From Alicyclobacillaceae bacterium I2511 (GTDB taxonomy: Bacteria > Bacillota > Bacilli > Alicyclobacillales > Alicyclobacillaceae), in assembly GCA_003584005.1 (NCBI GenBank), contig QXHL01000003.1, forward strand, positions 1 through 64,000: a stretch of 64,000 bases of DNA, in the 5' to 3' direction. Below the pieces are notes generated by a model, which ran no database searches, was not told the origin of the DNA, and saw nothing but the letters and a program-made list of their open reading frames with translations. This document shows, one piece after another, positions 1 to 64,000 of the stretch; positions within the stretch are counted from its first letter, which is position 1; each line of letters begins with the position of its first letter. The position numbers were made by a program, and so were the translations under genes.

Positions 1-2
1 AG

Positions 3-90
3 GGTACGTAGGGCACGTACGACTTTTGTACGTGCCCTCAAAAATCCCTTGTGCCACAAGGGTTTAGGTACGTAGGGTACGTAGGGCACG
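3..90. repeat. Cluster of hairpins and direct repeats at the window edge
   Basis: Three signals are packed here. An 11-bp perfect inverted repeat AGGGCACGTAC / GTACGTGCCCT (10-20 with 28-38, 7-nt loop) is followed by an inverted repeat around CCCTTG / CAAGGG (46-62). The unit GTACGTAGGGCACG occurs at 4-17 and again at 77-90, the second copy preceded by an extra GTACGTAGG at 68-76. The block looks like part of an intergenic repeat family cut by the window start. One hairpin could also terminate a gene lying before position 1. No coding potential is seen. Confidence 0.6.
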
Positions 91-443
91 TTGTTTCCCC
101 AAAAAACTTTTTGCTACCTCTTCTCATTCTGAGGTTGTGGGCACAGCTGCCCTGGCCCGTGATTCTTTCTCCTTTCGACCATGGGGGATGTCCGGGCTGT
201 CCCTTACCCTGGTCTGTCGTCCAGCTACCTTGGAAGGGACCTTCCTGGCCCTGCAGGGGACTAATGGCTGCCGTACCCTTTTATTCCTATTTTTTACTCC
301 AACTTCTCCTTCTTTCTTTCTTTAAAGAAAAAAAAGAAAAAAAGAAGGGTAAAATGGACCCAAAAGTAAAGTGACAGTCTGAATATTCAAAATTATATAA
401 CAATATATACGCACACAATAAGCACACAAATGCTAAAAATAAG
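91..443. other. Non-coding stretch with a polypyrimidine/polypurine inverted repeat
   Basis: No open frame here has a ribosome binding site or a recognisable product. At 302-349 a pyrimidine run of CTTT units runs straight into a purine run of GAAA units, giving an almost perfect inverted repeat of very low complexity that can form a long A-T rich hairpin. Its role is unknown. The block lies directly downstream of a tRNA gene, a common place for remnants of integrated DNA, but no integrase or attachment duplication is visible. Confidence 0.4.
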
Positions 444-480
444 GCGGATTCTTGAACCTGACGTAGGCCCAAAAATCCGC
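444..480 (-). terminator. Possible terminator of tRNA-Lys
   Basis: Read on the minus strand, GCGGATT pairs with AATCCGC (7 bp, 23-nt loop) and is followed by a T-rich stretch (CTTATTTTTAG). It starts 20 nt after the tRNA 3' end. The long loop lowers confidence. Confidence 0.4.
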
Positions 481-500
481 GCTATGACTGGAAATTTACT

Positions 501-576
501 TGGTGAGCCATCCGCGACTCGAACGCGGGACACCCTGATTAAAAGTCAGGTGCTCTACCAACTGAGCTAATGGCTC
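501..576 (-). tRNA. tRNA-Lys (anticodon TTT)
   Basis: The 76-nt gene folds as a full cloverleaf on the minus strand. The acceptor stem is GAGCCAT / ATGGCTC, the D arm is GCTC...GAGC, the anticodon stem is CCTGA / TCAGG around the loop CTTTTAA (anticodon TTT, lysine), and the T arm CCGCG-TTCGAGT-CGCGG is canonical. The 3' CCA is encoded (501-503). It stands alone, with its own promoter upstream. Confidence 0.97.
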
Positions 577-616
577 ATGTTTAGGACAACATTTCTTTCA
601 AAAACGATGCTGTTAC

Positions 617-645
617 AATATAGCATAGGCTGGCGCTTGATGCAA
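617..645 (-). promoter_or_regulatory. Sigma-A-type promoter of tRNA-Lys
   Basis: On the minus strand TTGCAT (640-645) and TATATT (617-622) are separated by exactly 17 nt. The predicted start lies about 34 nt before the tRNA 5' end. Confidence 0.7.
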
Positions 646-669
646 GACATGGACCCCTTCACGCAAACA

Positions 670-703
670 TAACAGCCGCCCAAAGTTACCTGGGCGGCTG
701 TTA
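670..703 (-). terminator. Terminator of the oligopeptide transporter operon
   Basis: A perfect 13-bp stem, TAACAGCCGCCCA / TGGGCGGCTGTTA, with an 8-nt loop lies 46 nt after the stop codon of the substrate-binding protein gene. On the minus strand it is followed by TGTTTG, a modest T-tract. It separates the operon from the tRNA gene. Confidence 0.8.
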
Positions 704-749
704 TCTAATTCAAGTCATCCTTGATAGTAGTCCCTAATAACTCACTACA

Positions 750-2447
750 TTACTGATGACTCTTGCTAATCCACACCCACTCAATGGGGTCTTGTCCTAC
801 TGCCGGAATATAGAACCCGTGCACCCAAGGCTGTGTTGCGGCCGTAAACTTGTCATACCAAATGGGCACCCAGACGGCATCTTTCATCACCTGGTCTGTG
901 ACATTTCCATACAGTTGATTCCGTTGCTGTGTGTTCATACTGTACTCGGCCGTGTTCAGCCAGCTGTCCACATTGGCATTGCTGTAATTCATGTTATTAT
1001 TTACAGGAACTTGGTTCGAATTAAACAAGGTGTTCAAGAAATCTGAAGCATCTGGGAAGTCCTGTATCCAACCCAACCAGTCCATCGGTGCCTTGCCTGC
1101 TTCAGCGACGTTGAGAAAAGTCCCCCACGAACTGGCTTTGATGTTTACCTTAATTCCCACTTTTGCCAACTGGGACTGTATCCCTTGATCCAACGTCAAC
1201 TGGGCGCCGTCGTTGGAGGAATACATGTCAATGGTAAATCCTTTCGGATACCCCGCCTGTTTTAGTAAGGCTATCGCCTTTTGTGGGTTATAGCTGTACG
1301 TGGCATCTGCCGGCAGGTTTTGCACATAGCCCTGAATCCCTGGTGGCAACGGCTGATTGGCAATTTGCCCGCGGCCATTGTTGAGTCTTAAGATATCCGG
1401 TTTGTTTATCGCATACTCAATCGCCTGACGAACCAAGGGATTCTTCGTGGGCCCCTGCGTGGTATTTAACCCCACATACTGCACAGAGTTCATAATCAGG
1501 GACTGTGTCAGCGCTGCATACTTGGGATTGGCCATAAACTGTGGATAACTGGACGCCGGGATGCCGTCGCCGCCAAAGTTCCAACCAATCCAGGCGGTCT
1601 GTCCCTGTTCAAAGTGGAGGGTATCCAACTGGTCATTGTTACTAATATTAATAGTAACCTTATTCAAGTAGGGTAGATGATTGCCGTACGAGTCTGTACG
1701 CCAATAGTTGGGGTTTTTCGTCAATATAATCTGATTGGGTGTGATGTCACTCGATGTCAACTCAAATGGCCCACTGCCCATGGCCTGTGTGGCATCAAAC
1801 GCCTTGTTTCCCACCTTGTCAATAAATTTCTGGTCTACCGCCGAAATGAAAGGCATTGTCAAAGTATCTAAAAAGAATTTTTCCGGTTTTGTTAACTTAA
1901 TGACCAGGGTGTAAGGACTGGGCGCAGACAGGCCGGAAATACTGGTTGCTTTTTTATTCAAATAGGCTTGTGCACCTTGAATAATAGTATAAAATCCGGA
2001 CCCACCAGAGCCTAGGTTGGGATTTAGGACGCGCTGAAATTCATCGATGAAAGACTGTGCGGTCACCGGATCTCCATTCCAAAACTTCATGTCTTGGTGC
2101 AAATGAAAGGTGTATGTCAGACCATCCGCAGAAATTGTCCAGTCTTTTGCGGCCATTGGCACAATATTGTCAGTGTTGCCCTGCCAGGTCACCAACTGGT
2201 CATACAACTGGCTAACGACTTCATCTGATTGTGTGTCGTAAGCGATGGCTGGGTCTAAATCGCGAATATTCTGGACAAAATCAAGGGTAACGCTCCCTCC
2301 TGGCACAGGTTTCCCCGTGCTGGCCGTGCCAGTCCCGGTAGTATTTTGGGTATTGCTCGGCGCTGGAGAGTTGGCTCCACAACCCACAAGAACCAAACTC
2401 AATACGGCCGCTGAGGCCACGGCCACTGTTCCCTTTTTTCCATGCAT
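750..2447 (-). CDS. Oligopeptide ABC transporter, substrate-binding lipoprotein
   Basis: A 565-residue family-5 solute-binding protein (OppA/DppA type) that captures peptides outside the membrane and delivers them to the permease encoded upstream in the operon. The N-terminus is a lipoprotein signal: basic residues, a hydrophobic stretch and the lipobox LVGC near residue 22. A Ser/Thr/Gly-rich linker follows. The ATG at 2447 is chosen because GGGGG lies 9 nt before it; an in-frame ATG 12 codons earlier has no such site and would spoil the signal peptide. The gene is last in the operon, 139 nt after oppB, and is followed by a strong terminator. Substrate specificity cannot be read from the sequence. 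Confidence 0.92.
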   Translation of the reverse strand: MHGKKGTVAVASAAVLSLVLVGCGANSPAPSNTQNTTGTGTASTGKPVPGGSVTLDFVQNIRDLDPAIAYDTQSDEVVSQLYDQLVTWQGNTDNIVPMAAKDWTISADGLTYTFHLHQDMKFWNGDPVTAQSFIDEFQRVLNPNLGSGGSGFYTIIQGAQAYLNKKATSISGLSAPSPYTLVIKLTKPEKFFLDTLTMPFISAVDQKFIDKVGNKAFDATQAMGSGPFELTSSDITPNQIILTKNPNYWRTDSYGNHLPYLNKVTINISNNDQLDTLHFEQGQTAWIGWNFGGDGIPASSYPQFMANPKYAALTQSLIMNSVQYVGLNTTQGPTKNPLVRQAIEYAINKPDILRLNNGRGQIANQPLPPGIQGYVQNLPADATYSYNPQKAIALLKQAGYPKGFTIDMYSSNDGAQLTLDQGIQSQLAKVGIKVNIKASSWGTFLNVAEAGKAPMDWLGWIQDFPDASDFLNTLFNSNQVPVNNNMNYSNANVDSWLNTAEYSMNTQQRNQLYGNVTDQVMKDAVWVPIWYDKFTAATQPWVHGFYIPAVGQDPIEWVWISKSHQ

Positions 2448-2586
2448 GCACAAATTCCCCCTTTTTAACTCTTGCCAATCCATTTAAAATTGAGTATGTA
2501 TTACTCAATTTTAGACTTTCTGAATTATAGTCTCTCCATAGTGGATTCGCAAGTATTTTCAAGATTGACTGGTAAAATATTAATAA

Positions 2587-3507
2587 TCAGTCATAGCGTA
2601 TTCTGGGATCTATCGCGGCATAGATAATGTCCACCAGCAAAGTAAACATCACCACTCCAACAGCGATGAGCATAACCGTACCCATAATGACTGGGACATC
2701 GTCATTTTGAATCGCCGTGTATGCCAGCATGCCTAACCCATTCCAATTAAAGGTAGCCTCAATTAAAACTACGCCCGTCAACAGGTAACCAATATCAATA
2801 CCACCAAACGTGACCACTGGTAACAGCGCATTGCGCACCACATGCCGCCATGTCACACGACGCTCAGATGCACCCTTTGCCCTTGCAGTCCGCACGTAAT
2901 CTTGACCCATCACTTCAAGCATGGAGGACTTAAGCAAACGAGTGTAGTAGGCCGCACCGGTAATTCCGTAAGTTAATCCTGGTAAAATAACATACTGAAT
3001 ACCGCCAGACCCTCCTAGTGGGAAAATAGGAATTTCAAAACCGAACCAATAAAGTAGCACCAACCCTAACCAAAATACGGGCAGTGAAATGCCCACTAGA
3101 GCGATGCCACTAACAATGTAATCCCGTTTGTGGCGGGCGTGGCGAGCCGTATAAATCCCTAATGGGATACCAATCACCAATTCAGCCACCCAACACCACA
3201 GCGCTAGCCAAGCTGTGGGACCAATGCGTTGTAGAATCATCTTTGTAACCGGTAGACTGTAAATATACGAAGTTCCCAGATTTCCATGAAATAGACGTCC
3301 CATGTAATCAATATACTGTACAGGCAAGGGCAGGTTTAACCCTAATTGAGCCCGTACTGCAGCCACAACCGCAGCTGGTGCCTTGGGGCCCACAATCATG
3401 CGAGCGGGGTCCGCAGGAACTGCATAAACAAGTAAGAAGGTAATGATTGATATTCCAAACAGCACCACAATGGCCCCAGAAATGCGTCGAACCAGGTATG
3501 CGTACAC
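2587..3507 (-). CDS. Oligopeptide ABC transporter permease, OppB/DppB type
   Basis: A 306-residue inner-membrane permease with six predicted membrane helices. The first follows the Arg pair near the N-terminus, and the binding-protein-dependent transport signature sits in the last third (DYVRTARAKGASERRV, the EAA loop that contacts the ATPases). The GTG start at 3507 is supported by AGGAGGG seven nucleotides upstream; a longer in-frame TTG start at 3531 would put this ribosome site inside the gene. It lies 72 nt after the second permease gene and forms the heterodimeric channel with it. Confidence 0.9.
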   Translation of the reverse strand: MYAYLVRRISGAIVVLFGISIITFLLVYAVPADPARMIVGPKAPAAVVAAVRAQLGLNLPLPVQYIDYMGRLFHGNLGTSYIYSLPVTKMILQRIGPTAWLALWCWVAELVIGIPLGIYTARHARHKRDYIVSGIALVGISLPVFWLGLVLLYWFGFEIPIFPLGGSGGIQYVILPGLTYGITGAAYYTRLLKSSMLEVMGQDYVRTARAKGASERRVTWRHVVRNALLPVVTFGGIDIGYLLTGVVLIEATFNWNGLGMLAYTAIQNDDVPVIMGTVMLIAVGVVMFTLLVDIIYAAIDPRIRYD

Positions 3508-3579
3508 AGCTTGTCCCTCCTGCACCGTCAATTGGTGACGATGGTAGTAAAATCATAATAGTTCACTTAGCCCTTGTAA

Positions 3580-4491
3580 TCAGCGGGTCGCGTTGTGAGG
3601 GTCAAGCAAATCCCTCAACCCGTCCCCCATCATGTTGAAACCAAGCACAGCTACCACCAGAGCCAACCCTGGAAACCACAGGGTCCAAGGGGCAAAAGCA
3701 TAGGTATTCATGCCTTGTTGAATCATATTTCCCCAACTCGCTTGTGGAGGCTGAATCCCAATTCCAAGAAAACTCAACCCAGCTTCAGTCAGCATGTTCA
3801 TGCCGACGTTTAAAGTAGCCAAAACAATCACTGGACCAATCGCGTTTGGCAAGATAATGCGAAACATAATGCGCGCATGCGAAGCCCCCAGTGCCCGCTC
3901 TGCTTGCACGTAGTCAAACTCTTTCAAAGACAGTACTTGCCCTCGCACCACACGAGCCATCGTACCCCAGCCCAAAATTCCTATCGCAAAAAGGACATTC
4001 CACAAACTAGGTCCTAAAACCGCCACCAGCGCCATGGCAAATAGCAAAAAGGGAAACGCCAGGATGGTGTCCACTGCGCGCATGAGCACAGTATCCACCC
4101 ACTTGCCAAAATAGCCAGAAAGTAAACCCACCACAACGCCAATAAACAAATTGATGACTGTAGAAACAACACCTACCGTCAAAGATACTCGACTTCCATA
4201 AATAACCCGAGACAAAATATCTCGTCCATTGCTGTCTGTCCCAAAAGGAAACTCGCCATTGGGCGCGATGGGTGTGCCATTGGCATTCAACCCATTTTGA
4301 AACACTGCATCCGGATTGTGTGGCGCTAACAAAGGTGCAAACAGTGCCACAACAATTAGGAGTAGTACAAGAAACCCACCCACGTAAAGCATTGGAAATT
4401 CCCTTAACGAACGAAACGGACGTTTTTTAGAATTTACCGGAACCGGTGTAAAGGGTTGATACTGTTTGATATCTGATTCTGATAAGGACAT
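3580..4491 (-). CDS. Oligopeptide ABC transporter permease, OppC/DppC type
   Basis: A 303-residue permease with a cytoplasmic N-terminal extension, a first helix near residues 35-55, a periplasm-type loop, then the transport domain with the EAA loop (FDYVQAERALGASHARI). The ATG at 4491 follows AGGAGGGAG at good spacing. The frame stays open upstream to 4683 and would overlap oppF, but that part lacks a ribosome site. It partners the OppB-type protein and receives energy from the two ATPases encoded just upstream. Confidence 0.9.
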   Translation of the reverse strand: MSLSESDIKQYQPFTPVPVNSKKRPFRSLREFPMLYVGGFLVLLLIVVALFAPLLAPHNPDAVFQNGLNANGTPIAPNGEFPFGTDSNGRDILSRVIYGSRVSLTVGVVSTVINLFIGVVVGLLSGYFGKWVDTVLMRAVDTILAFPFLLFAMALVAVLGPSLWNVLFAIGILGWGTMARVVRGQVLSLKEFDYVQAERALGASHARIMFRIILPNAIGPVIVLATLNVGMNMLTEAGLSFLGIGIQPPQASWGNMIQQGMNTYAFAPWTLWFPGLALVVAVLGFNMMGDGLRDLLDPHNATR

Positions 4492-4574
4492 AAAGCTCCC
4501 TCCTGGACTCATCGACCCAATCGTCGTTGAATGTGATTCTATAAAGCTAACATTATGGTAATCTCTTTCCCAAT

Positions 4575-5540
4575 CTAGACTAGGTGGCAGGCCACGTGAT
4601 GACCAGATTGAACCTCGCGCCAAACAGGGACTTCCTGCCGACACTTGTCCACAGCAACGGGACAACGGGTATGAAACGGACAACCGGATGGAGGATTTGC
4701 TGGACTTGGCAAGTCCCCTTGCAAAATGATTCGTTCCCGCTTGGCATCTGGGTCTGGCACCGGAATTGCAGACAGCAAAGCCTTCGTATAGGGATGTAAA
4801 GGATGGGTAAACAGCTCTTCTGAATCGGCAATTTCAGCCATTCGCCCCAAATAAAGCACCAGAACACGGTCACTAATGTGGCGAACGACACTCAAATCGT
4901 GGGCAATAAATACGAAAGTTAAGTTCAATTCATTTTGGAGGTCTTCAAGCAAGTTTAACACCTGCGACTGGACGGAGACATCCAATGCGGCCACAGGCTC
5001 ATCCAAAATAACAAGTTTTGGATCAACGGCCAGTGCACGCGCAATTCCAACCCTTTGCCTCTGTCCTCCCGAAAACTCATGTGGAAATCTACGGGCATAT
5101 TCTGCGGCCAATCCCACCCGATCTAATAACCTGTAAACGTGTTGTAAGCGTTCTCTTGGATTATGCAAATGGTGAATCTTCATTGGCTCTAACAAAGTTT
5201 GTCCAATTGTAAAACGAGGATTCAACGAAGCATATGGGTCTTGAAAAACAATCTGCATTTCCCGTCGCATAATGCGCATTCCCTGTTTATTTAAAGCAAG
5301 TACGTCTTTGCCCTCAAACTCTACCCTACCTCGGGTTGGCTCAATTAGTCGTAGCACACTTCTGCCCATGGTGGACTTTCCACACCCGGACTCCCCCACA
5401 ACGCCCAGTGTCTCCCCACGATTTACCGTAAAAGATATTCCATCGACTGCTTTGACATGGCCCACAGTGTGTTGAAAAACGCCGCGATGAATGGGAAAGT
5501 ACTTTACAAGATCTTGCACTTTCAACAAAGCCTCTGTCAT
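4575..5540 (-). CDS. Oligopeptide ABC transporter ATPase, OppF/DppF type
   Basis: A 321-residue ABC ATPase. Walker A is GESGCGKST (near residues 48-56), the ABC signature is FSGGQRQRVGIARAL, and Walker B is LVILDEPVAALD. The C-terminal oligopeptide-transporter extension carries a CPFHTRCP cysteine motif, which in some relatives binds an Fe-S cluster. The start overlaps the oppD stop by four bases (ATGA), implying translational coupling. It heterodimerises with the OppD protein on the cytoplasmic side of the permease. Confidence 0.93.
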   Translation of the reverse strand: MTEALLKVQDLVKYFPIHRGVFQHTVGHVKAVDGISFTVNRGETLGVVGESGCGKSTMGRSVLRLIEPTRGRVEFEGKDVLALNKQGMRIMRREMQIVFQDPYASLNPRFTIGQTLLEPMKIHHLHNPRERLQHVYRLLDRVGLAAEYARRFPHEFSGGQRQRVGIARALAVDPKLVILDEPVAALDVSVQSQVLNLLEDLQNELNLTFVFIAHDLSVVRHISDRVLVLYLGRMAEIADSEELFTHPLHPYTKALLSAIPVPDPDAKRERIILQGDLPSPANPPSGCPFHTRCPVAVDKCRQEVPVWREVQSGHHVACHLV

Positions 5541-6514
5541 CGACTTGTCACCCCCGCCTCAGCATGCAACCAACAGCGGGACTTGTGTCCCGTCCCCACA
5601 TCATACTCTTGGGGTTCGTTTTTGCAGACTTCCATCGCTTGTGGGCAACGCGGTGCAAAGCGACAGCCAGTTCCCATATTTTGCAAAGAAGGCACATTTC
5701 CCTCTATGGGAACCAGACGCGTACGTTCCCCTGCAATCTTTGGAATGCAGTTCATTAAACCGATGGTATAAGGATGGGATGGATGGCGAAAAATCTCCCG
5801 CACTGGTCCTTGCTCGACAATCTGGCCTGCATACATCACCGCCACACGGTCACACATTTCAGCCACCACCCCTAAGTCATGCGTGATGAGCAGTGTAGAC
5901 ATTCGATTTTGAGCAGTCAAGTTGCGCATTAAGTCGAGGATCTGTGCCTGAATTGTGACATCAAGCGCCGTGGTAGGTTCGTCCGCTATCAGCACGGTCG
6001 GTTGACAGGCCATCGCCATGGCAATCATTACACGTTGGCGCATCCCGCCAGACAACTGGTGGGGATATTCATCTACAATTTGCTCCGCTCTAGGAATTCC
6101 AACTAACTTCAACAGTTCAATGGACTGTGCCCGCGCCTTGCTTGCTGACAAATTGCGATGCAAAATGAGACTTTCAGAAATTTGAGTACCAATACGGTGT
6201 ACGGGATTGAGTGAAGTCATAGGCTCTTGAAAAATCATACTGATTTCATTGCCACGGATTTGCCGCATCTTCGGCTCACCGACGGTGAGCAAATCTTCTC
6301 CGCGAAATCGCACTTGCCCACTTACTTTCGTGTGTACTGGCAACAACCGCATGAGCGCTAGTGAAGTGACACTCTTGCCGCAACCAGATTCACCGACAAG
6401 CCCCAAGGTCTCACCCTCACCAATCTCGAAGCTGACCCCTTGCACTGCTTGATGATACCGTTCTTCAATCAGAAACTCGATGGTCAAGTCTCTAACCTCT
6501 AAGACCTTTTCCAT
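5537..6514 (-). CDS. Oligopeptide ABC transporter ATPase, OppD/DppD type
   Basis: A 325-residue ABC ATPase and first gene of the transporter operon. Walker A is GESGCGKSV, the signature is LSGGMRQRVMIAMA, and Walker B is VLIADEPTTALD. The C-terminal extension has the CRFAPRCP cysteine motif. AGAGGGTG precedes the ATG at 6514. Gene order D-F-C-B-A is unusual compared with the classic A-B-C-D-F order and puts the binding protein, usually needed in excess, at the 3' end. Confidence 0.93.
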   Translation of the reverse strand: MEKVLEVRDLTIEFLIEERYHQAVQGVSFEIGEGETLGLVGESGCGKSVTSLALMRLLPVHTKVSGQVRFRGEDLLTVGEPKMRQIRGNEISMIFQEPMTSLNPVHRIGTQISESLILHRNLSASKARAQSIELLKLVGIPRAEQIVDEYPHQLSGGMRQRVMIAMAMACQPTVLIADEPTTALDVTIQAQILDLMRNLTAQNRMSTLLITHDLGVVAEMCDRVAVMYAGQIVEQGPVREIFRHPSHPYTIGLMNCIPKIAGERTRLVPIEGNVPSLQNMGTGCRFAPRCPQAMEVCKNEPQEYDVGTGHKSRCWLHAEAGVTSR

Positions 6515-6826
6515 TTTTTCACCCTCTACTCGAGAATACCCGCCTGCTTTCCGTGTTTGCTACTAAACTTAGATCCATAGAGATAGAGTTCTTGATACAT
6601 GGCATGGTTCAGAGAAATGTCTTGGATACAAATCAGAAATATAACTCCCCACCTATTCGAAAAGATGATAATTACAAATCTGTGGTCGACACTAATCGAC
6701 ACCCCGACCCACTCAAAGTATATCAACTTTTGTGCCTCATGTATAACAAGTCAACTTTTCCATTCAGATCCTATTATTCAGAAAATTATAATTAACTGTT
6801 TGTCTCCGTTTATCCCAACACAAATA
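6515..6826. other. Intergenic region upstream of the transporter operon
   Basis: This 312-nt AT-rich stretch should hold the promoter of the transporter operon on the minus strand. TATACT near 6717-6722 is a possible -10 box, but no properly spaced -35 box is convincing. Short open frames here lack ribosome sites. No riboswitch or RNA gene is recognised. Confidence 0.4.
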
Positions 6827-6866
6827 GCAGGTGGGGGAATAACGTACACGTTGCACCCCCACCTGC
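6827..6866 (-). terminator. Terminator after the first korB
   Basis: A perfect 11-bp stem, GCAGGTGGGGG / CCCCCACCTGC, with an 18-nt loop lies 26 nt after the korB stop. The T-tract on the minus strand is weak (TATTTGTG). Confidence 0.65.
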
Positions 6867-6892
6867 GGATCTATTCCGCTAGAAATCCATCT

Positions 6893-7756
6893 TTATTGAA
6901 AACTAGTAAGAATTTCAGCGTAATTTTCTTTGCTAAGCTCTAGACTGGCTTGCGCCAAGGGCTGTTTAGGATAGCCAAACAATTCGTCTGCAAAACTCAA
7001 ACGAGTAGGATCTTCATAAATCACACCAGTGACCAAATTACTGGCTCCCACAACGCGGTCTAAAGCCGTCAAACGATCATGCGTATTGTAACCCGCTTCC
7101 TCGTCTAGGTTCACTAGATGTTCCCGATAGAAATCATACGTGTTTATCTTGTTAAAGGTCACACAGGGACTAAAAACGTTCACAAGCGAAAAGCCCTTAT
7201 GTGTCACAGCACGTTCTATCAGTGATATCAGTTGTTTAAGGTTCCCAGAAAATCCTTGTGCCACAAATCCACAATTTTGTGCCAACGCCAATTGCAAAGG
7301 AGCAATCGGGCTTTCAATCGTCCCGTGAGGAGATGTCTTTGTCTGATGTCCTACATCACTGGTAGGTGAGGCCTGCCCAGTAGTCAGGCCGTAGATATGG
7401 TTATCCATGACTACATAAGTCATATCAATGTTGCGTTTCATCGCATGAATAAAATGCCCCATGCCAATCCCGTAACCATCTCCATCTCCCCCCGCAGCAA
7501 ACACTGTCAACTCTCGATTAGCCAGTTTAACCGCTTGAGCTGTAGGAAGAGAACGTCCATGCAATGAATGCACTCCATAGCCGCCGAAGTGCTGTGACAT
7601 TTTTCCGGAGCAACCTATACCAGACACCACTACCACTTGCTCTGGCGCAAGCCCCAAATTGACACAGGCCTTTTGCATTGCATTCAGCACTCCAAAATCT
7701 CCACACCCGGGACACCAAGTAGGTTTTTCCGCCTTAAAATCAGCCATTGTTGACAT
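6893..7756 (-). CDS. korB: 2-oxoacid:ferredoxin oxidoreductase beta subunit (copy 1)
   Basis: The 287-residue thiamine-pyrophosphate-binding subunit of a two-subunit 2-oxoacid:ferredoxin oxidoreductase, which oxidatively decarboxylates 2-oxoglutarate or similar acids to acyl-CoA and passes electrons to ferredoxin. It carries WCPGCGDFG near the N-terminus (cluster and cofactor cysteines) and the TPP motif GGDGDG followed about 30 residues on by MDNHIYGLTTGQ. The start shares its A with the korA stop (TGATG), indicating coupled translation and 1:1 subunits. A second pair lies at 11039-13646. Substrate preference is inferred from the family only. Confidence 0.92.
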   Translation of the reverse strand: MSTMADFKAEKPTWCPGCGDFGVLNAMQKACVNLGLAPEQVVVVSGIGCSGKMSQHFGGYGVHSLHGRSLPTAQAVKLANRELTVFAAGGDGDGYGIGMGHFIHAMKRNIDMTYVVMDNHIYGLTTGQASPTSDVGHQTKTSPHGTIESPIAPLQLALAQNCGFVAQGFSGNLKQLISLIERAVTHKGFSLVNVFSPCVTFNKINTYDFYREHLVNLDEEAGYNTHDRLTALDRVVGASNLVTGVIYEDPTRLSFADELFGYPKQPLAQASLELSKENYAEILTSFQ

Positions 7757-9516
7757 CAGTGAAGCACCCCCAGAGAAAAGACTTGCTCACTGCGTGCAAT
7801 GATTTCTTGTAAAGTAAATGGATCGCCATCAAAGCGCAGACAACGATGCAAACGATCATGAAACCCAACTTCTTTTTGAATCAGTTCTGCCAACTGTCCG
7901 GTGCTATTTTGCTCCACTACTAAGGCTGTTTCAACACCCTGCATGGCTTTTTGAAATGCCTCAACTGGAAAAGGAGCTAACCGCGAAAAGTGGATATGTT
8001 TTAGGTAAAAGCCACTATTTTCAAGTACCAGACGAGCCTCTTCCAGCACACCCCACGTGCTACCAAAACCAATTAAAACTGCAGAGGCCTTTTCATTTCC
8101 TTCCTGATATACACCTGTGAAGTGTTGAAAGTCGGCTAATTTGCGTTGCCGTTTGGCAACCTGAGCTCGCCTTGTCGGCATATCTTCAATCTCCAAGCCA
8201 ACTGCACTGTGCTCATTGCCTAGGGCCACATGCCGCCCGTTTTTCTGACCAGGCAATGCACGAGCAGAAATTCCATCGGCCACATCTAAATTGTAGCGCT
8301 GATACGTATTTGCCCCCATCTTCTCCAGATCTGCCACTTGCAGTAGCTTGCCTCGATCATGATGAATTTGGTCAAGTGGAAATTCATTGATAGTTTGAGA
8401 AGACATGCCTAAATACATGTCGGATAAAACAATCACGGGCAACTGGTAACGTTCTGCCAGATTGAATGCTTCAGCAGTGAGCAAAAAACATTCTTCCACT
8501 GTACGTGGTGTCAACACAATCCGTTGAATTTCCCCGTGTGTCCCATAAAGTGCTTCATTAAGGTCGCTTTGTTCCGTCTTAGTTGGCAGACCAGTAGACG
8601 GACCACTCCGTTGAACGTCTACAACCACGACAGGAGTCTCGGACATTCCTGCCAATCCCAAAGCCTCCATCATCAAGGAAAAACCCGGTCCAGATGTGGA
8701 AGTCATAGCTCGGACACCAGTAAAATTTGCACCGATGGCCATGTTCATCGCTGCAATTTCGTCTTCCGCTTGTACTACAACCCCTCCATAACGCGGAAAC
8801 TGTGCAATGGCCCAATACATAATTTCCGTAGCTGGAGTGATGGGGTAAGCAGACAAAAAACGACATCCCCCCGCTAGTGCGCCAAACCCTACCGCCTGAT
8901 TGCCAGAAGCGTATAAATGCGTCGTTGCAGGGATCTGTTCTTTAAGTCGAGGTAGCGGAAAACGAACGGTAAAGTGCTCTTCAAAGTACGCAAATCCCCG
9001 CTGTAAAGCAGCCATATTTTGTTCTACTACTGCAGGACCTTTTTTACCGAATTTTTCTTGTATCACCGGTCGCAGTGCCTCTACATCCAATTCATGAATG
9101 CAGGCGCTCGCACCGATGGCCACCATATTTTTCATAATAGAATTCCCGGATTCCTTGGCTAACTCAGTAAGTGGAACCCCACATAAATTGACATTTCGAG
9201 TGTCCGGTGCCTTTGCTTCAAATTCGGCCGTGTCATAAATCACCACGGCACCATCCACTAACTCGTGCCAGTTATAATCAATGGTGGTTGGGTCAAAAGC
9301 CACTAAAACATGTACCAAATCTCCGTGGTGTCGCAATACCTGGTTAGAACTGCGAACCTTATAATTAGTGTGTCCACCTTTAATCAAAGACATGAAATGG
9401 CGGTATGTGAACACATAGTATCCCATACGGTGTAAGGCAACAGCATAGATGTCTCCGGTGCTGTCGATACCTTCACCTTGTTTGCCGCCCACCTTCCAAC
9501 CAATATCCTCCGACAT
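7756..9516 (-). CDS. korA: 2-oxoacid:ferredoxin oxidoreductase alpha subunit (copy 1)
   Basis: A 586-residue fused gamma-alpha subunit. The N-terminal ~190 residues are the gamma domain (KVGGKQGEGIDSTG at its start, likely CoA/TPP contact). The alpha domain follows, with YPITPATE near residue 230 and PSTGLPTKTEQSDL further on. The ATG at 9516 follows GGGGGG by six nucleotides; the open frame extends 55 codons upstream without a ribosome site. It is first in a two-gene operon with korB and divergent from the 3D-domain gene 80 nt away. It shares its domain plan and motifs with the copy at 11039 while differing clearly along its length. Confidence 0.92.
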   Translation of the reverse strand: MSEDIGWKVGGKQGEGIDSTGDIYAVALHRMGYYVFTYRHFMSLIKGGHTNYKVRSSNQVLRHHGDLVHVLVAFDPTTIDYNWHELVDGAVVIYDTAEFEAKAPDTRNVNLCGVPLTELAKESGNSIMKNMVAIGASACIHELDVEALRPVIQEKFGKKGPAVVEQNMAALQRGFAYFEEHFTVRFPLPRLKEQIPATTHLYASGNQAVGFGALAGGCRFLSAYPITPATEIMYWAIAQFPRYGGVVVQAEDEIAAMNMAIGANFTGVRAMTSTSGPGFSLMMEALGLAGMSETPVVVVDVQRSGPSTGLPTKTEQSDLNEALYGTHGEIQRIVLTPRTVEECFLLTAEAFNLAERYQLPVIVLSDMYLGMSSQTINEFPLDQIHHDRGKLLQVADLEKMGANTYQRYNLDVADGISARALPGQKNGRHVALGNEHSAVGLEIEDMPTRRAQVAKRQRKLADFQHFTGVYQEGNEKASAVLIGFGSTWGVLEEARLVLENSGFYLKHIHFSRLAPFPVEAFQKAMQGVETALVVEQNSTGQLAELIQKEVGFHDRLHRCLRFDGDPFTLQEIIARSEQVFSLGVLH

Positions 9517-9595
9517 AATCAACCCCCCAATTGTCCGCAGATCTAGTGTGCCCCTATGAAGCATAAATTCATTCCGCACGGGAAAGCCTATCCCC

Positions 9596-10321
9596 ATGCA
9601 AAGATGGATACGATGGACCCGGGTAAGTTTCTTGGGCCTTACCTGTTTGCTAATAGCAAGTGGGCTAGCACCAAGATACACACAGGGATTGCAGACACTA
9701 GAATATTCTCGTAAGCTTAGTGTAACACAGTCCCAATATAATGACTATGACAGTCGTCAAATGTTTGTCAAAAAGTCTACTGTATTCCCAATTGTACCGT
9801 TGAATTTTGTGCCCCTCAAGGGTGTAACAAAACAGTATAACAGGTGCCAAACCTGTGATGTAACAGTGCAGTTCAGAGAGCTCCTTCCAATTGTCAGTAG
9901 CCCCCCGCAACCACTCCCCTCTGAGCGTAAACAAACCTCTCAGGCCATCTTGCCCGTGTCTACAGGGGGAGTGTCCAGCGACGTCTTAGAAGACTTTACT
10001 TTGACCGCTTATGCCCTTACAAAAAATTCTACAGGCAAATCCCCTGGTAGTCCTGGATTTGGCATTACTGCCAGCGGAACAAAGGCAACCCTGAACCGAA
10101 CAGTCGCTGTCGACCCACGGATCATCCCAATAGGAAGCCACATTTATATTGACGGAATTGGGTGGCGGATTGCCGAAGATACCGGGCTGGCCATCAAGGG
10201 CAGGCACATTGATGTCCTCCTGCCTTCAGACGAAGTTGCCTGGGAATTCGGTGTTAAAAGACACATCAAAGTTCGTGTGGCACATCAGCCATTTAGGAAA
10301 CTTCCAGGTATTTCTCCATGA
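9596..10321 (+). CDS. Exported 3D-domain protein
   Basis: A 241-residue protein with an N-terminal hydrophobic segment (residues 10-25, signal or anchor), a low-complexity middle and a C-terminal 3D domain (~130-235). The domain is named for three aspartates; the candidates here are VAVDPRIIPIG, EDTG and HIDV. In Bacillus relatives such as YabE, YocH and YuiC this fold is a peptidoglycan lytic transglycosylase-like enzyme. No LysM or G5 domain is present. The ribosome site is weak (GGAAAG). The 3' end overlaps the convergent gene that follows by 29 nt. It probably acts in cell-wall or spore-coat remodelling. Confidence 0.75.
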   Translation: MQRWIRWTRVSFLGLTCLLIASGLAPRYTQGLQTLEYSRKLSVTQSQYNDYDSRQMFVKKSTVFPIVPLNFVPLKGVTKQYNRCQTCDVTVQFRELLPIVSSPPQPLPSERKQTSQAILPVSTGGVSSDVLEDFTLTAYALTKNSTGKSPGSPGFGITASGTKATLNRTVAVDPRIIPIGSHIYIDGIGWRIAEDTGLAIKGRHIDVLLPSDEVAWEFGVKRHIKVRVAHQPFRKLPGISP

Positions 10322-10730
10322 ATTCCACAAACTGCTGCAAGGTACTCGGGTATTGCCGCACACCGGACAGCACTTCATTAGCAGTGAGTTGATCATATTT
10401 GTGGATGAGACGTTCGCGTAGTCCCAACGCACCCGTAAAATTGTTAAACCACTCTTTGGGCACAACCGATTCATCTACCATAATACGAAAAATATCTTCA
10501 TAACTACCCGGGTCACGCATCACCAATCCGACAATCAAGGAGCTTGCCGCATCGGTGGCGCTTTCAAGACAGACATGCAGTGCGCGCTCGGCCGCCCAAA
10601 GAAGGGTGATGTCCTCCCACCAGAAATCGTCCCGCTGAGATAACCCTTTGAGCCAGTCCAATCGGACCTGCATTGTAGTCAAAGAACGCCTCACTTCTGT
10701 GCGTAGGCTGTCTGTCATGAACATCATCAT
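10293..10730 (-). CDS. YutE/HepT-like (DUF86) protein
   Basis: A protein of about 145 residues resembling Bacillus YutE. The matching core is SLIVGLVMRDPGSYEDIFRI, and RERLIHKY fits the RX4-6HXY motif of HepT-type HEPN nucleases. HepT toxins pair with an MntA nucleotidyltransferase, but no such gene is adjacent, so this is an orphan and toxin activity is doubtful. The start is uncertain: three consecutive ATG codons (10724-10730) follow GGAG, and the frame stays open to 10832. Its 3' end overlaps the 3D-domain gene tail to tail, so the two messages can pair over 29 nt. Confidence 0.7.
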   Translation of the reverse strand: MMMFMTDSLRTEVRRSLTTMQVRLDWLKGLSQRDDFWWEDITLLWAAERALHVCLESATDAASSLIVGLVMRDPGSYEDIFRIMVDESVVPKEWFNNFTGALGLRERLIHKYDQLTANEVLSGVRQYPSTLQQFVEFMEKYLEVS

Positions 10731-10836
10731 CAGCTCCATGAGGGAGTTTATATAGACCAAGCGAGTATACTCTAAATAAGTCTTGTCGCCTTCTGGCCTT
10801 GTTCGGACACAATTTAAAAGATTTGTCGACACACAG

Positions 10837-10865
10837 TTTCAATACTCCCCCATGTACAGTATAAT
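10837..10865 (+). promoter_or_regulatory. Candidate promoter of the second korAB operon
   Basis: TTTCAA (10837-10842) and a perfect TATAAT (10860-10865) are 17 nt apart. Transcription would start near 10872, leaving a leader of about 165 nt before korA. No recognised riboswitch fold is seen in the leader. Confidence 0.5.
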
Positions 10866-11038
10866 TGACCACGGTGGGTTGACCAAGGCTGCACCGGGTT
10901 TTGTCTTGCCCCTGGTGCTTGTTTTGCCCACAGACCATCCAAACCGTTCACGCACTGCCGTAATGCGCGCTGTACCGTTATGTTTAAAGATTCGGTGGGA
11001 GCAAAGAGGCAGGGTGTTGACAGAGGAGTGGAAAAGGC

Positions 11039-12772
11039 ATGCTGGAACAACTTTCGTGGAAGGTTGGCGGACTGCAAGGCGAAGGCGTAGAAAGTACCGG
11101 CGAAACATTTGCTGTTGCACTCAACCGACGCGGGTATTACGTGTACTCATTTCGACAATTTTCATCTCGTATTAAGGGAGGACACTCCAACGACAAAGTG
11201 CGGGTCAGCCTGAAACAATTCCGCACTAGCACTGATTACACGGACGTGCTTCTGGCCTTTGACCAAGACACTATCGATCTTGAGGCTGGTGAGGTCCGCA
11301 ACGGCGGCGTCGTTATTGCGGATGAAAAATTCAATCCAACAGCTCCAGATCACGTACATCTATTCACTGTTCCTCTCACCCGCATCGCAGAAGACTGTGG
11401 TTCTGCAATTATGAAAAACATGGTCTCTCTAGGAGCATCCGCAGCCGTGCTAGGACTGCCGATAGAAACATTTACAGAGGTTGTCGAGGAGCGATTCCAC
11501 CGCAAAGGTCAGAAAGTTGTGGATCAAAATATTGAAGCAATCCGGCTAGGATACGAGTTTATTAAGGATGCTGGTGGTAGTAACCTTGAATTTGCGCTGA
11601 AGCCTGCCGACGGAACTCGCCGCTTATTCATGATGGGTAACGACGCGCTGGCCTTAGGTGCGTTGGCTGCAGGTGCACGGGTAATGCCTGCCTACCCGAT
11701 TACACCCGCCTCAGATGTGATGGAATATTTAATCAAAAAATTTCCTAAGGTGGGCGGCGTAGTCGTCCAAACCGAAGATGAAATCGCGGCAATGAACATG
11801 ACAATAGGAGCTGCCTACGGTGGCGCCCGCTCTTTTACTGCCACATCTGGACCCGGACTGGCCTTAATGATGGAGGCAATTGGTTTAGCAGGAATGACTG
11901 AAATGCCTGTCGTCATTATTGATACTCAACGTGGTGGGCCATCTACAGGACTTCCTACTAAGCAGGAACAATCGGACCTGTTTTCTGGGCTGTTTGGAAC
12001 CCATGGTGAAATACCAAAAATCGTTTTATTTCCAACTACTCCGGAAGACTGTTTCTACTCCATGGGTGAAGCCTTTAATCTGGCAGATAAGTACCAGTGC
12101 CCAGTCATCGTCCTAACAGACTTGCAATTGTCCTTAAGCAAACAAACTACAGAGCCTTTTCAGTTAGACAAGGTGACCATTGACCGCGGCTCCATCGCAA
12201 CGGCGGACATGCTGGCACAAGAACGCCCTGCCTCTGGGGAGGAGTTCAAACGCTATTTACTTACCGATACAGGAATTTCTCCTCGCGCATTTCCTGGCAC
12301 TCGGGGTGGAATTCACAAAGTTACCGGCGTAGAACACTCCGAGGACGGTCGGCCGAGTGAAGCGGTAACCAACCGTAAAAACATGATGGAAAAGCGTTTA
12401 AACAAATTTCAGGGAATTGAACTACCCGGAAGCTTGACGCGCACTGGAGACACAAATCCACAAGTGGCCATCCTTGGCATGGGAGCCAACATCGGTGCCA
12501 TTGAAGAGGCCTGTGAACGGCTACGTGAAGAGGGAATTACAGCTGCACATGTTCAACTTCGCACTTTACTGCCATTCCCGGTTCAAACCTTACAGCAGGC
12601 ACTGTCAGATGCCAAATACGTGGTTGTCGTTGAAAATAATGCCACAGGACAATTGCGGCATCTCCTGTCACACTTTGGGGTGGAACATCCACAAATTTCC
12701 AGTTGCCTGAAATACGACGGTTTAGCGTTTTTGCCAACCGATATTCAACAATTTGTCAAGGGGATGTTTTAA
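11039..12772 (+). CDS. korA: 2-oxoacid:ferredoxin oxidoreductase alpha subunit (copy 2)
   Basis: A 577-residue gamma-alpha fusion like copy 1. It opens with SWKVGGLQGEGVESTG, has YPITPASDVMEY in the alpha domain and keeps PSTGLPTKQEQSDL. The two copies align end to end but differ throughout, so this is an old paralogue and not a recent duplication. The ATG at 11039 follows AAAAGG, with GAGGAG slightly further up. The korB partner begins two nucleotides after its stop. Confidence 0.92.
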   Translation: MLEQLSWKVGGLQGEGVESTGETFAVALNRRGYYVYSFRQFSSRIKGGHSNDKVRVSLKQFRTSTDYTDVLLAFDQDTIDLEAGEVRNGGVVIADEKFNPTAPDHVHLFTVPLTRIAEDCGSAIMKNMVSLGASAAVLGLPIETFTEVVEERFHRKGQKVVDQNIEAIRLGYEFIKDAGGSNLEFALKPADGTRRLFMMGNDALALGALAAGARVMPAYPITPASDVMEYLIKKFPKVGGVVVQTEDEIAAMNMTIGAAYGGARSFTATSGPGLALMMEAIGLAGMTEMPVVIIDTQRGGPSTGLPTKQEQSDLFSGLFGTHGEIPKIVLFPTTPEDCFYSMGEAFNLADKYQCPVIVLTDLQLSLSKQTTEPFQLDKVTIDRGSIATADMLAQERPASGEEFKRYLLTDTGISPRAFPGTRGGIHKVTGVEHSEDGRPSEAVTNRKNMMEKRLNKFQGIELPGSLTRTGDTNPQVAILGMGANIGAIEEACERLREEGITAAHVQLRTLLPFPVQTLQQALSDAKYVVVVENNATGQLRHLLSHFGVEHPQISSCLKYDGLAFLPTDIQQFVKGMF

Positions 12773-12773
12773 A

Positions 12774-13646
12774 ATGGCGACAGTAACCGTCAAGGACTTT
12801 CGCAATGATGTGCGTCCCAACTGGTGTCCAGGCTGTGGAGATTTTTCTGTCCAAGCGTCCATCCAACGCGCTTTGGCATCACTAGGCAAACAACCCCATG
12901 AGGTTGCTGTAATTTCCGGTATTGGCTGTTCCGGACGAATTTCTGGATACATCAATGCCTATGGCTTTCACGGCGTCCACGGGCGGGCTTTGCCTGTAGC
13001 GCAAGGACTAAAATTAGCCAATCGAGACCTAACAGTGATTGCCGCTGGTGGAGATGGAGATGGGTTTGCCATTGGCCTCAATCACTTTATGCATTCTGTG
13101 CGAAGAAATATGGACGTTACCTATATCGTGATGGACAATCATATTTATGGACTAACTAAGGGTCAACATTCGCCCACGAGTGCACACGGATTTACTGCAA
13201 AAACAACACCCACAGGCAATATTGAAAATGCTGTCGTACCCGCACAACTCGCTCTGGGCGCAGGGATAGACTTTTTAGCACAGGGATTCTCCAGCGACGT
13301 GAATCAATTAGTGTCCCTGATTGAGCAGGCCATTCAACATAAGGGATTTTCTTTGGTGAACGTGTTCAGTCCTTGTGTCACCTATAATAAGGTTAACACG
13401 TATGACTTTTTCCGCGAAAATATAGTCAATCTAGACAACCTAGATGGATACGATTCAACCAGTCGCGTGGAAGCAATGAAAACCGTGATTGAAACGGAGG
13501 GCCTTTGTACAGGCCTAATTTACAGAAATGATAATCGACAGGACTTTGAAGACCAAATACCAGGTTATCTGACCACTCCCATCGCGCAGCAAAACCTACA
13601 ACTCAGTCCAGAAATCTTTGCAGAGAATCTTAAGGAATTCGCATAG
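12774..13646 (+). CDS. korB: 2-oxoacid:ferredoxin oxidoreductase beta subunit (copy 2)
   Basis: A 290-residue TPP-binding subunit. WCPGCGDFS, ISGIGCSGR, GGDGDGFAIG and MDNHIYGLTKGQ mark the cluster and cofactor sites. The start is the ATG at 12774, just after the korA stop, served by AAGGGG inside the end of korA; the frame extends a few codons upstream within korA but without a better site. A terminator follows. One pair may serve 2-oxoglutarate in the TCA cycle and the other pyruvate or branched-chain oxoacids; sequence alone does not tell which. Confidence 0.92.
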   Translation: MATVTVKDFRNDVRPNWCPGCGDFSVQASIQRALASLGKQPHEVAVISGIGCSGRISGYINAYGFHGVHGRALPVAQGLKLANRDLTVIAAGGDGDGFAIGLNHFMHSVRRNMDVTYIVMDNHIYGLTKGQHSPTSAHGFTAKTTPTGNIENAVVPAQLALGAGIDFLAQGFSSDVNQLVSLIEQAIQHKGFSLVNVFSPCVTYNKVNTYDFFRENIVNLDNLDGYDSTSRVEAMKTVIETEGLCTGLIYRNDNRQDFEDQIPGYLTTPIAQQNLQLSPEIFAENLKEFA

Positions 13647-13684
13647 AAAGTCTCTTTTTGGACTGCCTCTACTAGTGTTTTAAG

Positions 13685-13722
13685 AACAGCCCCCTTCTTA
13701 ATTTTACAGGAAGGGAGCTGTT
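13685..13722. terminator. Terminator between korB and the Nudix gene
   Basis: AACAGCCCCCTTC pairs with GAAGGGAGCTGTT (13 bp, one mismatch, 12-nt loop), with TTT at the 3' side on the plus strand and AAAAC before it. It lies between convergent genes and could serve both. Confidence 0.75.
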
Positions 13723-13760
13723 TGCATTCATTGACAATCATAAAAATCAGGGGATTGATT

Positions 13761-14237
13761 TTAAACATGTAGATGTTTCACATCCGCTAGCATGTAGGGC
13801 TGCAATAAGGGCCAAATCACTTCATAAACACGGTCTTTCATAATAAAACTCACGTCAGGATCTAGCTTGGCCTGTTGCGGGGACATATCCCATACCAGGC
13901 GCACATCCACAATTTCCGATGTTTGTGGTCTAGCTTCGACATCCTCTACATCCGCTACGTAGACCCACTTCACTTTTTTTTCGGGAGTCTGATAGGCCGC
14001 CAGCCAATGCAACTGTTTCAAACGCCCACCAACCTCTTCAAAGGTTTCACGTCTCGCTGCCTGCTCAGAATCTTCGTTAGGCTCGACCTTTCCACCAGGA
14101 ACCTCCCACCCTCGAAGTGGGTGTTTCCCCCATAATACTCCCCCCAGTAAGACAGGAAAGACCAGCACTGCTGCCGGCTTGTTATTCCTATTTCCAAAAC
14201 CCGTGTCTACATCCGTAGCCTGACTCACAGCATACAT
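13761..14237 (-). CDS. Nudix hydrolase, YtkD-like
   Basis: A 158-residue Nudix hydrolase. The Nudix box spans residues 49-71 (GKVEPNE...RETFEEVGG), with the metal-binding glutamates intact. The tail FIMKDRV matches the conserved end of Bacillus YtkD, which hydrolyses 8-oxo-dGTP and has RNA 5'-pyrophosphohydrolase activity in B. subtilis. AGGGG lies six nucleotides before the ATG. It is a single gene, convergent with the second korAB operon. Confidence 0.78.
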   Translation of the reverse strand: MYAVSQATDVDTGFGNRNNKPAAVLVFPVLLGGVLWGKHPLRGWEVPGGKVEPNEDSEQAARRETFEEVGGRLKQLHWLAAYQTPEKKVKWVYVADVEDVEARPQTSEIVDVRLVWDMSPQQAKLDPDVSFIMKDRVYEVIWPLLQPYMLADVKHLHV

Positions 14238-14662
14238 CCCTGTCCCCTCTGAACTGAGCTTAATGATTTCGTAAGATATAATGCAGTTTGTATCGATATT
14301 TTAATCTTGTCAAATAAAAGCCTTTGTTTCTTTCTGGCCTTGGTGACATAGTTGCTGTACACTTGATATGGAAAAAGGTTATTACGCAGAGAACGTGCCT
14401 ACCGTATCGGTAGGACCTTCTTACTTTTTACTAGTCTGACTGGCGCTGTCAACAAAGGGCTTTTACTTCTACAGATACAATCTAGTGTGCTACAGATGGG
14501 TCCACTTACTCGTGCATCTGCTTTACTTGTTTGAAAGTTTTGGCGTTGGCATGGTCTTTTTACGTCTCTGAACTTATGTGTAATCCTCTCACTAATTATA
14601 ATATGTGTTAGCTTAACACTATCCATCCATTGAAGAGAGGAAATCAAAGGAGTATTCCCCTA
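14238..14662. other. Intergenic region with a short palindromic hairpin
   Basis: This 425-nt AT-rich stretch lies between divergent genes. At 14398-14414, CCTACCG-TAT-CGGTAGG forms a 7-bp hairpin followed by a T-rich run, so it could be a weak plus-strand terminator. A 23-codon frame from 14369 overlaps the hairpin but has no ribosome site. No RNA gene is recognised. Confidence 0.35.
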
Positions 14663-15034
14663 ATGAGCGAACATGCAGAAAACCATTCCTCAGACTTCTC
14701 TAAAGTTCCGGTACCTCCAGGCTGTACCTTGATGCGGAAAGAGACCTTCGAATACACTACCCCGCATGCCGTGTATCGCGTTGATCTCTACGAAAACCAA
14801 GAAGAAACTTTTTATGCCATTGCTGTACCCGAGGACTCGGAAAAACTGGTTATTTATGGAACGCCGAATTTCAAGTCAAAAGAAAAAGCACTTCTCTCTC
14901 TTGTGGATAAAATTCGTAGAGAAGGTGTAGAAAAGCTCTTTTCCGAAAAAAATGACGTTCAGTCTGAGGAAAATGAGCTACAGGTTGAAGATGATAACAT
15001 CTCTATTCAGTCCAGCACGGATGACCAAGAATAA
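14663..15034 (+). CDS. Conserved-type hypothetical acidic protein
   Basis: A 123-residue soluble protein that I do not recognise. The middle third (residues ~25-85) is a compact alpha/beta-looking domain; the last ~35 residues are strongly acidic, with many Glu, Asp, Ser and Gln, and probably disordered. There is no signal peptide or membrane segment. AAAGGAG lies 10 nt before the ATG at 14663, which supports expression. It stands alone between divergent and convergent neighbours. Confidence 0.65.
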   Translation: MSEHAENHSSDFSKVPVPPGCTLMRKETFEYTTPHAVYRVDLYENQEETFYAIAVPEDSEKLVIYGTPNFKSKEKALLSLVDKIRREGVEKLFSEKNDVQSEENELQVEDDNISIQSSTDDQE

Positions 15035-15186
15035 CAAATCTCAGCAGTCGTATTTTTGGACAATCACCCTACAATTGCATCAAGGGCTGTAAAATTTTTT
15101 GAAGTAAACTCGTTCAACTAAAGAGGTATTAGCAATTTAACTTGGTGATTTTCAAGGGACAGATGATATAATCATTCGCTTGGGAA

Positions 15187-15681
15187 TCACCAATATTTAC
15201 CAATCGCTATTCCCAGTATCGCACCTATAACTGCTCCGGCCAAAACTTCCAGTGGTTCATGCCCAAGAATTTCCTTTAATCTTTCCCCCTCTTGGGAAAC
15301 CCCAGGTGAATCTTGGAAATCCACATCTGACTGATAAATTTCCATTGCAATTCGATTCAGCAAAACCGCGTGCTCGCCCGCATGTCGCCGAATTCCACCC
15401 GCGTCATACATCACAATGGCTGCAAACACAACAGCCGTCGCAAAAACTGGTGATTGAGGTCCAACCACGTAAAGCAGAGAGGCCACCAGAGCCATAACGC
15501 CCGCAGCGTGAGAACTAGGCATTCCACCCGCGTCTAAACATTTATGTAAATCCCACTCCTGATAACGCAAATAGTGCGCTGGAATCTTCAGAGCTTGTGT
15601 AATTAGAATAGTTAAGAAAGAGGCCATCAAAGGTGCATTATTCCACAGTCCATAAAAGAAATGCAATAAATCTGTTTTCAT
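15187..15681 (-). CDS. YuiD-like divergent PAP2-family membrane protein (DUF212)
   Basis: A 164-residue membrane protein of the YuiD family, distantly related to PAP2 acid phosphatases. It has about four hydrophobic helices, with the family motifs GGMPSSHAAGVMAL and MYDAGGIRRHAGEHA in the loops and a conserved LGHEPLEV near the C-terminus. The ATG at 15681 follows GGAGGGGATT. The substrate is unknown, though a lipid pyrophosphate is plausible. It is a single gene in a cluster of small conserved Bacilli genes. Confidence 0.82.
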   Translation of the reverse strand: MKTDLLHFFYGLWNNAPLMASFLTILITQALKIPAHYLRYQEWDLHKCLDAGGMPSSHAAGVMALVASLLYVVGPQSPVFATAVVFAAIVMYDAGGIRRHAGEHAVLLNRIAMEIYQSDVDFQDSPGVSQEGERLKEILGHEPLEVLAGAVIGAILGIAIGKYW

Positions 15682-15873
15682 AATCCCCTCCGCGCGTGAA
15701 ACCATTGTTACATCCTATTTTCTAATTCATCTACCCTACGCCTGCAATACTCTCCACCGCTTCTACGCGTTAATGCTCTACATAACTGATGCTCTTCATA
15801 AATGTAGATACCCGCACACGTGGACAGTCCACCCCATACAATAACCCGGAACGAAAGGAGCGATCCGTCGAGA

Positions 15874-16191
15874 ATGGTAACCATAGAACCGCTTCACTTT
15901 AAGGGCCATGTTATCGTCGGCATTGAAGTCCGGCTACCGAAAACGACTCTGCTCATACTGCAAACAAAATCAGGATATATCATGTGCGGTGCGCTTGATG
16001 TGGCACTGCTTCGCGACAAATTAGCACACCGCGGAATACTTGCCGCGCGGGCGGTAGGTGTAAAAACCATGGATGAATTGTGGAATGGAACCATCGAATC
16101 CTGCACCCAAGCAGCAGAAAAAATTAATATTTCCCCCGGAATATCGGTTCAAGATGCCCTTTCCAAAATGCTGGAACATGAACGTGCCTAA
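15874..16191 (+). CDS. YunC-like DUF1805 protein
   Basis: A 105-residue cytoplasmic protein. GYIMCGALDVALLRDKL and the RAVGVKTMDELW segment match Bacillus YunC (DUF1805) closely. The family is a small conserved fold of unknown function. The ATG at 15874 is the only credible start although AAAGGAG is 13 nt away, a longer spacing than usual. A strong terminator follows 27 nt after the stop. Confidence 0.85.
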   Translation: MVTIEPLHFKGHVIVGIEVRLPKTTLLILQTKSGYIMCGALDVALLRDKLAHRGILAARAVGVKTMDELWNGTIESCTQAAEKINISPGISVQDALSKMLEHERA

Positions 16192-16218
16192 AACATCAAA
16201 TTCAATAACCATGCCCCC

Positions 16219-16250
16219 ACGTGCCCCGACACGGTTTTGTCGGGGCACGT
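16219..16250 (+). terminator. Strong rho-independent terminator after the YunC-like gene
   Basis: ACGTGCCCCGACA pairs perfectly with TGTCGGGGCACGT (13 bp, 6-nt loop) and is followed by ATTTTTAT. It is a textbook intrinsic terminator. Confidence 0.95.
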
Positions 16251-16264
16251 ATTTTTATAGAGAT

Positions 16265-16417
16265 TGTCCGGAAAGGGGTCAGAACTTCCCGACGCATTGC
16301 CGCATTGCCGCGTCGTCGCCCCAAATGCTCCTTCACGTACCGAAAATGTACGCTCAGTGCGCATTTTAGGCTGGCCTCCTCGCACTACTTGGGTCACATC
16401 AGACCCCTTTCCGGACA
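16265..16417. mobile_element. 153-bp MITE-like element with 16-bp perfect terminal inverted repeats
   Basis: The ends are TGTCCGGAAAGGGGTC (16265-16280) and its exact reverse complement (16402-16417). The interior is non-coding, with short repeats (GCATTGCC, CCGCATTGCCGC). TTATAG occurs six bases or fewer outside each end (16255-16260 and 16423-16428) and may be a target duplication, though it is not flush with the repeats. A related sequence, TGTCCGGA with an AAGGG-like continuation, forms a short hairpin at 40829-40865. No transposase lies in the window, so mobilisation in trans is inferred. Confidence 0.6.
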
Positions 16418-16428
16418 CGCACTTATAG

Positions 16429-16868
16429 CGTTCTAGCCCACTATCTGCAACAAACACTTCTCTAAGCACAGTTTAATTGTTAATTAATGGTTTACTGATC
16501 TGTCCCTCATTATGTGCTGCAATGAGTCGTCCAAACCACCTTTTTGGATCCATTCGTGAGACTTCCCATTTCTGCAAAAGGGAGTGAAACTCCATACCTT
16601 GCATAATAATTGCCGTCAGATTGCACGAATAATGAGATTAGAACAACAGTACCCCGCATTCTATTGTGATTCCATCTAGGCCTTGTGTCAACGCCTAGAC
16701 GTAGAATCTTTTCACCCCCCAGTTCACATTTATCACAAATTCGTGTACCATAACATCGATTCTATGCTTATGCATTCACCTTTGGTCTATGCTTTAGAAC
16801 ACATCTTTCAGATGAATATCACACTGAGAAAAAAATTGAAACCCAGAATCAAAAAGGAGAGAAATAAT
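16429..16868. other. Intergenic region upstream of the DedA gene
   Basis: This stretch of about 440 nt has no gene with a ribosome site. The DedA frame stays open through much of it from 16683, but the residues encoded there do not look like a DedA N-terminus. A promoter for dedA is expected; none is clear enough to mark. Confidence 0.4.
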
Positions 16869-17474
16869 TTGTCGGCACAGATTAGCCTTTTTGTGTCCCA
16901 CTTCGGTAGTTTGGCTATTTTCATTCTAATGACACTAGAAAGTGCGTGTATTCCGATTCCCAGCGAAATAGTCATGCCATATGCAGGCTACATGTCCTTT
17001 CTCCATCAAATTACCATTTGGGATGCTGTTTTAATTGCAACCATCGCAAACGTCGTGGGTGGCTGGATTGCTTATGCCATTGGTTTTTTTGGAGGTCGCC
17101 CCTTCGTGTTGCGTTATGGAAAATATATTTTACTCAATGAAAACCACCTGCAGCGAGCAGAACGATGGTTTGCAAAACGGGGCGAGTTGACCGTCTTAGT
17201 AGCCCGCTTGTTGCCTGGTTTACGCACATTTATTTCACTCCCTGCTGGAATGGCACGAATGCCTCTAGGCCGATTTACGCTCTACTCTGCAATTGGATCC
17301 CTCCCTTGGAACATTGTCCTTACCCTTGCTGGATTTCAACTCGGTCAGCACTGGAGCATGATTGATAAATCGCTCAAACCCTTAACTTATTTTGGAGTAG
17401 TCCTACTTATTGCAACGGTCTTGTGGTTTTGGTTTGGCCGTAGACCAGAAAGTTCACGGCGCAATTCTTCCTAA
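16869..17474 (+). CDS. DedA-family membrane protein
   Basis: A 201-residue DedA/VTT-domain membrane protein. Members act in lipid (undecaprenyl phosphate or phosphatidylethanolamine) translocation and membrane homeostasis. Family motifs are visible: ESACIPIPSEIVMPYAGYM near the start, GGRPFVLRYGKY, and FAKRGELTVLVARLLPGLRTFISLPAGMARM, which contains the conserved arginines. The TTG start at 16869 is chosen because AGGAG lies nine nucleotides upstream and it gives the usual family length; an upstream extension from 16683 is not supported. Its stop codon lies inside a 13-bp tandem repeat. Confidence 0.82.
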   Translation: MSAQISLFVSHFGSLAIFILMTLESACIPIPSEIVMPYAGYMSFLHQITIWDAVLIATIANVVGGWIAYAIGFFGGRPFVLRYGKYILLNENHLQRAERWFAKRGELTVLVARLLPGLRTFISLPAGMARMPLGRFTLYSAIGSLPWNIVLTLAGFQLGQHWSMIDKSLKPLTYFGVVLLIATVLWFWFGRRPESSRRNSS

Positions 17475-17524
17475 ACTGTGAACTCAAACTGTGAACTCAA
17501 ACTGTGAACTCAAACTGTGAACTC
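17473..17524. repeat. Four perfect copies of a 13-bp tandem repeat
   Basis: AAACTGTGAACTC is repeated four times without a mismatch, starting on the last two bases of the dedA stop codon and ending 15 nt before the convergent HD-domain gene ends. Copy number is likely to vary by replication slippage. Confidence 0.95.
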
Positions 17525-17538
17525 AAAAACTTGTACCC

Positions 17539-18789
17539 CTATGAAAGCTTAAGAATTGTGCGTACCCGCTGTCCAGCCAAACCGGGGTCCTCTAAAAGAT
17601 CTTTAGGTAAGAAAACGCGGTATTCCGAATCTGGAATGAGTGACCGTACCAGTCGAGATTCACGACTCAGTTCGGAGATCCCACCTCGTGGCAAGAGTAC
17701 CGGAATGCCTTCCCCCTGGTAAACATAGCCTGCCACCTCCATTCTGCGGCCGAGCACGTAATAGTCCGGGTGATATCCAGCCAGGGCGGCCGCAGTGCGC
17801 AATTCGGCCCATTCCTCGGAAGTAGGCTCATTTTGTACTACTGGCGTGTACAATCGGCGTTCTAAAAACCGGCTGGCTAAATCCTTCAACACCGGGTCTT
17901 CACAATGAGACCAGAGATGAAAAGCATAAATAAGCGTGGATTCATCAAGGGATAGGTAGTCCTCAATTTTCATTTTAGAACCCAATTCCCATAAAACAGG
18001 TAACTCTCGCGGGCTCTCCAGTATCTTTCCCATGCGCCACAACTCTTCTGCTCGATGCAAGACCTGTGCAACTAACAAATCACTGCCAATTGTTATAGGA
18101 TGCAAATATACCTGAGTATACATAAAATACCTTGCCAATATATACTGTTCTGCAGTGTGAATTCCATCCAATTTTAACAGAACCTGCCCACCTGCTAGCG
18201 TAATGGAACGAATCAGTCGCCCTAACTCAAAGCGGCCGTAATTCACTCCAGTATGTAAGGCATCTCGCAACAAATAATCCATCCGATCCACGTCCAGTTG
18301 ACTGGAAATCAGCTGCTGAACGTACGGGAAACGTCCCTTTCGTGCAAAAATATCGACTAAGTCTTGAGCAAAACACTCATCTTGTTGATCCAACAGTGAG
18401 TGAATCTCCGAGTCTTCCATCAGGATGCGGGTGGTCCAATACTCATGTCGTTCCGTATATACGCTCTCAAAAGTATGAGAAAAGGGACCATGCCCAATGT
18501 CGTGTAGCAGTGCGGCAGCAAGTGCCAGCTTGCGCTCGCGCTCATCTTTGGGCCAGTTGTGGTCTTGGCCTAAATAGGCCAAGACCCTTCGCATGGTTTC
18601 GTAAGCGCCCAAAGAATGGGTAAATCTACTGTGTTCAGCACCATGAAATGTGAAATAGGATGTCCCAAGTTGTCGAATCCGCCGCAGGCGTTGCATGGCT
18701 CTGGTATTAATCAAGCCCCACAGCCAAGGATCGGCCACCACAATTTCATCATGCACCGGGTCCTTCAGGACCTTTTCAAAGTGGGCCAT
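17539..18789 (-). CDS. HD-domain phosphohydrolase, YwfO/dGTPase-like
   Basis: A 416-residue HD-superfamily phosphohydrolase. H53 (HGAEHSRFTHS), H96-D97 (LLHDIGHGPFSHTFE) and a later Asp (QLDVDRMDYLLRDA) form the metal site. The overall match is to B. subtilis YwfO, a deoxynucleoside triphosphate triphosphohydrolase. The ATG at 18789 follows GGAGG by five nucleotides; an in-frame ATG four codons earlier is less well placed. It lies 25 nt after the Fe-S carrier gene and is probably last in the ywhD-speA-bcp-erpA run. Confidence 0.85.
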   Translation of the reverse strand: MAHFEKVLKDPVHDEIVVADPWLWGLINTRAMQRLRRIRQLGTSYFTFHGAEHSRFTHSLGAYETMRRVLAYLGQDHNWPKDERERKLALAAALLHDIGHGPFSHTFESVYTERHEYWTTRILMEDSEIHSLLDQQDECFAQDLVDIFARKGRFPYVQQLISSQLDVDRMDYLLRDALHTGVNYGRFELGRLIRSITLAGGQVLLKLDGIHTAEQYILARYFMYTQVYLHPITIGSDLLVAQVLHRAEELWRMGKILESPRELPVLWELGSKMKIEDYLSLDESTLIYAFHLWSHCEDPVLKDLASRFLERRLYTPVVQNEPTSEEWAELRTAAALAGYHPDYYVLGRRMEVAGYVYQGEGIPVLLPRGGISELSRESRLVRSLIPDSEYRVFLPKDLLEDPGLAGQRVRTILKLS

Positions 18790-18814
18790 TTGTGCCTCCA
18801 TCTAATGAAACTTT

Positions 18815-19168
18815 TTACAGGCAGGACCCTGGCTGACCGACTTGGTCGTTGGTATGAAAACTAGAGCCACAGCCACACGTAGAAATGGCATTTGGATTCC
18901 AAATTTGAAACCCTTCACCGGTGAAATTCTGAACATAGTCGACTTCCGAACCTTTCACTAGATCCAAACTCGCTGAGTCCACAACTACAGAAATTCCCTG
19001 TATTTTAAACACATGGTCCTGGGATTTTAGGGCATCAAGGGCCAGTCCATAACTAAACCCAGAGCACCCGCCAGGCTTAATGAAAATACGTAGAGCATTT
19101 TCACTTTCTGACGCACTTTCCAGCAACTCCTGAATTTTATGCACAGCATTGTTTGTAAGTTTCACCAT
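18815..19168 (-). CDS. A-type iron-sulfur carrier (HesB/IscA/ErpA family)
   Basis: A 117-residue HesB-fold protein that carries or inserts Fe-S clusters into apoproteins. The three conserved cysteines are C35 (GGCSGFSYG), C98 and C100 (STCGCGSS). The roughly 15-residue tail past the CGC motif is longer than usual and includes a fourth cysteine. GGGAGGTGA precedes the ATG. Its position among redox genes, and two ferredoxin-dependent enzymes nearby, fits a supply role. All family cysteines are standard codons here, unlike the neighbouring bcp. Confidence 0.88.
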   Translation of the reverse strand: MVKLTNNAVHKIQELLESASESENALRIFIKPGGCSGFSYGLALDALKSQDHVFKIQGISVVVDSASLDLVKGSEVDYVQNFTGEGFQIWNPNAISTCGCGSSFHTNDQVGQPGSCL

Positions 19169-19238
19169 ACTTCGTCACCTCCCAGTTCAATCATACCATT
19201 TGTACTAGTACATTCGAACCGTTGACACTGTGCAACCC

Positions 19239-19706
19239 TCACATTTTGTTCACAAAATCCAAAACCATTTGAGCGTGTCCGGGGACCTTCACTTTAGAAT
19301 AAATCTCTGCAATTTTCCCGTCCCTAGCAATTACAAACGTGGTCCGAACCACACCAAGATATGTTTTACCAAAATTCAACTTTTCTTTTAAAACTCCATA
19401 GGCCTCACATACCGTTTTATCTACATCGGAAAGCAACGGTAGGCTAAGGTTATACTTAGTAACAAATTTTTCATGGGAATTAACGGAATCCTTAGAAACG
19501 CCATACACGATGGCGCCCACTTTCGCAAACTCAGTCTGCAAGTCGCGAAAATCTGAGGCCTCTTGAATTCAACCAGGAGTGCTGTCTTTAGGGTAGAAGA
19601 ATAGAACCACAATTTTGCCCCGCTGTTGCGATAAAGTAATGTTCCCTTGCGGATAGGCGGGAAGCGTAAAATCTGGCGCAGTTTCTCCTGGTTGCAATAA
19701 ACTCAT
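19239..19706 (-). CDS. bcp: Bcp-type peroxiredoxin with in-frame TGA at the peroxidatic position (probable selenoprotein)
   Basis: A 155-codon thioredoxin-fold peroxiredoxin of the Bcp/PrxQ family, which reduces hydrogen peroxide and organic hydroperoxides. The ATG at 19706 shares its A with the decarboxylase stop (TGATG) and follows AGGGGGTG. Codon 46, at 19569-19571, is TGA. It sits in KDSTPG-TGA-IQEASDFRD, where Bacillus relatives have TPGCTTEACDFRD, so TGA replaces the catalytic cysteine. The frame continues intact for 109 codons with normal Bcp sequence (GKTYLGVVRTTFVI, DGKI). The resolving cysteine five residues on is Ser (EAS), so the enzyme would be a 1-Sec type. Selenocysteine is the best reading; a Cys-to-stop mutation or sequence error is the alternative. 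Standard calling would report only a 100-residue C-terminal fragment from 19541. Confidence 0.85.
19530..19557 (-). promoter_or_regulatory. Candidate bacterial SECIS hairpin in bcp
   Basis: On the mRNA, CUCAG starting 12 nt after the UGA pairs with CUGAG. After a 5' AUUU bulge an inner helix UCGC / GC-A-GA closes a GACUU apical loop. The loop opens with G at +25, within the usual 16-37 nt spacing of bacterial SECIS elements. The fold was drawn by eye, and the lower stem is short. Confidence 0.45.
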
Positions 19707-21196
19707 CACAGACACCCCCTAGTTTGCGCACCTTCCCGAACCACTTTCACAAATCGGATCTCCGGGTCATCTGGACCCTGCACGGGGAGACCTGCCCGCA
19801 GGTTTTCTTCAATATAGTCCACGTTTTGCTGCTCCACAATTTCTCCAGGTAACAAGATGGGAATTCCAGGTGGATACACCATAATCATTTCTGCAATGGT
19901 GCGTCCCACCGACTGGCTGAGAGACACAGTTTCCGTATCGGCATAAAATGCCTCTCGTGGCGACATGGCTAGGACAGGGACTGCTGGGACATGAACATTG
20001 ATTTCACGCTTACCCAGTTGACCTTGGTACGTCTCAGAAATGGTTGTAAGAGCGTTCACCAAAGCATCGATATCTGCCGAGGTATCCCCCCATGACAGAA
20101 CACATAAAATATTGTACAAATCGCTCAGTTCAACCTCAATGTTAAACTCTTCGCGTAACATGCGCTCTATATCGTAACCTGTAACCCCAAGATCTTTCAC
20201 ACTGATGGTCAACTTCGTGGGATCTAAAGCCACTGCCGCACTGGACCGCAAAATCTCTTTTCCTGCACAATGTAGTCCAGGAATTTGATTGATGGCCCAC
20301 CGCGCTGATTCCGCGAGTTGGATGGCCCGCTCCAAGTTCGTCCAACCATGTAAGGCCAGTTCTTTGCGGGCCACATCGAGTGAAGCCAGCAACAAATAAG
20401 ACGTGGAAGTGGTGGTCAGCATACTCAAAACCACCTGCACATGCCGAGGATCTACCCGTCCTGTTCGGATATTTAAAACACTCGATTGAGTCATGGACCC
20501 TCCCAGCTTATGTACACTGGTGGCAGCCATGTCCGCACCTGCAGCCATCGCGGAAACAGGGAGTTTTTCGTGAAATCCTGTGTGCACGCCGTGTGCCTCA
20601 TCCACCAGCACTGGGACCTGATGTTCATGCGCCAAATGCACAATCTGACGTAAGTCACAAGACACCCCAAAGTACGTAGGGTTAATAAGAACTAGTGCTT
20701 TGGCATCGGGGTGTGCCAGCAAAGCCGCAGACACTGTTTCCACGGCCACCCCGTGCATGATACCTAACTCCATGTCCACCTCCGGGTGTAAGAATACCGG
20801 ACGCGCTCCTGCCAACAAAACTCCCGTGAGAACCGACTTGTGCACGTTGCGCGGTAACAAAATTTTATCTCCGGGGCCAACCGTGGACAAAACCATGGTC
20901 ATAATGGCCGTGCTTGTCCCCTGTACTGAAAAGAATGTATAATCGGCGCCGAAAGCTATTGCAGCAAGTTCCTGTGCTTGTTTAATCGGCCCTGTAGGAT
21001 GATGCAAATCATCCAGGGGAGCAATGTTAATTAGGTCTAGAGACAGTGTGTTTCCCCCGACAAAGTCAAGAAAGTCGGCGTTCATGCCCTTTCCGCCTTT
21101 GTGTGCCGGAATATGGAACTGAATCGCCTGTCTTGCAACGTGGTTCTTCAACGCCGTAAATAATGGGGTATCTTCCTGTTGCAATATTGCTTTCAC
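19706..21196 (-). CDS. Orn/Lys/Arg decarboxylase family protein (SpeA-like)
   Basis: A 496-residue PLP-dependent enzyme of the short Bacillus-type arginine/lysine decarboxylases, which make agmatine or cadaverine for polyamine synthesis. It has the family start HIPAHKGG (FHIPAHKGGKG), the Asp-containing VDEAHGVHTGFHE, the PLP lysine in SVHKLGGSMTQSS, and the C-terminal domain with YPPGIPILLPGE. The GTG at 21196 follows GGAGGG by seven nucleotides; an in-frame ATG 14 codons earlier has no site. It is coupled to bcp downstream by TGATG and preceded by ywhD. Confidence 0.9.
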   Translation of the reverse strand: MKAILQQEDTPLFTALKNHVARQAIQFHIPAHKGGKGMNADFLDFVGGNTLSLDLINIAPLDDLHHPTGPIKQAQELAAIAFGADYTFFSVQGTSTAIMTMVLSTVGPGDKILLPRNVHKSVLTGVLLAGARPVFLHPEVDMELGIMHGVAVETVSAALLAHPDAKALVLINPTYFGVSCDLRQIVHLAHEHQVPVLVDEAHGVHTGFHEKLPVSAMAAGADMAATSVHKLGGSMTQSSVLNIRTGRVDPRHVQVVLSMLTTTSTSYLLLASLDVARKELALHGWTNLERAIQLAESARWAINQIPGLHCAGKEILRSSAAVALDPTKLTISVKDLGVTGYDIERMLREEFNIEVELSDLYNILCVLSWGDTSADIDALVNALTTISETYQGQLGKREINVHVPAVPVLAMSPREAFYADTETVSLSQSVGRTIAEMIMVYPPGIPILLPGEIVEQQNVDYIEENLRAGLPVQGPDDPEIRFVKVVREGAQTRGCL

Positions 21197-21234
21197 TGAA
21201 TGACCCTCCACATGGACAGCAGGATGGACCCATG

Positions 21235-21717
21235 TCAATCCTCAAACGCCTCCCGAAACTCCCGTGTCGCATTTTCCCAATAAACTCCACTGGCGGCTAA
21301 TTTCAAAAAATCCTTTAAAATGGATCGTTCTTTTTGTGACAACCCCTTCAGAGCAACCTGACTCTGAATCGCCCTTTCCATTTGATTGACTTGCTCCGCT
21401 AAAGATTTGTATCCCACTTTACCCGCTGCATCAATCCATAGACTAAATGGCATGGCCCCATGAAATCCCTGTCCCGTCTGATTGAAATGTTTAAGCGTCA
21501 CCCAGACCCCCCAAACTCGATGCGGATCTATAAGTTCCCCTTGTTCCTTTGCAAATTGCAGGGAGCGTTCCAATTGACTCTTGCCATGAACCGCTCCGTT
21601 ATCAATAAATGCCCGTGTTTCGTCCACAAATACTGCAGATAGCCCCCGCAAAGTGTCTTCCACATGGGAATGTGACTGGGACCCATTCACACCTATCACT
21701 TGCACAATACTCCACAC
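21235..21717 (-). CDS. YwhD-family protein
   Basis: A 160-residue protein resembling B. subtilis YwhD. AFIDNGAVHGKSQLERSLQF and VGYKSLAEQVNQME line up with the conserved YwhD core. Its function is unknown, but in Bacilli it is found near polyamine genes, consistent with the decarboxylase 38 nt downstream. The start is uncertain: GTG codons at 21717, 21705 and 21699 are all in frame, and the GGAG between them favours one of the later two. Confidence 0.75.
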   Translation of the reverse strand: MWSIVQVIGVNGSQSHSHVEDTLRGLSAVFVDETRAFIDNGAVHGKSQLERSLQFAKEQGELIDPHRVWGVWVTLKHFNQTGQGFHGAMPFSLWIDAAGKVGYKSLAEQVNQMERAIQSQVALKGLSQKERSILKDFLKLAASGVYWENATREFREAFED

Positions 21718-21865
21718 CCCATCTTTTCACATTTGTATTGAATGAGTTCACTTTCGGCTTAACGCGATCGGTTACACATTTTCATTATTGTAGCGCCTCA
21801 CAATGGCTTTGTCATGCATGCCTAAAGCCAGTAGTGGGAATTGTATTTTGGGAGGAGGAACGAAC

Positions 21866-22492
21866 ATGAGACGGTACTTGCTTGCATTGTTCAGCCTGTT
21901 TGCCGCCATCGCTGGAACCGAATTAACTGGCCCCCCTGCCGCTGCTGCGCAGACCGTGTTTAATACAGCACCGCCCGCAGCCATCCGCGTGGCAATCCGA
22001 GAAAATAACCCTAGCGGGGAACCCGATCCAAGAGGCAGAATTGTTTGGGTTCAGACGGTACCATTTGAAGAATACTGCAAAGACGTCCTCCCTAATGAGT
22101 GGATGCCTTCATGGTCTTCGGAATCCTTAAAAGCGGGTGCGATTGCGGTAAAAATGTTTTCGTGGTACCACCACCTACACCCAGTTACCATTGGTGGTTT
22201 CACATTTGATGTAGACAACACGACCAATTTTCAGGTCTTTCGTTACCTTTCTGGTCAAGTGGATACCAATCAAGCCGTGGAAGCTGTGCGCCGACTAGCT
22301 TTTACTTTACCCAACGGAGACATCATGGAGCTCAACTATCGGGCTGGTTACCGCAACAACCCAAACTGGCAATACCGCAACGCACAAAAAATGGCCCAAT
22401 GGGGCTCTGAATACTGGGCCGAACGTGGACGTAGTTATCTTCAAATTTTGCAATTTTACTACATGGACAGAAGTCTACTTCAAGTTCCCTAA
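21866..22492 (+). CDS. Exported SpoIID/LytB-domain protein
   Basis: A 208-residue secreted protein: signal peptide at residues 1-28 ending in PPAAAA, then a SpoIID-fold domain (~45-190). The family hallmark is visible as PFEEYCKDVLPNEW...ESLKAGAIAVKMFSWYH. SpoIID proteins cleave denuded glycan strands during spore engulfment. This is a short single-domain version, so it may act on vegetative wall or spore cortex. GGGAGGAGG precedes the ATG at 21866. The next gene follows in the same direction and is likewise exported. Confidence 0.8.
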   Translation: MRRYLLALFSLFAAIAGTELTGPPAAAAQTVFNTAPPAAIRVAIRENNPSGEPDPRGRIVWVQTVPFEEYCKDVLPNEWMPSWSSESLKAGAIAVKMFSWYHHLHPVTIGGFTFDVDNTTNFQVFRYLSGQVDTNQAVEAVRRLAFTLPNGDIMELNYRAGYRNNPNWQYRNAQKMAQWGSEYWAERGRSYLQILQFYYMDRSLLQVP

Positions 22493-22529
22493 TTTACAAT
22501 GATATTTGAAATTTTGGAGGTTAAATCGA

Positions 22530-23129
22530 ATGCTCCGCATGTCGGCACGCATAATTTTAGTCACCACCGCTCTGTCTTGTCTGTCACTGGTTTGGCCTGC
22601 TCCATTACAGACTGTGGCAGCTCTTGCACACCAAGGACCGTCTCTACAGACACCCTTTGTTGCCCCCAATACAAATGGAAAACACACTCTAAGCCCTTAT
22701 GCACCTTGGCCAGTAGCACGGTTTCGAGCACGTGTCATCGATGGGCGCACTTTACAGCCCTTAGTCAAAGCAGAGGTAGTCATCATTGAAACTGAACAGC
22801 GACTGTCTACGGACGCTGACGGTTACACCCCCTGGGTGGATGCCCCAGTTTTACGCGACCCTCGTTACCGACCCCTAGTTCAAGAGTTACATGGGCAATT
22901 GGGTGCCATCGCCTATAAAAATGGCTATCGTGACTCGATTCACCTGGGTATTCGCATGCATGAAGGTTATCAAACAGAAACCACCATCTGGATGTACCGG
23001 ATTGGCCCTGGAGATGTGCGGATTGAACCCGTATTATATGAAGTACCTTACCATCATCTGTGGCTAGTAGAACTGGCGGACCGTTTCCGCAGCAAAAGTC
23101 AGCCCGGCGAAGGGCCAGAGCGGCCCTAA
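22530..23129 (+). CDS. Exported protein with carboxypeptidase-regulatory-like domain
   Basis: A 199-residue protein with a signal peptide (residues 1-35, cleavage near the alanine-rich VAALAHQ). The body contains a segment ARVIDGRTLQPLVKAEVVI...STDADGY that fits a carboxypeptidase-regulatory-like / transthyretin-type beta sandwich. I do not recognise a specific family. GGAGG lies nine nucleotides before the ATG at 22530. It follows the SpoIID-like gene by 37 nt, so the two are probably cotranscribed and act together at the wall. Confidence 0.65.
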   Translation: MLRMSARIILVTTALSCLSLVWPAPLQTVAALAHQGPSLQTPFVAPNTNGKHTLSPYAPWPVARFRARVIDGRTLQPLVKAEVVIIETEQRLSTDADGYTPWVDAPVLRDPRYRPLVQELHGQLGAIAYKNGYRDSIHLGIRMHEGYQTETTIWMYRIGPGDVRIEPVLYEVPYHHLWLVELADRFRSKSQPGEGPERP

Positions 23130-23135
23130 AGAAAT

Positions 23136-23166
23136 TGAGGGATTGGACGCATTGTCTGCTCCCTCA
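23136..23166. terminator. Weak bidirectional terminator
   Basis: TGAGGGA / TCCCTCA (7 bp, 17-nt loop) sits in the 45 nt between convergent genes. There is no real T-tract. Confidence 0.35.
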
Positions 23167-23174
23167 GCGTATAA

Positions 23175-24353
23175 CTACCCGAAGTGAAGCTTTTTACGAC
23201 GCAATGCCACACTCAGAGCCAGTCCGATACATAGTAGATTAGCCACAATGGAACTCCCTCCGTAACTGATAAAAGGCAACGTAATTCCTGTAGAAGGGCT
23301 CATATATACATCCATACCCACGTTTTCAAATACCTGAAAAGCAAACATACCCACAATCCCCATCACAACATAGGAACCAAAGGCATCCTGAGCATTTGCG
23401 GCAATACGGATGAGCCGATGCACCATCACCATAAACAGTAACACCAAAATACTCCCACCGACAAAACCAAACTCTTCCCCAATGGCGGAAAAAATGTAGT
23501 CTGTCCACTGATTCGGAACCGCCCCGGCATTCGTTTCCACGCCGTTAAGAAACCCCTGGCCAAACAATTGACCAGAACCAATAGCCACTTGGGCCTGATG
23601 AATGTTGTAACCTGCGTTGGACAATTGATACGAAGGGTCCAACCAAGTCAGTATACGGTCTGCCTGATATCCGCGCAACAAATGATGTTTCAGAACCACC
23701 TGATTGACAAAAGCAATGGCCTGCTGAGGAAATAAAATAGGCACCGCCACAACCAATACCCCCCCGGCCACAAGCAAAGCAATCGCCACGCCAAACCAAA
23801 CCCTGCGCATATACATGACGTACATCGTACCTGTCACAGCCAACATCACTAGCGCCTGCCCGAGGGCCGGTTCCTTATAGGTAAGCGCAAAAGGAACCAC
23901 CAGCAACGCCAGTGCAGACAAGGGTTTATACCAGACACGGTCAGGAAGCTCAGCTTCTTCCCTATCTGCCAATAGGGCCGCTGTGGACAAAATCAAAGCA
24001 ATTTTGGCAAACTCAGAAGGCTGGATGCTAAACGCGCCTAAAGGAATCCAACTGTGTGCACCGTTAATGGAATGAAACCCAAACACCATTGCCAACAGTA
24101 GGGTGGTTCCCCCATAGAACCACCAGTGGTATTTTCGCAATCCGCGGTAATCATACACCGCCACAACCCCCATCAACCCCAGCCCCACAATCCCGTACAA
24201 CAACTGTTTGAGCCAAGCATGGGAAGGAATGTTAGGATCAGGATTGCTATAAGTCGCCGCCAGTACGGCCACACAACCGTAGGCCAACAACAAAACAGTC
24301 ACACCAACCAGCACGAAATCTACTTGTCGTCCGCTTCGCCTTAAAACATCCAT
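23175..24353 (-). CDS. RodA-type SEDS glycosyltransferase
   Basis: A 392-residue polytopic SEDS protein with about ten membrane helices. SEDS proteins polymerise lipid II into glycan strands with a cognate class B PBP. Motifs are IQPSEFAKIALIL, GQGFLNG, NQWTDYIFSAIGEEFG (with the extracellular-loop aspartate considered catalytic) and LPFISYGGSS. The usual PDLGT in the middle of the protein is PALGQ here, so that conserved aspartate is Ala. GGGAGG lies six nucleotides before the ATG and inside the end of the preceding gene; the two genes are one nucleotide apart. A second SEDS gene is at 25421. Confidence 0.88.
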   Translation of the reverse strand: MDVLRRSGRQVDFVLVGVTVLLLAYGCVAVLAATYSNPDPNIPSHAWLKQLLYGIVGLGLMGVVAVYDYRGLRKYHWWFYGGTTLLLAMVFGFHSINGAHSWIPLGAFSIQPSEFAKIALILSTAALLADREEAELPDRVWYKPLSALALLVVPFALTYKEPALGQALVMLAVTGTMYVMYMRRVWFGVAIALLVAGGVLVVAVPILFPQQAIAFVNQVVLKHHLLRGYQADRILTWLDPSYQLSNAGYNIHQAQVAIGSGQLFGQGFLNGVETNAGAVPNQWTDYIFSAIGEEFGFVGGSILVLLFMVMVHRLIRIAANAQDAFGSYVVMGIVGMFAFQVFENVGMDVYMSPSTGITLPFISYGGSSIVANLLCIGLALSVALRRKKLHFG

Positions 24354-24354
24354 G

Positions 24355-25209
24355 CTATGCCTCCCGAACGGTTTTCTCTAGGTGTCGACGCCACCAGATA
24401 TCCCTGGCCATCACTGCTTCCCGGGGCCTATTGGTGACTATTCCGTCTACACCGGCCTCCCACAGCCACTCCCACTGGGAAGCGTCATCTACTGTCCAGA
24501 CGTGCACCGCTACTCTTCCCCCATGGGCATACTGAACAAACTGGCGATTCACCACTTTGAAGCCCATTTGCTGGATTGGTACCTGTAACGCGCAAAAAGG
24601 GAACCTTCCCGGATCTGCAGGTTTATTGAAAAGCTGGCTACGAGCATACAATTGCAATACCTCTCGCGGCGACGCTCCGGTCCCCACCTGCGAAGTCATT
24701 TGACGCACCCTAGCCAATACCTGATGATGAAAACAAGCCAGAAATACCCTTTGTTCAGCGTTGCATGCTGCAATCACTTGCAATAGACGCTGTAAAGACG
24801 CTGGATGTTCAGGTTTGATGTCAATGTTCACACGAGCGGTGGGGAAACTCTGGAGCAGTTCCTTGAGTGTCAAGATTTGTACCCCTCGCCCCCGATAAGG
24901 AAAAGTCCCCTCGTTGACGTCCTTATAATTCCAACCAAAATCCAACTGTTGAAGTTGTGCCAAGGTCATCTTGCAAATTTTTCCTTTTCCGTTGGAATTT
25001 CTATCCACAGTAGCGTCATGGGAGACCACAACTTCACCGTCTAGTGTCCAGTGAACATCCGTTTCCAATACATCAGCCCCCACCTCCACCGCCATGCGAA
25101 AAGCAGGTAATGTATTTTCTGGTGCACAAGTACTCTCCCCACGGTGCGCCATCACCCACGGGGGTTGGCTTCGTCGCCAGTGATGACACGCACAAAGTTG
25201 AATAGGCAA
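24355..25209 (-). CDS. Glycerophosphodiester phosphodiesterase
   Basis: A 284-residue GDPD TIM-barrel enzyme that hydrolyses glycerophosphodiesters to glycerol-3-phosphate and an alcohol. HRGESTCAPENT holds the catalytic His and Asn/Glu, ETDVHWTLDGEVVVSHDATVDR the metal-binding and catalytic residues, and the C-terminal WTVDD the family end motif. I prefer the TTG start at 25209, nine nucleotides after GGGGAGG. The upstream ATG at 25248 overlaps a perfect TATAAT box on the same strand and would precede transcription start. No signal peptide is evident, so it is probably cytoplasmic. It is cotranscribed with rodA. Confidence 0.82.
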   Translation of the reverse strand: MPIQLCACHHWRRSQPPWVMAHRGESTCAPENTLPAFRMAVEVGADVLETDVHWTLDGEVVVSHDATVDRNSNGKGKICKMTLAQLQQLDFGWNYKDVNEGTFPYRGRGVQILTLKELLQSFPTARVNIDIKPEHPASLQRLLQVIAACNAEQRVFLACFHHQVLARVRQMTSQVGTGASPREVLQLYARSQLFNKPADPGRFPFCALQVPIQQMGFKVVNRQFVQYAHGGRVAVHVWTVDDASQWEWLWEAGVDGIVTNRPREAVMARDIWWRRHLEKTVREA

Positions 25210-25246
25210 TATACAGGCCCTCCCCGGCCAGAATGAATATAGATTC

Positions 25247-25252
25247 ATTATA
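25247..25252 (-). promoter_or_regulatory. -10 box of the glycerophosphodiesterase-rodA operon
   Basis: A perfect TATAAT on the minus strand. No good -35 box is seen 17-18 nt upstream. The predicted transcript would start near 25240 and exclude the ATG at 25248. Confidence 0.45.
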
Positions 25253-25344
25253 GCGGAGTGACGGACATCTGTGCATTGAACGATGTCTTTCCATGAAGCT
25301 TTGCAGCGATGCCCCTATGCAGGGAAGTCAAGGACTTGCGTCGA

Positions 25345-25368
25345 ATCCATTGTCCGAGGACAATGGAT
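25345..25368. promoter_or_regulatory. 11-bp perfect inverted repeat in a divergent promoter region
   Basis: ATCCATTGTCC and GGACAATGGAT are separated by two bases. The sequence CTTATAAAC follows at once, with TATAAA as a possible -10 box, and TTGTCC inside the repeat could be a (short-spaced) -35. A dimeric regulator binding site between the two SEDS transcription units is plausible; an RNA hairpin with a CGAG loop is the alternative. Confidence 0.5.
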
Positions 25369-25420
25369 CTTATAAACGAGTGATTTTTTGAGTCAGGTGT
25401 GCAAAGGTGGCGCAGCAACG

Positions 25421-26977
25421 GTGCAGAAGCAGCAAATGGATTACATCTTGTTTTTCACAACCCTCATTCTGTGTGCCGTTGGGGTTTTAACCGTCTATTC
25501 TGCCAGTACAGTGTGGGCAATTCAGTCCCAACCCCCACTGCCGGCCGCTTACTTCGCCAATCGCCAACTTATTTCTGCCATCCTGGGAGTCGGGTTGATG
25601 ATTGGCGTAAGCCAGTTACCCCACCGCGTGTGGTATCGGTTCGCGCCCTTAATGATGATGGTCAGCCTTGGCTTGTTGTTATTGGTACTGATGCCACACG
25701 TCGGCTGGTCACAAAACGGGGGGCGCCGCTGGATTGGCCATGGCAGTCTTCATTTGCAACCCTCAGAAATTGCAATCTTGGTGATTGTGATTTACCTGGC
25801 CTTTTTCTTCACCAAACAAGCCATGCTATTGCACGACTTGAAGCGAGGGTTATTTCCACCCTTGCTGATTATCGGCTTAAACTTTTTGTTCATTTTCGCA
25901 GAACCAGACATGGGCACTGCCATGATTTTGCTTGGGGCTGCATTGTCTGTGGTATTCACTTCCGGAGTTAGAATTAAGCCTTTGATTCTCACCCTCATAT
26001 CTCTGACCCCTGTCTTAATTATCTTAGCAATGCTGGAATCCTACCGTTCAAACCGTATTATTGCTTGGCTTCATCCTTTTGCACACATGAAGAGCCTCAG
26101 TTACCAACTGGTTCAAGGAATGACAGCCATCTCCGCCGGGGGTTGGTTTGGTCGCGGGTTCGGACAGAGCATTGAAAAAGCGGGATATTTGCCCTATCCG
26201 CAAAATGACTTTATTTTTCCAGTATTCGTCGAAGAATGGGGACTCATAGGTGCAGTTACTCTCCTAGCTATCTTTTCGGTACTCATCTGGCGAGGATTTC
26301 ACGTCGCTCGCCACGCCCCAGACAGATTTAGTGCGCTATTGTCCATCGGCCTAACCACCATGATGGCCATCAACGCCTTCATAAACCTGTGTTCTGTCAC
26401 TGGATTGTTGCCTGTCACTGGGGTACCCCTCCCTTTTATCAGTTATGGCGGAACAGCGCTTATCATGAACATGATTTCTGTAGGAATTCTTTTAAGTATC
26501 TCGCGCCGTGGACTGGTAGAAGAACCAGAAGAAGACGAATTAGCCGAGGTCATTGAAGCGACAGAAGTACAACAACGAAGACAAGCGCAGCGTCGAAACA
26601 ATGTTCGGGGATTGCCGGGATTGGGCGAGGAATTTCCTAGCAGACAAGCGCAAGTACGGCCTTTTCGCAGTCACAAGACTCAGCAAAATACCAATCTCGG
26701 CTGGCGGGGTCAGCGCAATCTTTCTACCGGGCTAGAATCCCGTGAAAACCGCTTCAGCAACAGCAAGTCTGGCTCCCGCAAACCTTTACACATGAGTTCT
26801 TCGTCTAACCCTGGCAAAGCAGAAGTTCAAAATCGGATACCTGAAATGACATGGCGTGAACGTAACGCACATTGGCAAGAACTCACACCTTCAACTCGAA
26901 CCGTGCAGAAAAAGCCAAGTCAAAAACGTCATAAAAAATCTGGAAAGTCAAGCCGCCCACCCGATTTTCGGACCTGA
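25421..26977 (+). CDS. FtsW-type SEDS glycosyltransferase with long basic C-terminal tail
   Basis: A 518-residue SEDS protein. Residues 1-380 are the membrane core, with LQPSEIAILVIV, AEPDMGTAMIL (the PDxGT aspartate is present), GRGFGQSIEKAGYLPYPQNDFIFPVFVEEWG and LPFISYGGTAL. The last ~140 residues are cytoplasmic, disordered-looking and rich in Arg, Gln, Ser and Lys, starting with an acidic EEPEEDE patch; typical FtsW/SpoVE tails are much shorter. The start is uncertain: the GTG at 25421 gives the family N-terminus and GGTGG lies upstream, while a TTG at 25388 adds 11 residues. It works with a class B PBP in septal or spore-cortex synthesis. Confidence 0.85.
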   Translation: MQKQQMDYILFFTTLILCAVGVLTVYSASTVWAIQSQPPLPAAYFANRQLISAILGVGLMIGVSQLPHRVWYRFAPLMMMVSLGLLLLVLMPHVGWSQNGGRRWIGHGSLHLQPSEIAILVIVIYLAFFFTKQAMLLHDLKRGLFPPLLIIGLNFLFIFAEPDMGTAMILLGAALSVVFTSGVRIKPLILTLISLTPVLIILAMLESYRSNRIIAWLHPFAHMKSLSYQLVQGMTAISAGGWFGRGFGQSIEKAGYLPYPQNDFIFPVFVEEWGLIGAVTLLAIFSVLIWRGFHVARHAPDRFSALLSIGLTTMMAINAFINLCSVTGLLPVTGVPLPFISYGGTALIMNMISVGILLSISRRGLVEEPEEDELAEVIEATEVQQRRQAQRRNNVRGLPGLGEEFPSRQAQVRPFRSHKTQQNTNLGWRGQRNLSTGLESRENRFSNSKSGSRKPLHMSSSSNPGKAEVQNRIPEMTWRERNAHWQELTPSTRTVQKKPSQKRHKKSGKSSRPPDFRT

Positions 26978-27190
26978 TTCATGCAACAAACTGTGATGTT
27001 TCCAGAAGTAATAATTTATATTCTGTGCCCATTTTTGGCCCATCTATACATCCAATTTTATGCCCCCTGTGCTACACTGAACAAGGTGATATAGGACTGT
27101 AAGTTTCGCCTATTCTGTGCAATCGTTAGCCGTCCATTCTGCACACCTATTTTGTCCGCTCTTACTGCGAAGGAAAGGCAGGGATACTGT

Positions 27191-28147
27191 ATGTCACAAC
27201 ACCCCCCCATCAAGCCCGTCAACATGGGAAATAATGTATATCTGATTGACCTGCTGGAACAAGATACCCCTTGCCGTAGCGCCGCATATGTCCTTTTAGG
27301 CGACCGCCCCACCCTGATTGAAACCGGTTCTGCCAAGTCCCACCAAACACTTCTGGCGGGTATGGCCGCTTGTGGTTTACAACCTCAAGACTTGGCCTAC
27401 GTCATCGTCACCCATGTTCATCTGGATCACGCTGGAGGGGCCGGACAAATCATGGAAAAGGCGCCCAACGCCACCCTCGTTGTTCACCCTCGGGGTGCTC
27501 GCCACATGGTAGACCCATCCCGATTGTGGAACGGGGCCTTACAGGTTTATGGTCAAGCACTGTCCACTCTTTTTGGAGAAATGATTCCCATTCCAGAAAG
27601 TAGGGTACTGATTCGTAAGGACAGCGAAACCCTGGACATTGGCTCTCGGATCTTGACGTTTTACGATACTCCCGGCCACGCCAAACACCATTTCACGATT
27701 CTAGATCCCGTTAGTGATGCCGTGTTTTCCGGAGACGCTTTAGGGATTCGCTACAGAACTTGCTTTACAAATTGGCCATTTGAGTGGATTATGCCCTCCA
27801 CATCTCCAATAGATTTCGACCCAGAGGCTGTTCAGACAACCGTAGCTAAACTACAACAGTTGCCTTTTCAATGGGTCTATCACACACACTTTGGTCGTTC
27901 CAGCAAGCAAGAAGCGCTGATGAATACAGAATCTGGCGCATTAGCCATGGCTGCGTTTATGAAACAGTTTTACCATCCGCAAGTCACTGCCGACGAGGTC
28001 ATGACAGGGCTCACAGAGTGGGTTCACCATGACTTAACAGAACGTGGTTTTTCAGCGTCTGTTAAGGACATCCGACAGGCCTTAGCGATGGATTTACCCT
28101 TGGATGCCCTTGGTCTCATGTACTGGATAGAGAACTTGAAAAGCTGA
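27191..28147 (+). CDS. MBL-fold metallo-hydrolase
   Basis: A 318-residue metallo-beta-lactamase-fold hydrolase. THVHLDHAGG is the zinc-binding HxHxDH motif, DTPGHAKHH supplies the next His and FSGDALG the bridging Asp. A C-terminal helical region of about 80 residues follows. The best general match is to thiolesterase/glyoxalase-II-like MBL proteins of Bacillota, but the substrate is not evident. The ATG at 27191 is preceded by AAAGG and GGGAT. It is a single gene between the ftsW and ligT-like genes. Confidence 0.8.
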   Translation: MSQHPPIKPVNMGNNVYLIDLLEQDTPCRSAAYVLLGDRPTLIETGSAKSHQTLLAGMAACGLQPQDLAYVIVTHVHLDHAGGAGQIMEKAPNATLVVHPRGARHMVDPSRLWNGALQVYGQALSTLFGEMIPIPESRVLIRKDSETLDIGSRILTFYDTPGHAKHHFTILDPVSDAVFSGDALGIRYRTCFTNWPFEWIMPSTSPIDFDPEAVQTTVAKLQQLPFQWVYHTHFGRSSKQEALMNTESGALAMAAFMKQFYHPQVTADEVMTGLTEWVHHDLTERGFSASVKDIRQALAMDLPLDALGLMYWIENLKS

Positions 28148-28190
28148 GGTCTCTGCTGCGGCTAGCCATAGAAAGCGGACACCTTCAAGC

Positions 28191-28766
28191 TCACAAACTT
28201 TTTACCAGGGGAAACTGTGCCAATACTGGATAGGCCAATTGGCCTTCCAGTCGTGTGGAAGCAAATAAACAAAAACTCGATACAGGGAACTCTGACTCGG
28301 TAAGAATTTTTCTCGCCAGAGAATGATAGTCGTCTAAGTGATGGATGCAGTCTCTGGCTGATTGCCGAGCCAATGTAATATGTGGACAATAAGGCTGTTG
28401 CTCCCTCTCTAAGGGGAACCTTTTCGCCAAGGATTGTGTCAAAGCAGACTGTAAACCTTGTAATCTCAGCAATCCCTCATTGGGGGCCAAACCTACCCAC
28501 AGCACCCGTTTTTTTGAAAATGCATCCAAGGAAGAGAGGTTCATCGTAAAAGGTGTGTGCATACCCGCCACTTCCCGACTGACTTGCATCAAAAATGGCC
28601 GCAACGAATCTTCCTGTTCGCCAAGAAACACTAGGGTTACATGAAACAAAAGCGGGGATGTCCAGTTGTGCGCAGTGAAACCTTTGTCTTGCAAAACACT
28701 CTGCAAAAATGCCAGTTGCTGTTTGATGGACAACGGCAAATTCACGGCAAAAAACAGTCGTGTCAC
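28191..28766 (-). CDS. thpR: RNA 2',3'-cyclic phosphodiesterase (2'-5' RNA ligase family)
   Basis: A 191-residue 2H phosphoesterase. The two catalytic HxT motifs are H42-V-T44 (FHVTLVFLG) and H129-I-T131 (CPHITLAR), and the length and spacing match ThpR/LigT. The enzyme hydrolyses 2',3'-cyclic phosphates on RNA ends; the ligase activity is a side reaction. It is a single gene, convergent with the MBL-fold gene. Confidence 0.87.
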   Translation of the reverse strand: MTRLFFAVNLPLSIKQQLAFLQSVLQDKGFTAHNWTSPLLFHVTLVFLGEQEDSLRPFLMQVSREVAGMHTPFTMNLSSLDAFSKKRVLWVGLAPNEGLLRLQGLQSALTQSLAKRFPLEREQQPYCPHITLARQSARDCIHHLDDYHSLARKILTESEFPVSSFCLFASTRLEGQLAYPVLAQFPLVKSL

Positions 28767-28866
28767 CTACATCTTCTCCTGTCTTAATTTTTCGCCCGGT
28801 AAGACTGCACTTTGTGTGTCCAATCCATTTACACCATCAAGCCTGTCCTCAACGACGGTCTCGTAG

Positions 28867-28872
28867 TATAAT
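28867..28872 (+). promoter_or_regulatory. -10 box of the murT-gatD operon
   Basis: A perfect TATAAT about 110 nt before murT. TGTCCT 17 nt upstream is a weak -35 candidate. Confidence 0.4.
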
Positions 28873-28983
28873 CCATTGCGAATGGTTGAAAGTGTTGTTA
28901 TGCAAAGCTTACCCCATCAGTGGCCACCTTCCTCTCGGGGTCACCACTGGTAAACATTTGCGTTGTAAGGGGCTGACAAACGT

Positions 28984-30360
28984 TTGTCTGTATTTGCGGT
29001 TTGGATTGGAAAACTGACTGCCTTTATCCTACACCTAGCCAAACGCAACGCCACTAGTTTGCCCGGAAAAGTTGCACTGCAAGTGGACCCTAGATTGCTC
29101 CAGACGCTCAGTAGACAATTGCACCAGTGTGTGGTAGTTACTGGTACCAACGGCAAAACCACCACTGCTGCTCTGTTGTCCTCCATGCTAGGGCAAACTA
29201 CCGCGCTCATTCACAATGCCGAAGGCGCCAATCTGCCTCAAGGACTTACCACGGCCTTGCTGCGCCGCACGAGTTGGCTAGGTAGACTGAAAGACACAAC
29301 CGCATTGTTTGAAATTGATGAGGCCACACTGCCCTTGGTCTCCCGTTATTTACCCATTCAGTTCCTCGTGGTCACCAATGTCTTTCGAGACCAATTGGAC
29401 CGTTATGGAGAGTTGGATACCACTATTGAGAAACTGGTCACGGGTATCGCTGCCACACAGGCCACCGTACTGCTCAACGCGGATGATCCATTGGCCCAGA
29501 TTGTAGGCCTGCGTAGTGGCAGACCCGTGCAGTACTTTGGCCTAGCCGCAAACATGGCCACCCGTCAAGTTCGGGATCAAGTCCGGGATGGAGCCTTTTG
29601 TCTACAGTGCGGATCTCTTTTAAATTATGAGGGCTTCGTTTACGGACAACTGGGGTCATACCACTGCCCAAAATGCGGCTTTCACACCCCTACTGCCGAT
29701 TATTCAGGCGAGGTGTTTCGAGGACAACTTAAGGTCTATGTGGCCAATCAGCCCGTGCAGAATTTGCCCCTGCCGGTACTCGGTCTTTTCAATGCTTATA
29801 ACACCCTAGCCGCTGTCGCCTGTGCCCGTTTAATGTCCATTTCCATGCCCACCATTGCCCAAGGATTATCTCTTTATCAGGCCCCGATGGGGCGGATGCA
29901 GGTGTTTAACAGCCAACCGCGTACCGTCCTTAACCTAATTAAAAACCCCACCGGCTGCGATAGCGTTCTACAAGCCATTGCCAGTGAACCGGGTAACAAG
30001 GTCCTATGCATTGCTATCAATGACCTGGCCGCCGATGGACGTGATGTTTCCTGGCTTTGGGATGCGGATTTTGAGTTGACTGTGGAACAGGGCCAATTCA
30101 TTCACTGTGTAACAACAGGTCTGCGTGCTGAAGATATGGCCTTGCGTCTGAAGTACGGTGATTTTCCGGAAAAGAACTTGTCTTGTCATGTCCCCTTAGA
30201 GGAAGGTCTGGACGTAGCCCTGTCTACCGCACACATCTACGGGGATCTGCCTGTATACGTTCTATCTACTTACACGGCCTTATATCCCCTGGCACAACTG
30301 TTGGCAAGGAGAGTGTCCGTCTATGTGCAAGCCACTGAGAATCGGCCATCTGTATCCTGA
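28984..30360 (+). CDS. murT: Lipid II isoglutaminyl synthase, MurT subunit
   Basis: A 458-residue Mur-ligase-like subunit that, with GatD, amidates the D-glutamate of lipid II to D-isoglutamine. The P-loop is GTNGKTT (54-60). A four-cysteine zinc ribbon is inserted in the central domain (C206, C209, C228, C231), as in Gram-positive MurT, and the C-terminal DUF1727 domain follows. The start is TTG at 28984 with AAGGGG 11 nt upstream; no other start lies nearby. The gene overlaps gatD by 38 nt, consistent with the stable heterodimer. Confidence 0.93.
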   Translation: MSVFAVWIGKLTAFILHLAKRNATSLPGKVALQVDPRLLQTLSRQLHQCVVVTGTNGKTTTAALLSSMLGQTTALIHNAEGANLPQGLTTALLRRTSWLGRLKDTTALFEIDEATLPLVSRYLPIQFLVVTNVFRDQLDRYGELDTTIEKLVTGIAATQATVLLNADDPLAQIVGLRSGRPVQYFGLAANMATRQVRDQVRDGAFCLQCGSLLNYEGFVYGQLGSYHCPKCGFHTPTADYSGEVFRGQLKVYVANQPVQNLPLPVLGLFNAYNTLAAVACARLMSISMPTIAQGLSLYQAPMGRMQVFNSQPRTVLNLIKNPTGCDSVLQAIASEPGNKVLCIAINDLAADGRDVSWLWDADFELTVEQGQFIHCVTTGLRAEDMALRLKYGDFPEKNLSCHVPLEEGLDVALSTAHIYGDLPVYVLSTYTALYPLAQLLARRVSVYVQATENRPSVS

Positions 30361-31042
30361 GCTTCTCAACCTATATGCAGACAAAGGCAACATCCAAGTA
30401 TTAGTACACCGCTGTCAGTGGCGAGGACTGACCACAGAAGTCACTCCGGTTTATGGAACAGATACGTACCACTTGCAAAACTTTGACCTCGTCCTATTGG
30501 GGGGAGGGTCAGACCGAGAGCAGGAACTTGTAGCACAGACTCTTTACCCTCGCCGACAAGAGTGGCAATCCGCCATTTCTGACGGACTGCCTTTACTGGC
30601 AATTTGTGGCGGATATCAATTGCTGGGTGAATTCTATCAACTCGCAGATGGACACAAGGTACCTGGCTTGGGTATATTAGACATGCAAACTGTGGTCAGC
30701 CAGCCCAGGTTGATTGGCAACATTGGCATTGATTCCCCATGGGCGGGCAGAATTGTTGGCTTTGAAAACCATGGCGGACGCACGACACATCACCACAATC
30801 CGCTGGGTCAAGTCTTGCACGGCCATGGTAATAACGGAATCGATGGTCAAGAAGGCGTGCACTTCCAGAACGTGATTGGTACCTATATCCACGGACCTCT
30901 TTTACCAAAAAATCCACAATTGGCGGATTTTATTTTACAAACAGCCCTTGACTACGCTGGCGGTAATCTGATTTTACCCCCCCTACCGGACAACCTAGAG
31001 AAAGCAGCTCAACAGGCCTTTATGGAACGTAGATTGCGATAA
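30323..31042 (+). CDS. gatD: Lipid II isoglutaminyl synthase, GatD glutaminase subunit
   Basis: A 239-residue class I (CobB/CobQ-like) glutamine amidotransferase that supplies ammonia to MurT. The nucleophile is C95 (LAICGGYQLLG) and the catalytic His is H190 (YIHGPLLPKNP), at almost the same positions as in Staphylococcus GatD. GIGHLYP-like and GGGSDREQ motifs match the family. AAGGAGAG within murT serves as the ribosome site before the ATG at 30323. Confidence 0.94.
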   Translation: MCKPLRIGHLYPELLNLYADKGNIQVLVHRCQWRGLTTEVTPVYGTDTYHLQNFDLVLLGGGSDREQELVAQTLYPRRQEWQSAISDGLPLLAICGGYQLLGEFYQLADGHKVPGLGILDMQTVVSQPRLIGNIGIDSPWAGRIVGFENHGGRTTHHHNPLGQVLHGHGNNGIDGQEGVHFQNVIGTYIHGPLLPKNPQLADFILQTALDYAGGNLILPPLPDNLEKAAQQAFMERRLR

Positions 31043-31079
31043 GTGGGACACAACCATTCTCTACTAAGGCAAATGGGCA

Positions 31080-31118
31080 CGCCTTTTCCAGACTTTCCAT
31101 CAAACATGTGGAAAGGCG
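31080..31118. terminator. Bidirectional terminator between gatD and the SDR gene
   Basis: CGCCTTTTCCA and TGGAAAGGCG pair with one bulged base around an 18-nt loop. It lies in the 79-nt gap between convergent operons. The T-tract is poor. Confidence 0.5.
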
Positions 31119-31121
31119 CGC

Positions 31122-31895
31122 TCAAAAACCAAAAATACTCATTCCACCGTCCACTGTCAGGGTATGCCCAGTGACGTAACTGGCTGCATTTGAAGCGAGA
31201 AATACAACCGGACCCACCAATTCCTGAACCTCGCCCACCCGCCCCAGAGGTGTCCTGGAAACAACTTCCCCGTAATATTGTAAGTCTGACAACACTTGCT
31301 CACTTAAGGGAGTACGAAAATACCACGGGGCAATCCCATTGACTCGAACCCCATACTTTCCCCATTCCATGGCCAATACCTTGGTCATTTGAATGACACC
31401 TGCCTTGGCCGCACCGTAAGCCACACCCGTGCGTAAAGCCACCAGCCCCCCTACCGAACTAATGTTGATGATGCTGCCCTGGCGGCGTTCCACCATGTGC
31501 TGACCCACTTGCTGTGCGATAAAAAAAGCTCCCCGTAAGTCAGTGTCAAGGACAGCTTGCCACTGTGCCACACTCACCGACAGGGCAGGAACGCGAATAT
31601 TCATACCTGCATTGTTCACCAATGTATCCACCGGGCCCTCTGCCAAAACATCAGCCACCAACCGAGAAATGCCGTCAGTGTCCCGTAGATCACAAAAGTG
31701 CGTGCTCACCCAGACAGAGGACCGTGCTTCTCGCACACTGGCAACGGTATCAGCCAATGCTTGGGCATCTCTACCCTGCAGAGCCAAGTCCGCTCCAGCA
31801 GCCGCTAGCCCTATGGCCACCGCTCGGCCAATTCCACGGCTAGCCCCCGTCACAAGCGCACGCTTGCCCGTCAAATCAAACAATGGATGATTCAT
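31122..31895 (-). CDS. SDR-family oxidoreductase
   Basis: A 257-residue classical short-chain dehydrogenase. It shows GASRGIG (NAD(P)-binding), NNAG, the catalytic Ser and Tyr-x3-Lys (INISS...AYGAAKAG) and the C-terminal VTGHTLTVDGG. The closest general type is gluconate 5-dehydrogenase or 3-oxoacyl-ACP reductase; substrate not determined. The ATG at 31895 follows GGGGAGGGGG. It is the last gene of the minus-strand operon that begins with the NCS2 permease. Confidence 0.85.
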   Translation of the reverse strand: MNHPLFDLTGKRALVTGASRGIGRAVAIGLAAAGADLALQGRDAQALADTVASVREARSSVWVSTHFCDLRDTDGISRLVADVLAEGPVDTLVNNAGMNIRVPALSVSVAQWQAVLDTDLRGAFFIAQQVGQHMVERRQGSIINISSVGGLVALRTGVAYGAAKAGVIQMTKVLAMEWGKYGVRVNGIAPWYFRTPLSEQVLSDLQYYGEVVSRTPLGRVGEVQELVGPVVFLASNAASYVTGHTLTVDGGMSIFGF

Positions 31896-31971
31896 GTGAT
31901 ATCCCCCTCCCCTGTATGTAGCCACTGAGGTCACCTAGAGTGACCATGACAGTTAAAGAAGCGCTGTTCAG

Positions 31972-32430
31972 TTATTCGCGCAATGCGGGGACTCCAGCAG
32001 GTGGTCCCTGGTGTGCCATGAGAGCGCTGCGCACTTGCGTCCACAGGGGTTGTGTCTGCTGGTGTTGATAATCGTAAGTCAACATAATTGCTTGCCCACG
32101 GGCCGTCCACTGGCCTGCCGCGTTATGGACCGCTTGTTCCACACGGAAGCTACTGGTCCCTAAGGACCCAATCCAGGTCAACACCTGGATTTTTTCTGCA
32201 TATTTTACTTGCGTGAGAAAATCACAGCGAGCTGAAGCCACAATTAAATTCCACTTTTCCAGATCTAAAGTTGGATTGAAGACACGGAACAGTTCCATCC
32301 GAGCTTCCTCTAAATAAGTAAAATAAACTGCATTGTTCACGTGCCCCAAACTATCGCATTCTCCAAAACGCACAACAATATCATGGATCCACACTGGCCT
32401 TCCTCCACTCCAAAAGCTATTCAGTTTCAT
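31972..32430 (-). CDS. Hotdog-fold acyl-CoA thioesterase (YbgC/FadM-like)
   Basis: A 152-residue single hotdog-domain thioesterase of the 4-hydroxybenzoyl-CoA thioesterase type. The signature VRFGECDSLGHVNNAVYFTYLEEAR is the active-site segment (Asp plus HVNN). It probably hydrolyses an acyl-CoA released in the pathway of this operon. It lies 50 nt after another thioesterase gene of a different subfamily. Confidence 0.82.
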   Translation of the reverse strand: MKLNSFWSGGRPVWIHDIVVRFGECDSLGHVNNAVYFTYLEEARMELFRVFNPTLDLEKWNLIVASARCDFLTQVKYAEKIQVLTWIGSLGTSSFRVEQAVHNAAGQWTARGQAIMLTYDYQHQQTQPLWTQVRSALMAHQGPPAGVPALRE

Positions 32431-32480
32431 TAGTTTTACTTATTCTACCCCTATTTCAGTACCAAAACTGTGATACCATT

Positions 32481-32897
32481 CTACCGGGTGGCCTCTCGAT
32501 GCACAATTGCTAACGTACAGCGAGAGATACAGACGAGTCGATTCGCCTCATCTGTAATGCGAATTTCCCACACCATCGTACTTTGTCCCCGATGCAAGGG
32601 TATGGCCGTAGCAGTGACTATCCCTTGACGCTTCGGACGAATGTGATTCGCATTCAGTTCCAATCCCACCACAGCCTCTGTCTCCTGATCCACGTTCAAC
32701 CATCCAGCCAAACTAGCAGCCGATTCTGCCAGCGCCGCAGAGGCCCCTCCATGCAACATTCCGTAGGGTTGATGTGTCCGTGAGTCCACAGGCATGGTCA
32801 TCACCACGCAGTCCTTATCCATACGCACCACTTGCATCCCTAGGTGTTCCATCATAGTCCCCTGTAGTGCCTCGGGTGTCGCTGAACCTTGATTCAT
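32481..32897 (-). CDS. PaaI/MenI-like hotdog thioesterase
   Basis: A 138-residue hotdog thioesterase. MPVDSRTHQPYGMLHGGASAALAESAAS carries the HGG and catalytic Glu as in E. coli YdiI/MenI (1,4-dihydroxy-2-naphthoyl-CoA hydrolase), followed by GLELNANHIRP, also shared with that protein. A menaquinone role is possible, but the operon context argues for acyl-CoA hydrolysis in a catabolic route. Its ATG overlaps the preceding stop by four bases (ATGA). Confidence 0.82.
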   Translation of the reverse strand: MNQGSATPEALQGTMMEHLGMQVVRMDKDCVVMTMPVDSRTHQPYGMLHGGASAALAESAASLAGWLNVDQETEAVVGLELNANHIRPKRQGIVTATAIPLHRGQSTMVWEIRITDEANRLVCISRCTLAIVHREATR

Positions 32898-34144
32898 TGG
32901 ACAATTCCCTCCTTAGCAAGATGTAGCGCTGCTTGATACAACACTTGGGTGCCCATGATGCAATCGACAGGAGATGTCCATTCTTCCGGTTGATGACTGA
33001 TGCCCTCCCGGGAAGGGACAAAGACCATTCCCACTGGACACAAATCCACCAACTGCATCCCATCATGTCCTGCACCACTGACCAAATCAAAACCGGAAAC
33101 ACCCAATTCCTCACAGGACTGGTGTAACACACCTCGCAACGAGGGTGCACACTCAACAGGTGCAATTCGCTGCAAAGTTTGCACTGTTACGTCAACATTA
33201 CGTCTTAGGCAAGCCTTTTCCACCTGCTCTAGGATCCGTTGCTCCGCCTGATTTCGCAGCGATTCTATTGCGTTCCGCAAATCCAAGGTTAAAGACACCA
33301 CACCGGGAATGATATTGACACCTCCGGGCTGCACCGTGAGCTTTCCCACAGTAGCGACGCACCCCGGCACATCTTGTGCCACTTGCTCCATCACGAGCAT
33401 CGCCTCGGCCGCTGCCGCTAAAGCATCTTGGCGCAAAGTCATGGGTGTTGCCCCTGCATGCCCACTCATCCCCTTAAACGTGAAATTCAGCCAAAGGGGA
33501 CCGGCTATCCCACTGACAATTCCAATCGGCAATCCTTGCGACTCCAAAACTCGTCCTTGTTCAATATGCAACTCCAAATAAGCGAACACCTCGCTTGAGC
33601 TGCGCACCGCCCTGTCTATCTGAGCCGGGTCCATTCCATAGGCCTGCATAGCCCATCCCAGGGATCTCCCCTGCGCATCTCGGTGACGATCCAGTTCTGC
33701 AGGTGCCAACCGACCTGCAACAGCGCGACTACCAATCATCCCAAAACCAAAACGAGCTCCTTCCTCGTCTTCAAAGACAACTACTTCGATAGGGTGACGA
33801 GTTTGAACACTTGCTTCAGTCATGGACTGTACCACCTCGATGGCGGCGAGTACGCCTAGTGGGCCATCAAAATTGCCCCCATGTGCCACCGAATCCAAAT
33901 GAGAACCCAGCCACACAGCAGGTGCAGCCGCATCTGTGCCCTCACGACGGCCAAACAGGTTTCCCACGGCATCTTCCCACGTGTCTAAGCCAGCCTGCTG
34001 CATCCAATAACGAACCCTTTCCTTGGCCGCCCACTCATCACAGCTGTAGGAGAAGCGTGTGACACCCCCCGATGCATCTCGTCCAATATCGCCAAGCTCC
34101 TGCAACCTTTTCCATAACCGATCTGCTTGAACCAATTCTTTCAC
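32894..34144 (-). CDS. M20-family Zn amidohydrolase (HyuC/AllC type)
   Basis: A 416-residue binuclear-metal amidohydrolase of the N-carbamoyl-L-amino-acid hydrolase / allantoate amidohydrolase / beta-ureidopropionase group. Motifs are GSHLDSVAHGGNFDGPLGV (metal His and Asp), EDEEGARFGFGMIGSRAVAG, HIEQGRVLES, GHAGATPM and SGAGHDGM. It cleaves a carbamoyl or ureido group, as in purine, pyrimidine or hydantoin breakdown. The gene sits between the 2-hydroxyacid dehydrogenase gene (6 nt) and the MenI-like thioesterase gene (4-nt overlap). With a nucleobase permease first in the operon, a ureide or pyrimidine substrate is likely. Confidence 0.87.
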   Translation of the reverse strand: MKELVQADRLWKRLQELGDIGRDASGGVTRFSYSCDEWAAKERVRYWMQQAGLDTWEDAVGNLFGRREGTDAAAPAVWLGSHLDSVAHGGNFDGPLGVLAAIEVVQSMTEASVQTRHPIEVVVFEDEEGARFGFGMIGSRAVAGRLAPAELDRHRDAQGRSLGWAMQAYGMDPAQIDRAVRSSSEVFAYLELHIEQGRVLESQGLPIGIVSGIAGPLWLNFTFKGMSGHAGATPMTLRQDALAAAAEAMLVMEQVAQDVPGCVATVGKLTVQPGGVNIIPGVVSLTLDLRNAIESLRNQAEQRILEQVEKACLRRNVDVTVQTLQRIAPVECAPSLRGVLHQSCEELGVSGFDLVSGAGHDGMQLVDLCPVGMVFVPSREGISHQPEEWTSPVDCIMGTQVLYQAALHLAKEGIVQ

Positions 34145-34150
34145 CCCCTG

Positions 34151-35146
34151 TCAATACTGCTGTTTTGTGTCGACAATTCCATGCAGGGTCTGTCCATGCA
34201 CATACCGCAACAAATTTTCGGCAAAGAAGTGACAGGCCTTTGTCACATTGGTGGGACCAGACAAATGAGGGGTTACCACCAGGTTAGGGGTGGACCACAG
34301 GCGACTGTCTGGTGCAAGCGGTTCTTCGACAAACACATCCAACACGGCCCCACGAATTCTCCCCGCTTGAACAAAAGCCAGTAAAGCCTGTTCATCCACG
34401 AGTTCACCGCGCCCCACGTTAACGATAACAGCATTTGCTTTCATTTTGCTCAAAATTTCAGCCTGCACAACACCGCGAGTCTGAGCGGTCAACGGCAGGG
34501 TCAACACCAAAAAATCCAAGTCATGCACAAACTCTGGCCACTGCTCAGGACCAAAGCGACAATCCAAAATACCCATCCCATCCCTGTGGGCCGTCATTCC
34601 ATAAACGCGCATGTCAAAGGCCCTGGCTTTGCGGACCACTTCACGACCGATGGACCCCACCCCAGCCACACCCATGACCTTTCCGGACAGCCCTGGTAGA
34701 ACCCTTTGTTGCCACAGATGTGCCTGCTGTGCGAGTTGCAACGTTTCAATTTGCTTGGTCAAAAACAATACATAGGCAAAAACATACTCAGCAATATCCA
34801 CTCCAAACTGGTCGACAATACGTGTTAGAAGAACACTTTGGGGCCACGGACTGGATAAATTAAATGCCTTGTCAACGCCCGCCCCAGTCCACTGTACCCA
34901 GCGCACGTCCAAGCCAGCGGCCAGTAGTTGCACAGGAACCTGCCAGCCGAAAATGACCTCCACATCCTTCAGATTCGCTAAGGCAACATTCAATTCTTCA
35001 GCCCAAAGAACATTGCGCAACCCCAACTCTTGCAGTGTTGTCGCATACTGCCTGGCCTGCGTGGAATGATAAACCAACACCCTCGTTTGAACTGAACTCA
35101 AAGTCGTTTGAACTGAACTCAAAGTGATGTGACTAGCATTGTTCAT
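34151..35146 (-). CDS. D-isomer-specific 2-hydroxyacid dehydrogenase
   Basis: A 331-residue NAD(P)-dependent dehydrogenase of the glyoxylate/hydroxypyruvate reductase (GhrA-like) type. GVGSIG is the Rossmann motif, and the catalytic Arg, Glu and His appear as NVGRGELVDE, FVEEPLAP and VVTPHLSG. If the operon degrades ureides, reduction of glyoxylate would fit. The ATG at 35146 overlaps the permease stop (ATGA). The N-terminus contains a 7-residue duplication (TLSSVQT twice) from a 21-bp DNA tandem repeat, absent from typical family members. Confidence 0.87.
   Translation of the reverse strand: MNNASHITLSSVQTTLSSVQTRVLVYHSTQARQYATTLQELGLRNVLWAEELNVALANLKDVEVIFGWQVPVQLLAAGLDVRWVQWTGAGVDKAFNLSSPWPQSVLLTRIVDQFGVDIAEYVFAYVLFLTKQIETLQLAQQAHLWQQRVLPGLSGKVMGVAGVGSIGREVVRKARAFDMRVYGMTAHRDGMGILDCRFGPEQWPEFVHDLDFLVLTLPLTAQTRGVVQAEILSKMKANAVIVNVGRGELVDEQALLAFVQAGRIRGAVLDVFVEEPLAPDSRLWSTPNLVVTPHLSGPTNVTKACHFFAENLLRYVHGQTLHGIVDTKQQY
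35084..35125. repeat. 21-bp perfect tandem duplication inside a coding region
   Basis: Two identical 21-bp units (35084-35104 and 35105-35125) beginning CGTTTGAACTG duplicate seven codons at the N-terminus of the 2-hydroxyacid dehydrogenase. The reading frame is kept. Confidence 0.95.
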
Positions 35147-36501
35147 GCCCCTCTTTCCCCCTTTATGCACCCTGCATGCGCGGTCGCAACGGGCTTGTGC
35201 CGAAATACCAAGTGTTCAAGCAGCAGCACCAAAAGCACCCCAACAAGTAATCCGTTTCCTAACAAATAGCCAATGAGTGGGGGTAAATCTACCCAAGCCG
35301 TTGAAGGGACGAAAAATATTCCGACCCCAGACATTATAGACATACTGATGACATATAGGTCCCGTTGATTTAGAGGCATCGACTGAAAGTCTTTCAGCCC
35401 TAGTCCCAGCAACTGGCCAAATACAACAAACAAAACCGCATAGCCTACGGATTCTGGAAGGGTTGCTAAAAGGTTCCCTACCACAGGAACGCAGGCAATG
35501 ACCACAAGTAGACCATTGGCTAGTAAAAAGGGTAAACGAGCGGAAATTTTCGAGAGTTGAACAAAACTTGCTGATGTAGCTAAAGGGACATTGCCAACAA
35601 CCCCAAATACCCCTGCCAGCGCCGTGCCCAAGCCTGAAATCAAGGTTGCCCTACGAAACTGGTTAGGCTGTGCCTGCACCTCCGTTGCATGACCCATGGC
35701 GTATACACTCGAAATTAAGTTAGACAACAGCACTACCGCTGTAAATAAAGCGGTAATTGCGACACCCCACTGCAAACGGGGAATCCCAAAAGGGAATACT
35801 TGGGGAACAGCCAGGACGAGATGTGCCGTGGCCGGTAAACGGCCCCATCCCAATAGGGCAAACGCTGCCCATCCAATTGTCAGTGCAATGAGCACCGCAA
35901 AATTGCGTACCATCCCCCGCCCCTTGTTCATTAAGAATACCGTCAGAACCACTAAAGCAAGCGACACTAGCGCACTCCTGGGATGGATGAGTGCTCCGGC
36001 AGCACTGCCCATCCCTAAAATACCACGCAACAAAGTGGCCGCCAATTGCAGAGACAATAAGGTCATAAACACCCCCGTAACGGCTGGCGTAAACAGTCTT
36101 CTCACCGGATCTACCCAATTAAATAAAGCCAATAACACATAGAATATTCCCGCTAAAATGAGCCCAAATTCTAATTCCGGACGCAATTGAGACAGGCTTT
36201 CTCCCGTGTCCCGAGTCATTTGAATCAGGACCAAGAACACCCCCCACCACATCCCCGCTGGCCCTTCTACAATGGGAACCCGATGCCCCCACCAGGCTTG
36301 TGCCATTCCCAACAATCCAGAAACAAACAGAGTTCGTTCGGTAAGTGCTGCCGTACCTTGCACGCTTAATCCTAACGCGGGGCCCAAAACGATTGGCACC
36401 GTGATGACGCTGGCAAGGATGAACACAAACCACTGTGTCGCGGCCAAGAACACTACACTAGTACCGAGCGATGACTGTTCGGAACTTCCTTGACTCCGCA
36501 T
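35143..36501 (-). CDS. NCS2-family nucleobase permease (uracil/xanthine type)
   Basis: A 452-residue membrane protein with about 12-14 helices of the nucleobase:cation symporter-2 family. The family substrate loop is visible as VGNVPLATSASFVQLSKISAR, in the place of the usual N-x-G-x3-T-x-S region, and ALGLSVQGTAALTERTLFVSGL resembles the uracil permease N-terminus. The equivalent first-half motif VPIVEGPAGMWW is atypical, so the substrate may differ from uracil or xanthine. It is first in an operon with a dehydrogenase, an amidohydrolase, two thioesterases and an SDR enzyme. Confidence 0.85.
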   Translation of the reverse strand: MRSQGSSEQSSLGTSVVFLAATQWFVFILASVITVPIVLGPALGLSVQGTAALTERTLFVSGLLGMAQAWWGHRVPIVEGPAGMWWGVFLVLIQMTRDTGESLSQLRPELEFGLILAGIFYVLLALFNWVDPVRRLFTPAVTGVFMTLLSLQLAATLLRGILGMGSAAGALIHPRSALVSLALVVLTVFLMNKGRGMVRNFAVLIALTIGWAAFALLGWGRLPATAHLVLAVPQVFPFGIPRLQWGVAITALFTAVVLLSNLISSVYAMGHATEVQAQPNQFRRATLISGLGTALAGVFGVVGNVPLATSASFVQLSKISARLPFLLANGLLVVIACVPVVGNLLATLPESVGYAVLFVVFGQLLGLGLKDFQSMPLNQRDLYVISMSIMSGVGIFFVPSTAWVDLPPLIGYLLGNGLLVGVLLVLLLEHLVFRHKPVATAHAGCIKGERGA

Positions 36502-36583
36502 GCTTCTCCTCCCCCAAGCAACACCTTCATTGTATCAAATTCGTTAACAGGACAGGTATTTTCGACACCTATTATGCAAAGCC

Positions 36584-36613
36584 TTGAGACCCACTTGAAA
36601 AGCCCGTTATAAT
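36584..36613 (+). promoter_or_regulatory. Sigma-A-type promoter of tcdA
   Basis: TTGAGA (36584-36589) and TATAAT (36608-36613) with an 18-nt spacer, about 40 nt before the tcdA start. Confidence 0.75.
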
Positions 36614-36656
36614 TAACGTATAGTCTGCACTTTTCGACAGTAAAGGAGCTATCTTC

Positions 36657-37409
36657 ATGCCCAATCAGTTTTCGAGATTAGAACTTATTTATGGATCCGA
36701 AGGAATTTCTTTATTACAACAAAAAACCGTAGCAGTTCTTGGCGCCGGGGGTGTGGGGTCCTATGCAATGGAGGCATTGGCGCGCAGCGGCATTGGCCAC
36801 CTAGTGTTGATTGATAAGGATGTTGTGGATATCACCAATATTAATCGGCAGCTTCCGGCATTGTGGAACACAATCAACCGTTCCAAAGTCGAGGTCATGA
36901 AAGAGCGTATTGCACAAATTAACCCATTGTGCAGGGTTGAAGCGCTGCAAATTTTTTTCAACGAATCAAATCGTTCTACACTGTTTGATTATAATCCGGA
37001 CTATGTCGTCGACGCCATTGATATGGTTTCTGCAAAAATCATGCTCATTGCGGATTGCATCCACCGCGACATCCCTATTGTAGCCAGCATGGGAGCGGCC
37101 AACAAGTTAGATCCCACAGGGTTTCGCGTGATGGATCTCGCCGACACAAAGGTCGACCCAATTGCCAAGATATTGCGACGAGAGTTAAGAAAGTTAGGCA
37201 TTGAACGAGGTGTAAAAACCGTCTGCTCACTAGAGTCTCCCCGCCCGCTAAGAGAAGCGGTTCGACACAATCCCGCCGCCAATTTAGACAATTCCACCCC
37301 TGTGCGCAAAACAAGACAGCCACCTGCTAGCACAGCTTACGTGCCCTCGGTGGCTGGTCTCATTCTCGCCAGTGTCGTCATCCATGACTTGTTGGGAGTT
37401 CACTTGTAG
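36657..37409 (+). CDS. tcdA: tRNA threonylcarbamoyladenosine dehydratase
   Basis: A 250-residue E1-like (ThiF/MoeB superfamily) enzyme that cyclises the t6A37 modification of tRNA to ct6A using ATP. The Rossmann motif is LGAGGVGSYAMEALARSGIG, DKDVVDITNINRQ carries the conserved Arg-Gln, and DIPIVASMGAANKLDP matches the CsdL/YrvM subfamily. TAAAGGAGC lies eight nucleotides before the ATG. The C-terminal 40 residues hold a Pro/Thr/Arg-rich insert before PSVAGLILASVVI. It is monocistronic and convergent with the YmfH gene. Confidence 0.92.
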   Translation: MPNQFSRLELIYGSEGISLLQQKTVAVLGAGGVGSYAMEALARSGIGHLVLIDKDVVDITNINRQLPALWNTINRSKVEVMKERIAQINPLCRVEALQIFFNESNRSTLFDYNPDYVVDAIDMVSAKIMLIADCIHRDIPIVASMGAANKLDPTGFRVMDLADTKVDPIAKILRRELRKLGIERGVKTVCSLESPRPLREAVRHNPAANLDNSTPVRKTRQPPASTAYVPSVAGLILASVVIHDLLGVHL

Positions 37410-37425
37410 GTTTGAATCAAACTGC

Positions 37426-38709
37426 TTAGCTACGAGGCAACACGACAGAAAGGGCACAGCGATCTGGAATAAAATGGTCTTTCAATCGCTGATTAGCTTG
37501 CCCCAATGTCATCCCTTGCAGCACTGAGGCCGTATCAAAAACGTTTGCACCCTTCAGATGATACGACATCATGGCTCGGCCAAGGTAGCCTGGGGCATCC
37601 AGAGTGCTGTAAAATCGGCCAATGGCCTTCCGACGACAACGTTCAAAATCCTCTTCCGACAATCCAATGTCCTGAAATTTACGAACATGATTCAAAATTT
37701 CCTGATACAAGTTTTCTGGATGACTGGTATTCCCCCCCACTAGGGAATACCCATACCCCGCAGTCAACTCATATTCCCAACCGAAAGAAGCGTCAATTTT
37801 TCCTTGGTCAATTTGTGAATGATAAAACTCACTGCTATGACCAAACAATACATCCAGCACGAGCCCTGTCAGCAATTCTTGCTCTAGCAAAGACTGACCC
37901 TGTTGTCCTGCAGAATCCTTCCATCCCACCAAGCAACGAGCCTGACTCACCGCTAAACTGATTTCGCCACGAGTCCGATTCACCCCTACAGGTTCTACCG
38001 GGTAATTTCGTTCCACCAAAGGTACGGGAGAAAAAGTTTTACGTTCCTGGTTTTCCCGCACTGTCTTCATCATTTGTACCTCGTCAAATCCCCCTACGGC
38101 AACAAAGACCATATTGGCAGGGTGATAAAAGCTGTCATAACACCGATATAAAATCTCCTTATCAATCTTTGCGATACTCTCTTGAGTTCCCGCAATGTCG
38201 ATGCGAACAGGGTGTTCTGCGTACAAATTCCGTAACAATTCATAAAATGCTCTCGTGTCAGGGTTGTCCTGATACATCTGAATTTCTTGCCCGATGATAC
38301 CCTTTTCCTTTTCCACTGTCTGCTCCGTAAAATACGGTTCCTGAACAAAATCCAACAGAGTTGCAACGTTTTCTGCTATGCTCCCTGTTGCAGAAAACAG
38401 ATAGGCTGTCATATCAAAGGTGGTAAATGCATTTGCAGAAGCACCGTTACGGGAGAATTCAGGAAAAACATCCCCCCGTGGAGAATCGAACATCTTGTGT
38501 TCAAGAAAGTGAGCAACTCCGTCCGGTACCGCTGTAAATTTTGTCTCTCCTGCGATGCGAAATGTCCTGTCAATAGACCCGTAGTGTGTGGCCAACGCAC
38601 AAAAGGATTGGCGAAAGCCAGGCTTAGGAAGCAACAGCACATGCAGTCCATTGGCCAACTGTTCTTCGACAACCCGAATCCCCAGTTGCTGATGCTCATG
38701 CACCTGCAT
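37426..38709 (-). CDS. M16-family zinc peptidase, YmfH-like
   Basis: A 427-residue pitrilysin-family protein. The inverted zinc motif HxxEH is intact (H67-FLE-H71), and a downstream Glu in the EKEKGIIGQEI segment completes the site. YmfF and YmfH are encoded side by side in Bacilli and probably form a heterodimer, in which this is the active subunit. The substrate is unknown; peptide processing is assumed. The ATG at 38709 follows GGAGG by about 10 nt and lies inside the end of the ymfF gene (14-nt overlap). Confidence 0.87.
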   Translation of the reverse strand: MQVHEHQQLGIRVVEEQLANGLHVLLLPKPGFRQSFCALATHYGSIDRTFRIAGETKFTAVPDGVAHFLEHKMFDSPRGDVFPEFSRNGASANAFTTFDMTAYLFSATGSIAENVATLLDFVQEPYFTEQTVEKEKGIIGQEIQMYQDNPDTRAFYELLRNLYAEHPVRIDIAGTQESIAKIDKEILYRCYDSFYHPANMVFVAVGGFDEVQMMKTVRENQERKTFSPVPLVERNYPVEPVGVNRTRGEISLAVSQARCLVGWKDSAGQQGQSLLEQELLTGLVLDVLFGHSSEFYHSQIDQGKIDASFGWEYELTAGYGYSLVGGNTSHPENLYQEILNHVRKFQDIGLSEEDFERCRRKAIGRFYSTLDAPGYLGRAMMSYHLKGANVFDTASVLQGMTLGQANQRLKDHFIPDRCALSVVLPRS

Positions 38710-40009
38710 GGGCTGCCGCCTCCTCACCGTGTAGAAAATAAATGGTATCCAACTGTAAATGCGCTGCCGCAGCGGCCACATCCTCTTTTTTAAGCTTACT
38801 CAATTGTTCCAATATATCCTGAGTGTCTCGCAGGCTACCCGCAAGCACACCTTGAAAATGGATGTCTGCCAGAGTCAAGGGCTGATCCATTGCCTGCATG
38901 TACTGATTGCGTAGCCCTCTACGTGTAAACTCCATCTCCTCGTCTGTAATTTCACCGCTCTGAAGAGCAGTAACCTGTTCCATCGCGATATCTGTCACTT
39001 TATCCTTATTGGACATCTCTATCCCACTCTGTACTACTGTCATCCCTGTTAACCCATCCAAACGACTGGACGCATAATAGGCCAACCCAGCCCGTTCCCT
39101 CACATGCACAAACAACTTCGAGTGTGGAAACCCGCCCAATATTCCGTTTGCAAACAGCAAAGCCGGGTACTCTTTATCCCCATAGCCAATCCCTGTGCGA
39201 AAGCCGAGGTTAAGTTTCCCCTGCACCACATCCTGCACCTCAGCCACTTGCCGTACTTGTCCCGCTCGCACGAGGATGGCCTGCGTATAAGTAGAATTTA
39301 TTCGACTGACGGTGGGAAACACGGGAGCTAAAATTTCTTGCACCTCGCTTACCATTCCTTCGGGATGGGCAAATCGGCCAACTAAGTAAACATAAATCTC
39401 TGCTTCCCGCAATAGCTTTTGCTGCGCGTCCCACAGTTGTGAAGCCGTTATTCCTGTCAGATCTTCAAGCAGACCTAAACGAGGCAAGCCCGCAGGTTCA
39501 TCTTCACACATTGCAGCTAAGCAGCGCTCAAGGGCATAAGCAATTTTATCATCCATCAGGGATTCAATTCGCTTCTTATGCAAGGTTTTTTCGCGTGTCA
39601 CTGCGGCCATAGAAAACCTTTCCGGTCCTCCAGAAGGATTGCCAATCAGTTGGGCCACAAATTGCAATAGGTCATGAAAAACACCCTGTGCCACAGTAAA
39701 AACGGTCTCATCGGGTACACTGGCGTACAACTCCGCTACCTGAACATCGCCCCGCTTGTTGCTTAGCGTACGCACGGAAGCACCCAATAGGGTTTCCGCA
39801 TAACGGGAAACTGCCAACGGAGTAGGATGTGCTGAAGTCCCTTCCAGCCACAAGTAGGGTAAAAGCGCCCAAGGTGTCAAAGTTTCTCGCCGTAGGGGTG
39901 TCACCAACTTGACAGTTAAGTGACGAGTGTGAAACTGTTTGGAGGGTAGTACTTGAATATGAACCCGCCCAGACCTATAACTTTGAAATTGTTCCTGAAT
40001 ATCGGCCAT
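38696..40009 (-). CDS. M16-family inactive partner, YmfF-like
   Basis: A 437-residue pitrilysin-fold protein without the HxxEH zinc motif; the equivalent segment reads LLPYLWLEGTSAHP. It does keep the family C-terminal fold (FVHVRERAGLAYYASSRLDG). It therefore probably acts as the non-catalytic half of a YmfF-YmfH dimer. The ATG at 40009 follows GGAGGACTGAGG. First of a two-gene operon. Confidence 0.87.
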   Translation of the reverse strand: MADIQEQFQSYRSGRVHIQVLPSKQFHTRHLTVKLVTPLRRETLTPWALLPYLWLEGTSAHPTPLAVSRYAETLLGASVRTLSNKRGDVQVAELYASVPDETVFTVAQGVFHDLLQFVAQLIGNPSGGPERFSMAAVTREKTLHKKRIESLMDDKIAYALERCLAAMCEDEPAGLPRLGLLEDLTGITASQLWDAQQKLLREAEIYVYLVGRFAHPEGMVSEVQEILAPVFPTVSRINSTYTQAILVRAGQVRQVAEVQDVVQGKLNLGFRTGIGYGDKEYPALLFANGILGGFPHSKLFVHVRERAGLAYYASSRLDGLTGMTVVQSGIEMSNKDKVTDIAMEQVTALQSGEITDEEMEFTRRGLRNQYMQAMDQPLTLADIHFQGVLAGSLRDTQDILEQLSKLKKEDVAAAAAHLQLDTIYFLHGEEAAAHAGA

Positions 40010-40130
40010 CCTCAGTCCTCCGAAGAAAAAAGTCAAACTGATGTTCATTATATCCCACGGGCGCTCTTCCATCCAATCTCACTTAACAAATAATTAAATC
40101 AACTTAAAATAATATCCGCATCGAATTTAT

Positions 40131-40361
40131 TCAATGAGATACCTGGTTGCGAGCCGCAGACTGTGCAATATCAAAATCAGACCGAGAAATAATTTGCGCG
40201 TTCCGGATCCACTGTTGCACTTCCCGATTCATGCGGGGGGCAACGTACTTTGCGGCTCCGTGACGCGCAATTACTTCGTGTTTTGAAAGATGGTGTTGAG
40301 TCAAACAATGAAAGTTTGTTAAGGCCTCCATCAGTTCACCACAAACAGGACACTGAAACAA
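40131..40361 (-). CDS. Small putative zinc-binding protein
   Basis: A 76-residue protein opening with CPVCGELM and continuing FHCLTQHHLSKHEV, a Cys2-His2-like arrangement reminiscent of MucR-type or C2H2 fingers with a LTxxHLxxH turn. It then has a basic region with PRMNREVQQWIRNAQ. It may bind nucleic acid; no specific family is recognised. I choose the TTG at 40361 because AAGGGG lies 5-6 nt upstream; an ATG 10 codons earlier has no ribosome site. Confidence 0.55.
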   Translation of the reverse strand: MFQCPVCGELMEALTNFHCLTQHHLSKHEVIARHGAAKYVAPRMNREVQQWIRNAQIISRSDFDIAQSAARNQVSH

Positions 40362-40582
40362 TGAAACCCCTTCCTTCGTACGCCACATCAACTGCTGTTA
40401 CCGAAATTTATACGGCTAATGGTTTGGCCTTATGCCCGCCTCTATTTGCTGATTATCCAACATATTCAATCCCAATCAACCCTGTTCACAGGTCGACAAA
40501 CCTTGTCGGTTGAAATGAGGATTCCCGGTAGTATATGATGATTCTGTTGTACACACACATAGCCATTGAGGGGGAATTCTGT

Positions 40583-40819
40583 TTGGCATTTGTTATTACG
40601 TCACCTTGTATCGACGAGAAGGCTGCGGACTGTGTGGAAACTTGCCCGGTGGACGCCATCCACGAGGGTGCAGACCAGTATTATATTGACCCTGACACCT
40701 GTATCGACTGTGGTGCCTGCGAGGCTGTCTGCCCAGTGAGCGCCATTTACCAAGAAGACTTCGTTCCAGAAGAGGAAAAGTCATTCATCGAAAAAAACAG
40801 AGCCTTCTTTCAAAAGTAA
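40583..40819 (+). CDS. 7Fe ferredoxin ([3Fe-4S][4Fe-4S])
   Basis: A 78-residue ferredoxin. C9, C17 and C50 would bind the [3Fe-4S] cluster and C21, C40, C43 and C46 the [4Fe-4S] cluster; the residue that would be the fourth ligand of a second 4Fe cluster is not cysteine. The acidic C-terminal helix region is typical of Bacillus-type 7Fe ferredoxins. The TTG at 40583 lies eight nucleotides after GAGGGGG and gives the family N-terminus AFVITSPC. It is a plausible electron acceptor for the two KorAB enzymes. Confidence 0.92.
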   Translation: MAFVITSPCIDEKAADCVETCPVDAIHEGADQYYIDPDTCIDCGACEAVCPVSAIYQEDFVPEEEKSFIEKNRAFFQK

Positions 40820-40828
40820 GTTACCGTG

Positions 40829-40865
40829 TGTCCGGAAAGGGAGCAGGACAGACCCTATCCGGACA
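40829..40865. terminator. Hairpin after the ferredoxin gene, related to the 16265 element ends
   Basis: TGTCCGGA pairs with TCCGGACA, extended by AGGG / CCCT after one mismatch, around an 11-nt loop. It begins nine nucleotides after the ferredoxin stop and probably terminates its transcript, although the T-tract is poor. The arm TGTCCGGAAAGGG is shared with the terminal repeats at 16265. Confidence 0.6.
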
Positions 40866-41069
40866 GTCTCTTGTAGTAAAAACGTTAAATATTCGGACAA
40901 ATTACTCACTTCCCAGTTTGATACCAGGGTCCCATCAAGTTCAGTGGACCCTTGCTGTCAGGCGATAAAGATATATATACATTTACAAAAGTGTTGGATA
41001 GCCCCACAGATAAAGAAAAAGTGCCAGAGATAAGAATTAACCATCAGGCGGATCTGCGCAATCCCAAAA
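40866..41069. other. Intergenic region
   Basis: About 200 nt of AT-rich DNA without gene or clear signal. Nothing further is seen here. Confidence 0.3.
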
Positions 41070-41177
41070 TCATTTCAACACACCCGTCCAGTGCAGCCAG
41101 ACCACTGCCGAACTGAGCGAGAACACCGCCGCCGCGAACAAAGCAACCTCTAACTGAATTCTATCCTGCCTGCGCAT
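41070..41177 (-). CDS. Small membrane peptide, 35 residues
   Basis: The ATG at 41177 follows GGGAGG with a 7-8 nt gap, an excellent ribosome site. The product begins MRRQDRIQLEV and is then one hydrophobic helix (VALFAAAVFSLSSAVVWL), ending WTGVLK. Positive N-terminus plus a single helix predicts a small inner-membrane protein with the N-terminus inside. The family is unknown; gene callers would miss it because of its length. It lies downstream of icmF on the same strand, past the icmF terminator. Confidence 0.55.
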   Translation of the reverse strand: MRRQDRIQLEVALFAAAVFSLSSAVVWLHWTGVLK

Positions 41178-41302
41178 TGTGCCACCTCCCGGTCCACATA
41201 CCCAACCCCAGCGGACCGCATCCTAGTATGCCCCCATTTCGACCTCCTGTAACCAGTTATTCCGTTATAACAAAATAATCACATCTGAAGGACCACGAGA
41301 AA

Positions 41303-41330
41303 ACCCGTCTTGGATTGAACCAAGACGGGT
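41303..41330 (-). terminator. Terminator of icmF
   Basis: ACCCGTCTTGG / CCAAGACGGGT, a perfect 11-bp stem with a 6-nt loop, followed on the minus strand by TTTTCTCG. It starts about 57 nt after the icmF stop. Confidence 0.9.
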
Positions 41331-41387
41331 GTCGAAATGTGAAGCACAAGGGATGTGAAGCGAAAGGATAGATCTGAGGATATAAAA

Positions 41388-44300
41388 TCACATATTGCGC
41401 CGATAGCGTCCCCCCACTTCATATAAAGCCTGCGTAATTTGACCCAAACTTGCCACTTGGACAGTTTCCATCAGTTCTGCAAACAAGTTCCCACCGGATT
41501 TTGCCACCTGTTGCAAACGTTCCAAGGCAGGTCCGACCTCTTGCGCATGTTGTTCTTGGAAAGCCCGTAAATTTTCAATTTGCGCGTCCTTTTCTGTTTT
41601 GTTTGCTCGAGCCAATTCAATTTTTTGTGGCACATAGCCGGGTTCAAGTGTCATCGGGTTAATAAATGTATTCACCCCGATGATAGGCAACTGACCTGAG
41701 TGTTTAAGTTGCTCATAGTACATCGATTCCTCTTGAATTTTTCCACGTTGGTATTGCAACTCCATGGCCCCTAAAACTCCACCCCGGTCATTCAGCCGCA
41801 AAAACTCTGCCAACACCGCTTCTTCCACCCAGTCCGTCAATTTTTCCATGATAAAGGAACCTTGCAATGAATTCTCATTTTTTGTCAATCCAAACTCCCG
41901 ATTAATAATCATTTGGATGGCCATTGCCCGGCGTACCGATTCCTCTGTGGGAGTTGTAATCGCTTCGTCATAGGCATTTGTGTGCAAGGAATTGCAGTTG
42001 TCGTTGAGTGCAATCAAGGCTTGTAACGTGGTGCGAATGTCATTAAAATCAATTTCTTGAGCATGCAGGGAACGCCCAGAAGTCTGGATGTGATATTTCA
42101 GCTTTTGGCTACGTTCGTTGGCACCATACTTATATTTCATCACAACAGACCAAATCCGGCGCGCTACCCTACCAATTACAGTATATTCAGGATCCATCCC
42201 ATTACTAAAGAAAAAGGAAAGATTTTGAGCAAAGTCATCCACCTTCATACCCCGAGACAGGTAGTATTCTACATACGTAAAGGCATTTGCAAGCGTGAAT
42301 GCCAATTGCGTCAACGGGTTTGCTCCCGCCTCCGCGATGTGATAGCCACTGATACTCACGGAATAATAATTTCGAACATGGTGTTCAATAAAGTACTGCT
42401 GAATATCGCCCATCATGCGCAAAGCGAATTCAGTGGAAAAGATACAGGTGTTCTGCCCTTGGTCCTCCTTCAAAATGTCCGCTTGTACGGTCCCCCGCAC
42501 TTTGAACAGGGTCTGTTCCTGCAGTTGCGTATACTCGTTACTGTCCGGACTGTGCCCAGTCTGCTCCACAAACCGGCGCACCTGTTGACGAATTGCCGTA
42601 TTCATATACATGGCCAAAATTTCTGGTGCCGGACCGTTGATGGTCATAGAAACGCTGGTGTTGGGGTCGCACAGATCAAATCCCCCATATAACTTTTCCA
42701 TGTCTTCCAATGTGCAGATTGAAACTCCACTTTCACCTATTTTCCCATAAATATCTGGACGTTCATCTGGATCTTCCCCATAAAGAGTGACACTGTCAAA
42801 AGCCGTCGATAGCCGTTTGGCAGGATCGTTTTTCGATAAATAGTGAAAACGCCGATTGGTTCGCTCTGGTGTGCCCTCACCCGCAAATTGTCGTCGTGGT
42901 TCCTCGTCTGCCCGTCTTAAAGAAAATACACCCGCTGTAAAGGGAAACTCACCCGGGACATTTTCCTCCATCGACCAGCGAACAATCTCTCCCCAGTCCT
43001 GAAAGTTTGGGAGTATCACCCGCGGAATCCGGGTACCCGACAGCGACACCGTAAATAAGGGTTGACGAATCTCCTGATTGCGAACACGGGTGACAAACTC
43101 TTCCCCCTCATAGCGCGCCCGTTTACGCTGCCACTCGTCTAAAATAAGCTTTGCATCGTGATCCATTTGATTCCATGTCTGGTCATACAGTTTTTGAAGG
43201 ACAGTTGTTGGCGTATCCTGAAAGGAAGCAGATGTGTCTGGCATAGGCTGCGTTTTGTTAAGAGTTGCTAATGCCCCCCACAACTGAAAGGCCTGCCGTG
43301 CCAGGTCCTCCTGATGCTGCACCCGCTGATGATAGGCGCGCACAGTTTGGACAATTTCCTGCAGATACTGCACCCGGTCCCCAGGAATGATTCCCGTCAC
43401 CGATTTTTGTATATCCCCTGCAGACTCGTGACTTTCCGGAAATGCAGCCATTTTATCTCGAATCGCTTGTACAAGTGCCTGGTAAAATCGATTTGTACCC
43501 GAATCGTTAAACTGGCTGGCTACTGTGCCATACACGGGCATCTCCTCAGGACGACTGGAAAAGGCGTTGCGATTCCGTTGCACCTGTTTCTGCACGTGAT
43601 GCAAAGCATCTTCCGCACCGCGGCGGTCAAACTTATTGACAACGATTAGATCCGCGTAATCCAACATGTCAATTTTTTCTAATTGTGAAGGTGCGCCAAA
43701 TTCCGCCGTCATTACATAAACTGCAATGTCTGCAATTTCCGCCACTTGAGCATTCCCCTGGCCGATGCCACTCGTTTCGACTAAAATCAAGTCAAACCCG
43801 GCTGCACGAACCACATCCATTGCCTCCTGAATCGCTGCGGACAATTCGCTATGGGACTGACGAGTGGCTAGACTTCGCATGTAAACGTGGGGGCTGTAAA
43901 TGGAATTCATGCGTATGCGGTCCCCTAACAAGGCACCTCCTGTCTTTTGACGGGACGGATCTACAGACAAAATGGCAATCGACATGTCCGGAAAATCAAA
44001 TAAAAATCGTCGCACCAGTTCATCTGTTAAAGACGACTTTCCCGCCCCACCCGTACCAGTGATGCCCACCACAGGCACAAAACCAGCCCGCTCCTTCACG
44101 GCCGCCATCACGTCCCCATAGTGGGCCACAGGCAATTCATGCTTAGCCTCCGCAAACGTAATGACTTTCGCGATAGCACGCGGTTCACTCACACGCAAAT
44201 CAGCAATTAGCTCCTCTATCCCCAAATCCTTTGGCCTATCACACTGTCGCAACATCTCATTGATCATTCCCTGCAGGCCCATTTTCTGTCCATCTGCAGG

Positions 44301-44756
44301 GGAAAAGACCCTGGCAATTCCGTAGGACTCCAATTCCTCCATCTCTTCTGCGACAATGACACCACCCCCGCCGCCAAAAATACGGATATGGCCTGCCCCT
44401 TGTTCACGTAAGAGGTCGTACATGTACTTAAAAAATTCCATGTGTCCACCCTGGTAAGAACTAATAGCGATTCCGTCCGCATCCTCCTGTATCGCCGTAG
44501 TAACAATTTCCTGTACGGAGCGATTGTGGCCCAAGTGTATCACCTCGGCCCCAGAACTTTGTAAAATTCTCCTCATAATATTAATGGAGGCGTCATGGCC
44601 ATCGAACAAACTGGAGGCAGTGACAAAACGCAAAGTTCGGCTTGCACGATACGGTTCCTTTTCCTGACTGGCTGTAAAATCAAAAACCGTTTTTACATCC
44701 ACTTGCGACTCCGTCGATAAGCTGCCCTCAGACGTGCTAAAAACGTCCCTATCCAT
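41388..44756 (-). CDS. icmF: Fused isobutyryl-CoA mutase (IcmF)
   Basis: A 1122-residue adenosylcobalamin enzyme that interconverts isobutyryl-CoA and n-butyryl-CoA (some members also isovaleryl/pivalyl-CoA), fused to its own G-protein chaperone. The order is diagnostic: an N-terminal B12-binding domain with DGHDAS (52-57), a MeaI-type GTPase with P-loop GTGGAGKS (234-241) and VNKFD, then the substrate-binding mutase barrel to the C-terminus. The ATG at 44756 follows GGGAGGAATT; the frame extends 15 codons upstream without a ribosome site. It lies 45 nt downstream of the tetR gene and is likely cotranscribed with it. A clear terminator follows. Confidence 0.93.
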
Positions 44757-44801
44757 AATGCAATTCCTCCCTTGTGACTGTGAACTCGTTCCACTTTTCA
44801 C

Positions 44802-45416
44802 TTAAACATCGCAGGCTTGCATCAGTCGCTCTGTTTGCCTAGCTGCAAAGTCTGTGAAACTCATGCTGCTTAAGGCCCAGCGTCGAAAAGCCCACATTTG
44901 TCCGGCCACCACAATATCATGTGCCAACAATGGCACATTCTTGATGCTTGTACGCAGAGACCCATCGTGAATTCCTTCTTGAAGCAAGTTTTCAAATACC
45001 CTTGTAATTTCAAATTCCTGGCGCAAAACTTCATGCAAAAATGGGGGGGACAACGACTTACTCTCTTGATAAATGAGCAGCACTTCATCCTGCATGCCGT
45101 CCATCACGCCAATAAAAGCTTGAATACTTTGGCGCAGGCGCTCTGCAGCAGGACCCTCGACAGCCAAACTCGCCTTCAATTGTTGTAGAATAGTTTGATG
45201 AATGTGCTGGCAAACCAAAAATAACACGTCTTCTTTAGAGGCCACGTATTCGTACAGAGCTCCTGTGGACAGTCCACTGGCTTTTGCAATGGCCCGCGTT
45301 GTGGTGCGGTGAAAACCCTTCTCCGCAAACAACCCCACCGCCGCATGCACAATTTCTGACCTTCTTTGCCGGATGCGCTCCGGGTCTTTCACCTGACTGG
45401 AAATCGTGATGGTCAT
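44802..45416 (-). CDS. TetR-family regulator (FadR-like)
   Basis: A 204-residue TetR/AcrR repressor. The N-terminal helix-turn-helix (residues ~18-65, IVHAAVGLFAEKGFHRTTTRAIAKASGLSTGALYEYVASKEDVL) is canonical; the ligand domain resembles fatty-acid-responsive FadR regulators. It is first in an operon with icmF, and a palindrome in its own upstream region suggests autoregulation. It probably senses long-chain or branched acyl-CoA and controls icmF; control of fadNAE is possible but that operon carries a different palindrome. Confidence 0.87.
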   Translation of the reverse strand: MTITISSQVKDPERIRQRRSEIVHAAVGLFAEKGFHRTTTRAIAKASGLSTGALYEYVASKEDVLFLVCQHIHQTILQQLKASLAVEGPAAERLRQSIQAFIGVMDGMQDEVLLIYQESKSLSPPFLHEVLRQEFEITRVFENLLQEGIHDGSLRTSIKNVPLLAHDIVVAGQMWAFRRWALSSMSFTDFAARQTERLMQACDV

Positions 45417-45431
45417 GGGAGACCCCCTATC

Positions 45432-45449
45432 TGACTGAGCGCTCGCTCA
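45432..45449. promoter_or_regulatory. FadR-like operator upstream of the tetR gene
   Basis: TGACTGAGCGCTCGCTCA is an 18-bp palindrome with two mismatched pairs, 15 nt before the tetR start. It resembles the Bacillus FadR box form TGAnTGA...TCAnTCA. Confidence 0.65.
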
Positions 45450-45588
45450 CTTCACTGTTATTGTATGAAAGCGATTGCCACGGTGTCAAGCGGCAGTTAG
45501 GCACGGACAGGGCATTATTCACACCGCTTGGGATGTGGTACACTGCGATTGAAAATTGTCCCGAACAGGGAATGGCAGGAGGAACCCC

Positions 45589-46467
45589 ATGTCTGAAGAA
45601 ACCTTACCCGCCCAGGCTACTGAATCAACCAGGCCGGAAATAGTTCTTGGGGCCAACGTATCCATTGCGAAAACCGGATTATTGGCTGCAATCCAAGAAA
45701 CCCTTAACTATAACGCGAATACCTACATGATTTATACGCGCAGTAACCGTGGCGGAAAGGCACGGCCAATTTCTGAGTTTCATCGCGAAGAAGGCCTAGT
45801 CCTGATGCACGAACATGGAATTTTTGATCCAGTGGTCCATTTGTCCTACTTAGTGAACCTCGCCAGTCCAAAACAAGACACCTGGGAGTATGGCATCTCC
45901 ATCCTTAGCGAAGAAATTCAACGTGTCGAGTATTTGGGTTTCCAAACCATTGTCTTTCATCCAGGAAGCCATGTCGGACAGGGTGAAGACTACGCTATTC
46001 CAAGAATTGCAGAAGCTCTCAACGGGATTCTATCTGGCGAGGAAAAAATCACCCTGTGTTTAGAAACGATGGCGGGTGACGGTTCAAAGGTGGGTAATTC
46101 TTTGGAACAAATTGCGGACATCATTGCACGCGTTGAACATCAAGAAAAGCTCGGGGTATGTATGGATACCTGTCACAATTACAGTTTTGGGTATGACATT
46201 GTAAATCACTTCGACGAATTTTTAGAAAAATTTGATCAAACCATTGGCCTAGACAGATTAAAATGCGCACACATCAACGATTCCAAGACGCCCTTTGGCT
46301 CCCACCGAGACCGTCATGCCAATATCGGCGAAGGTTCCATTGGTCTAGAAGCCTTGCGACATATTGTGCATCACCCGGTGTTGCGAGGCATTCCACAAAT
46401 TTTAGAAACTCCCGGTGGCAAGTATAAATCTGAAATCAGCTTGTTGCTCAATCCAGAACTACAGTAA
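45589..46467 (+). CDS. nfo: Deoxyribonuclease IV (endonuclease IV)
   Basis: A 292-residue AP endonuclease that cuts DNA 5' to abasic sites in base excision repair. The metal-binding motifs of the TIM barrel are present: FHPGSHVG, CLETMAG (Glu), MDTCHNYSFGYD, HINDSK, HRDRHANIGEGSIG, and ILETPGG at the end. An extra N-terminal segment of about 15 residues precedes the fold. GCAGGAGG lies just before the ATG at 45589. It is convergent with fadE. Confidence 0.92.
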   Translation: MSEETLPAQATESTRPEIVLGANVSIAKTGLLAAIQETLNYNANTYMIYTRSNRGGKARPISEFHREEGLVLMHEHGIFDPVVHLSYLVNLASPKQDTWEYGISILSEEIQRVEYLGFQTIVFHPGSHVGQGEDYAIPRIAEALNGILSGEEKITLCLETMAGDGSKVGNSLEQIADIIARVEHQEKLGVCMDTCHNYSFGYDIVNHFDEFLEKFDQTIGLDRLKCAHINDSKTPFGSHRDRHANIGEGSIGLEALRHIVHHPVLRGIPQILETPGGKYKSEISLLLNPELQ

Positions 46468-46484
46468 CCTTATGGAACAATGCA

Positions 46485-46525
46485 CAAGGTCAAGGGCTCT
46501 GTCTTGGACAAAGCTCTTGACCTTG
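46485..46525. terminator. Terminator between nfo and fadE
   Basis: CAAGGTCAAGGGCT / AGCTCTTGACCTTG (14 pairs including one G-U, 13-nt loop) between convergent genes. Flanking T-tracts are weak, but the stem is strong in both directions. Confidence 0.7.
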
Positions 46526-46560
46526 TCATGCAATTCACCGATTTACAGACTGCTTACAGC

Positions 46561-48333
46561 CTAAACCAGATAGCGCTCCGCAGCAATCACAGCCTGCGCA
46601 ATCTGACGTTTTTGGGTTTTGGCATTTATCGGTTCAACCCGGGTCAACTTACGCAACACCGCCAGTTGCGTTCGGAGCGTGTCCCCTTCTTCCATCGCAG
46701 CCAAAATGGCCTTAGCATGCCCCTCAATGCGACTAAGTGCCTCGCGTGAATAAACCTCTACCATGGCCACTTTCAAACTGGCCTCCTGACCACTGGCTAA
46801 TGCTTTTTTCGTTCGAAGCAGAGCACTTTCCAAGGCATAGACTTCTGTAATGATGTCCGCCAAATCTGCTAGAATTTCTTGCTCGTCTTTCAAGTTTTGC
46901 ATGTACTTTTGCACTGCAGTTCCGCCCACAAATAAAAATATTTTGCGGGCCATGTTCAAAATGTGATCCTCAACACCGAGGGGTTCTGTGGTATTCGCCA
47001 TCGGCATCATGCCCAACAACTCTTGCTGTAACCCCTGTGCAACCTGTAATAGTGGCAACTCGCCCTTGAATGCCTTGCGCAGCAACATATCCGGAATCAA
47101 CAGCCGATTAATTTCGTTAGTCCCTTCAAAAATTCGGTTGACACGAGAGTCCCTGTAGGCATGTTCCACATAATATTCCTGAACATATCCGTAGCCACCG
47201 TGAATTTGAACGCCCTCATCCGCCACAAAATCCAAAGCCTCCGAGCCATAAACTTTGTTCACCGAACACTCAAGCGCATATTCAGCAATAGCATTCGCCA
47301 CGGTTCGGCCATCCGGATGACCTCCCATCGCGTCTAAACGTCGATCAATTTCTCCGGTGGACCGATACACCATACTCTCCGTCACGTAACAACGCAGGTT
47401 CATGTCTGCAATTTTTTGTTGAATCAAAGGAAAATTAGCGATTTCTGTTTGAAACTGTTTCCTTGATTTGGCGTATTTTACGGTTGTTTGAATGACTTCT
47501 TTCATGCCACCAACACACCCAACCGCCAATTTATACCGTCCAATATTGAGAATATTAAAAGCAATCACATGTCCGCGACCAGGCTCACCCAATAGGTTTT
47601 TGACGGGCACCTGCACATCCTCTAAAATGAGTGAACGAGTGGAAGAGGCTTTAATTCCCATCTTTTTCTCCTCAGCCCCGGTGGAAACTCCGTCATACCC
47701 TCGTTCTACAATAAAGGCTGAGAACTTCTCCCCATCAATCTTTGCATAGACAATAAAAACATCCGCAAAGGCTGAGTTTGTAATAAACTGTTTGGTCCCA
47801 TTGAGCACATAGAACTGGCCATCCGCTGTTAGTTTTGCGGTGGTCTTGGCACCCAAGGCATCAGAACCAGACCCAGGTTCTGTCAAGGCATAGGCTGAAA
47901 TCCATTCGCCACTAGCAAGTTTCGGTAAGTAATGCTTTTTTTGATATTCGTTCCCAAAAAATACAATGGGTAGTGTGCCAATCCCAACATGTGCGCCATG
48001 ACTCAAAGCAAACGATCCACCCCGGCTGATATTTTCAGAAATAAGCGCCGAGGTCACCTTGTCTGCACCCAATCCATCGTATTCTTCAGGAACGTCTGCG
48101 GCAAGCAGTCCCAGTTCACCGGCCTTATGCAATAGTCGCACGGTCAAGTCCCAGTCTTGATGCTCTAGCGTATCTGCGTTGGGACGAATTTCCCCGTCTA
48201 CAAAAGCACGTGTGGTTTCTACAATCATCCGATGCTCCTGTGTAAAATCTTCCGGTGTAAAAATATCGTCTGGTGTGCTGGATTCAATCAAAAATGCTCC
48301 ACCTTGCACCAACTTTATTGGATCTGTCCCCAT
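46561..48333 (-). CDS. fadE: Acyl-CoA dehydrogenase FadE
   Basis: A 590-residue FAD-dependent acyl-CoA dehydrogenase, first step of fatty acid beta-oxidation. N-terminal helices, a middle beta domain (YALTEPGSGSDALG, FITNSAFADV) and the C-terminal helical domain with the signature IHGGYGYVQEYYVEHAYRDSRVNRIFEGTNEI are seen; the extra ~180 residues past the core are typical of Bacillus FadE (594 residues). The ATG at 48333 follows AAAGGAG. It is the third gene of fadN-fadA-fadE, separated from fadA by 146 nt that contain a tandem repeat. Confidence 0.93.
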   Translation of the reverse strand: MGTDPIKLVQGGAFLIESSTPDDIFTPEDFTQEHRMIVETTRAFVDGEIRPNADTLEHQDWDLTVRLLHKAGELGLLAADVPEEYDGLGADKVTSALISENISRGGSFALSHGAHVGIGTLPIVFFGNEYQKKHYLPKLASGEWISAYALTEPGSGSDALGAKTTAKLTADGQFYVLNGTKQFITNSAFADVFIVYAKIDGEKFSAFIVERGYDGVSTGAEEKKMGIKASSTRSLILEDVQVPVKNLLGEPGRGHVIAFNILNIGRYKLAVGCVGGMKEVIQTTVKYAKSRKQFQTEIANFPLIQQKIADMNLRCYVTESMVYRSTGEIDRRLDAMGGHPDGRTVANAIAEYALECSVNKVYGSEALDFVADEGVQIHGGYGYVQEYYVEHAYRDSRVNRIFEGTNEINRLLIPDMLLRKAFKGELPLLQVAQGLQQELLGMMPMANTTEPLGVEDHILNMARKIFLFVGGTAVQKYMQNLKDEQEILADLADIITEVYALESALLRTKKALASGQEASLKVAMVEVYSREALSRIEGHAKAILAAMEEGDTLRTQLAVLRKLTRVEPINAKTQKRQIAQAVIAAERYLV

Positions 48334-48359
48334 AAAAAACACTCCTTTATGGATGAAAG

Positions 48360-48404
48360 TTGCAATGATAGAAGTTGTAATGATAGAAGTTGTAATGATA
48401 GGAA
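48360..48404. repeat. 15-bp tandem repeat, three copies, between fadA and fadE
   Basis: TTGTAATGATAGAAG occurs three times in a row: copy 1 has one difference and copy 3 two. It ends 27 nt upstream of the fadE start, just beyond its ribosome site, so copy number might affect fadE translation. Confidence 0.9.
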
Positions 48405-48479
48405 TTGCACTCGTGACTACAACCTATGCGCCCCTACGTACCGTTAATGCAACCGAAAATTTTTTCGGACGCGTTCCCA

Positions 48480-49658
48480 TTACAACCGTTCAAACACGCC
48501 TGCTGCACCCATACCGCCGCCAATGCACATGGTCACAAGTCCAAAGCGGCCATCTCTCCGTTCCAATTCATTAAGAATCGATACGGTTAACCGAGCTCCG
48601 GTACAACCCAGCGGATGTCCCAAGGCGATGGCCCCTCCGTTGACATTCACTCTTTCTTCATTCATCCCCAAAGTACGGATAACATGTAAGGACTGGGAAG
48701 CAAACGCTTCATTTAGTTCAATCACGTCGATATCCTGTAAACCCACTCCAGCCAGTTTAAGGGCTTTCGGTACCGCTTCAATCGGGCCCACACCCATGAT
48801 TTCCGGATCCACTCCAGCGACCGCAAAAGACCGAAATGCAGCTAACGGTTTGAGGCCAAGTTCCCGCGCACGGTCTCTGGACATGACCATAACCGCTGCA
48901 GCACCATCGCTCGTTTGCGAAGAGTTGCCCGCTGTCACGGTCCCTGTGGTGGAAAAGGCAGGTTTCAATTTGGCCAAGGCGGCCAAAGTGGTGTCTGCTC
49001 TCACCCCCTCATCTGTGTCAAATACCCGTTCCTTCGTAACCAATTGATTGTTTTCATCCACAAAGGTCTCCCGAAATGTCACGGGAACAATTTCGTCTTT
49101 AAATTTCCCTGCCCCAATTGCGGACAAAGCCAGTTGATGGGACCGCAGTGCAAATTTGTCTTGATCTTCCCGGGTGATTCCAAAACGTTTGGCAACTTCT
49201 TCTGCCGTTAATCCCATCGGCATATACACACCAGATTGGTGTTCCATAAGATAAGGATTAGGTGCCATATTGTAACCCGTCATGGGAACCATGCTCATCG
49301 TTTCTACACCGCCAGCCACCATTACATCCGCCATGCCGGACATGATTTGACCCGCTGCGATGGCGATGCTCTGTAAACCGGACGAGCAAAAACGGTTGAC
49401 AGTCATTCCAGGTACCGAGGTCGGCAAGCCGGCCCGTAAAGCGACAATTCGCGCCACGTTCATTCCTTGTTCCGCTTCAGGCATGGCGCAGCCCAGTACG
49501 ACATCCTCCACATCTTCTGCGAAAACTTGTGGCACCCGTCGAAACAGGTCCTGCAATACGAAGGCCCCTAAATCGTCTGGACGGGTATTCCGTAGTGATC
49601 CTTTAGATCCCTTGCCAATTGCAGTGCGGGCGCCCGCCACAATGACCGCTTCCCTCAC
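48480..49658 (-). CDS. fadA: Acetyl-CoA acyltransferase (3-ketoacyl-CoA thiolase) FadA
   Basis: A 392-residue thiolase, last step of beta-oxidation. The active sites are NRFCSSGLQ (acyl-accepting Cys), [23 protein letters not shown] (His) and MCIGGGMG (second Cys). The GTG start at 49658 follows GAGGAGG by eight nucleotides. It sits between fadN and fadE as in B. subtilis fadNAE. Confidence 0.94.
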
Positions 49659-49750
49659 AGTGTCAACCTCCTCAATCTATTACGGTAATATTCGGCCAAA
49701 CCGCTGGCCTAGCGAAAGTTTTGTCCCCCATAACAAAGCAAGTTTAGATT

Positions 49751-52162
49751 TCAGTTACGCAAAGGTTTTCCTGTAGTGAGCATGTGCTGCATACGTTGCT
49801 GAGTTTTTGGCTCACCAACAAGGCTAAGAAATGCCTCGCGCTCCAAGTCTAATAAATACTGTTCACTCACCAGGGTCCCTCGATGTGTCGTTCCACCAGT
49901 GAGAACTCGAATCAAGTGGTGGGCAATCTTCTCGTCGTAACTGGAAATATATCCCGATTGTTTCATTGAATTCACACCCGCCTTTAGCAAGGCTGCACCC
50001 CCCTCACCCACAACAGGAATGGGCTGGGGATGGCGGGGAAGGTAACCAGTTTTCACAAGCGATAACGCCACCTGTTTTGCGTCATACAACAGGTGTTCCG
50101 GATTCACAGTAACGCCATCTGCCGCCCGTAAATAACCTAAGTCCTGAGCGTTTCTGGCGCTTGTGGATACTTTTGCCAGAGCAATGTTTTCAAACGCCTT
50201 TTGTACAAATCCATCCAGCCTGGTTTCCACCCCATTGGGAACCCCCTCAATGGCACGCAACAGCATTTCCTTGTTGCCGCCCCCTCCGGGAATGAGGCCA
50301 ACACCTACTTCCACCAGACCCATATAGGTTTCGGCAGCAGCCTGTACTCTGTCTGCTGGGAAACACATTTCTGCGCCACCGCCTAAAGTCATGGCAAAGG
50401 GTGCCGCAACCACCGGTTTTGGCAAATACTTCAGGGTTAAAGCTGCTTGCTGGAACTGATGAACAATTTGGTTTAGCTCATCCCAATTCTCGTCCTGGGC
50501 TTCCATCAGCATCAACATCAAGTTGGCACCGACACAAAAATTGCTGCCCTGATTGCCAAGGATGAGGGCATCCCAATTTTTCAACACTTCCTTGGCCGCA
50601 ATGTCCACCATCTGAATGATATCTGCACCAATGGCCTGTTTGGGAGAATGAAACTCGAGACAAACCACACCATCCCCTAGGTCTACCAGACTGGCGCCTG
50701 CATTTTTTCGAATCGTCTTGCCTTGCTCCTGCAAACGTTGCAAAGAAAGGTAGCGTTCTGACTCGGGATATTGTGCAAACCGCCCATCCCCAGTATAAAA
50801 TAGGGATTTTTGACCCAATGGCCGTTGATAAAAACTCTTTTGACCATTGACCAGCAGATCTTCCACAAAACTGGGGATTTTCTCCCCTTCTTCACGCATC
50901 CGTGCCACTGATTTTTCCAAACCTATGGCATCCCAGGTTTCATAAGGTCCAAGGTCCCAGTTAAATCCCCACTTCATCGCATTGTCCACAGCCACAATAT
51001 CATCGGCAATTTCAAATTGTTTTTCCGCTGTGTATAACAGAGTGCGTTTGAGAATTTGCCAGGCAAATTGAGCTGCAGCATCTTTCCCGTAAACCAAGGC
51101 CTGCAGTTTTTGAGCGATTCCCGGTGCAGATTTGGCTGCCTCTAGACTTGACGATTTTAGTTTTTTTCGCGGATGGTACTCCATGGAAGTCAGGTCTAAT
51201 CCAAAAATTTGTTTGCCTTCGGGGGTTTTCTCCCGCTTGAAAAATCCCTGTCCTGACTTTTCTCCCAGCCATCCTTTGGCAACCATTTGATTCAAATAGT
51301 CGGGGACAGCAAAGGCAGCTTTTTCGGTAGCATTCGTGAGAGCTGCCTGCACATTCTCAGCGACATGCACCATAGTGTCCAATCCCACCAAATCGAGGGT
51401 GCGGAAGGTAGCACTTTTAGGCCGTCCCATGATACGTCCCGTAATGGCATCCACTTCATCCACGCCCAAACCGAACTTCTCCATTTCCTGCATCGTCACT
51501 AACAGCCCATAGGTACCAATACGGTTGGCAATAAAGTTAGGCGTATCTTTAGCAACAACCACTCCTTTACCCAGCACCTGTTCCCCGAATTCCGCCATGT
51601 CCTTAATTAATTGCTGATTTGTTTCTTTACCAGGAATAATCTCCAAGAGTCTCATATAACGAGGGGGATTAAAAAAGTGTGTACCTAAAAAGCGTTGCTG
51701 GAAGTGGGGTGAGCGTCCTTCAACCAAATCCCCAATGGGAATTCCTGAGGTATTGGAGCTGACAATCGCATGGGGCGCAATGACAGATTCCACTTTGGCC
51801 AACAACTGACGCTTGATTTCTAAATTTTCTACGACGACCTCAATCACCCAATCGCACTCGGCCAAGCGAGGCAAATCGTCTTCGAAGTTGCCTGTTTCAA
51901 TTCTGTCCCCATCAGCAACACGGTAAAAAGCCCCTGGTTTAGCCCGTTTAGTAGCTGTCAATCCATTGCGTGCGATTCTGTTGCGCACTTGTGCAGTTGC
52001 CAAAGTCCATCCCTTGGCCACTTCCTCAGAAGTCAATTGGGTGGGGAGAATGTCCAACAACAAAACGGAGATGCCCACATTGGCCAGTTGTGCCGCAATA
52101 GCGGCACCCATGACGCCGGATCCAAGGACCGCTGCCTTGCGTATTTGCAGTGACACGTTCAC
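49751..52162 (-). CDS. fadN: Bifunctional 3-hydroxyacyl-CoA dehydrogenase / enoyl-CoA hydratase FadN
   Basis: An 803-residue multifunctional beta-oxidation enzyme. Residues 1-~390 are the NAD-dependent 3-hydroxyacyl-CoA dehydrogenase (VLGSGVMGAAIA, SSNTSGI, GTHFFNPPRYM, KDTPNFIANRIG), and the C-terminal part is a crotonase domain (GGGAEMCFPADRVQAAAETYMG). Length and order match B. subtilis FadN. Two in-frame GTG codons, 52162 and 52156, both lie close to AGGAGG; the ATG codon further upstream is unlikely. It is first in fadNAE and preceded by a TetR-type palindrome. Confidence 0.94.
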   Translation of the reverse strand: MNVSLQIRKAAVLGSGVMGAAIAAQLANVGISVLLLDILPTQLTSEEVAKGWTLATAQVRNRIARNGLTATKRAKPGAFYRVADGDRIETGNFEDDLPRLAECDWVIEVVVENLEIKRQLLAKVESVIAPHAIVSSNTSGIPIGDLVEGRSPHFQQRFLGTHFFNPPRYMRLLEIIPGKETNQQLIKDMAEFGEQVLGKGVVVAKDTPNFIANRIGTYGLLVTMQEMEKFGLGVDEVDAITGRIMGRPKSATFRTLDLVGLDTMVHVAENVQAALTNATEKAAFAVPDYLNQMVAKGWLGEKSGQGFFKREKTPEGKQIFGLDLTSMEYHPRKKLKSSSLEAAKSAPGIAQKLQALVYGKDAAAQFAWQILKRTLLYTAEKQFEIADDIVAVDNAMKWGFNWDLGPYETWDAIGLEKSVARMREEGEKIPSFVEDLLVNGQKSFYQRPLGQKSLFYTGDGRFAQYPESERYLSLQRLQEQGKTIRKNAGASLVDLGDGVVCLEFHSPKQAIGADIIQMVDIAAKEVLKNWDALILGNQGSNFCVGANLMLMLMEAQDENWDELNQIVHQFQQAALTLKYLPKPVVAAPFAMTLGGGAEMCFPADRVQAAAETYMGLVEVGVGLIPGGGGNKEMLLRAIEGVPNGVETRLDGFVQKAFENIALAKVSTSARNAQDLGYLRAADGVTVNPEHLLYDAKQVALSLVKTGYLPRHPQPIPVVGEGGAALLKAGVNSMKQSGYISSYDEKIAHHLIRVLTGGTTHRGTLVSEQYLLDLEREAFLSLVGEPKTQQRMQHMLTTGKPLRN

Positions 52163-52192
52163 AAAACCTCCTGATTCCGGTGGATATCTTAG

Positions 52193-52208
52193 TACCAACC
52201 GGTCGGTA
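52193..52208. promoter_or_regulatory. TetR-type operator upstream of fadNAE
   Basis: TACCAACCGGTCGGTA is a 16-bp palindrome with one mismatched pair, 31 nt before the fadN start. It is unlike the palindrome before the tetR gene, so a second regulator probably controls fadNAE. The sequence fits an ACCnACCGGTnGGT form bound by other TetR-family regulators. Confidence 0.65.
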
Positions 52209-52294
52209 GATTGTTGACTAATCTTATCATATCAAAATGGGGACCATTTGAATAGCCCCCATTTTCGCTCCGTCCAATTTTGTTTGGACACCGG

Positions 52295-53242
52295 TCACAT
52301 CAAATCCACGGGAACGGCGTCCCGCAGTTGTTGCACTTGCTCCGAGAATGCCTGTTGCAAACGATTGGTAATCGGTCCCGAGCCAGGGCCTGACCACACA
52401 ATACGCGTATCTTTTAGTGCCGGCAATAACGTCCCTGGAATAATCTGTGAAGCACTGTGTAAATCACTTTCTCCTTGGTTATCTACTAGAATCTTGGCAA
52501 CGCCCGCAACTTCTGCAGAAGAACTGGTGATAAACACCTCATCTGCCACAGGTACGCGTTGCCAGACAACCGGTTCTTCTGCCACAGCAATATTCAAACG
52601 AGCCGCAAGTTTCAGAACAAATTGGCGTGTAATCCCGTTTAGGATGTGTCGATTTGCTGGAGCCGTGTAGAGGGTGTGCTGAAACACAAACCATACATTG
52701 CTCGATCCGCCCTCAGTCACCCTGCCACCTCGAACAAACAGGGCCTCGTCTGCCCCGTTGCGATGTGCCAACTCTTTCGCCAAAACATTTGGTAACAAGT
52801 TGATGGATTTAACCCAAACGTTGGTCCATCGCTCATCTGGTCTGGCCAGCAGGGTTAGGCCCTGTGAATTTCCCTTTATCAAGATTCGAGGATACACCGT
52901 CAAACTAATCCTTGGCTGAGAGGTATCCGGAAATACATGAATTCTTCGCGTTGCACCGCGGGTCACCTGCCAATACACGGCTGCCTCGGACTCGCCGCTA
53001 CGGCGTACGGCCTCGTTAATTAGTTGAGTCCACTCCGCCGCCGTGTGTGGATTAGATATTCCAATCGCGGCAAGACCCTTTTCCAATCGCTGTAAGTGTG
53101 CCTGTAACAGAAAGGGCCTACCCCCATAAATTTGTACAAACTCATAGATTCCATCGCCAAACTGATGTCCCCGTTCTTCAATAGGTACCTGTGGGCTGTC
53201 TAGTTGTACAAACTGCCCATTATAAAATCCAATCGCAGTCAT
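52295..53242 (-). CDS. dat: D-amino-acid transaminase (class IV aminotransferase)
   Basis: A 315-residue PLP enzyme of fold type IV. FYNGQFV...PIEERGHQFGDGIYEFV is the Dat start, VKSINLLPNVLAKELA holds the PLP lysine, and EGGSSNVWFV with GITR binds the phosphate. D-alanine transaminase makes D-glutamate for peptidoglycan. It is about 30 residues longer at the C-terminus than the ~282-residue Bacillus enzymes. A branched-chain or 4-amino-4-deoxychorismate lyase role is less likely. The ATG at 53242 follows GAGGGAAG. Confidence 0.85.
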   Translation of the reverse strand: MTAIGFYNGQFVQLDSPQVPIEERGHQFGDGIYEFVQIYGGRPFLLQAHLQRLEKGLAAIGISNPHTAAEWTQLINEAVRRSGESEAAVYWQVTRGATRRIHVFPDTSQPRISLTVYPRILIKGNSQGLTLLARPDERWTNVWVKSINLLPNVLAKELAHRNGADEALFVRGGRVTEGGSSNVWFVFQHTLYTAPANRHILNGITRQFVLKLAARLNIAVAEEPVVWQRVPVADEVFITSSSAEVAGVAKILVDNQGESDLHSASQIIPGTLLPALKDTRIVWSGPGSGPITNRLQQAFSEQVQQLRDAVPVDLM

Positions 53243-53325
53243 TTGTCTTCCCTCTTTTCTCTTCAGGCTACCCAAATTTTTGAGCCATCCAGGTACACAG
53301 GAGGGGTATCAAGATCTTACTGGGG

Positions 53326-53374
53326 CGGCATTCCCTTGCCAGGGATTTAATGTTCCCCTGGCAAGGGAATGCCG
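53326..53374. repeat. 19-bp perfect inverted repeat
   Basis: CGGCATTCCCTTGCCAGGG pairs base for base with its complement 11 nt later. On the plus strand it is followed, 11 nt on, by TATTTTTT. It lies between two minus-strand genes, 71 nt after the OsmC gene and upstream of dat, so it may end OsmC transcription despite lacking a T-tract on that strand. Confidence 0.85.
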
Positions 53375-53445
53375 TAGACCCTAGTATTTTTTAGAAGATG
53401 TATCCGGCTATGTCAGGCAAAATGGGTTAGTTGAAAACTATAGAA

Positions 53446-53880
53446 TCAAACTTCCTGCTGTGGAACAGAAACACCGTTCAGAATCAATTCCGTTGTAATA
53501 GGTGCCACCAATGAAGCGGAGGCAGAACAGTATTTCTCCTCGCTCAAACGAATGGCCCGCCAAATCTTTTTCGCTTCCAAGTCCCCCTTAACTTTGTAAA
53601 TGAGATGAATATTTGTATAGGCTTGCGGTTTTTCTTCGCGGCGCATCCCGACAGCCTCAATATTCAATTCTTCCAAGGGCTCCCGCATGCGTTCTAAAAT
53701 TAAAGATACATCTATTCCTGTGCAGCCAATCAATCCCATCAGCAACAACTCCATAGGGCGGGCTCCACTGTCATCCCCACCGTCCTCACGCTTAGAATCC
53801 ATGGTTATGGTATGCCCCGAAGGTCCAGTTGTGGTAAATCGTCGCTTTCCTTCCCACTGAGCAGTGACTTGCATCTCCAT
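53446..53880 (-). CDS. OsmC-family protein
   Basis: A 144-residue OsmC-fold protein. Relatives are hydroperoxide reductases using two cysteines; here MELLLMGLIGCTGIDVSLIL and EEKYCSASASL carry the two conserved positions (YhfA-type). It is probably a thiol-dependent peroxidase or acyl-binding relative. The ATG at 53880 follows GGGTGGGAAAAATTAT. The open frame continues upstream past a second ATG, but those residues are not OsmC-like. It follows the cupredoxin-like gene by 70 nt. Confidence 0.83.
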   Translation of the reverse strand: MEMQVTAQWEGKRRFTTTGPSGHTITMDSKREDGGDDSGARPMELLLMGLIGCTGIDVSLILERMREPLEELNIEAVGMRREEKPQAYTNIHLIYKVKGDLEAKKIWRAIRLSEEKYCSASASLVAPITTELILNGVSVPQQEV

Positions 53881-53950
53881 ATAATTTTTCCCACCCTTTC
53901 GCGCCCATTGTAACATATTCTGATGATATTCGCGGTAATCTTTTCCCATT

Positions 53951-54391
53951 TCAGCCTTTGGAGACATGCAAAAAACCCCGAAGACCCGGTTCGGGTTTCC
54001 CCCCGGTGTCAGAGTAAAATGGAAACACTCCTGCTTTGTCGGGTGTAAAAGAAACATCAATCGATTCATGTGGATTTAGATTATTAGTGAATATGTAGAA
54101 ATCAGGAATTACAAGATTATGCGGCTGCCCACCCTGATTGACTACTCGCAGATACACAGGAGTTTCAGCAGAGACACGTAAAAAAGCTGGAGAAATCCCA
54201 TTATCCCGCAGCTCAACAGTCACTTGGGTTTGTGCCAAGGCCATGGCACTGATAGAACACGGGGAAAAAACAGTCGTTGGGGGGGGTTCTGCCGATGCAC
54301 ATAAAGATGGGACAAAGACACCCCAAAGATAGGTAGACGTGCTCAAACTGAGCATGAGACCCCTGGCTGCACCTCTGCACATCCACATCAA
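53951..54391 (-). CDS. Exported cupredoxin-like protein without copper ligands
   Basis: A 146-residue secreted protein with a signal peptide ending near SLCASA and a cupredoxin-fold domain (~60-145). The first ligand His is present (GGQPHNLVIP). The C-terminal ligand loop, usually FYCxxPGHxxxGM, reads FPFYSDTGGKPEPGLRG, so the Cys, second His and Met are missing and a type-1 copper site is impossible. The start is TTG (54391) or the adjacent ATG (54388), after GAGGGG. Function unknown; a structural or binding role is likely. Confidence 0.7.
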   Translation of the reverse strand: MMWMCRGAARGLMLSLSTSTYLWGVFVPSLCASAEPPPTTVFSPCSISAMALAQTQVTVELRDNGISPAFLRVSAETPVYLRVVNQGGQPHNLVIPDFYIFTNNLNPHESIDVSFTPDKAGVFPFYSDTGGKPEPGLRGFLHVSKG

Positions 54392-54435
54392 TCACAGACC
54401 CCTCACAATTCGTGGTAAAGAGAGTATGGCCCAAT

Positions 54436-54987
54436 TTATCCGCAGATATGCCAAATAGTAACCAACCATACGGCCACACTACCCATCAGGATTCCATGCA
54501 GTACCCCAGCCATTACGTCCGAAAAGTGATGTAACCCTGTGTATACTCGTGACACAGACAACAGCACTGCCATACCTAAGAGAACCTGAAAGTACCCAGG
54601 TATATGCATGCATCCAAAAGCCAGGGCAAAAGCGCCTGTACTGTGGTTGCTAGGAAAGGCGTCTCCTCCTTTGTGCACCAGCAAGGGGGAGACTGACAAA
54701 AATTCAAAAGGACGAGGGCGACGAACCCAACGAGATAACGGCTCGTTCACAATTCTCCCCATCACCGCTCCGGCAATAGCGGCAAAGGCAGTGCCGCGTA
54801 AACAACTTGAACACACCGTACTCGGGAGAATATCTACAGCAACCAATACAATGAGCCCCACCATGTGGACAGGCGTCCAACGGGCAACCACAGTCATCCA
54901 TGCATTAAACATCGGATGTGTGTCCCAGTATTGCATACAACGGTGCGTAATTCGCTCATCCAAGGAATCTGGAAAATGCAGTTCCAT
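54436..54987 (-). CDS. PAP2-family phosphatase (undecaprenyl-diphosphatase-like)
   Basis: A 183-residue membrane phosphatase with about five helices. The three PAP2 motifs are SRWVRRPRPF, FPSNHSTGAF and SRVYTGLHHFSDVMAG. The size and motifs resemble BcrC/YwoA-type undecaprenyl pyrophosphate phosphatases that recycle the lipid carrier and can give bacitracin tolerance; another lipid phosphate is possible. It follows the phospholipase-D-like gene by about 60 nt. Confidence 0.82.
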   Translation of the reverse strand: MELHFPDSLDERITHRCMQYWDTHPMFNAWMTVVARWTPVHMVGLIVLVAVDILPSTVCSSCLRGTAFAAIAGAVMGRIVNEPLSRWVRRPRPFEFLSVSPLLVHKGGDAFPSNHSTGAFALAFGCMHIPGYFQVLLGMAVLLSVSRVYTGLHHFSDVMAGVLHGILMGSVAVWLVTIWHICG

Positions 54988-55047
54988 TGTTTTGGCTCCT
55001 TACAGAGGTTGTCCGCTGGGCGCTTGTGTTTGCAGCAAACTTAGTCC

Positions 55048-56148
55048 TCAACTGGCGACTGTATTTCCACCATCTGATGCCCGTTTTTTGGGGTATTCAC
55101 TGCCCCCTGCCATAAGCGGCACTAAGTCACTTTGCAAAGACTGATCAAAGTGGGGCACATTCTGGAGAACTAGGTCCGCCTCGTGGTTAAAGGTGTACGC
55201 CTGATGACTAAAATTTGCGCTGCCCACAAGAAAAAAGCGACCATGGTCGACATCCAAAATTTTGGCATGCATCCACTCCCCTTGCAGGGGTTGGTAAAAG
55301 CGTACTGTCGCGCCAATTTTTTTTAGTTCATCTGCGGCCCGACGGTTCGGATACTGGCCTGGGTCTAGCAGCACTTGTACCAATACTCCTCGCTGGGTGG
55401 TGGCTTTTAATTCATTTTTGACATCCCAATCGCTCAAGTCAAATGCCTCCATAACCACAGTCTGCCGAGATTGTTGAAGAGCATTTAAGACCTGCCGATG
55501 AATATCCGCATCCTCAACCAGAGGCAAGCGAACTTTTGGGGCAGCACTTGGATGACCCTGTGCCCGCAGCCAATCCCAATGGAACAGCGACAAATAAGAG
55601 TTGTTTGGGTGAATCATGTAGACAGAGGCATCATTATTGTTCCAACTTCCGGCGCCAAAGTTCATTCCACCCAGCAACACTCCCCCGTCGGGACCGTCTG
55701 TAATCAACATCTTCAAGTGCGAAATTCCCTGGTGAATGCGCAGCGATGCTACGGATACACCCGCAGCACGCAGTGCTGGCAGTGCGGTCTTTTGACTATG
55801 ACGCTCCGTGGCATCCACCACCACTTGCACGGCGACCCCACGGCGTTTGGCCGCAGCAAGCGCGGCAAGAATGTCCGCATCGGACAATTCGTAAATGTCC
55901 AGATTGCAAAAGGTACGGCTGTGTTCAATCATGTGTAGTGCCTGTGTCTTGATGTCGTGTTTCCACAACAGCGTCATCCCCTGTTCCGTCACCGGCGCAG
56001 GGGCAGTCTGAGAAAATTTTTGCGGTGTTCCACAGGACACCAAGAACAATGTGCTTAACAAGATGCCAAAGGCGGCCCGCAGAATAGTGCGGTGACTCTG
56101 CAGAATAGTGCGATGACACATTAGAAAGATGCTATCGCGATGTTTCAC
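55048..56148 (-). CDS. Phospholipase D-like lipoprotein
   Basis: A 366-residue protein with two PLD domains, each with an HxK motif (ISHLKMLITD and WMHAKILDVD). A lipoprotein signal with box FLVSCG anchors it outside the membrane. Two HxK half-sites make a complete active centre, as in cardiolipin synthase-like or secreted nuclease-like PLDs. The GTG at 56148 lies eight nucleotides after AAGGGG. The signal region contains a duplicated HRTIL segment from a 21-bp DNA repeat. Confidence 0.83.
   Translation of the reverse strand: MKHRDSIFLMCHRTILQSHRTILRAAFGILLSTLFLVSCGTPQKFSQTAPAPVTEQGMTLLWKHDIKTQALHMIEHSRTFCNLDIYELSDADILAALAAAKRRGVAVQVVVDATERHSQKTALPALRAAGVSVASLRIHQGISHLKMLITDGPDGGVLLGGMNFGAGSWNNNDASVYMIHPNNSYLSLFHWDWLRAQGHPSAAPKVRLPLVEDADIHRQVLNALQQSRQTVVMEAFDLSDWDVKNELKATTQRGVLVQVLLDPGQYPNRRAADELKKIGATVRFYQPLQGEWMHAKILDVDHGRFFLVGSANFSHQAYTFNHEADLVLQNVPHFDQSLQSDLVPLMAGGSEYPKKRASDGGNTVAS
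56079..56120. repeat. Imperfect 21-bp tandem duplication in the PLD signal peptide
   Basis: Two units (56079-56099, 56100-56120) beginning GCAGAATAGTGCG differ at only three positions. They encode HRTILQ-S-HRTILR. The frame is preserved. Confidence 0.9.
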
Positions 56149-56300
56149 CGGGGAAACCCCTTCCTCGTGTGGGTTCAATTTGAACCCCTATTGCTCACGA
56201 TGAAAAAGTTCGCCTTCTTGGTGAAACTCCCTGTTTTCAGTGGTATGAAATTATACAATTTTGCAATTAATGCTTTGCAACCCCTGCAGGGCAACTAAAA

Positions 56301-57137
56301 TTACGTTTGCAGTTGTGCCTTCTCATCATCCTCAATTCGCCACGCCAGGTAACGCACTCGCCAAGCCTTCCAATTGCCTGTTTGCCATTCTGGATCCAGG
56401 GTGTGACGCAAATCGGGATAACAAGTCAATGAAGTTTCCCCATCCAAAGCTATCAATTCCCACAATACAGCCCGTTCTTCCAGCCACAATCCATCAATAC
56501 TAGGGTATTCAGCTTGTGTCCAACCATCCTTGCAGGCTGTATCCTCATTTAGAATCGAGGCACCCACATTGCTGGGAACAGCCATACTACACTGATGGGT
56601 CCGTTCAAGCAGCGACTGTCTCTCAATATCGACATACTCCAGCGCCTGTAGGGGGGACGATTGAACTTCTGCCAACCAGCGATAAGCCACAGCCGCCATG
56701 TGGGCACAGGGACGAGCGGGATCGCCACAAGTACACTCAGCCTTCGCCAACACCTGTGCTGTATCTGGAAACAGAGAAATTTCCGACCGCATCAAGGCTT
56801 CTTGCACCCCTGGAGACCACACGTTGGCCAACATACTGGCGAGCCAATCGGGTCTGTCTGCCAATAGATTGGCCAGCATCTGTTGCTGAAACTCAGTACT
56901 TCGGATACGCGGCAGCCGCACCTCTACACCGCCTGCTGGTAATCCGTTGCCCTTCACCACCGCACACAGTGTATCTGCTTCCAGCCGCCACTGTGTGACG
57001 GCTCCCTGCCTAGCCCACTGACGTCCGCGACGCGCCCGCCCTGCTTCTGCCCCCGCTACCACACCGGCCCAGGCTTCAGACACCCAGCCAGACTGTGCCG
57101 CTGGACGCCTTCGTTTAGGCGAACCCCCACTCACCAT
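56301..57137 (-). CDS. SWIM zinc-finger protein
   Basis: A 278-residue protein with one SWIM finger, CTCGDPARPCAHM (CxCxnCxH), near residues 135-147. Bacterial SWIM proteins are encoded beside SNF2-family helicases, and this is such a pair: the ATG shares its A with the helicase stop (TGATG), after GGAGGAGG. The N-terminal region is Arg- and Ala-rich and may bind DNA. The SWIM protein probably acts as the partner of the helicase. Confidence 0.87.
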   Translation of the reverse strand: MVSGGSPKRRRPAAQSGWVSEAWAGVVAGAEAGRARRGRQWARQGAVTQWRLEADTLCAVVKGNGLPAGGVEVRLPRIRSTEFQQQMLANLLADRPDWLASMLANVWSPGVQEALMRSEISLFPDTAQVLAKAECTCGDPARPCAHMAAVAYRWLAEVQSSPLQALEYVDIERQSLLERTHQCSMAVPSNVGASILNEDTACKDGWTQAEYPSIDGLWLEERAVLWELIALDGETSLTCYPDLRHTLDPEWQTGNWKAWRVRYLAWRIEDDEKAQLQT

Positions 57138-60100
57138 CAATCTTCCTCCTCCAGTGCCGCAGGCAGGTCTAAGGAGAACAAGTCTCGTAAAGACTCATTG
57201 TCCATTTCTGTTATCCAGCCCTCCGACTGTCCCACAACCGTGGCCGACAGAGCTCGTTTCGATCGAATTAAGTCATCAATTCGCTCTTCCAAGGTACCCG
57301 TACAAACGAACTTGTGCACCTGTACATCTCGCACTTGACCAATTCGAAACGCCCGATCTGTTGCCTGATCTTCGACCGCTGGATTCCACCAGCGGTCGAA
57401 ATGAAACACGTGATTCGCACGAGTCAAGTTTAATCCTAGTCCACCCGCTTTGAGCGACAACACTAACACCGGTGGCGAATTCACATGTGTTTGGAAATCC
57501 TCAATCATGCGCGCCCGTTGTCCGGTACTTAACCCCCCGTGTAGAAAATCAGGACGCCAACCAAACCGACGCTCCAAGGCACTGCACACCACTTCCCCCA
57601 TGCCGCGGAATTGTGTGAATACGAGGGCTGCTTCCCCCTCTTCCACCACCTCTTCCAATAAATCCAGCAAGCGTCGCAATTTTGCCGATCTGCCAGCATC
57701 CGCACTGCCACCGGAAGTCAAGCAGGGGTGATCGCACACCTGTTTCAACCGCACCAGTGTTGTCAGAATTCTACCCCGTCTGGACATTGGGCCTACAGTT
57801 TCGTTTAAGCCCGCAAACAGACGATTAATCACCGCCTGATACAAGGCAGCCTGTTCTGTCGTCAACCCAGCATACTCCACCACTTCCCACTTGTCCGGTA
57901 ACTCCAAGCGAATGTCTGGGTCCATTTTTGTTCGGCGCAAAAGCACTGGTTGCAGAACCTGGTGCAGTTGTTTGGCCACCCTCGTTTCTCCTCGTGACAC
58001 GATGGGCTCAACAAAGTGATGACGAAACCAAGCCAGAGACCCCAAATACTCTGGCGTGGTAAACTGTAAAATTGACCACAGTTCCTCCAGACGATTTTCC
58101 ACTGGCGTCCCCGTCAGCGCCAACCTGTGGTGTGAATGCAAACGCAGTACCGCTTGGGCCTGCTTTGTATCAGGATTTTTAATGGCCTGTGCCTCGTCAA
58201 TGGTCACCACATCCCACGCCTTGGCGGTTAATTGGTCGAGATCTCGAACGGCCGTGGCATAGGTGGTCAACACCACGTCACAGCCCTTGGTCAACTCCCT
58301 ATCCAGCGGCAGAAGCCCGTTGTCATCTAGGTTGTTGCGGTCTGCTCCATGGTGAATATACAACTTCAATGCGGGGGTAAAGCGACCTGCCTCAGCCCGC
58401 CAATTGGTCACTAAAGAAGTGGGACACAGCAATAAATGAGGCCCCTGGGCAAGACACTGTTGCTTCAAATACTGGAGGTAAGCCAACACTTGAACGGTTT
58501 TCCCCAACCCCATATCATCGGCTAACACTCCCCCGAGCCCCATTCGTCGCAGATGCACCAACCAGGCCAACCCCTCAGCTTGGTAACTGCGTAGACTCCC
58601 CCTAAATTCTAAGGGTATCGCCACTTGCGGCGGTTGTTGATGGGACAGCAAACCTTCCCAAGCCTCACGCAACCCTTGTGCCACAGGAGCCAATTCAACC
58701 TCTAAAGCAGCCCCCCCCAGCATCCCAGCCTCCACCTGCAGCAAACTGCGCGTCAAAGACAGCAGGTTCGCAGTGGTGCCACGATTCCCTTGACGCAAGG
58801 GTTGCAAGGCTTCCCAGAGGTGTTCCAAGGGGACCAGTTTCCAAGTCCCCTCCAATTCCAGAAAAGGTGTGCGTTGGCGCACCATGTTCTCAAATTCTTC
58901 GCGAGAGATTTCTTTTCCAGCAATAGCCACTGTCCAGTCGAATTCTACCAACTGGTTGGTTTCAAAAAATCCTTCGCCTGTCCGTTCCCCCACACCATTT
59001 CGGCTTGGCAAGGTCACTTTACGGCGTGTCTTGCCAACCCGTACACGAATCCGAATGTCCTGCAGTGACACGTTTTGCAAATCCTGAAACTTTACAACAA
59101 ATCCCTGCCCCAATAATTCAGGCACAGTCTCTGTGAGAAAATGTACGACCTCCTGTGCCCCAATTTGAGCCGCAGAGGGTGCCTTGTGCTGCAAGCTGTG
59201 AGCAATCTCGGGGGCCACCTGACCCGCCTGTTGCAGTGCAGGCAGAAACCAGGAATCCGGTTCCACTAACCATTCTCGCCCTACCCGCCACGTACGTCCA
59301 GGTTGTTGCCACCATTCGGACAGCCTTGCACGCACTGACCAAACATTGTGTGCCACATAAAAACGCAGCTGCCAATCTAATTGGCCTGAGTCCTCTTTCT
59401 GTTGTACACCCGGCGGACACAAGTCAAATTCTAAGTGATAATGCCCATTGCCCGAACGGTCACACAATAAATTTTTTCGCCAACCACTGGACTGAAAGGT
59501 TTCGTGAATCATTCGCCACAACAACCACCCGTCGGCAGCAAATGCTCGTTGTTCCGATGTATTTTTCACGGCTAAAGCAGACTGCCAGTGATGGACGGTT
59601 TCTTCCTCGCCTCGGTAACGGACGCGAAAGGGAGAAGCCGACAGACGAGCTGATTCCGCGGGACCGGCGGGCCCAAGCAATTGTCTAGCATGCCAATCTA
59701 TACATCGCCACAGCCACCTCTCCATGGCCAACCCTGCACACTTTGCCTGGTTTTCCTGTCCAGCTGTCCCAACGTTTACAGGCCACACCTGTTGCGCTAC
59801 ACTCCCCAACACAGCACGCAAGACCCGCAAATCTTCTTTGGACCAAGCAGGGATCCAAGCGGCCACAAATGTCCCTTGTCCGCCACCCCACGCTTCCCAA
59901 TCAGGGTTTGTCGCATCTGCTAAATCTAGACAGTGCATAAACACCCGCAGCCATTCCTGACCGCTACCTGCCGCAAAAGCCAGCACATCTCTGGCCGCAA
60001 TCGCTACCGTAGCTAAGCGAGCCCCCCGCACATACAGATCTAACTCCGGGGATAGGGACAGCGCTAATTCGCTTTTAGGCTGTCCAGCCCAATCAGAAAC

Positions 60101-60340
60101 CAAGTTCACAAAGCTGTCACCCTCGATTTCCCAAAACATCACCGACTGGTCATTTTCCATTCCAAGTCGAGGTTCCATCCCAACTTGCTCAGAAACCCAT
60201 GTTCCGATCTGAACCCAGTCGGCGGCAGCAGAGATCCACAATTTTGCCGTTCCTTGGTCTTCCCAAGGGGTGTCGAACAAACAACGTCCATACAAGGAAA
60301 CCTCTGATTGCTTTTGATTCATTTGCCCACTGCCAACCAT
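57137..60340 (-). CDS. SNF2-family DNA helicase/translocase
   Basis: A 1067-residue SF2 ATPase. A long N-terminal region (~1-560, including an SNF2-associated domain) precedes motif I DDMGLGKT near residue 607, motif II DEAQ near 714, and the helicase C-terminal domain with motif VI QATDRAFRIGQ. Translocation along DNA to remodel protein-DNA complexes is the expected activity; bacterial SWIM/SNF2 pairs are of poorly known function, with links to DNA repair or defence only suspected. GAGGAG lies eight nucleotides before the ATG. It is immediately followed by the SWIM gene. Confidence 0.93.
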   Translation of the reverse strand: MVGSGQMNQKQSEVSLYGRCLFDTPWEDQGTAKLWISAAADWVQIGTWVSEQVGMEPRLGMENDQSVMFWEIEGDSFVNLVSDWAGQPKSELALSLSPELDLYVRGARLATVAIAARDVLAFAAGSGQEWLRVFMHCLDLADATNPDWEAWGGGQGTFVAAWIPAWSKEDLRVLRAVLGSVAQQVWPVNVGTAGQENQAKCAGLAMERWLWRCIDWHARQLLGPAGPAESARLSASPFRVRYRGEEETVHHWQSALAVKNTSEQRAFAADGWLLWRMIHETFQSSGWRKNLLCDRSGNGHYHLEFDLCPPGVQQKEDSGQLDWQLRFYVAHNVWSVRARLSEWWQQPGRTWRVGREWLVEPDSWFLPALQQAGQVAPEIAHSLQHKAPSAAQIGAQEVVHFLTETVPELLGQGFVVKFQDLQNVSLQDIRIRVRVGKTRRKVTLPSRNGVGERTGEGFFETNQLVEFDWTVAIAGKEISREEFENMVRQRTPFLELEGTWKLVPLEHLWEALQPLRQGNRGTTANLLSLTRSLLQVEAGMLGGAALEVELAPVAQGLREAWEGLLSHQQPPQVAIPLEFRGSLRSYQAEGLAWLVHLRRMGLGGVLADDMGLGKTVQVLAYLQYLKQQCLAQGPHLLLCPTSLVTNWRAEAGRFTPALKLYIHHGADRNNLDDNGLLPLDRELTKGCDVVLTTYATAVRDLDQLTAKAWDVVTIDEAQAIKNPDTKQAQAVLRLHSHHRLALTGTPVENRLEELWSILQFTTPEYLGSLAWFRHHFVEPIVSRGETRVAKQLHQVLQPVLLRRTKMDPDIRLELPDKWEVVEYAGLTTEQAALYQAVINRLFAGLNETVGPMSRRGRILTTLVRLKQVCDHPCLTSGGSADAGRSAKLRRLLDLLEEVVEEGEAALVFTQFRGMGEVVCSALERRFGWRPDFLHGGLSTGQRARMIEDFQTHVNSPPVLVLSLKAGGLGLNLTRANHVFHFDRWWNPAVEDQATDRAFRIGQVRDVQVHKFVCTGTLEERIDDLIRSKRALSATVVGQSEGWITEMDNESLRDLFSLDLPAALEEED

Positions 60341-60431
60341 TTCCTATCTCCTCAGCGTTTCACTGGCCATTGCCCTATCCCTCCATTATACCTTATTCCC
60401 CCCTCGAGAACCTCTCTTCGAAGGACTGGAG

Positions 60432-61874
60432 TCAAGAAACTACTGCATACCCCAGAAGCGAAGCAATCGTCCGAGCGACATAAACCCCACTACTGGCGGC
60501 CTGCGAAATCCCTCGGGAAATCCCCGGTCCGTCGCCAGCACAATACAATCCTGTCACCGCTGTCTGTAAATCCTTACCTACCTCCGCCCGGGCGGCGTAA
60601 AACTTGGCTTCTACACCGTAAAACAGGGTGTGGTCACTGGCCACCCCGGGCGTCACCCAATTTAGGGCAGCAATCATCTCTTGCAAAGCCACCATGGTCT
60701 TATAGGGCAGCACCAATCCTAAATCCCCCGGGACCGCTTCCTTGAGGGTGGGCTCAATGAATCCCTCGCGGATCCGCTCCAACGTACTGCGGCGCCCTTT
60801 GCGCAAGTCTCCATACTTTTGCACAATGATGGAACCATCGGAAAGTTCATTGGCGTGTCTGCAGATAGAGCGTGCAAACTCATTAGGTCGGTCAAACGGC
60901 TCTGTGAAACGATGACTGACCAACAAAGCAAAATTAGTGTTTTCTGATCCGAGAGCTGGGTCCTTATAGGCATGCCCGTTTGCGGCCATCACGCCCGTGT
61001 GGTTTTCAATCACCACATGGCCGGAAGGATTGGAACAAAATGTCCGCACTCGCAAACCTGTGGAAGGAGATTGGAAAATAAACTTTCCCTCGTACAGGTG
61101 TTCGTTGATTTCCTGCATGACCACATTGGAGGTCTCCACCCGCACGCCAATGTCTACCTGATTATTGGTCATTTTTAACCCGTGTGAACGAAATAATTCG
61201 GACAGCCAAGCAGACCCGTCCCGCCCTGGTGCCAAGAGAACATAGCGCGCAAAAATTTTCTCGCCGCCTTGCAACTGCACACCCAAAATTCGTGGTCCAG
61301 CCAACAAAAGATTTTCCACAAATGTCCGAAAACGCAACTCAACACGCGTTTCCAGATAGGCGAATATGCTCTCCATCAGTTTAATATTGCGATCCGTGCC
61401 AATGTGTCGCACTTGGGCTCGCAAGAGCTTCAAGCCTACGGCTATTGCCCGCCGCTCGATGGCAGCCACCGCTGCCGTGGTGGGGTCTGTGACCGCACCG
61501 GGTGCCCCATGCTCTAAGTTAATCTGGTCTACATAATGAATGAGTTCTAGCACCTGTGAGGGTGCTAAGTACTCCGTCAAAAAGCCGCCATACTCTGCGG
61601 TAATATTAAACTTCCCGTCACTAAAGCTACCCGCACCCCCAGCCCCATTAATAACACCACAGGCAGGCCAACAGCTCGCATATTTTTTAATTTTATTTGC
61701 TGGCGGGCACTTTTCAATTTTCCCCTCCATGATTGGACAATGACGGTATTGCGCCGCCAGTCCCTTGTCCAGCAACAACACTTTGGCCCCCGGCGCCTGC
61801 CGCGTCAATTCATAGGCTGCATATAAGCCTGCCGGACCTGCTCCGACAATTACCACATCGTAGCTTTTGTCCAT
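60432..61874 (-). CDS. FAD-dependent dehydrogenase (COG2509 type)
   Basis: A 480-residue flavoprotein. The N-terminus has the dinucleotide motif VVIVGAGPAGLYAAYEL and the family-specific CPPANKIKKYASCWPACGVINGAGGAGSFSDGKFN, with cysteines; the C-terminus has the second FAD motif GLYCAGDGPGISRGISQAA. COG2509 members are uncharacterised, thought to be oxidoreductases related to geranylgeranyl reductases. GAGGAG lies just before the ATG at 61874. Single gene. Confidence 0.82.
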   Translation of the reverse strand: MDKSYDVVIVGAGPAGLYAAYELTRQAPGAKVLLLDKGLAAQYRHCPIMEGKIEKCPPANKIKKYASCWPACGVINGAGGAGSFSDGKFNITAEYGGFLTEYLAPSQVLELIHYVDQINLEHGAPGAVTDPTTAAVAAIERRAIAVGLKLLRAQVRHIGTDRNIKLMESIFAYLETRVELRFRTFVENLLLAGPRILGVQLQGGEKIFARYVLLAPGRDGSAWLSELFRSHGLKMTNNQVDIGVRVETSNVVMQEINEHLYEGKFIFQSPSTGLRVRTFCSNPSGHVVIENHTGVMAANGHAYKDPALGSENTNFALLVSHRFTEPFDRPNEFARSICRHANELSDGSIIVQKYGDLRKGRRSTLERIREGFIEPTLKEAVPGDLGLVLPYKTMVALQEMIAALNWVTPGVASDHTLFYGVEAKFYAARAEVGKDLQTAVTGLYCAGDGPGISRGISQAASSGVYVARTIASLLGYAVVS

Positions 61875-61956
61875 GAACAAACTCCTCACAGAACTTTTCT
61901 GATGAACTAGAGAAAATCCATTGATGCGCTCTTTCTGCTCTTTCTATTGATGCGCA

Positions 61957-63150
61957 TTACTGTGTAATAATTACATCTGCAATTTGTTTTGGGGCATGAT
62001 TAAGTACCCGTACCCCGTCTTCCGTCACCACCACCAGGTCTTCAATGCGCACCCCAAATTTTCCTGGGAGGTAAATACCTGGCTCTACACTCATCACCAT
62101 TCCCGGTTGTAAAACCTGGTCATTACCTGCCACCACAAAGGGGGGTTCATGAATTTCCAATCCTACACCGTGGCCAGTGCGATGAGTAAAATAGGGACCA
62201 TACCCGGCTTGTGTAATCACCTGTCGGGCTGCCCGGTCCACCACATCTAAGGATACTCCAGGCCTGACTGCAGCTATCCCTGCCAAGTTTGCGGCCAGCA
62301 CCGTTTCATAGACCTCCCGTAATAGTTCCTCTGGTTCTCCCAGTAAAAAGGTACGCGTAATGTCACTCACATAGTGTTGATAAATTCCTCCTGTATCCAC
62401 TATGACACTGGACCCAGACACGAGTGGTGAGTCATTGGGTTCATGGTGTGGCACCGCCCCGTTACTGCCTGCGGCTAATATGGGAGGAAAAGACATACCC
62501 TGTGCACCAGATTCCTGCCACAACTGTGTCAGTTCACGAACCGCTGCCGCTTCATTAGGCAACCCAGGCAAGCGCAACTTCATTTGCCCCACCACCAGGT
62601 CCGCCAGACGCGAGGCCTCTTGCAGATATCCTAATTCGTCACCCTCCTTGCGTAACCGCAGTTCAGATAACCAAACATCGGCTAAGCCGGGACACTCGAC
62701 AACTTCTGGCACTTCAGATTCAGACGCACCCACTTTAACCGAACGGGAGAGAGAAACACCAGGGTTTCCCTGTCCTACAATTGCTAAAGCCTGGTTGAAA
62801 GACAGCAGGTGACGGGCCTCCCATGCACCATCCACCCCTACTTGTCCCAGCCCTACAGCGGAATGCAGGGCTGTGACCATGAGGACATACGGATTTGCAC
62901 CATCCTGCCAATACTCTGTCTGTATAAATGCCCCCGCAGTTTCCGCGGCAAACATTTGATGTACAACCCATCGTGCATGACCCACCACCGGCACCACCAC
63001 AGCACTGGCCCGCTCACCTGACTGTAACCAAACCCCTGTCAGGTAATACACATTCGCGGGTGAGGTCACCACAACCCCCCGTAAATTTGCTTTTACCAAC
63101 ATTTCTTGCAAACGGGCCAAACGCGCCCCCCACGGTGTACCTCGTGACAT
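61957..63150 (-). CDS. M24-family Xaa-Pro peptidase
   Basis: A 397-residue pita-bread-fold metallopeptidase. The C-terminal catalytic domain has the five metal ligands: Asp in VDTGGIYQ, Asp in SDITRTF, His in [10 protein letters not shown], Glu in VEPGIYLP and Glu in RIEDLVVV. The N-terminal domain is creatinase-like. It removes N-terminal residues before proline (PepQ/YpdF-like). The ATG at 63150 follows AGGGGG. It is divergent from ytrH. Confidence 0.9.
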
Positions 63151-63317
63151 ATAAAAACCCCCTATTTTGGAAGCTGTCTGAAAAGGGTCCATTCCGTTGC
63201 TGCACAGGACCTAATCCAGATGCACAATTTCCGTGCAAATTCATTATACCGACATATTCGTCCAGTTTGTCCCGTATCTTTCATTACGGCCTACTCTACC
63301 AGGAACGGTGATTAAGT

Positions 63318-63650
63318 ATGACAACCCTCGCCAGTTTGGTGATTGACTTTTTTGTGTCTTTTGGCATGGTTCTGGGAGGTTCTCTCCTGGGCGGCCTCGG
63401 TGCCTTAGTGGTTCACTCACAGCCCCTCGCCACCATGCTGCGTCTATCGGATCAATTGAAAATCTGGGCCATGGTCAGTGCCCTCGGCGGCACCATGGAC
63501 ACCTTAAGGGCACTGGAATCTGGTCTGCTCAAACACGATTTGTACATGGTTGGCAAGCAAATGACCTATTTAATGATTGCCTTTTTAGGATGTCAAATTG
63601 GAGCCCTAATGATCCAGTGGCTGGCAGAAGGCGAGGTTGGGCACCCGTGA
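63318..63650 (+). CDS. ytrH: Sporulation membrane protein YtrH
   Basis: A 110-residue membrane protein with two or three helices, including GMVLGGSLLGGLGALVV and the conserved LKIWAMVSALGGTMDTLRALE that identify YtrH. YtrH is made in the mother cell under sigma-E and is needed for proper spore cortex. AGGAAC/GGTGATTAAGT precedes the ATG. Its stop overlaps the next start (GTGA). Confidence 0.9.
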   Translation: MTTLASLVIDFFVSFGMVLGGSLLGGLGALVVHSQPLATMLRLSDQLKIWAMVSALGGTMDTLRALESGLLKHDLYMVGKQMTYLMIAFLGCQIGALMIQWLAEGEVGHP

Positions 63651-64000
63651 ATCGGGCCATGATTGCCGCCACCCTGGTGGGCATCTTGTTCGGTGCCAGC
63701 GCCACTTTGGCATACGCGGGTAGAGAAGTAGACAAGTTGAACCAACAGTTGTTGGCGTGCGATAATAACAATGTCGAGTTGCAGCAACAAAATGTTCAGC
63801 TTGCGGCCCGCTTGAACCAGCCCAATAAATCTCCCACAGTGTTGAGTATTCGCGTCCAAGCAAATACTCCGGATGGGCTGGTGGAAATGGCCACTGTTAC
63901 GTTTGTCAAACAACAGTTGCAGTTCTTGATTGGTTTTCCCCTCACCTCGTTGCAGGAACATCCGGATTTGCCGTCACGCCTCATTGATGGGCGAATCCTG
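63647..64000 (+). CDS. ytrI: Sporulation membrane protein YtrI, 5' part
   Basis: Only the first 118 codons lie in the window, with no stop to its end. The GTG start overlaps the ytrH stop (GTGA). The N-terminus is one membrane helix, followed by a Leu/Gln-rich coiled-coil segment, then VATVTFVKQQLQFLIGFPLTSLQEHPDLPSRLIDGR, typical of YtrI. It acts with YtrH in cortex formation. Confidence 0.85.
   Translation, partial: MNRAMIAATLVGILFGASATLAYAGREVDKLNQQLLACDNNNVELQQQNVQLAARLNQPNKSPTVLSIRVQANTPDGLVEMATVTFVKQQLQFLIGFPLTSLQEHPDLPSRLIDGRIL

Follow-up and report, generated by a model that had tools for sequence, protein, structure and literature searches.

A MITE-like family with an unusually conserved hairpin fold in Bacilli

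The interior of a MITE is expected to drift. Among the repeats of Bacilli, bcr1 of the Bacillus cereus group has a length near 155 bp and a conserved structure. In the accessible parts of its descriptions, bcr1 is a high-copy intergenic repeat called MITE-like (PMC3446304), linked to repetitions of a TTTAT motif, proposed to have a recombination-like mobility and reported on plasmids (PMC6542083). The available portions of two further sources describe the MITEs RUP, Correia/NEMIS, ERIC and QMITE as non-coding elements in many copies, with terminal inverted repeats, duplications and stem-loops (PMC2229807, PMC10969869); RUP has a matching insertion sequence, IS630-Spn1 (PMC2229807). TIMEs, Tn3-derived inverted-repeat miniature elements, duplicate 5 or 6 bp of AT-rich target, according to the part available of PMC4133298.

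We describe here an element from a window of 64,000 nucleotides, the first part of a contig of Alicyclobacillaceae bacterium I2511. Rfam gave only sub-threshold matches to window positions 15000-17500 and five remote loci, and no description of the family was found in openly licensed papers on its ends, on Alicyclobacillus or Paenibacillus MITEs or on covariation in MITEs. The MITE family is real and, judged from these two sources, apparently undescribed; its fold is conserved to an unusual degree.

The window element and its surroundings

The initial annotation had placed here a 153-bp element with perfect 16-bp terminal repeats. The 16-mer pair stands: TGTCCGGAAAGGGGTC occurs at 16265-16280 (plus strand) and 16402-16417 (minus strand) without mismatch, and chance is not the explanation, since no perfect non-overlapping 16-bp inverted repeat appeared when the 1153 bp around it were mononucleotide-shuffled 2000 times. 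The outer limits do not stand. Comparison of copies shows conservation extending 5 bp past each of those ends and halting at a 5-bp direct repeat, which places the element at 16260-16422, GAGATTGTCC...GGACACGCAC, with TTATA on both sides. Likewise, of the direct repeat first read as TTATAG, TTATA is the 5-bp duplication; the G after it belongs to the element at the left, as its first base, and to the flanking DNA at the right. The inverted ends of this copy are imperfect (Table 1). The outer five bases differ between the two ends (GAGGT versus GTGCG), which is unusual for a DDE element; written in full, the ends of the family are GAGGWTGTTCAAAAAG / GTGCGTGTTCAAAAAG. The copy departs from the usual length because of a private 8-bp duplication, and it matches the covariance model at positions 1-155 of 155 with 163 bits, being itself among the 14 copies used to build that model. 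Two mechanical ORFs (98 and 93 aa) overlap the element and nothing supports either as a gene, in agreement with the non-coding interior proposed earlier.

Table 1. Coordinates of the element, its parts and associated features in the window
Feature	Position	Strand	Basis or remark
Intrinsic-terminator-like hairpin behind DUF1805 gene	16219-16250	+	13-pair stem plus T-run
Left target duplication TTATA	16255-16259	.	Sequence and family duplication statistics
Entire element of 163 bp (usual length in the family, 155 bp), oriented from GAGGT end to GTGCG end	16260-16422	+	Covariance model
Left terminal inverted repeat, GAGAT + TGTCCGGAAAGGGGTCA	16260-16281	+	18 of 22 bp match right end
GCATTGCC, first of two tandem copies (second, 16302-16309)	16294-16301	+	Duplication private to window copy
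Inner stem, left side (GCCCCAAATGC)	16318-16328	+	Pairs with two-sided changes across relatives
Central hairpin CGTAC...GTACG at element axis	16336-16352	+	Helix 5
Inner stem, right side (GCATTTTAGGC; two mismatches in window copy)	16361-16371	+	Changes on both sides
Right terminal inverted repeat, GTGCG + TGTCCGGAAAGGGGTCT	16401-16422	-	Comparison with left end
Right target duplication TTATA	16423-16427	.	Sequence
Decayed mini copy, internal deletion form, 47 bp	40824-40870	-	Model R2, E 2.7e-5

A third 16-mer site, at 40829 with two mismatches, is unconvincing by itself, since three matches with at most three mismatches arose as well in 3 of 100 dinucleotide-shuffled versions of the window. 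The suggestion that this arm implied a family was nevertheless sound: it is part of a decayed mini copy, and the genome holds many copies. Model R1 does not match the mini copy; model R2, whose source copies do not include it, does. Its flanks, AGTTA and TTGTA, agree at two of five bases, and it directly follows the stop codon of an ORF that looks ferredoxin-like by eye.

The window element has a DUF1805 gene on one side and a VTT-domain gene on the other, and its target site is contained in the T-tail (ATTTTTATAG) of the terminator-like hairpin. Sites of this kind (13-pair stem plus T-run) number two in the region, versus 0.9 in shuffles. The matching interval of the nearest relative compared, G001 of the same genus, lacks the element and has instead a 417-aa ORF, glycosyltransferase-like as judged by eye. 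Because the window retains a 70-bp relic (16478-16547) that is 73% similar to the inside of this ORF, and the same flanking genes are present in G001, the gene seems to have been deleted in the window genome, next to the insertion.

Copies, target sites and spread

A genome search for the terminal repeat, proposed as a check, gave 122 matches (58 + 64) to the 16-mer with at most two mismatches in the 3.48 Mb (232 contigs) of the own genome, versus 4 (1 + 3) for the reversed pattern. The 153-bp sequence has 42 blastn matches there, and R1, a model made from 14 own-genome copies only, with a predicted structure, has 46, some of them less than full-length. The case named against the first reading, a sequence with no other copies and no matching insertion sequence, does not apply, since copies abound; together with 5-bp target duplications and no evident coding capacity, they bear out the label MITE-like.

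Core lengths, counted between the boundaries first proposed, peak at 145 bp and 38 bp in the genomes read, with rarer forms of 33-280 bp. Identical full-length copies occupy different sites, with four such copies in each of two genomes, the own one and G001. In some G001 copies there is a second, unrelated repeat or an additional hairpin module; the module occurs also in a further relative, G003, with different stem letters.

End pairs were selected without using their flanks. Perfect 5-bp duplications flank 36 of 44 pairs of the strict set in the own genome, 40 of 68 in G001 and 1 of 7 in G003, denominators slightly inflated by a few pairs that share an end (e.g. L150); this set omits 34/78, 55/123 and 16/23 of the wider-set pairs, respectively. 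A perfect duplication is thus missing from 8, 28 and 6 strict-set pairs, and likewise from 5 of 30 pairs in the distant genome G147 and 7 of 26 remote copies. Own-genome minis of the strict set have one in 11 of 13 cases. With false pairs included, the wider set still gives 36/78, 43/123 and 4/23, versus agreement of 4.9%, 3.3% and 2.1% between flanks taken from two random wider-set copies of the same genomes. When left and right flanks are compared in the own genome and in G001, identity is about 0.6 at each of the five duplicated positions, drops to about 0.5 at their two neighbours and is about 0.25 elsewhere, except for 0.40 at one position in G001. The neighbours are raised because of a target preference, C-TWWWA-G: the 79 perfect cases of these two genomes have the C in 55, the first T in 72, the last A in 74 and the G in 59. 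A pattern of this kind is what a transposase that cuts with a 5-bp stagger leaves behind.

Insertions avoid open frames. Among copies with a perfect duplication and enough flank (32 of 36 in the own genome, 31 of 40 in G001, and 23 in G147), frames of at least 100 aa run over 12/32, 17/31 and 14/23 modelled empty sites, versus 70%, 78% and 71% of random positions.

We note some peculiar copies and neighbours: (i) L172 of G001, a full-length copy with a 144-bp core, has its central loop inverted between the inner-stem arms, as though recombination within the hairpin had turned it round. (ii) Two very short palindromic remnants in the own genome (L083:3254 and L084:3270) have a core of about 25 bp and the same ends. 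(iii) Copies L029 (own genome) and L150 (G001) lie in apparently the same intergenic region, with both flanks similar; because they are in opposite orientation and have different duplications (TTATA versus TGAAA/TTAAA), they are probably separate insertions, and the region is perhaps a preferred landing place. (iv) G001 has another repeat family, about 75 bp long, CAGTAAATACA...GTGGATTTACATCCC...GTGCCGCTAWCAGCGGCAT...GGTCTAT (L104:2060-2260, L246, L219 and others), with 50 distinct sequences in the loci examined, several within or beside the hairpin element; its core palindrome is absent from the window.

Within the family, R1 matches 6 of 41 genomes, a count that includes the own genome and, at no better than E 5.6e-4, G023; a copy in G014 was missed by the model and found by pattern search only. 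Among 299 sampled genomes of the class it matches nine, own genome included, which is a floor because the class run scored only 10 candidates per genome. Three of the nine belong to the family (G000, which is the own genome, G003 and G029), three to another family of the order (G041-G043) and the others (G080, G147, G216) to three further families. These matches mostly cover all 155 positions. The remote copies end mostly in GAGGTTGTTCAAAAAG...CTTTTTGAACACGCAC (or ...CAGGCTC) and have their own 5-bp duplications, and terminal inverted repeats are present in those read. Of the 34 remote matches, seven repeat others on the opposite strand and one, L299, is partial; perfect duplications flank 19 of the remaining 26, which come from six genomes outside the family. 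G147 is one of these genomes, with partly the same copies as in the count that follows. That genome, a single contig of 4.9 Mb, has 315 end matches (162 + 153) versus 2 + 4 for the control, or about 150 copies if the ends pair, and the copies read are nearly identical. Its 30 pairs in 30 loci, one of them a spurious nested pair, include 23 of exactly 155 bp and 25 with a perfect duplication.

Plasmids of Paenibacillus cellulosilyticus hold longer elements at 24 and 4 blastn places, and P. urinalis has one with TTATA on both sides. Their shared ends, duplication and central hairpin motif, as read by eye, suggest that these are relatives; the match of R2 to a P. cellulosilyticus copy is weak and partial (E 0.017). 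Exact pattern matches in Odoribacter, Roseibacillus, Myxococcales and two viral contigs appeared unrelated and coding by eye, and single pattern matches in three (G011, G028, G046) of the 7/101 genomes matched were dropped on reading. With blastn, the window copy hit only chance pieces of plasmids and two remote copies hit nothing at E 1e-5 among 72,556 plasmids; these two also had no match in a phage collection.

Conservation of the fold

The consensus fold of alignment A5 (24 copies) is one long hairpin with five stems, in which 93.8% of cells are paired versus 80.8% in shuffles. Two-sided changes occur in 23 of its 35 pairs versus 11.8 in shuffles, and 103 cells are compensated versus 26.9, counts that related rows inflate; none of 500 shuffles reaches 103, and sliding the partner by 1-3 columns leaves at most 28. 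Pairing is highest in helix 5, the central hairpin, at 98.3% of cells. Since the A5 rows were found with R1, which was built on a predicted structure, the alignment leans to the R1 fold; most of its copies also align full-length by plain sequence. In the family-only alignment A4 (17 copies), two-sided changes are seen in 7 pairs and in 15 cells, values exceeding those of all 500 shuffles. Its signal is weaker than that of A5, and 90 of the 500 shuffles reach its number of further pair types.

Some unpaired letters of the internal loops are conserved, AGAACTC on the left and TCTKACC on the right, the window copy departing in the latter; both motifs, like the central CGTAC hairpin, lie outside the terminal repeats. 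G-U cells show no preference over A-C cells (14 versus 18) outside one G-U column, with which the numbers become 30 versus 18. Small as these numbers are, the lack of preference suggests a constraint on double-stranded or folded DNA, or on two matched sets of protein sites, and not on a one-stranded RNA. As RNA, both strands are predicted to be stable (z -5.0 and -4.6).

Mode of movement and relation to described elements

The insertion sequence with the same ends for which a search had been suggested was not found in the examined parts of the own genome, its relatives and G147, nor was any member of the transposase families PF01797, PF01526, PF01609 and PF00665 found with the element's ends. 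A single DDE_Tnp_1 element in the own genome has ends (CCTGAAATATT) unlike those of the hairpin element, and by these ends we take it to be IS1380-like. G001 and G003 have four DDE_Tnp_1 matches, with ends resolved for one; rve matches (one in the own genome, two in G001) were left out of the end comparison. Among the loci examined, no autonomous candidate came from pairs of ends that have equal flanks and are separated by at most 8 kb, a 2965-bp pair being judged two separate copies, and a search for solo arms gave no parent element. The 30 G147 loci read, out of 315 end matches, contained two solo arms; one was read fully and shows no transposase by eye. Locus L068:2950-3892 of the own genome, read by eye, is an IS605-like unit, with a Y1 frame carrying an internal stop and a TnpB-like continuation.

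The element, about 155 bp long, is very probably a MITE, a DNA transposon that is non-autonomous and moved in trans; its hairpin is kept by compensatory changes. A DDE-type transposase supplied in trans would recognise the inverted ends of about 21 bp (GAGGT/GTGCG plus TGTYCRRAAAGNGGTC) and join the element to cuts staggered by 5 bp at AT-rich CTWWWAG sites; such joining would make the 5-bp duplication that is seen. Duplications, ends, identical copies at different sites and the avoidance of open frames are direct observations. Compensatory changes have preserved the pairing in several lineages, so the interior probably contributes to the movement or spread of the element, e.g. as paired transposase-binding sites or as an extruded DNA hairpin. 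Short forms would be products of deletion in place, the 38-bp core perhaps resulting from deletion between two GGGTC repeats, and might conceivably move themselves; mobility of 48-bp mini forms is not claimed here, internal deletion between the GGGTC repeats yielding the same sequence.

A less likely variant is that a putative transposase reads the paired structure itself, i.e. the inner stems, the AGAACTC and TCTKACC loop letters and the CGTAC hairpin at the centre, while its insertion would still have a DDE-like stagger of 5 bp. Such recognition would account for a fold, and not tips alone, being conserved across several families of Bacilli, and for stem changes that are matched without a G-U preference. 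The fold could also belong to a repeated regulatory or structural RNA of the host, kept for its transcript and not for mobility, as its covariation, the predicted stability of both strands and the intergenic bias might suggest. We consider this quite improbable: apart from one column, G-U cells do not outnumber A-C cells; transposition is shown by the duplications and by identical copies at different sites; G001 lacks a copy in the single interval that was compared closely; the site shared by L029 and L150 was probably entered twice; and neither window positions 15000-17500 nor the five remote loci have a match in Rfam.

High-copy palindromic intergenic repeats also call to mind REP/REPIN sequences and their dispersal by a RAYT or another Y1 (IS200-like) transposase, and one of four Y1 matches in the own genome, which spans the whole domain but has an internal stop, adjoins an element copy. 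To our knowledge Y1 transposition makes no target duplications, so the clear 5-bp duplications argue against such dispersal; moreover the adjoining gene appears by eye to be part of the IS605-like unit, and the copy beside it has its own duplication, TTTAA. Dispersal of this kind is accordingly the most improbable of the readings. A TIME moved by a Tn3-family transposase is scarcely to be expected either. Tn3-type ends are 38 bp long and of the form GGGG...TAAG, against about 21 bp here; the sole end motif beside the single intact Tn3-type transposase of the own genome is of the GGGGTACCGCC type, with neither a second end nor a duplication located near that gene, and G001 (82% complete), G003 and G014 have no Tn3 transposase match. 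What speaks for a TIME is that intact transposase, together with AT-rich 5-bp duplications such as TIMEs make, according to the available part of PMC4133298.

For the MITE reading, an alignment of natural variants is ready for learning which features a hidden transposase needs, and the precise ends and target sites can be used for finding it. Both an interior of about 155 bp and its folding have been retained, with compensatory changes, in several families of Bacilli.

By description, not letter by letter, and as far as the available text of its sources goes, bcr1 is the closest printed kind: high-copy, intergenic, MITE-like and from Bacilli. Close identity is unlikely because two remote copies are unmatched in 72,556 plasmids although bcr1 is reported on plasmids; distant kinship is conceivable. 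With TIMEs, from what the accessible part of their description says, the element has AT-rich 5-bp duplications in common, but its ends are different from their 38-bp Tn3-type ends, and shorter. RUP has IS630-Spn1, according to the portion of its source available, whereas for the present element no matching insertion sequence was found in the searches made. With MITEs in general it shares terminal inverted repeats, duplications, non-coding nature, copy number and a stem-loop; it differs in an interior conserved in length and fold over several bacterial families, and this covarying fold is what makes it distinctive among MITEs.
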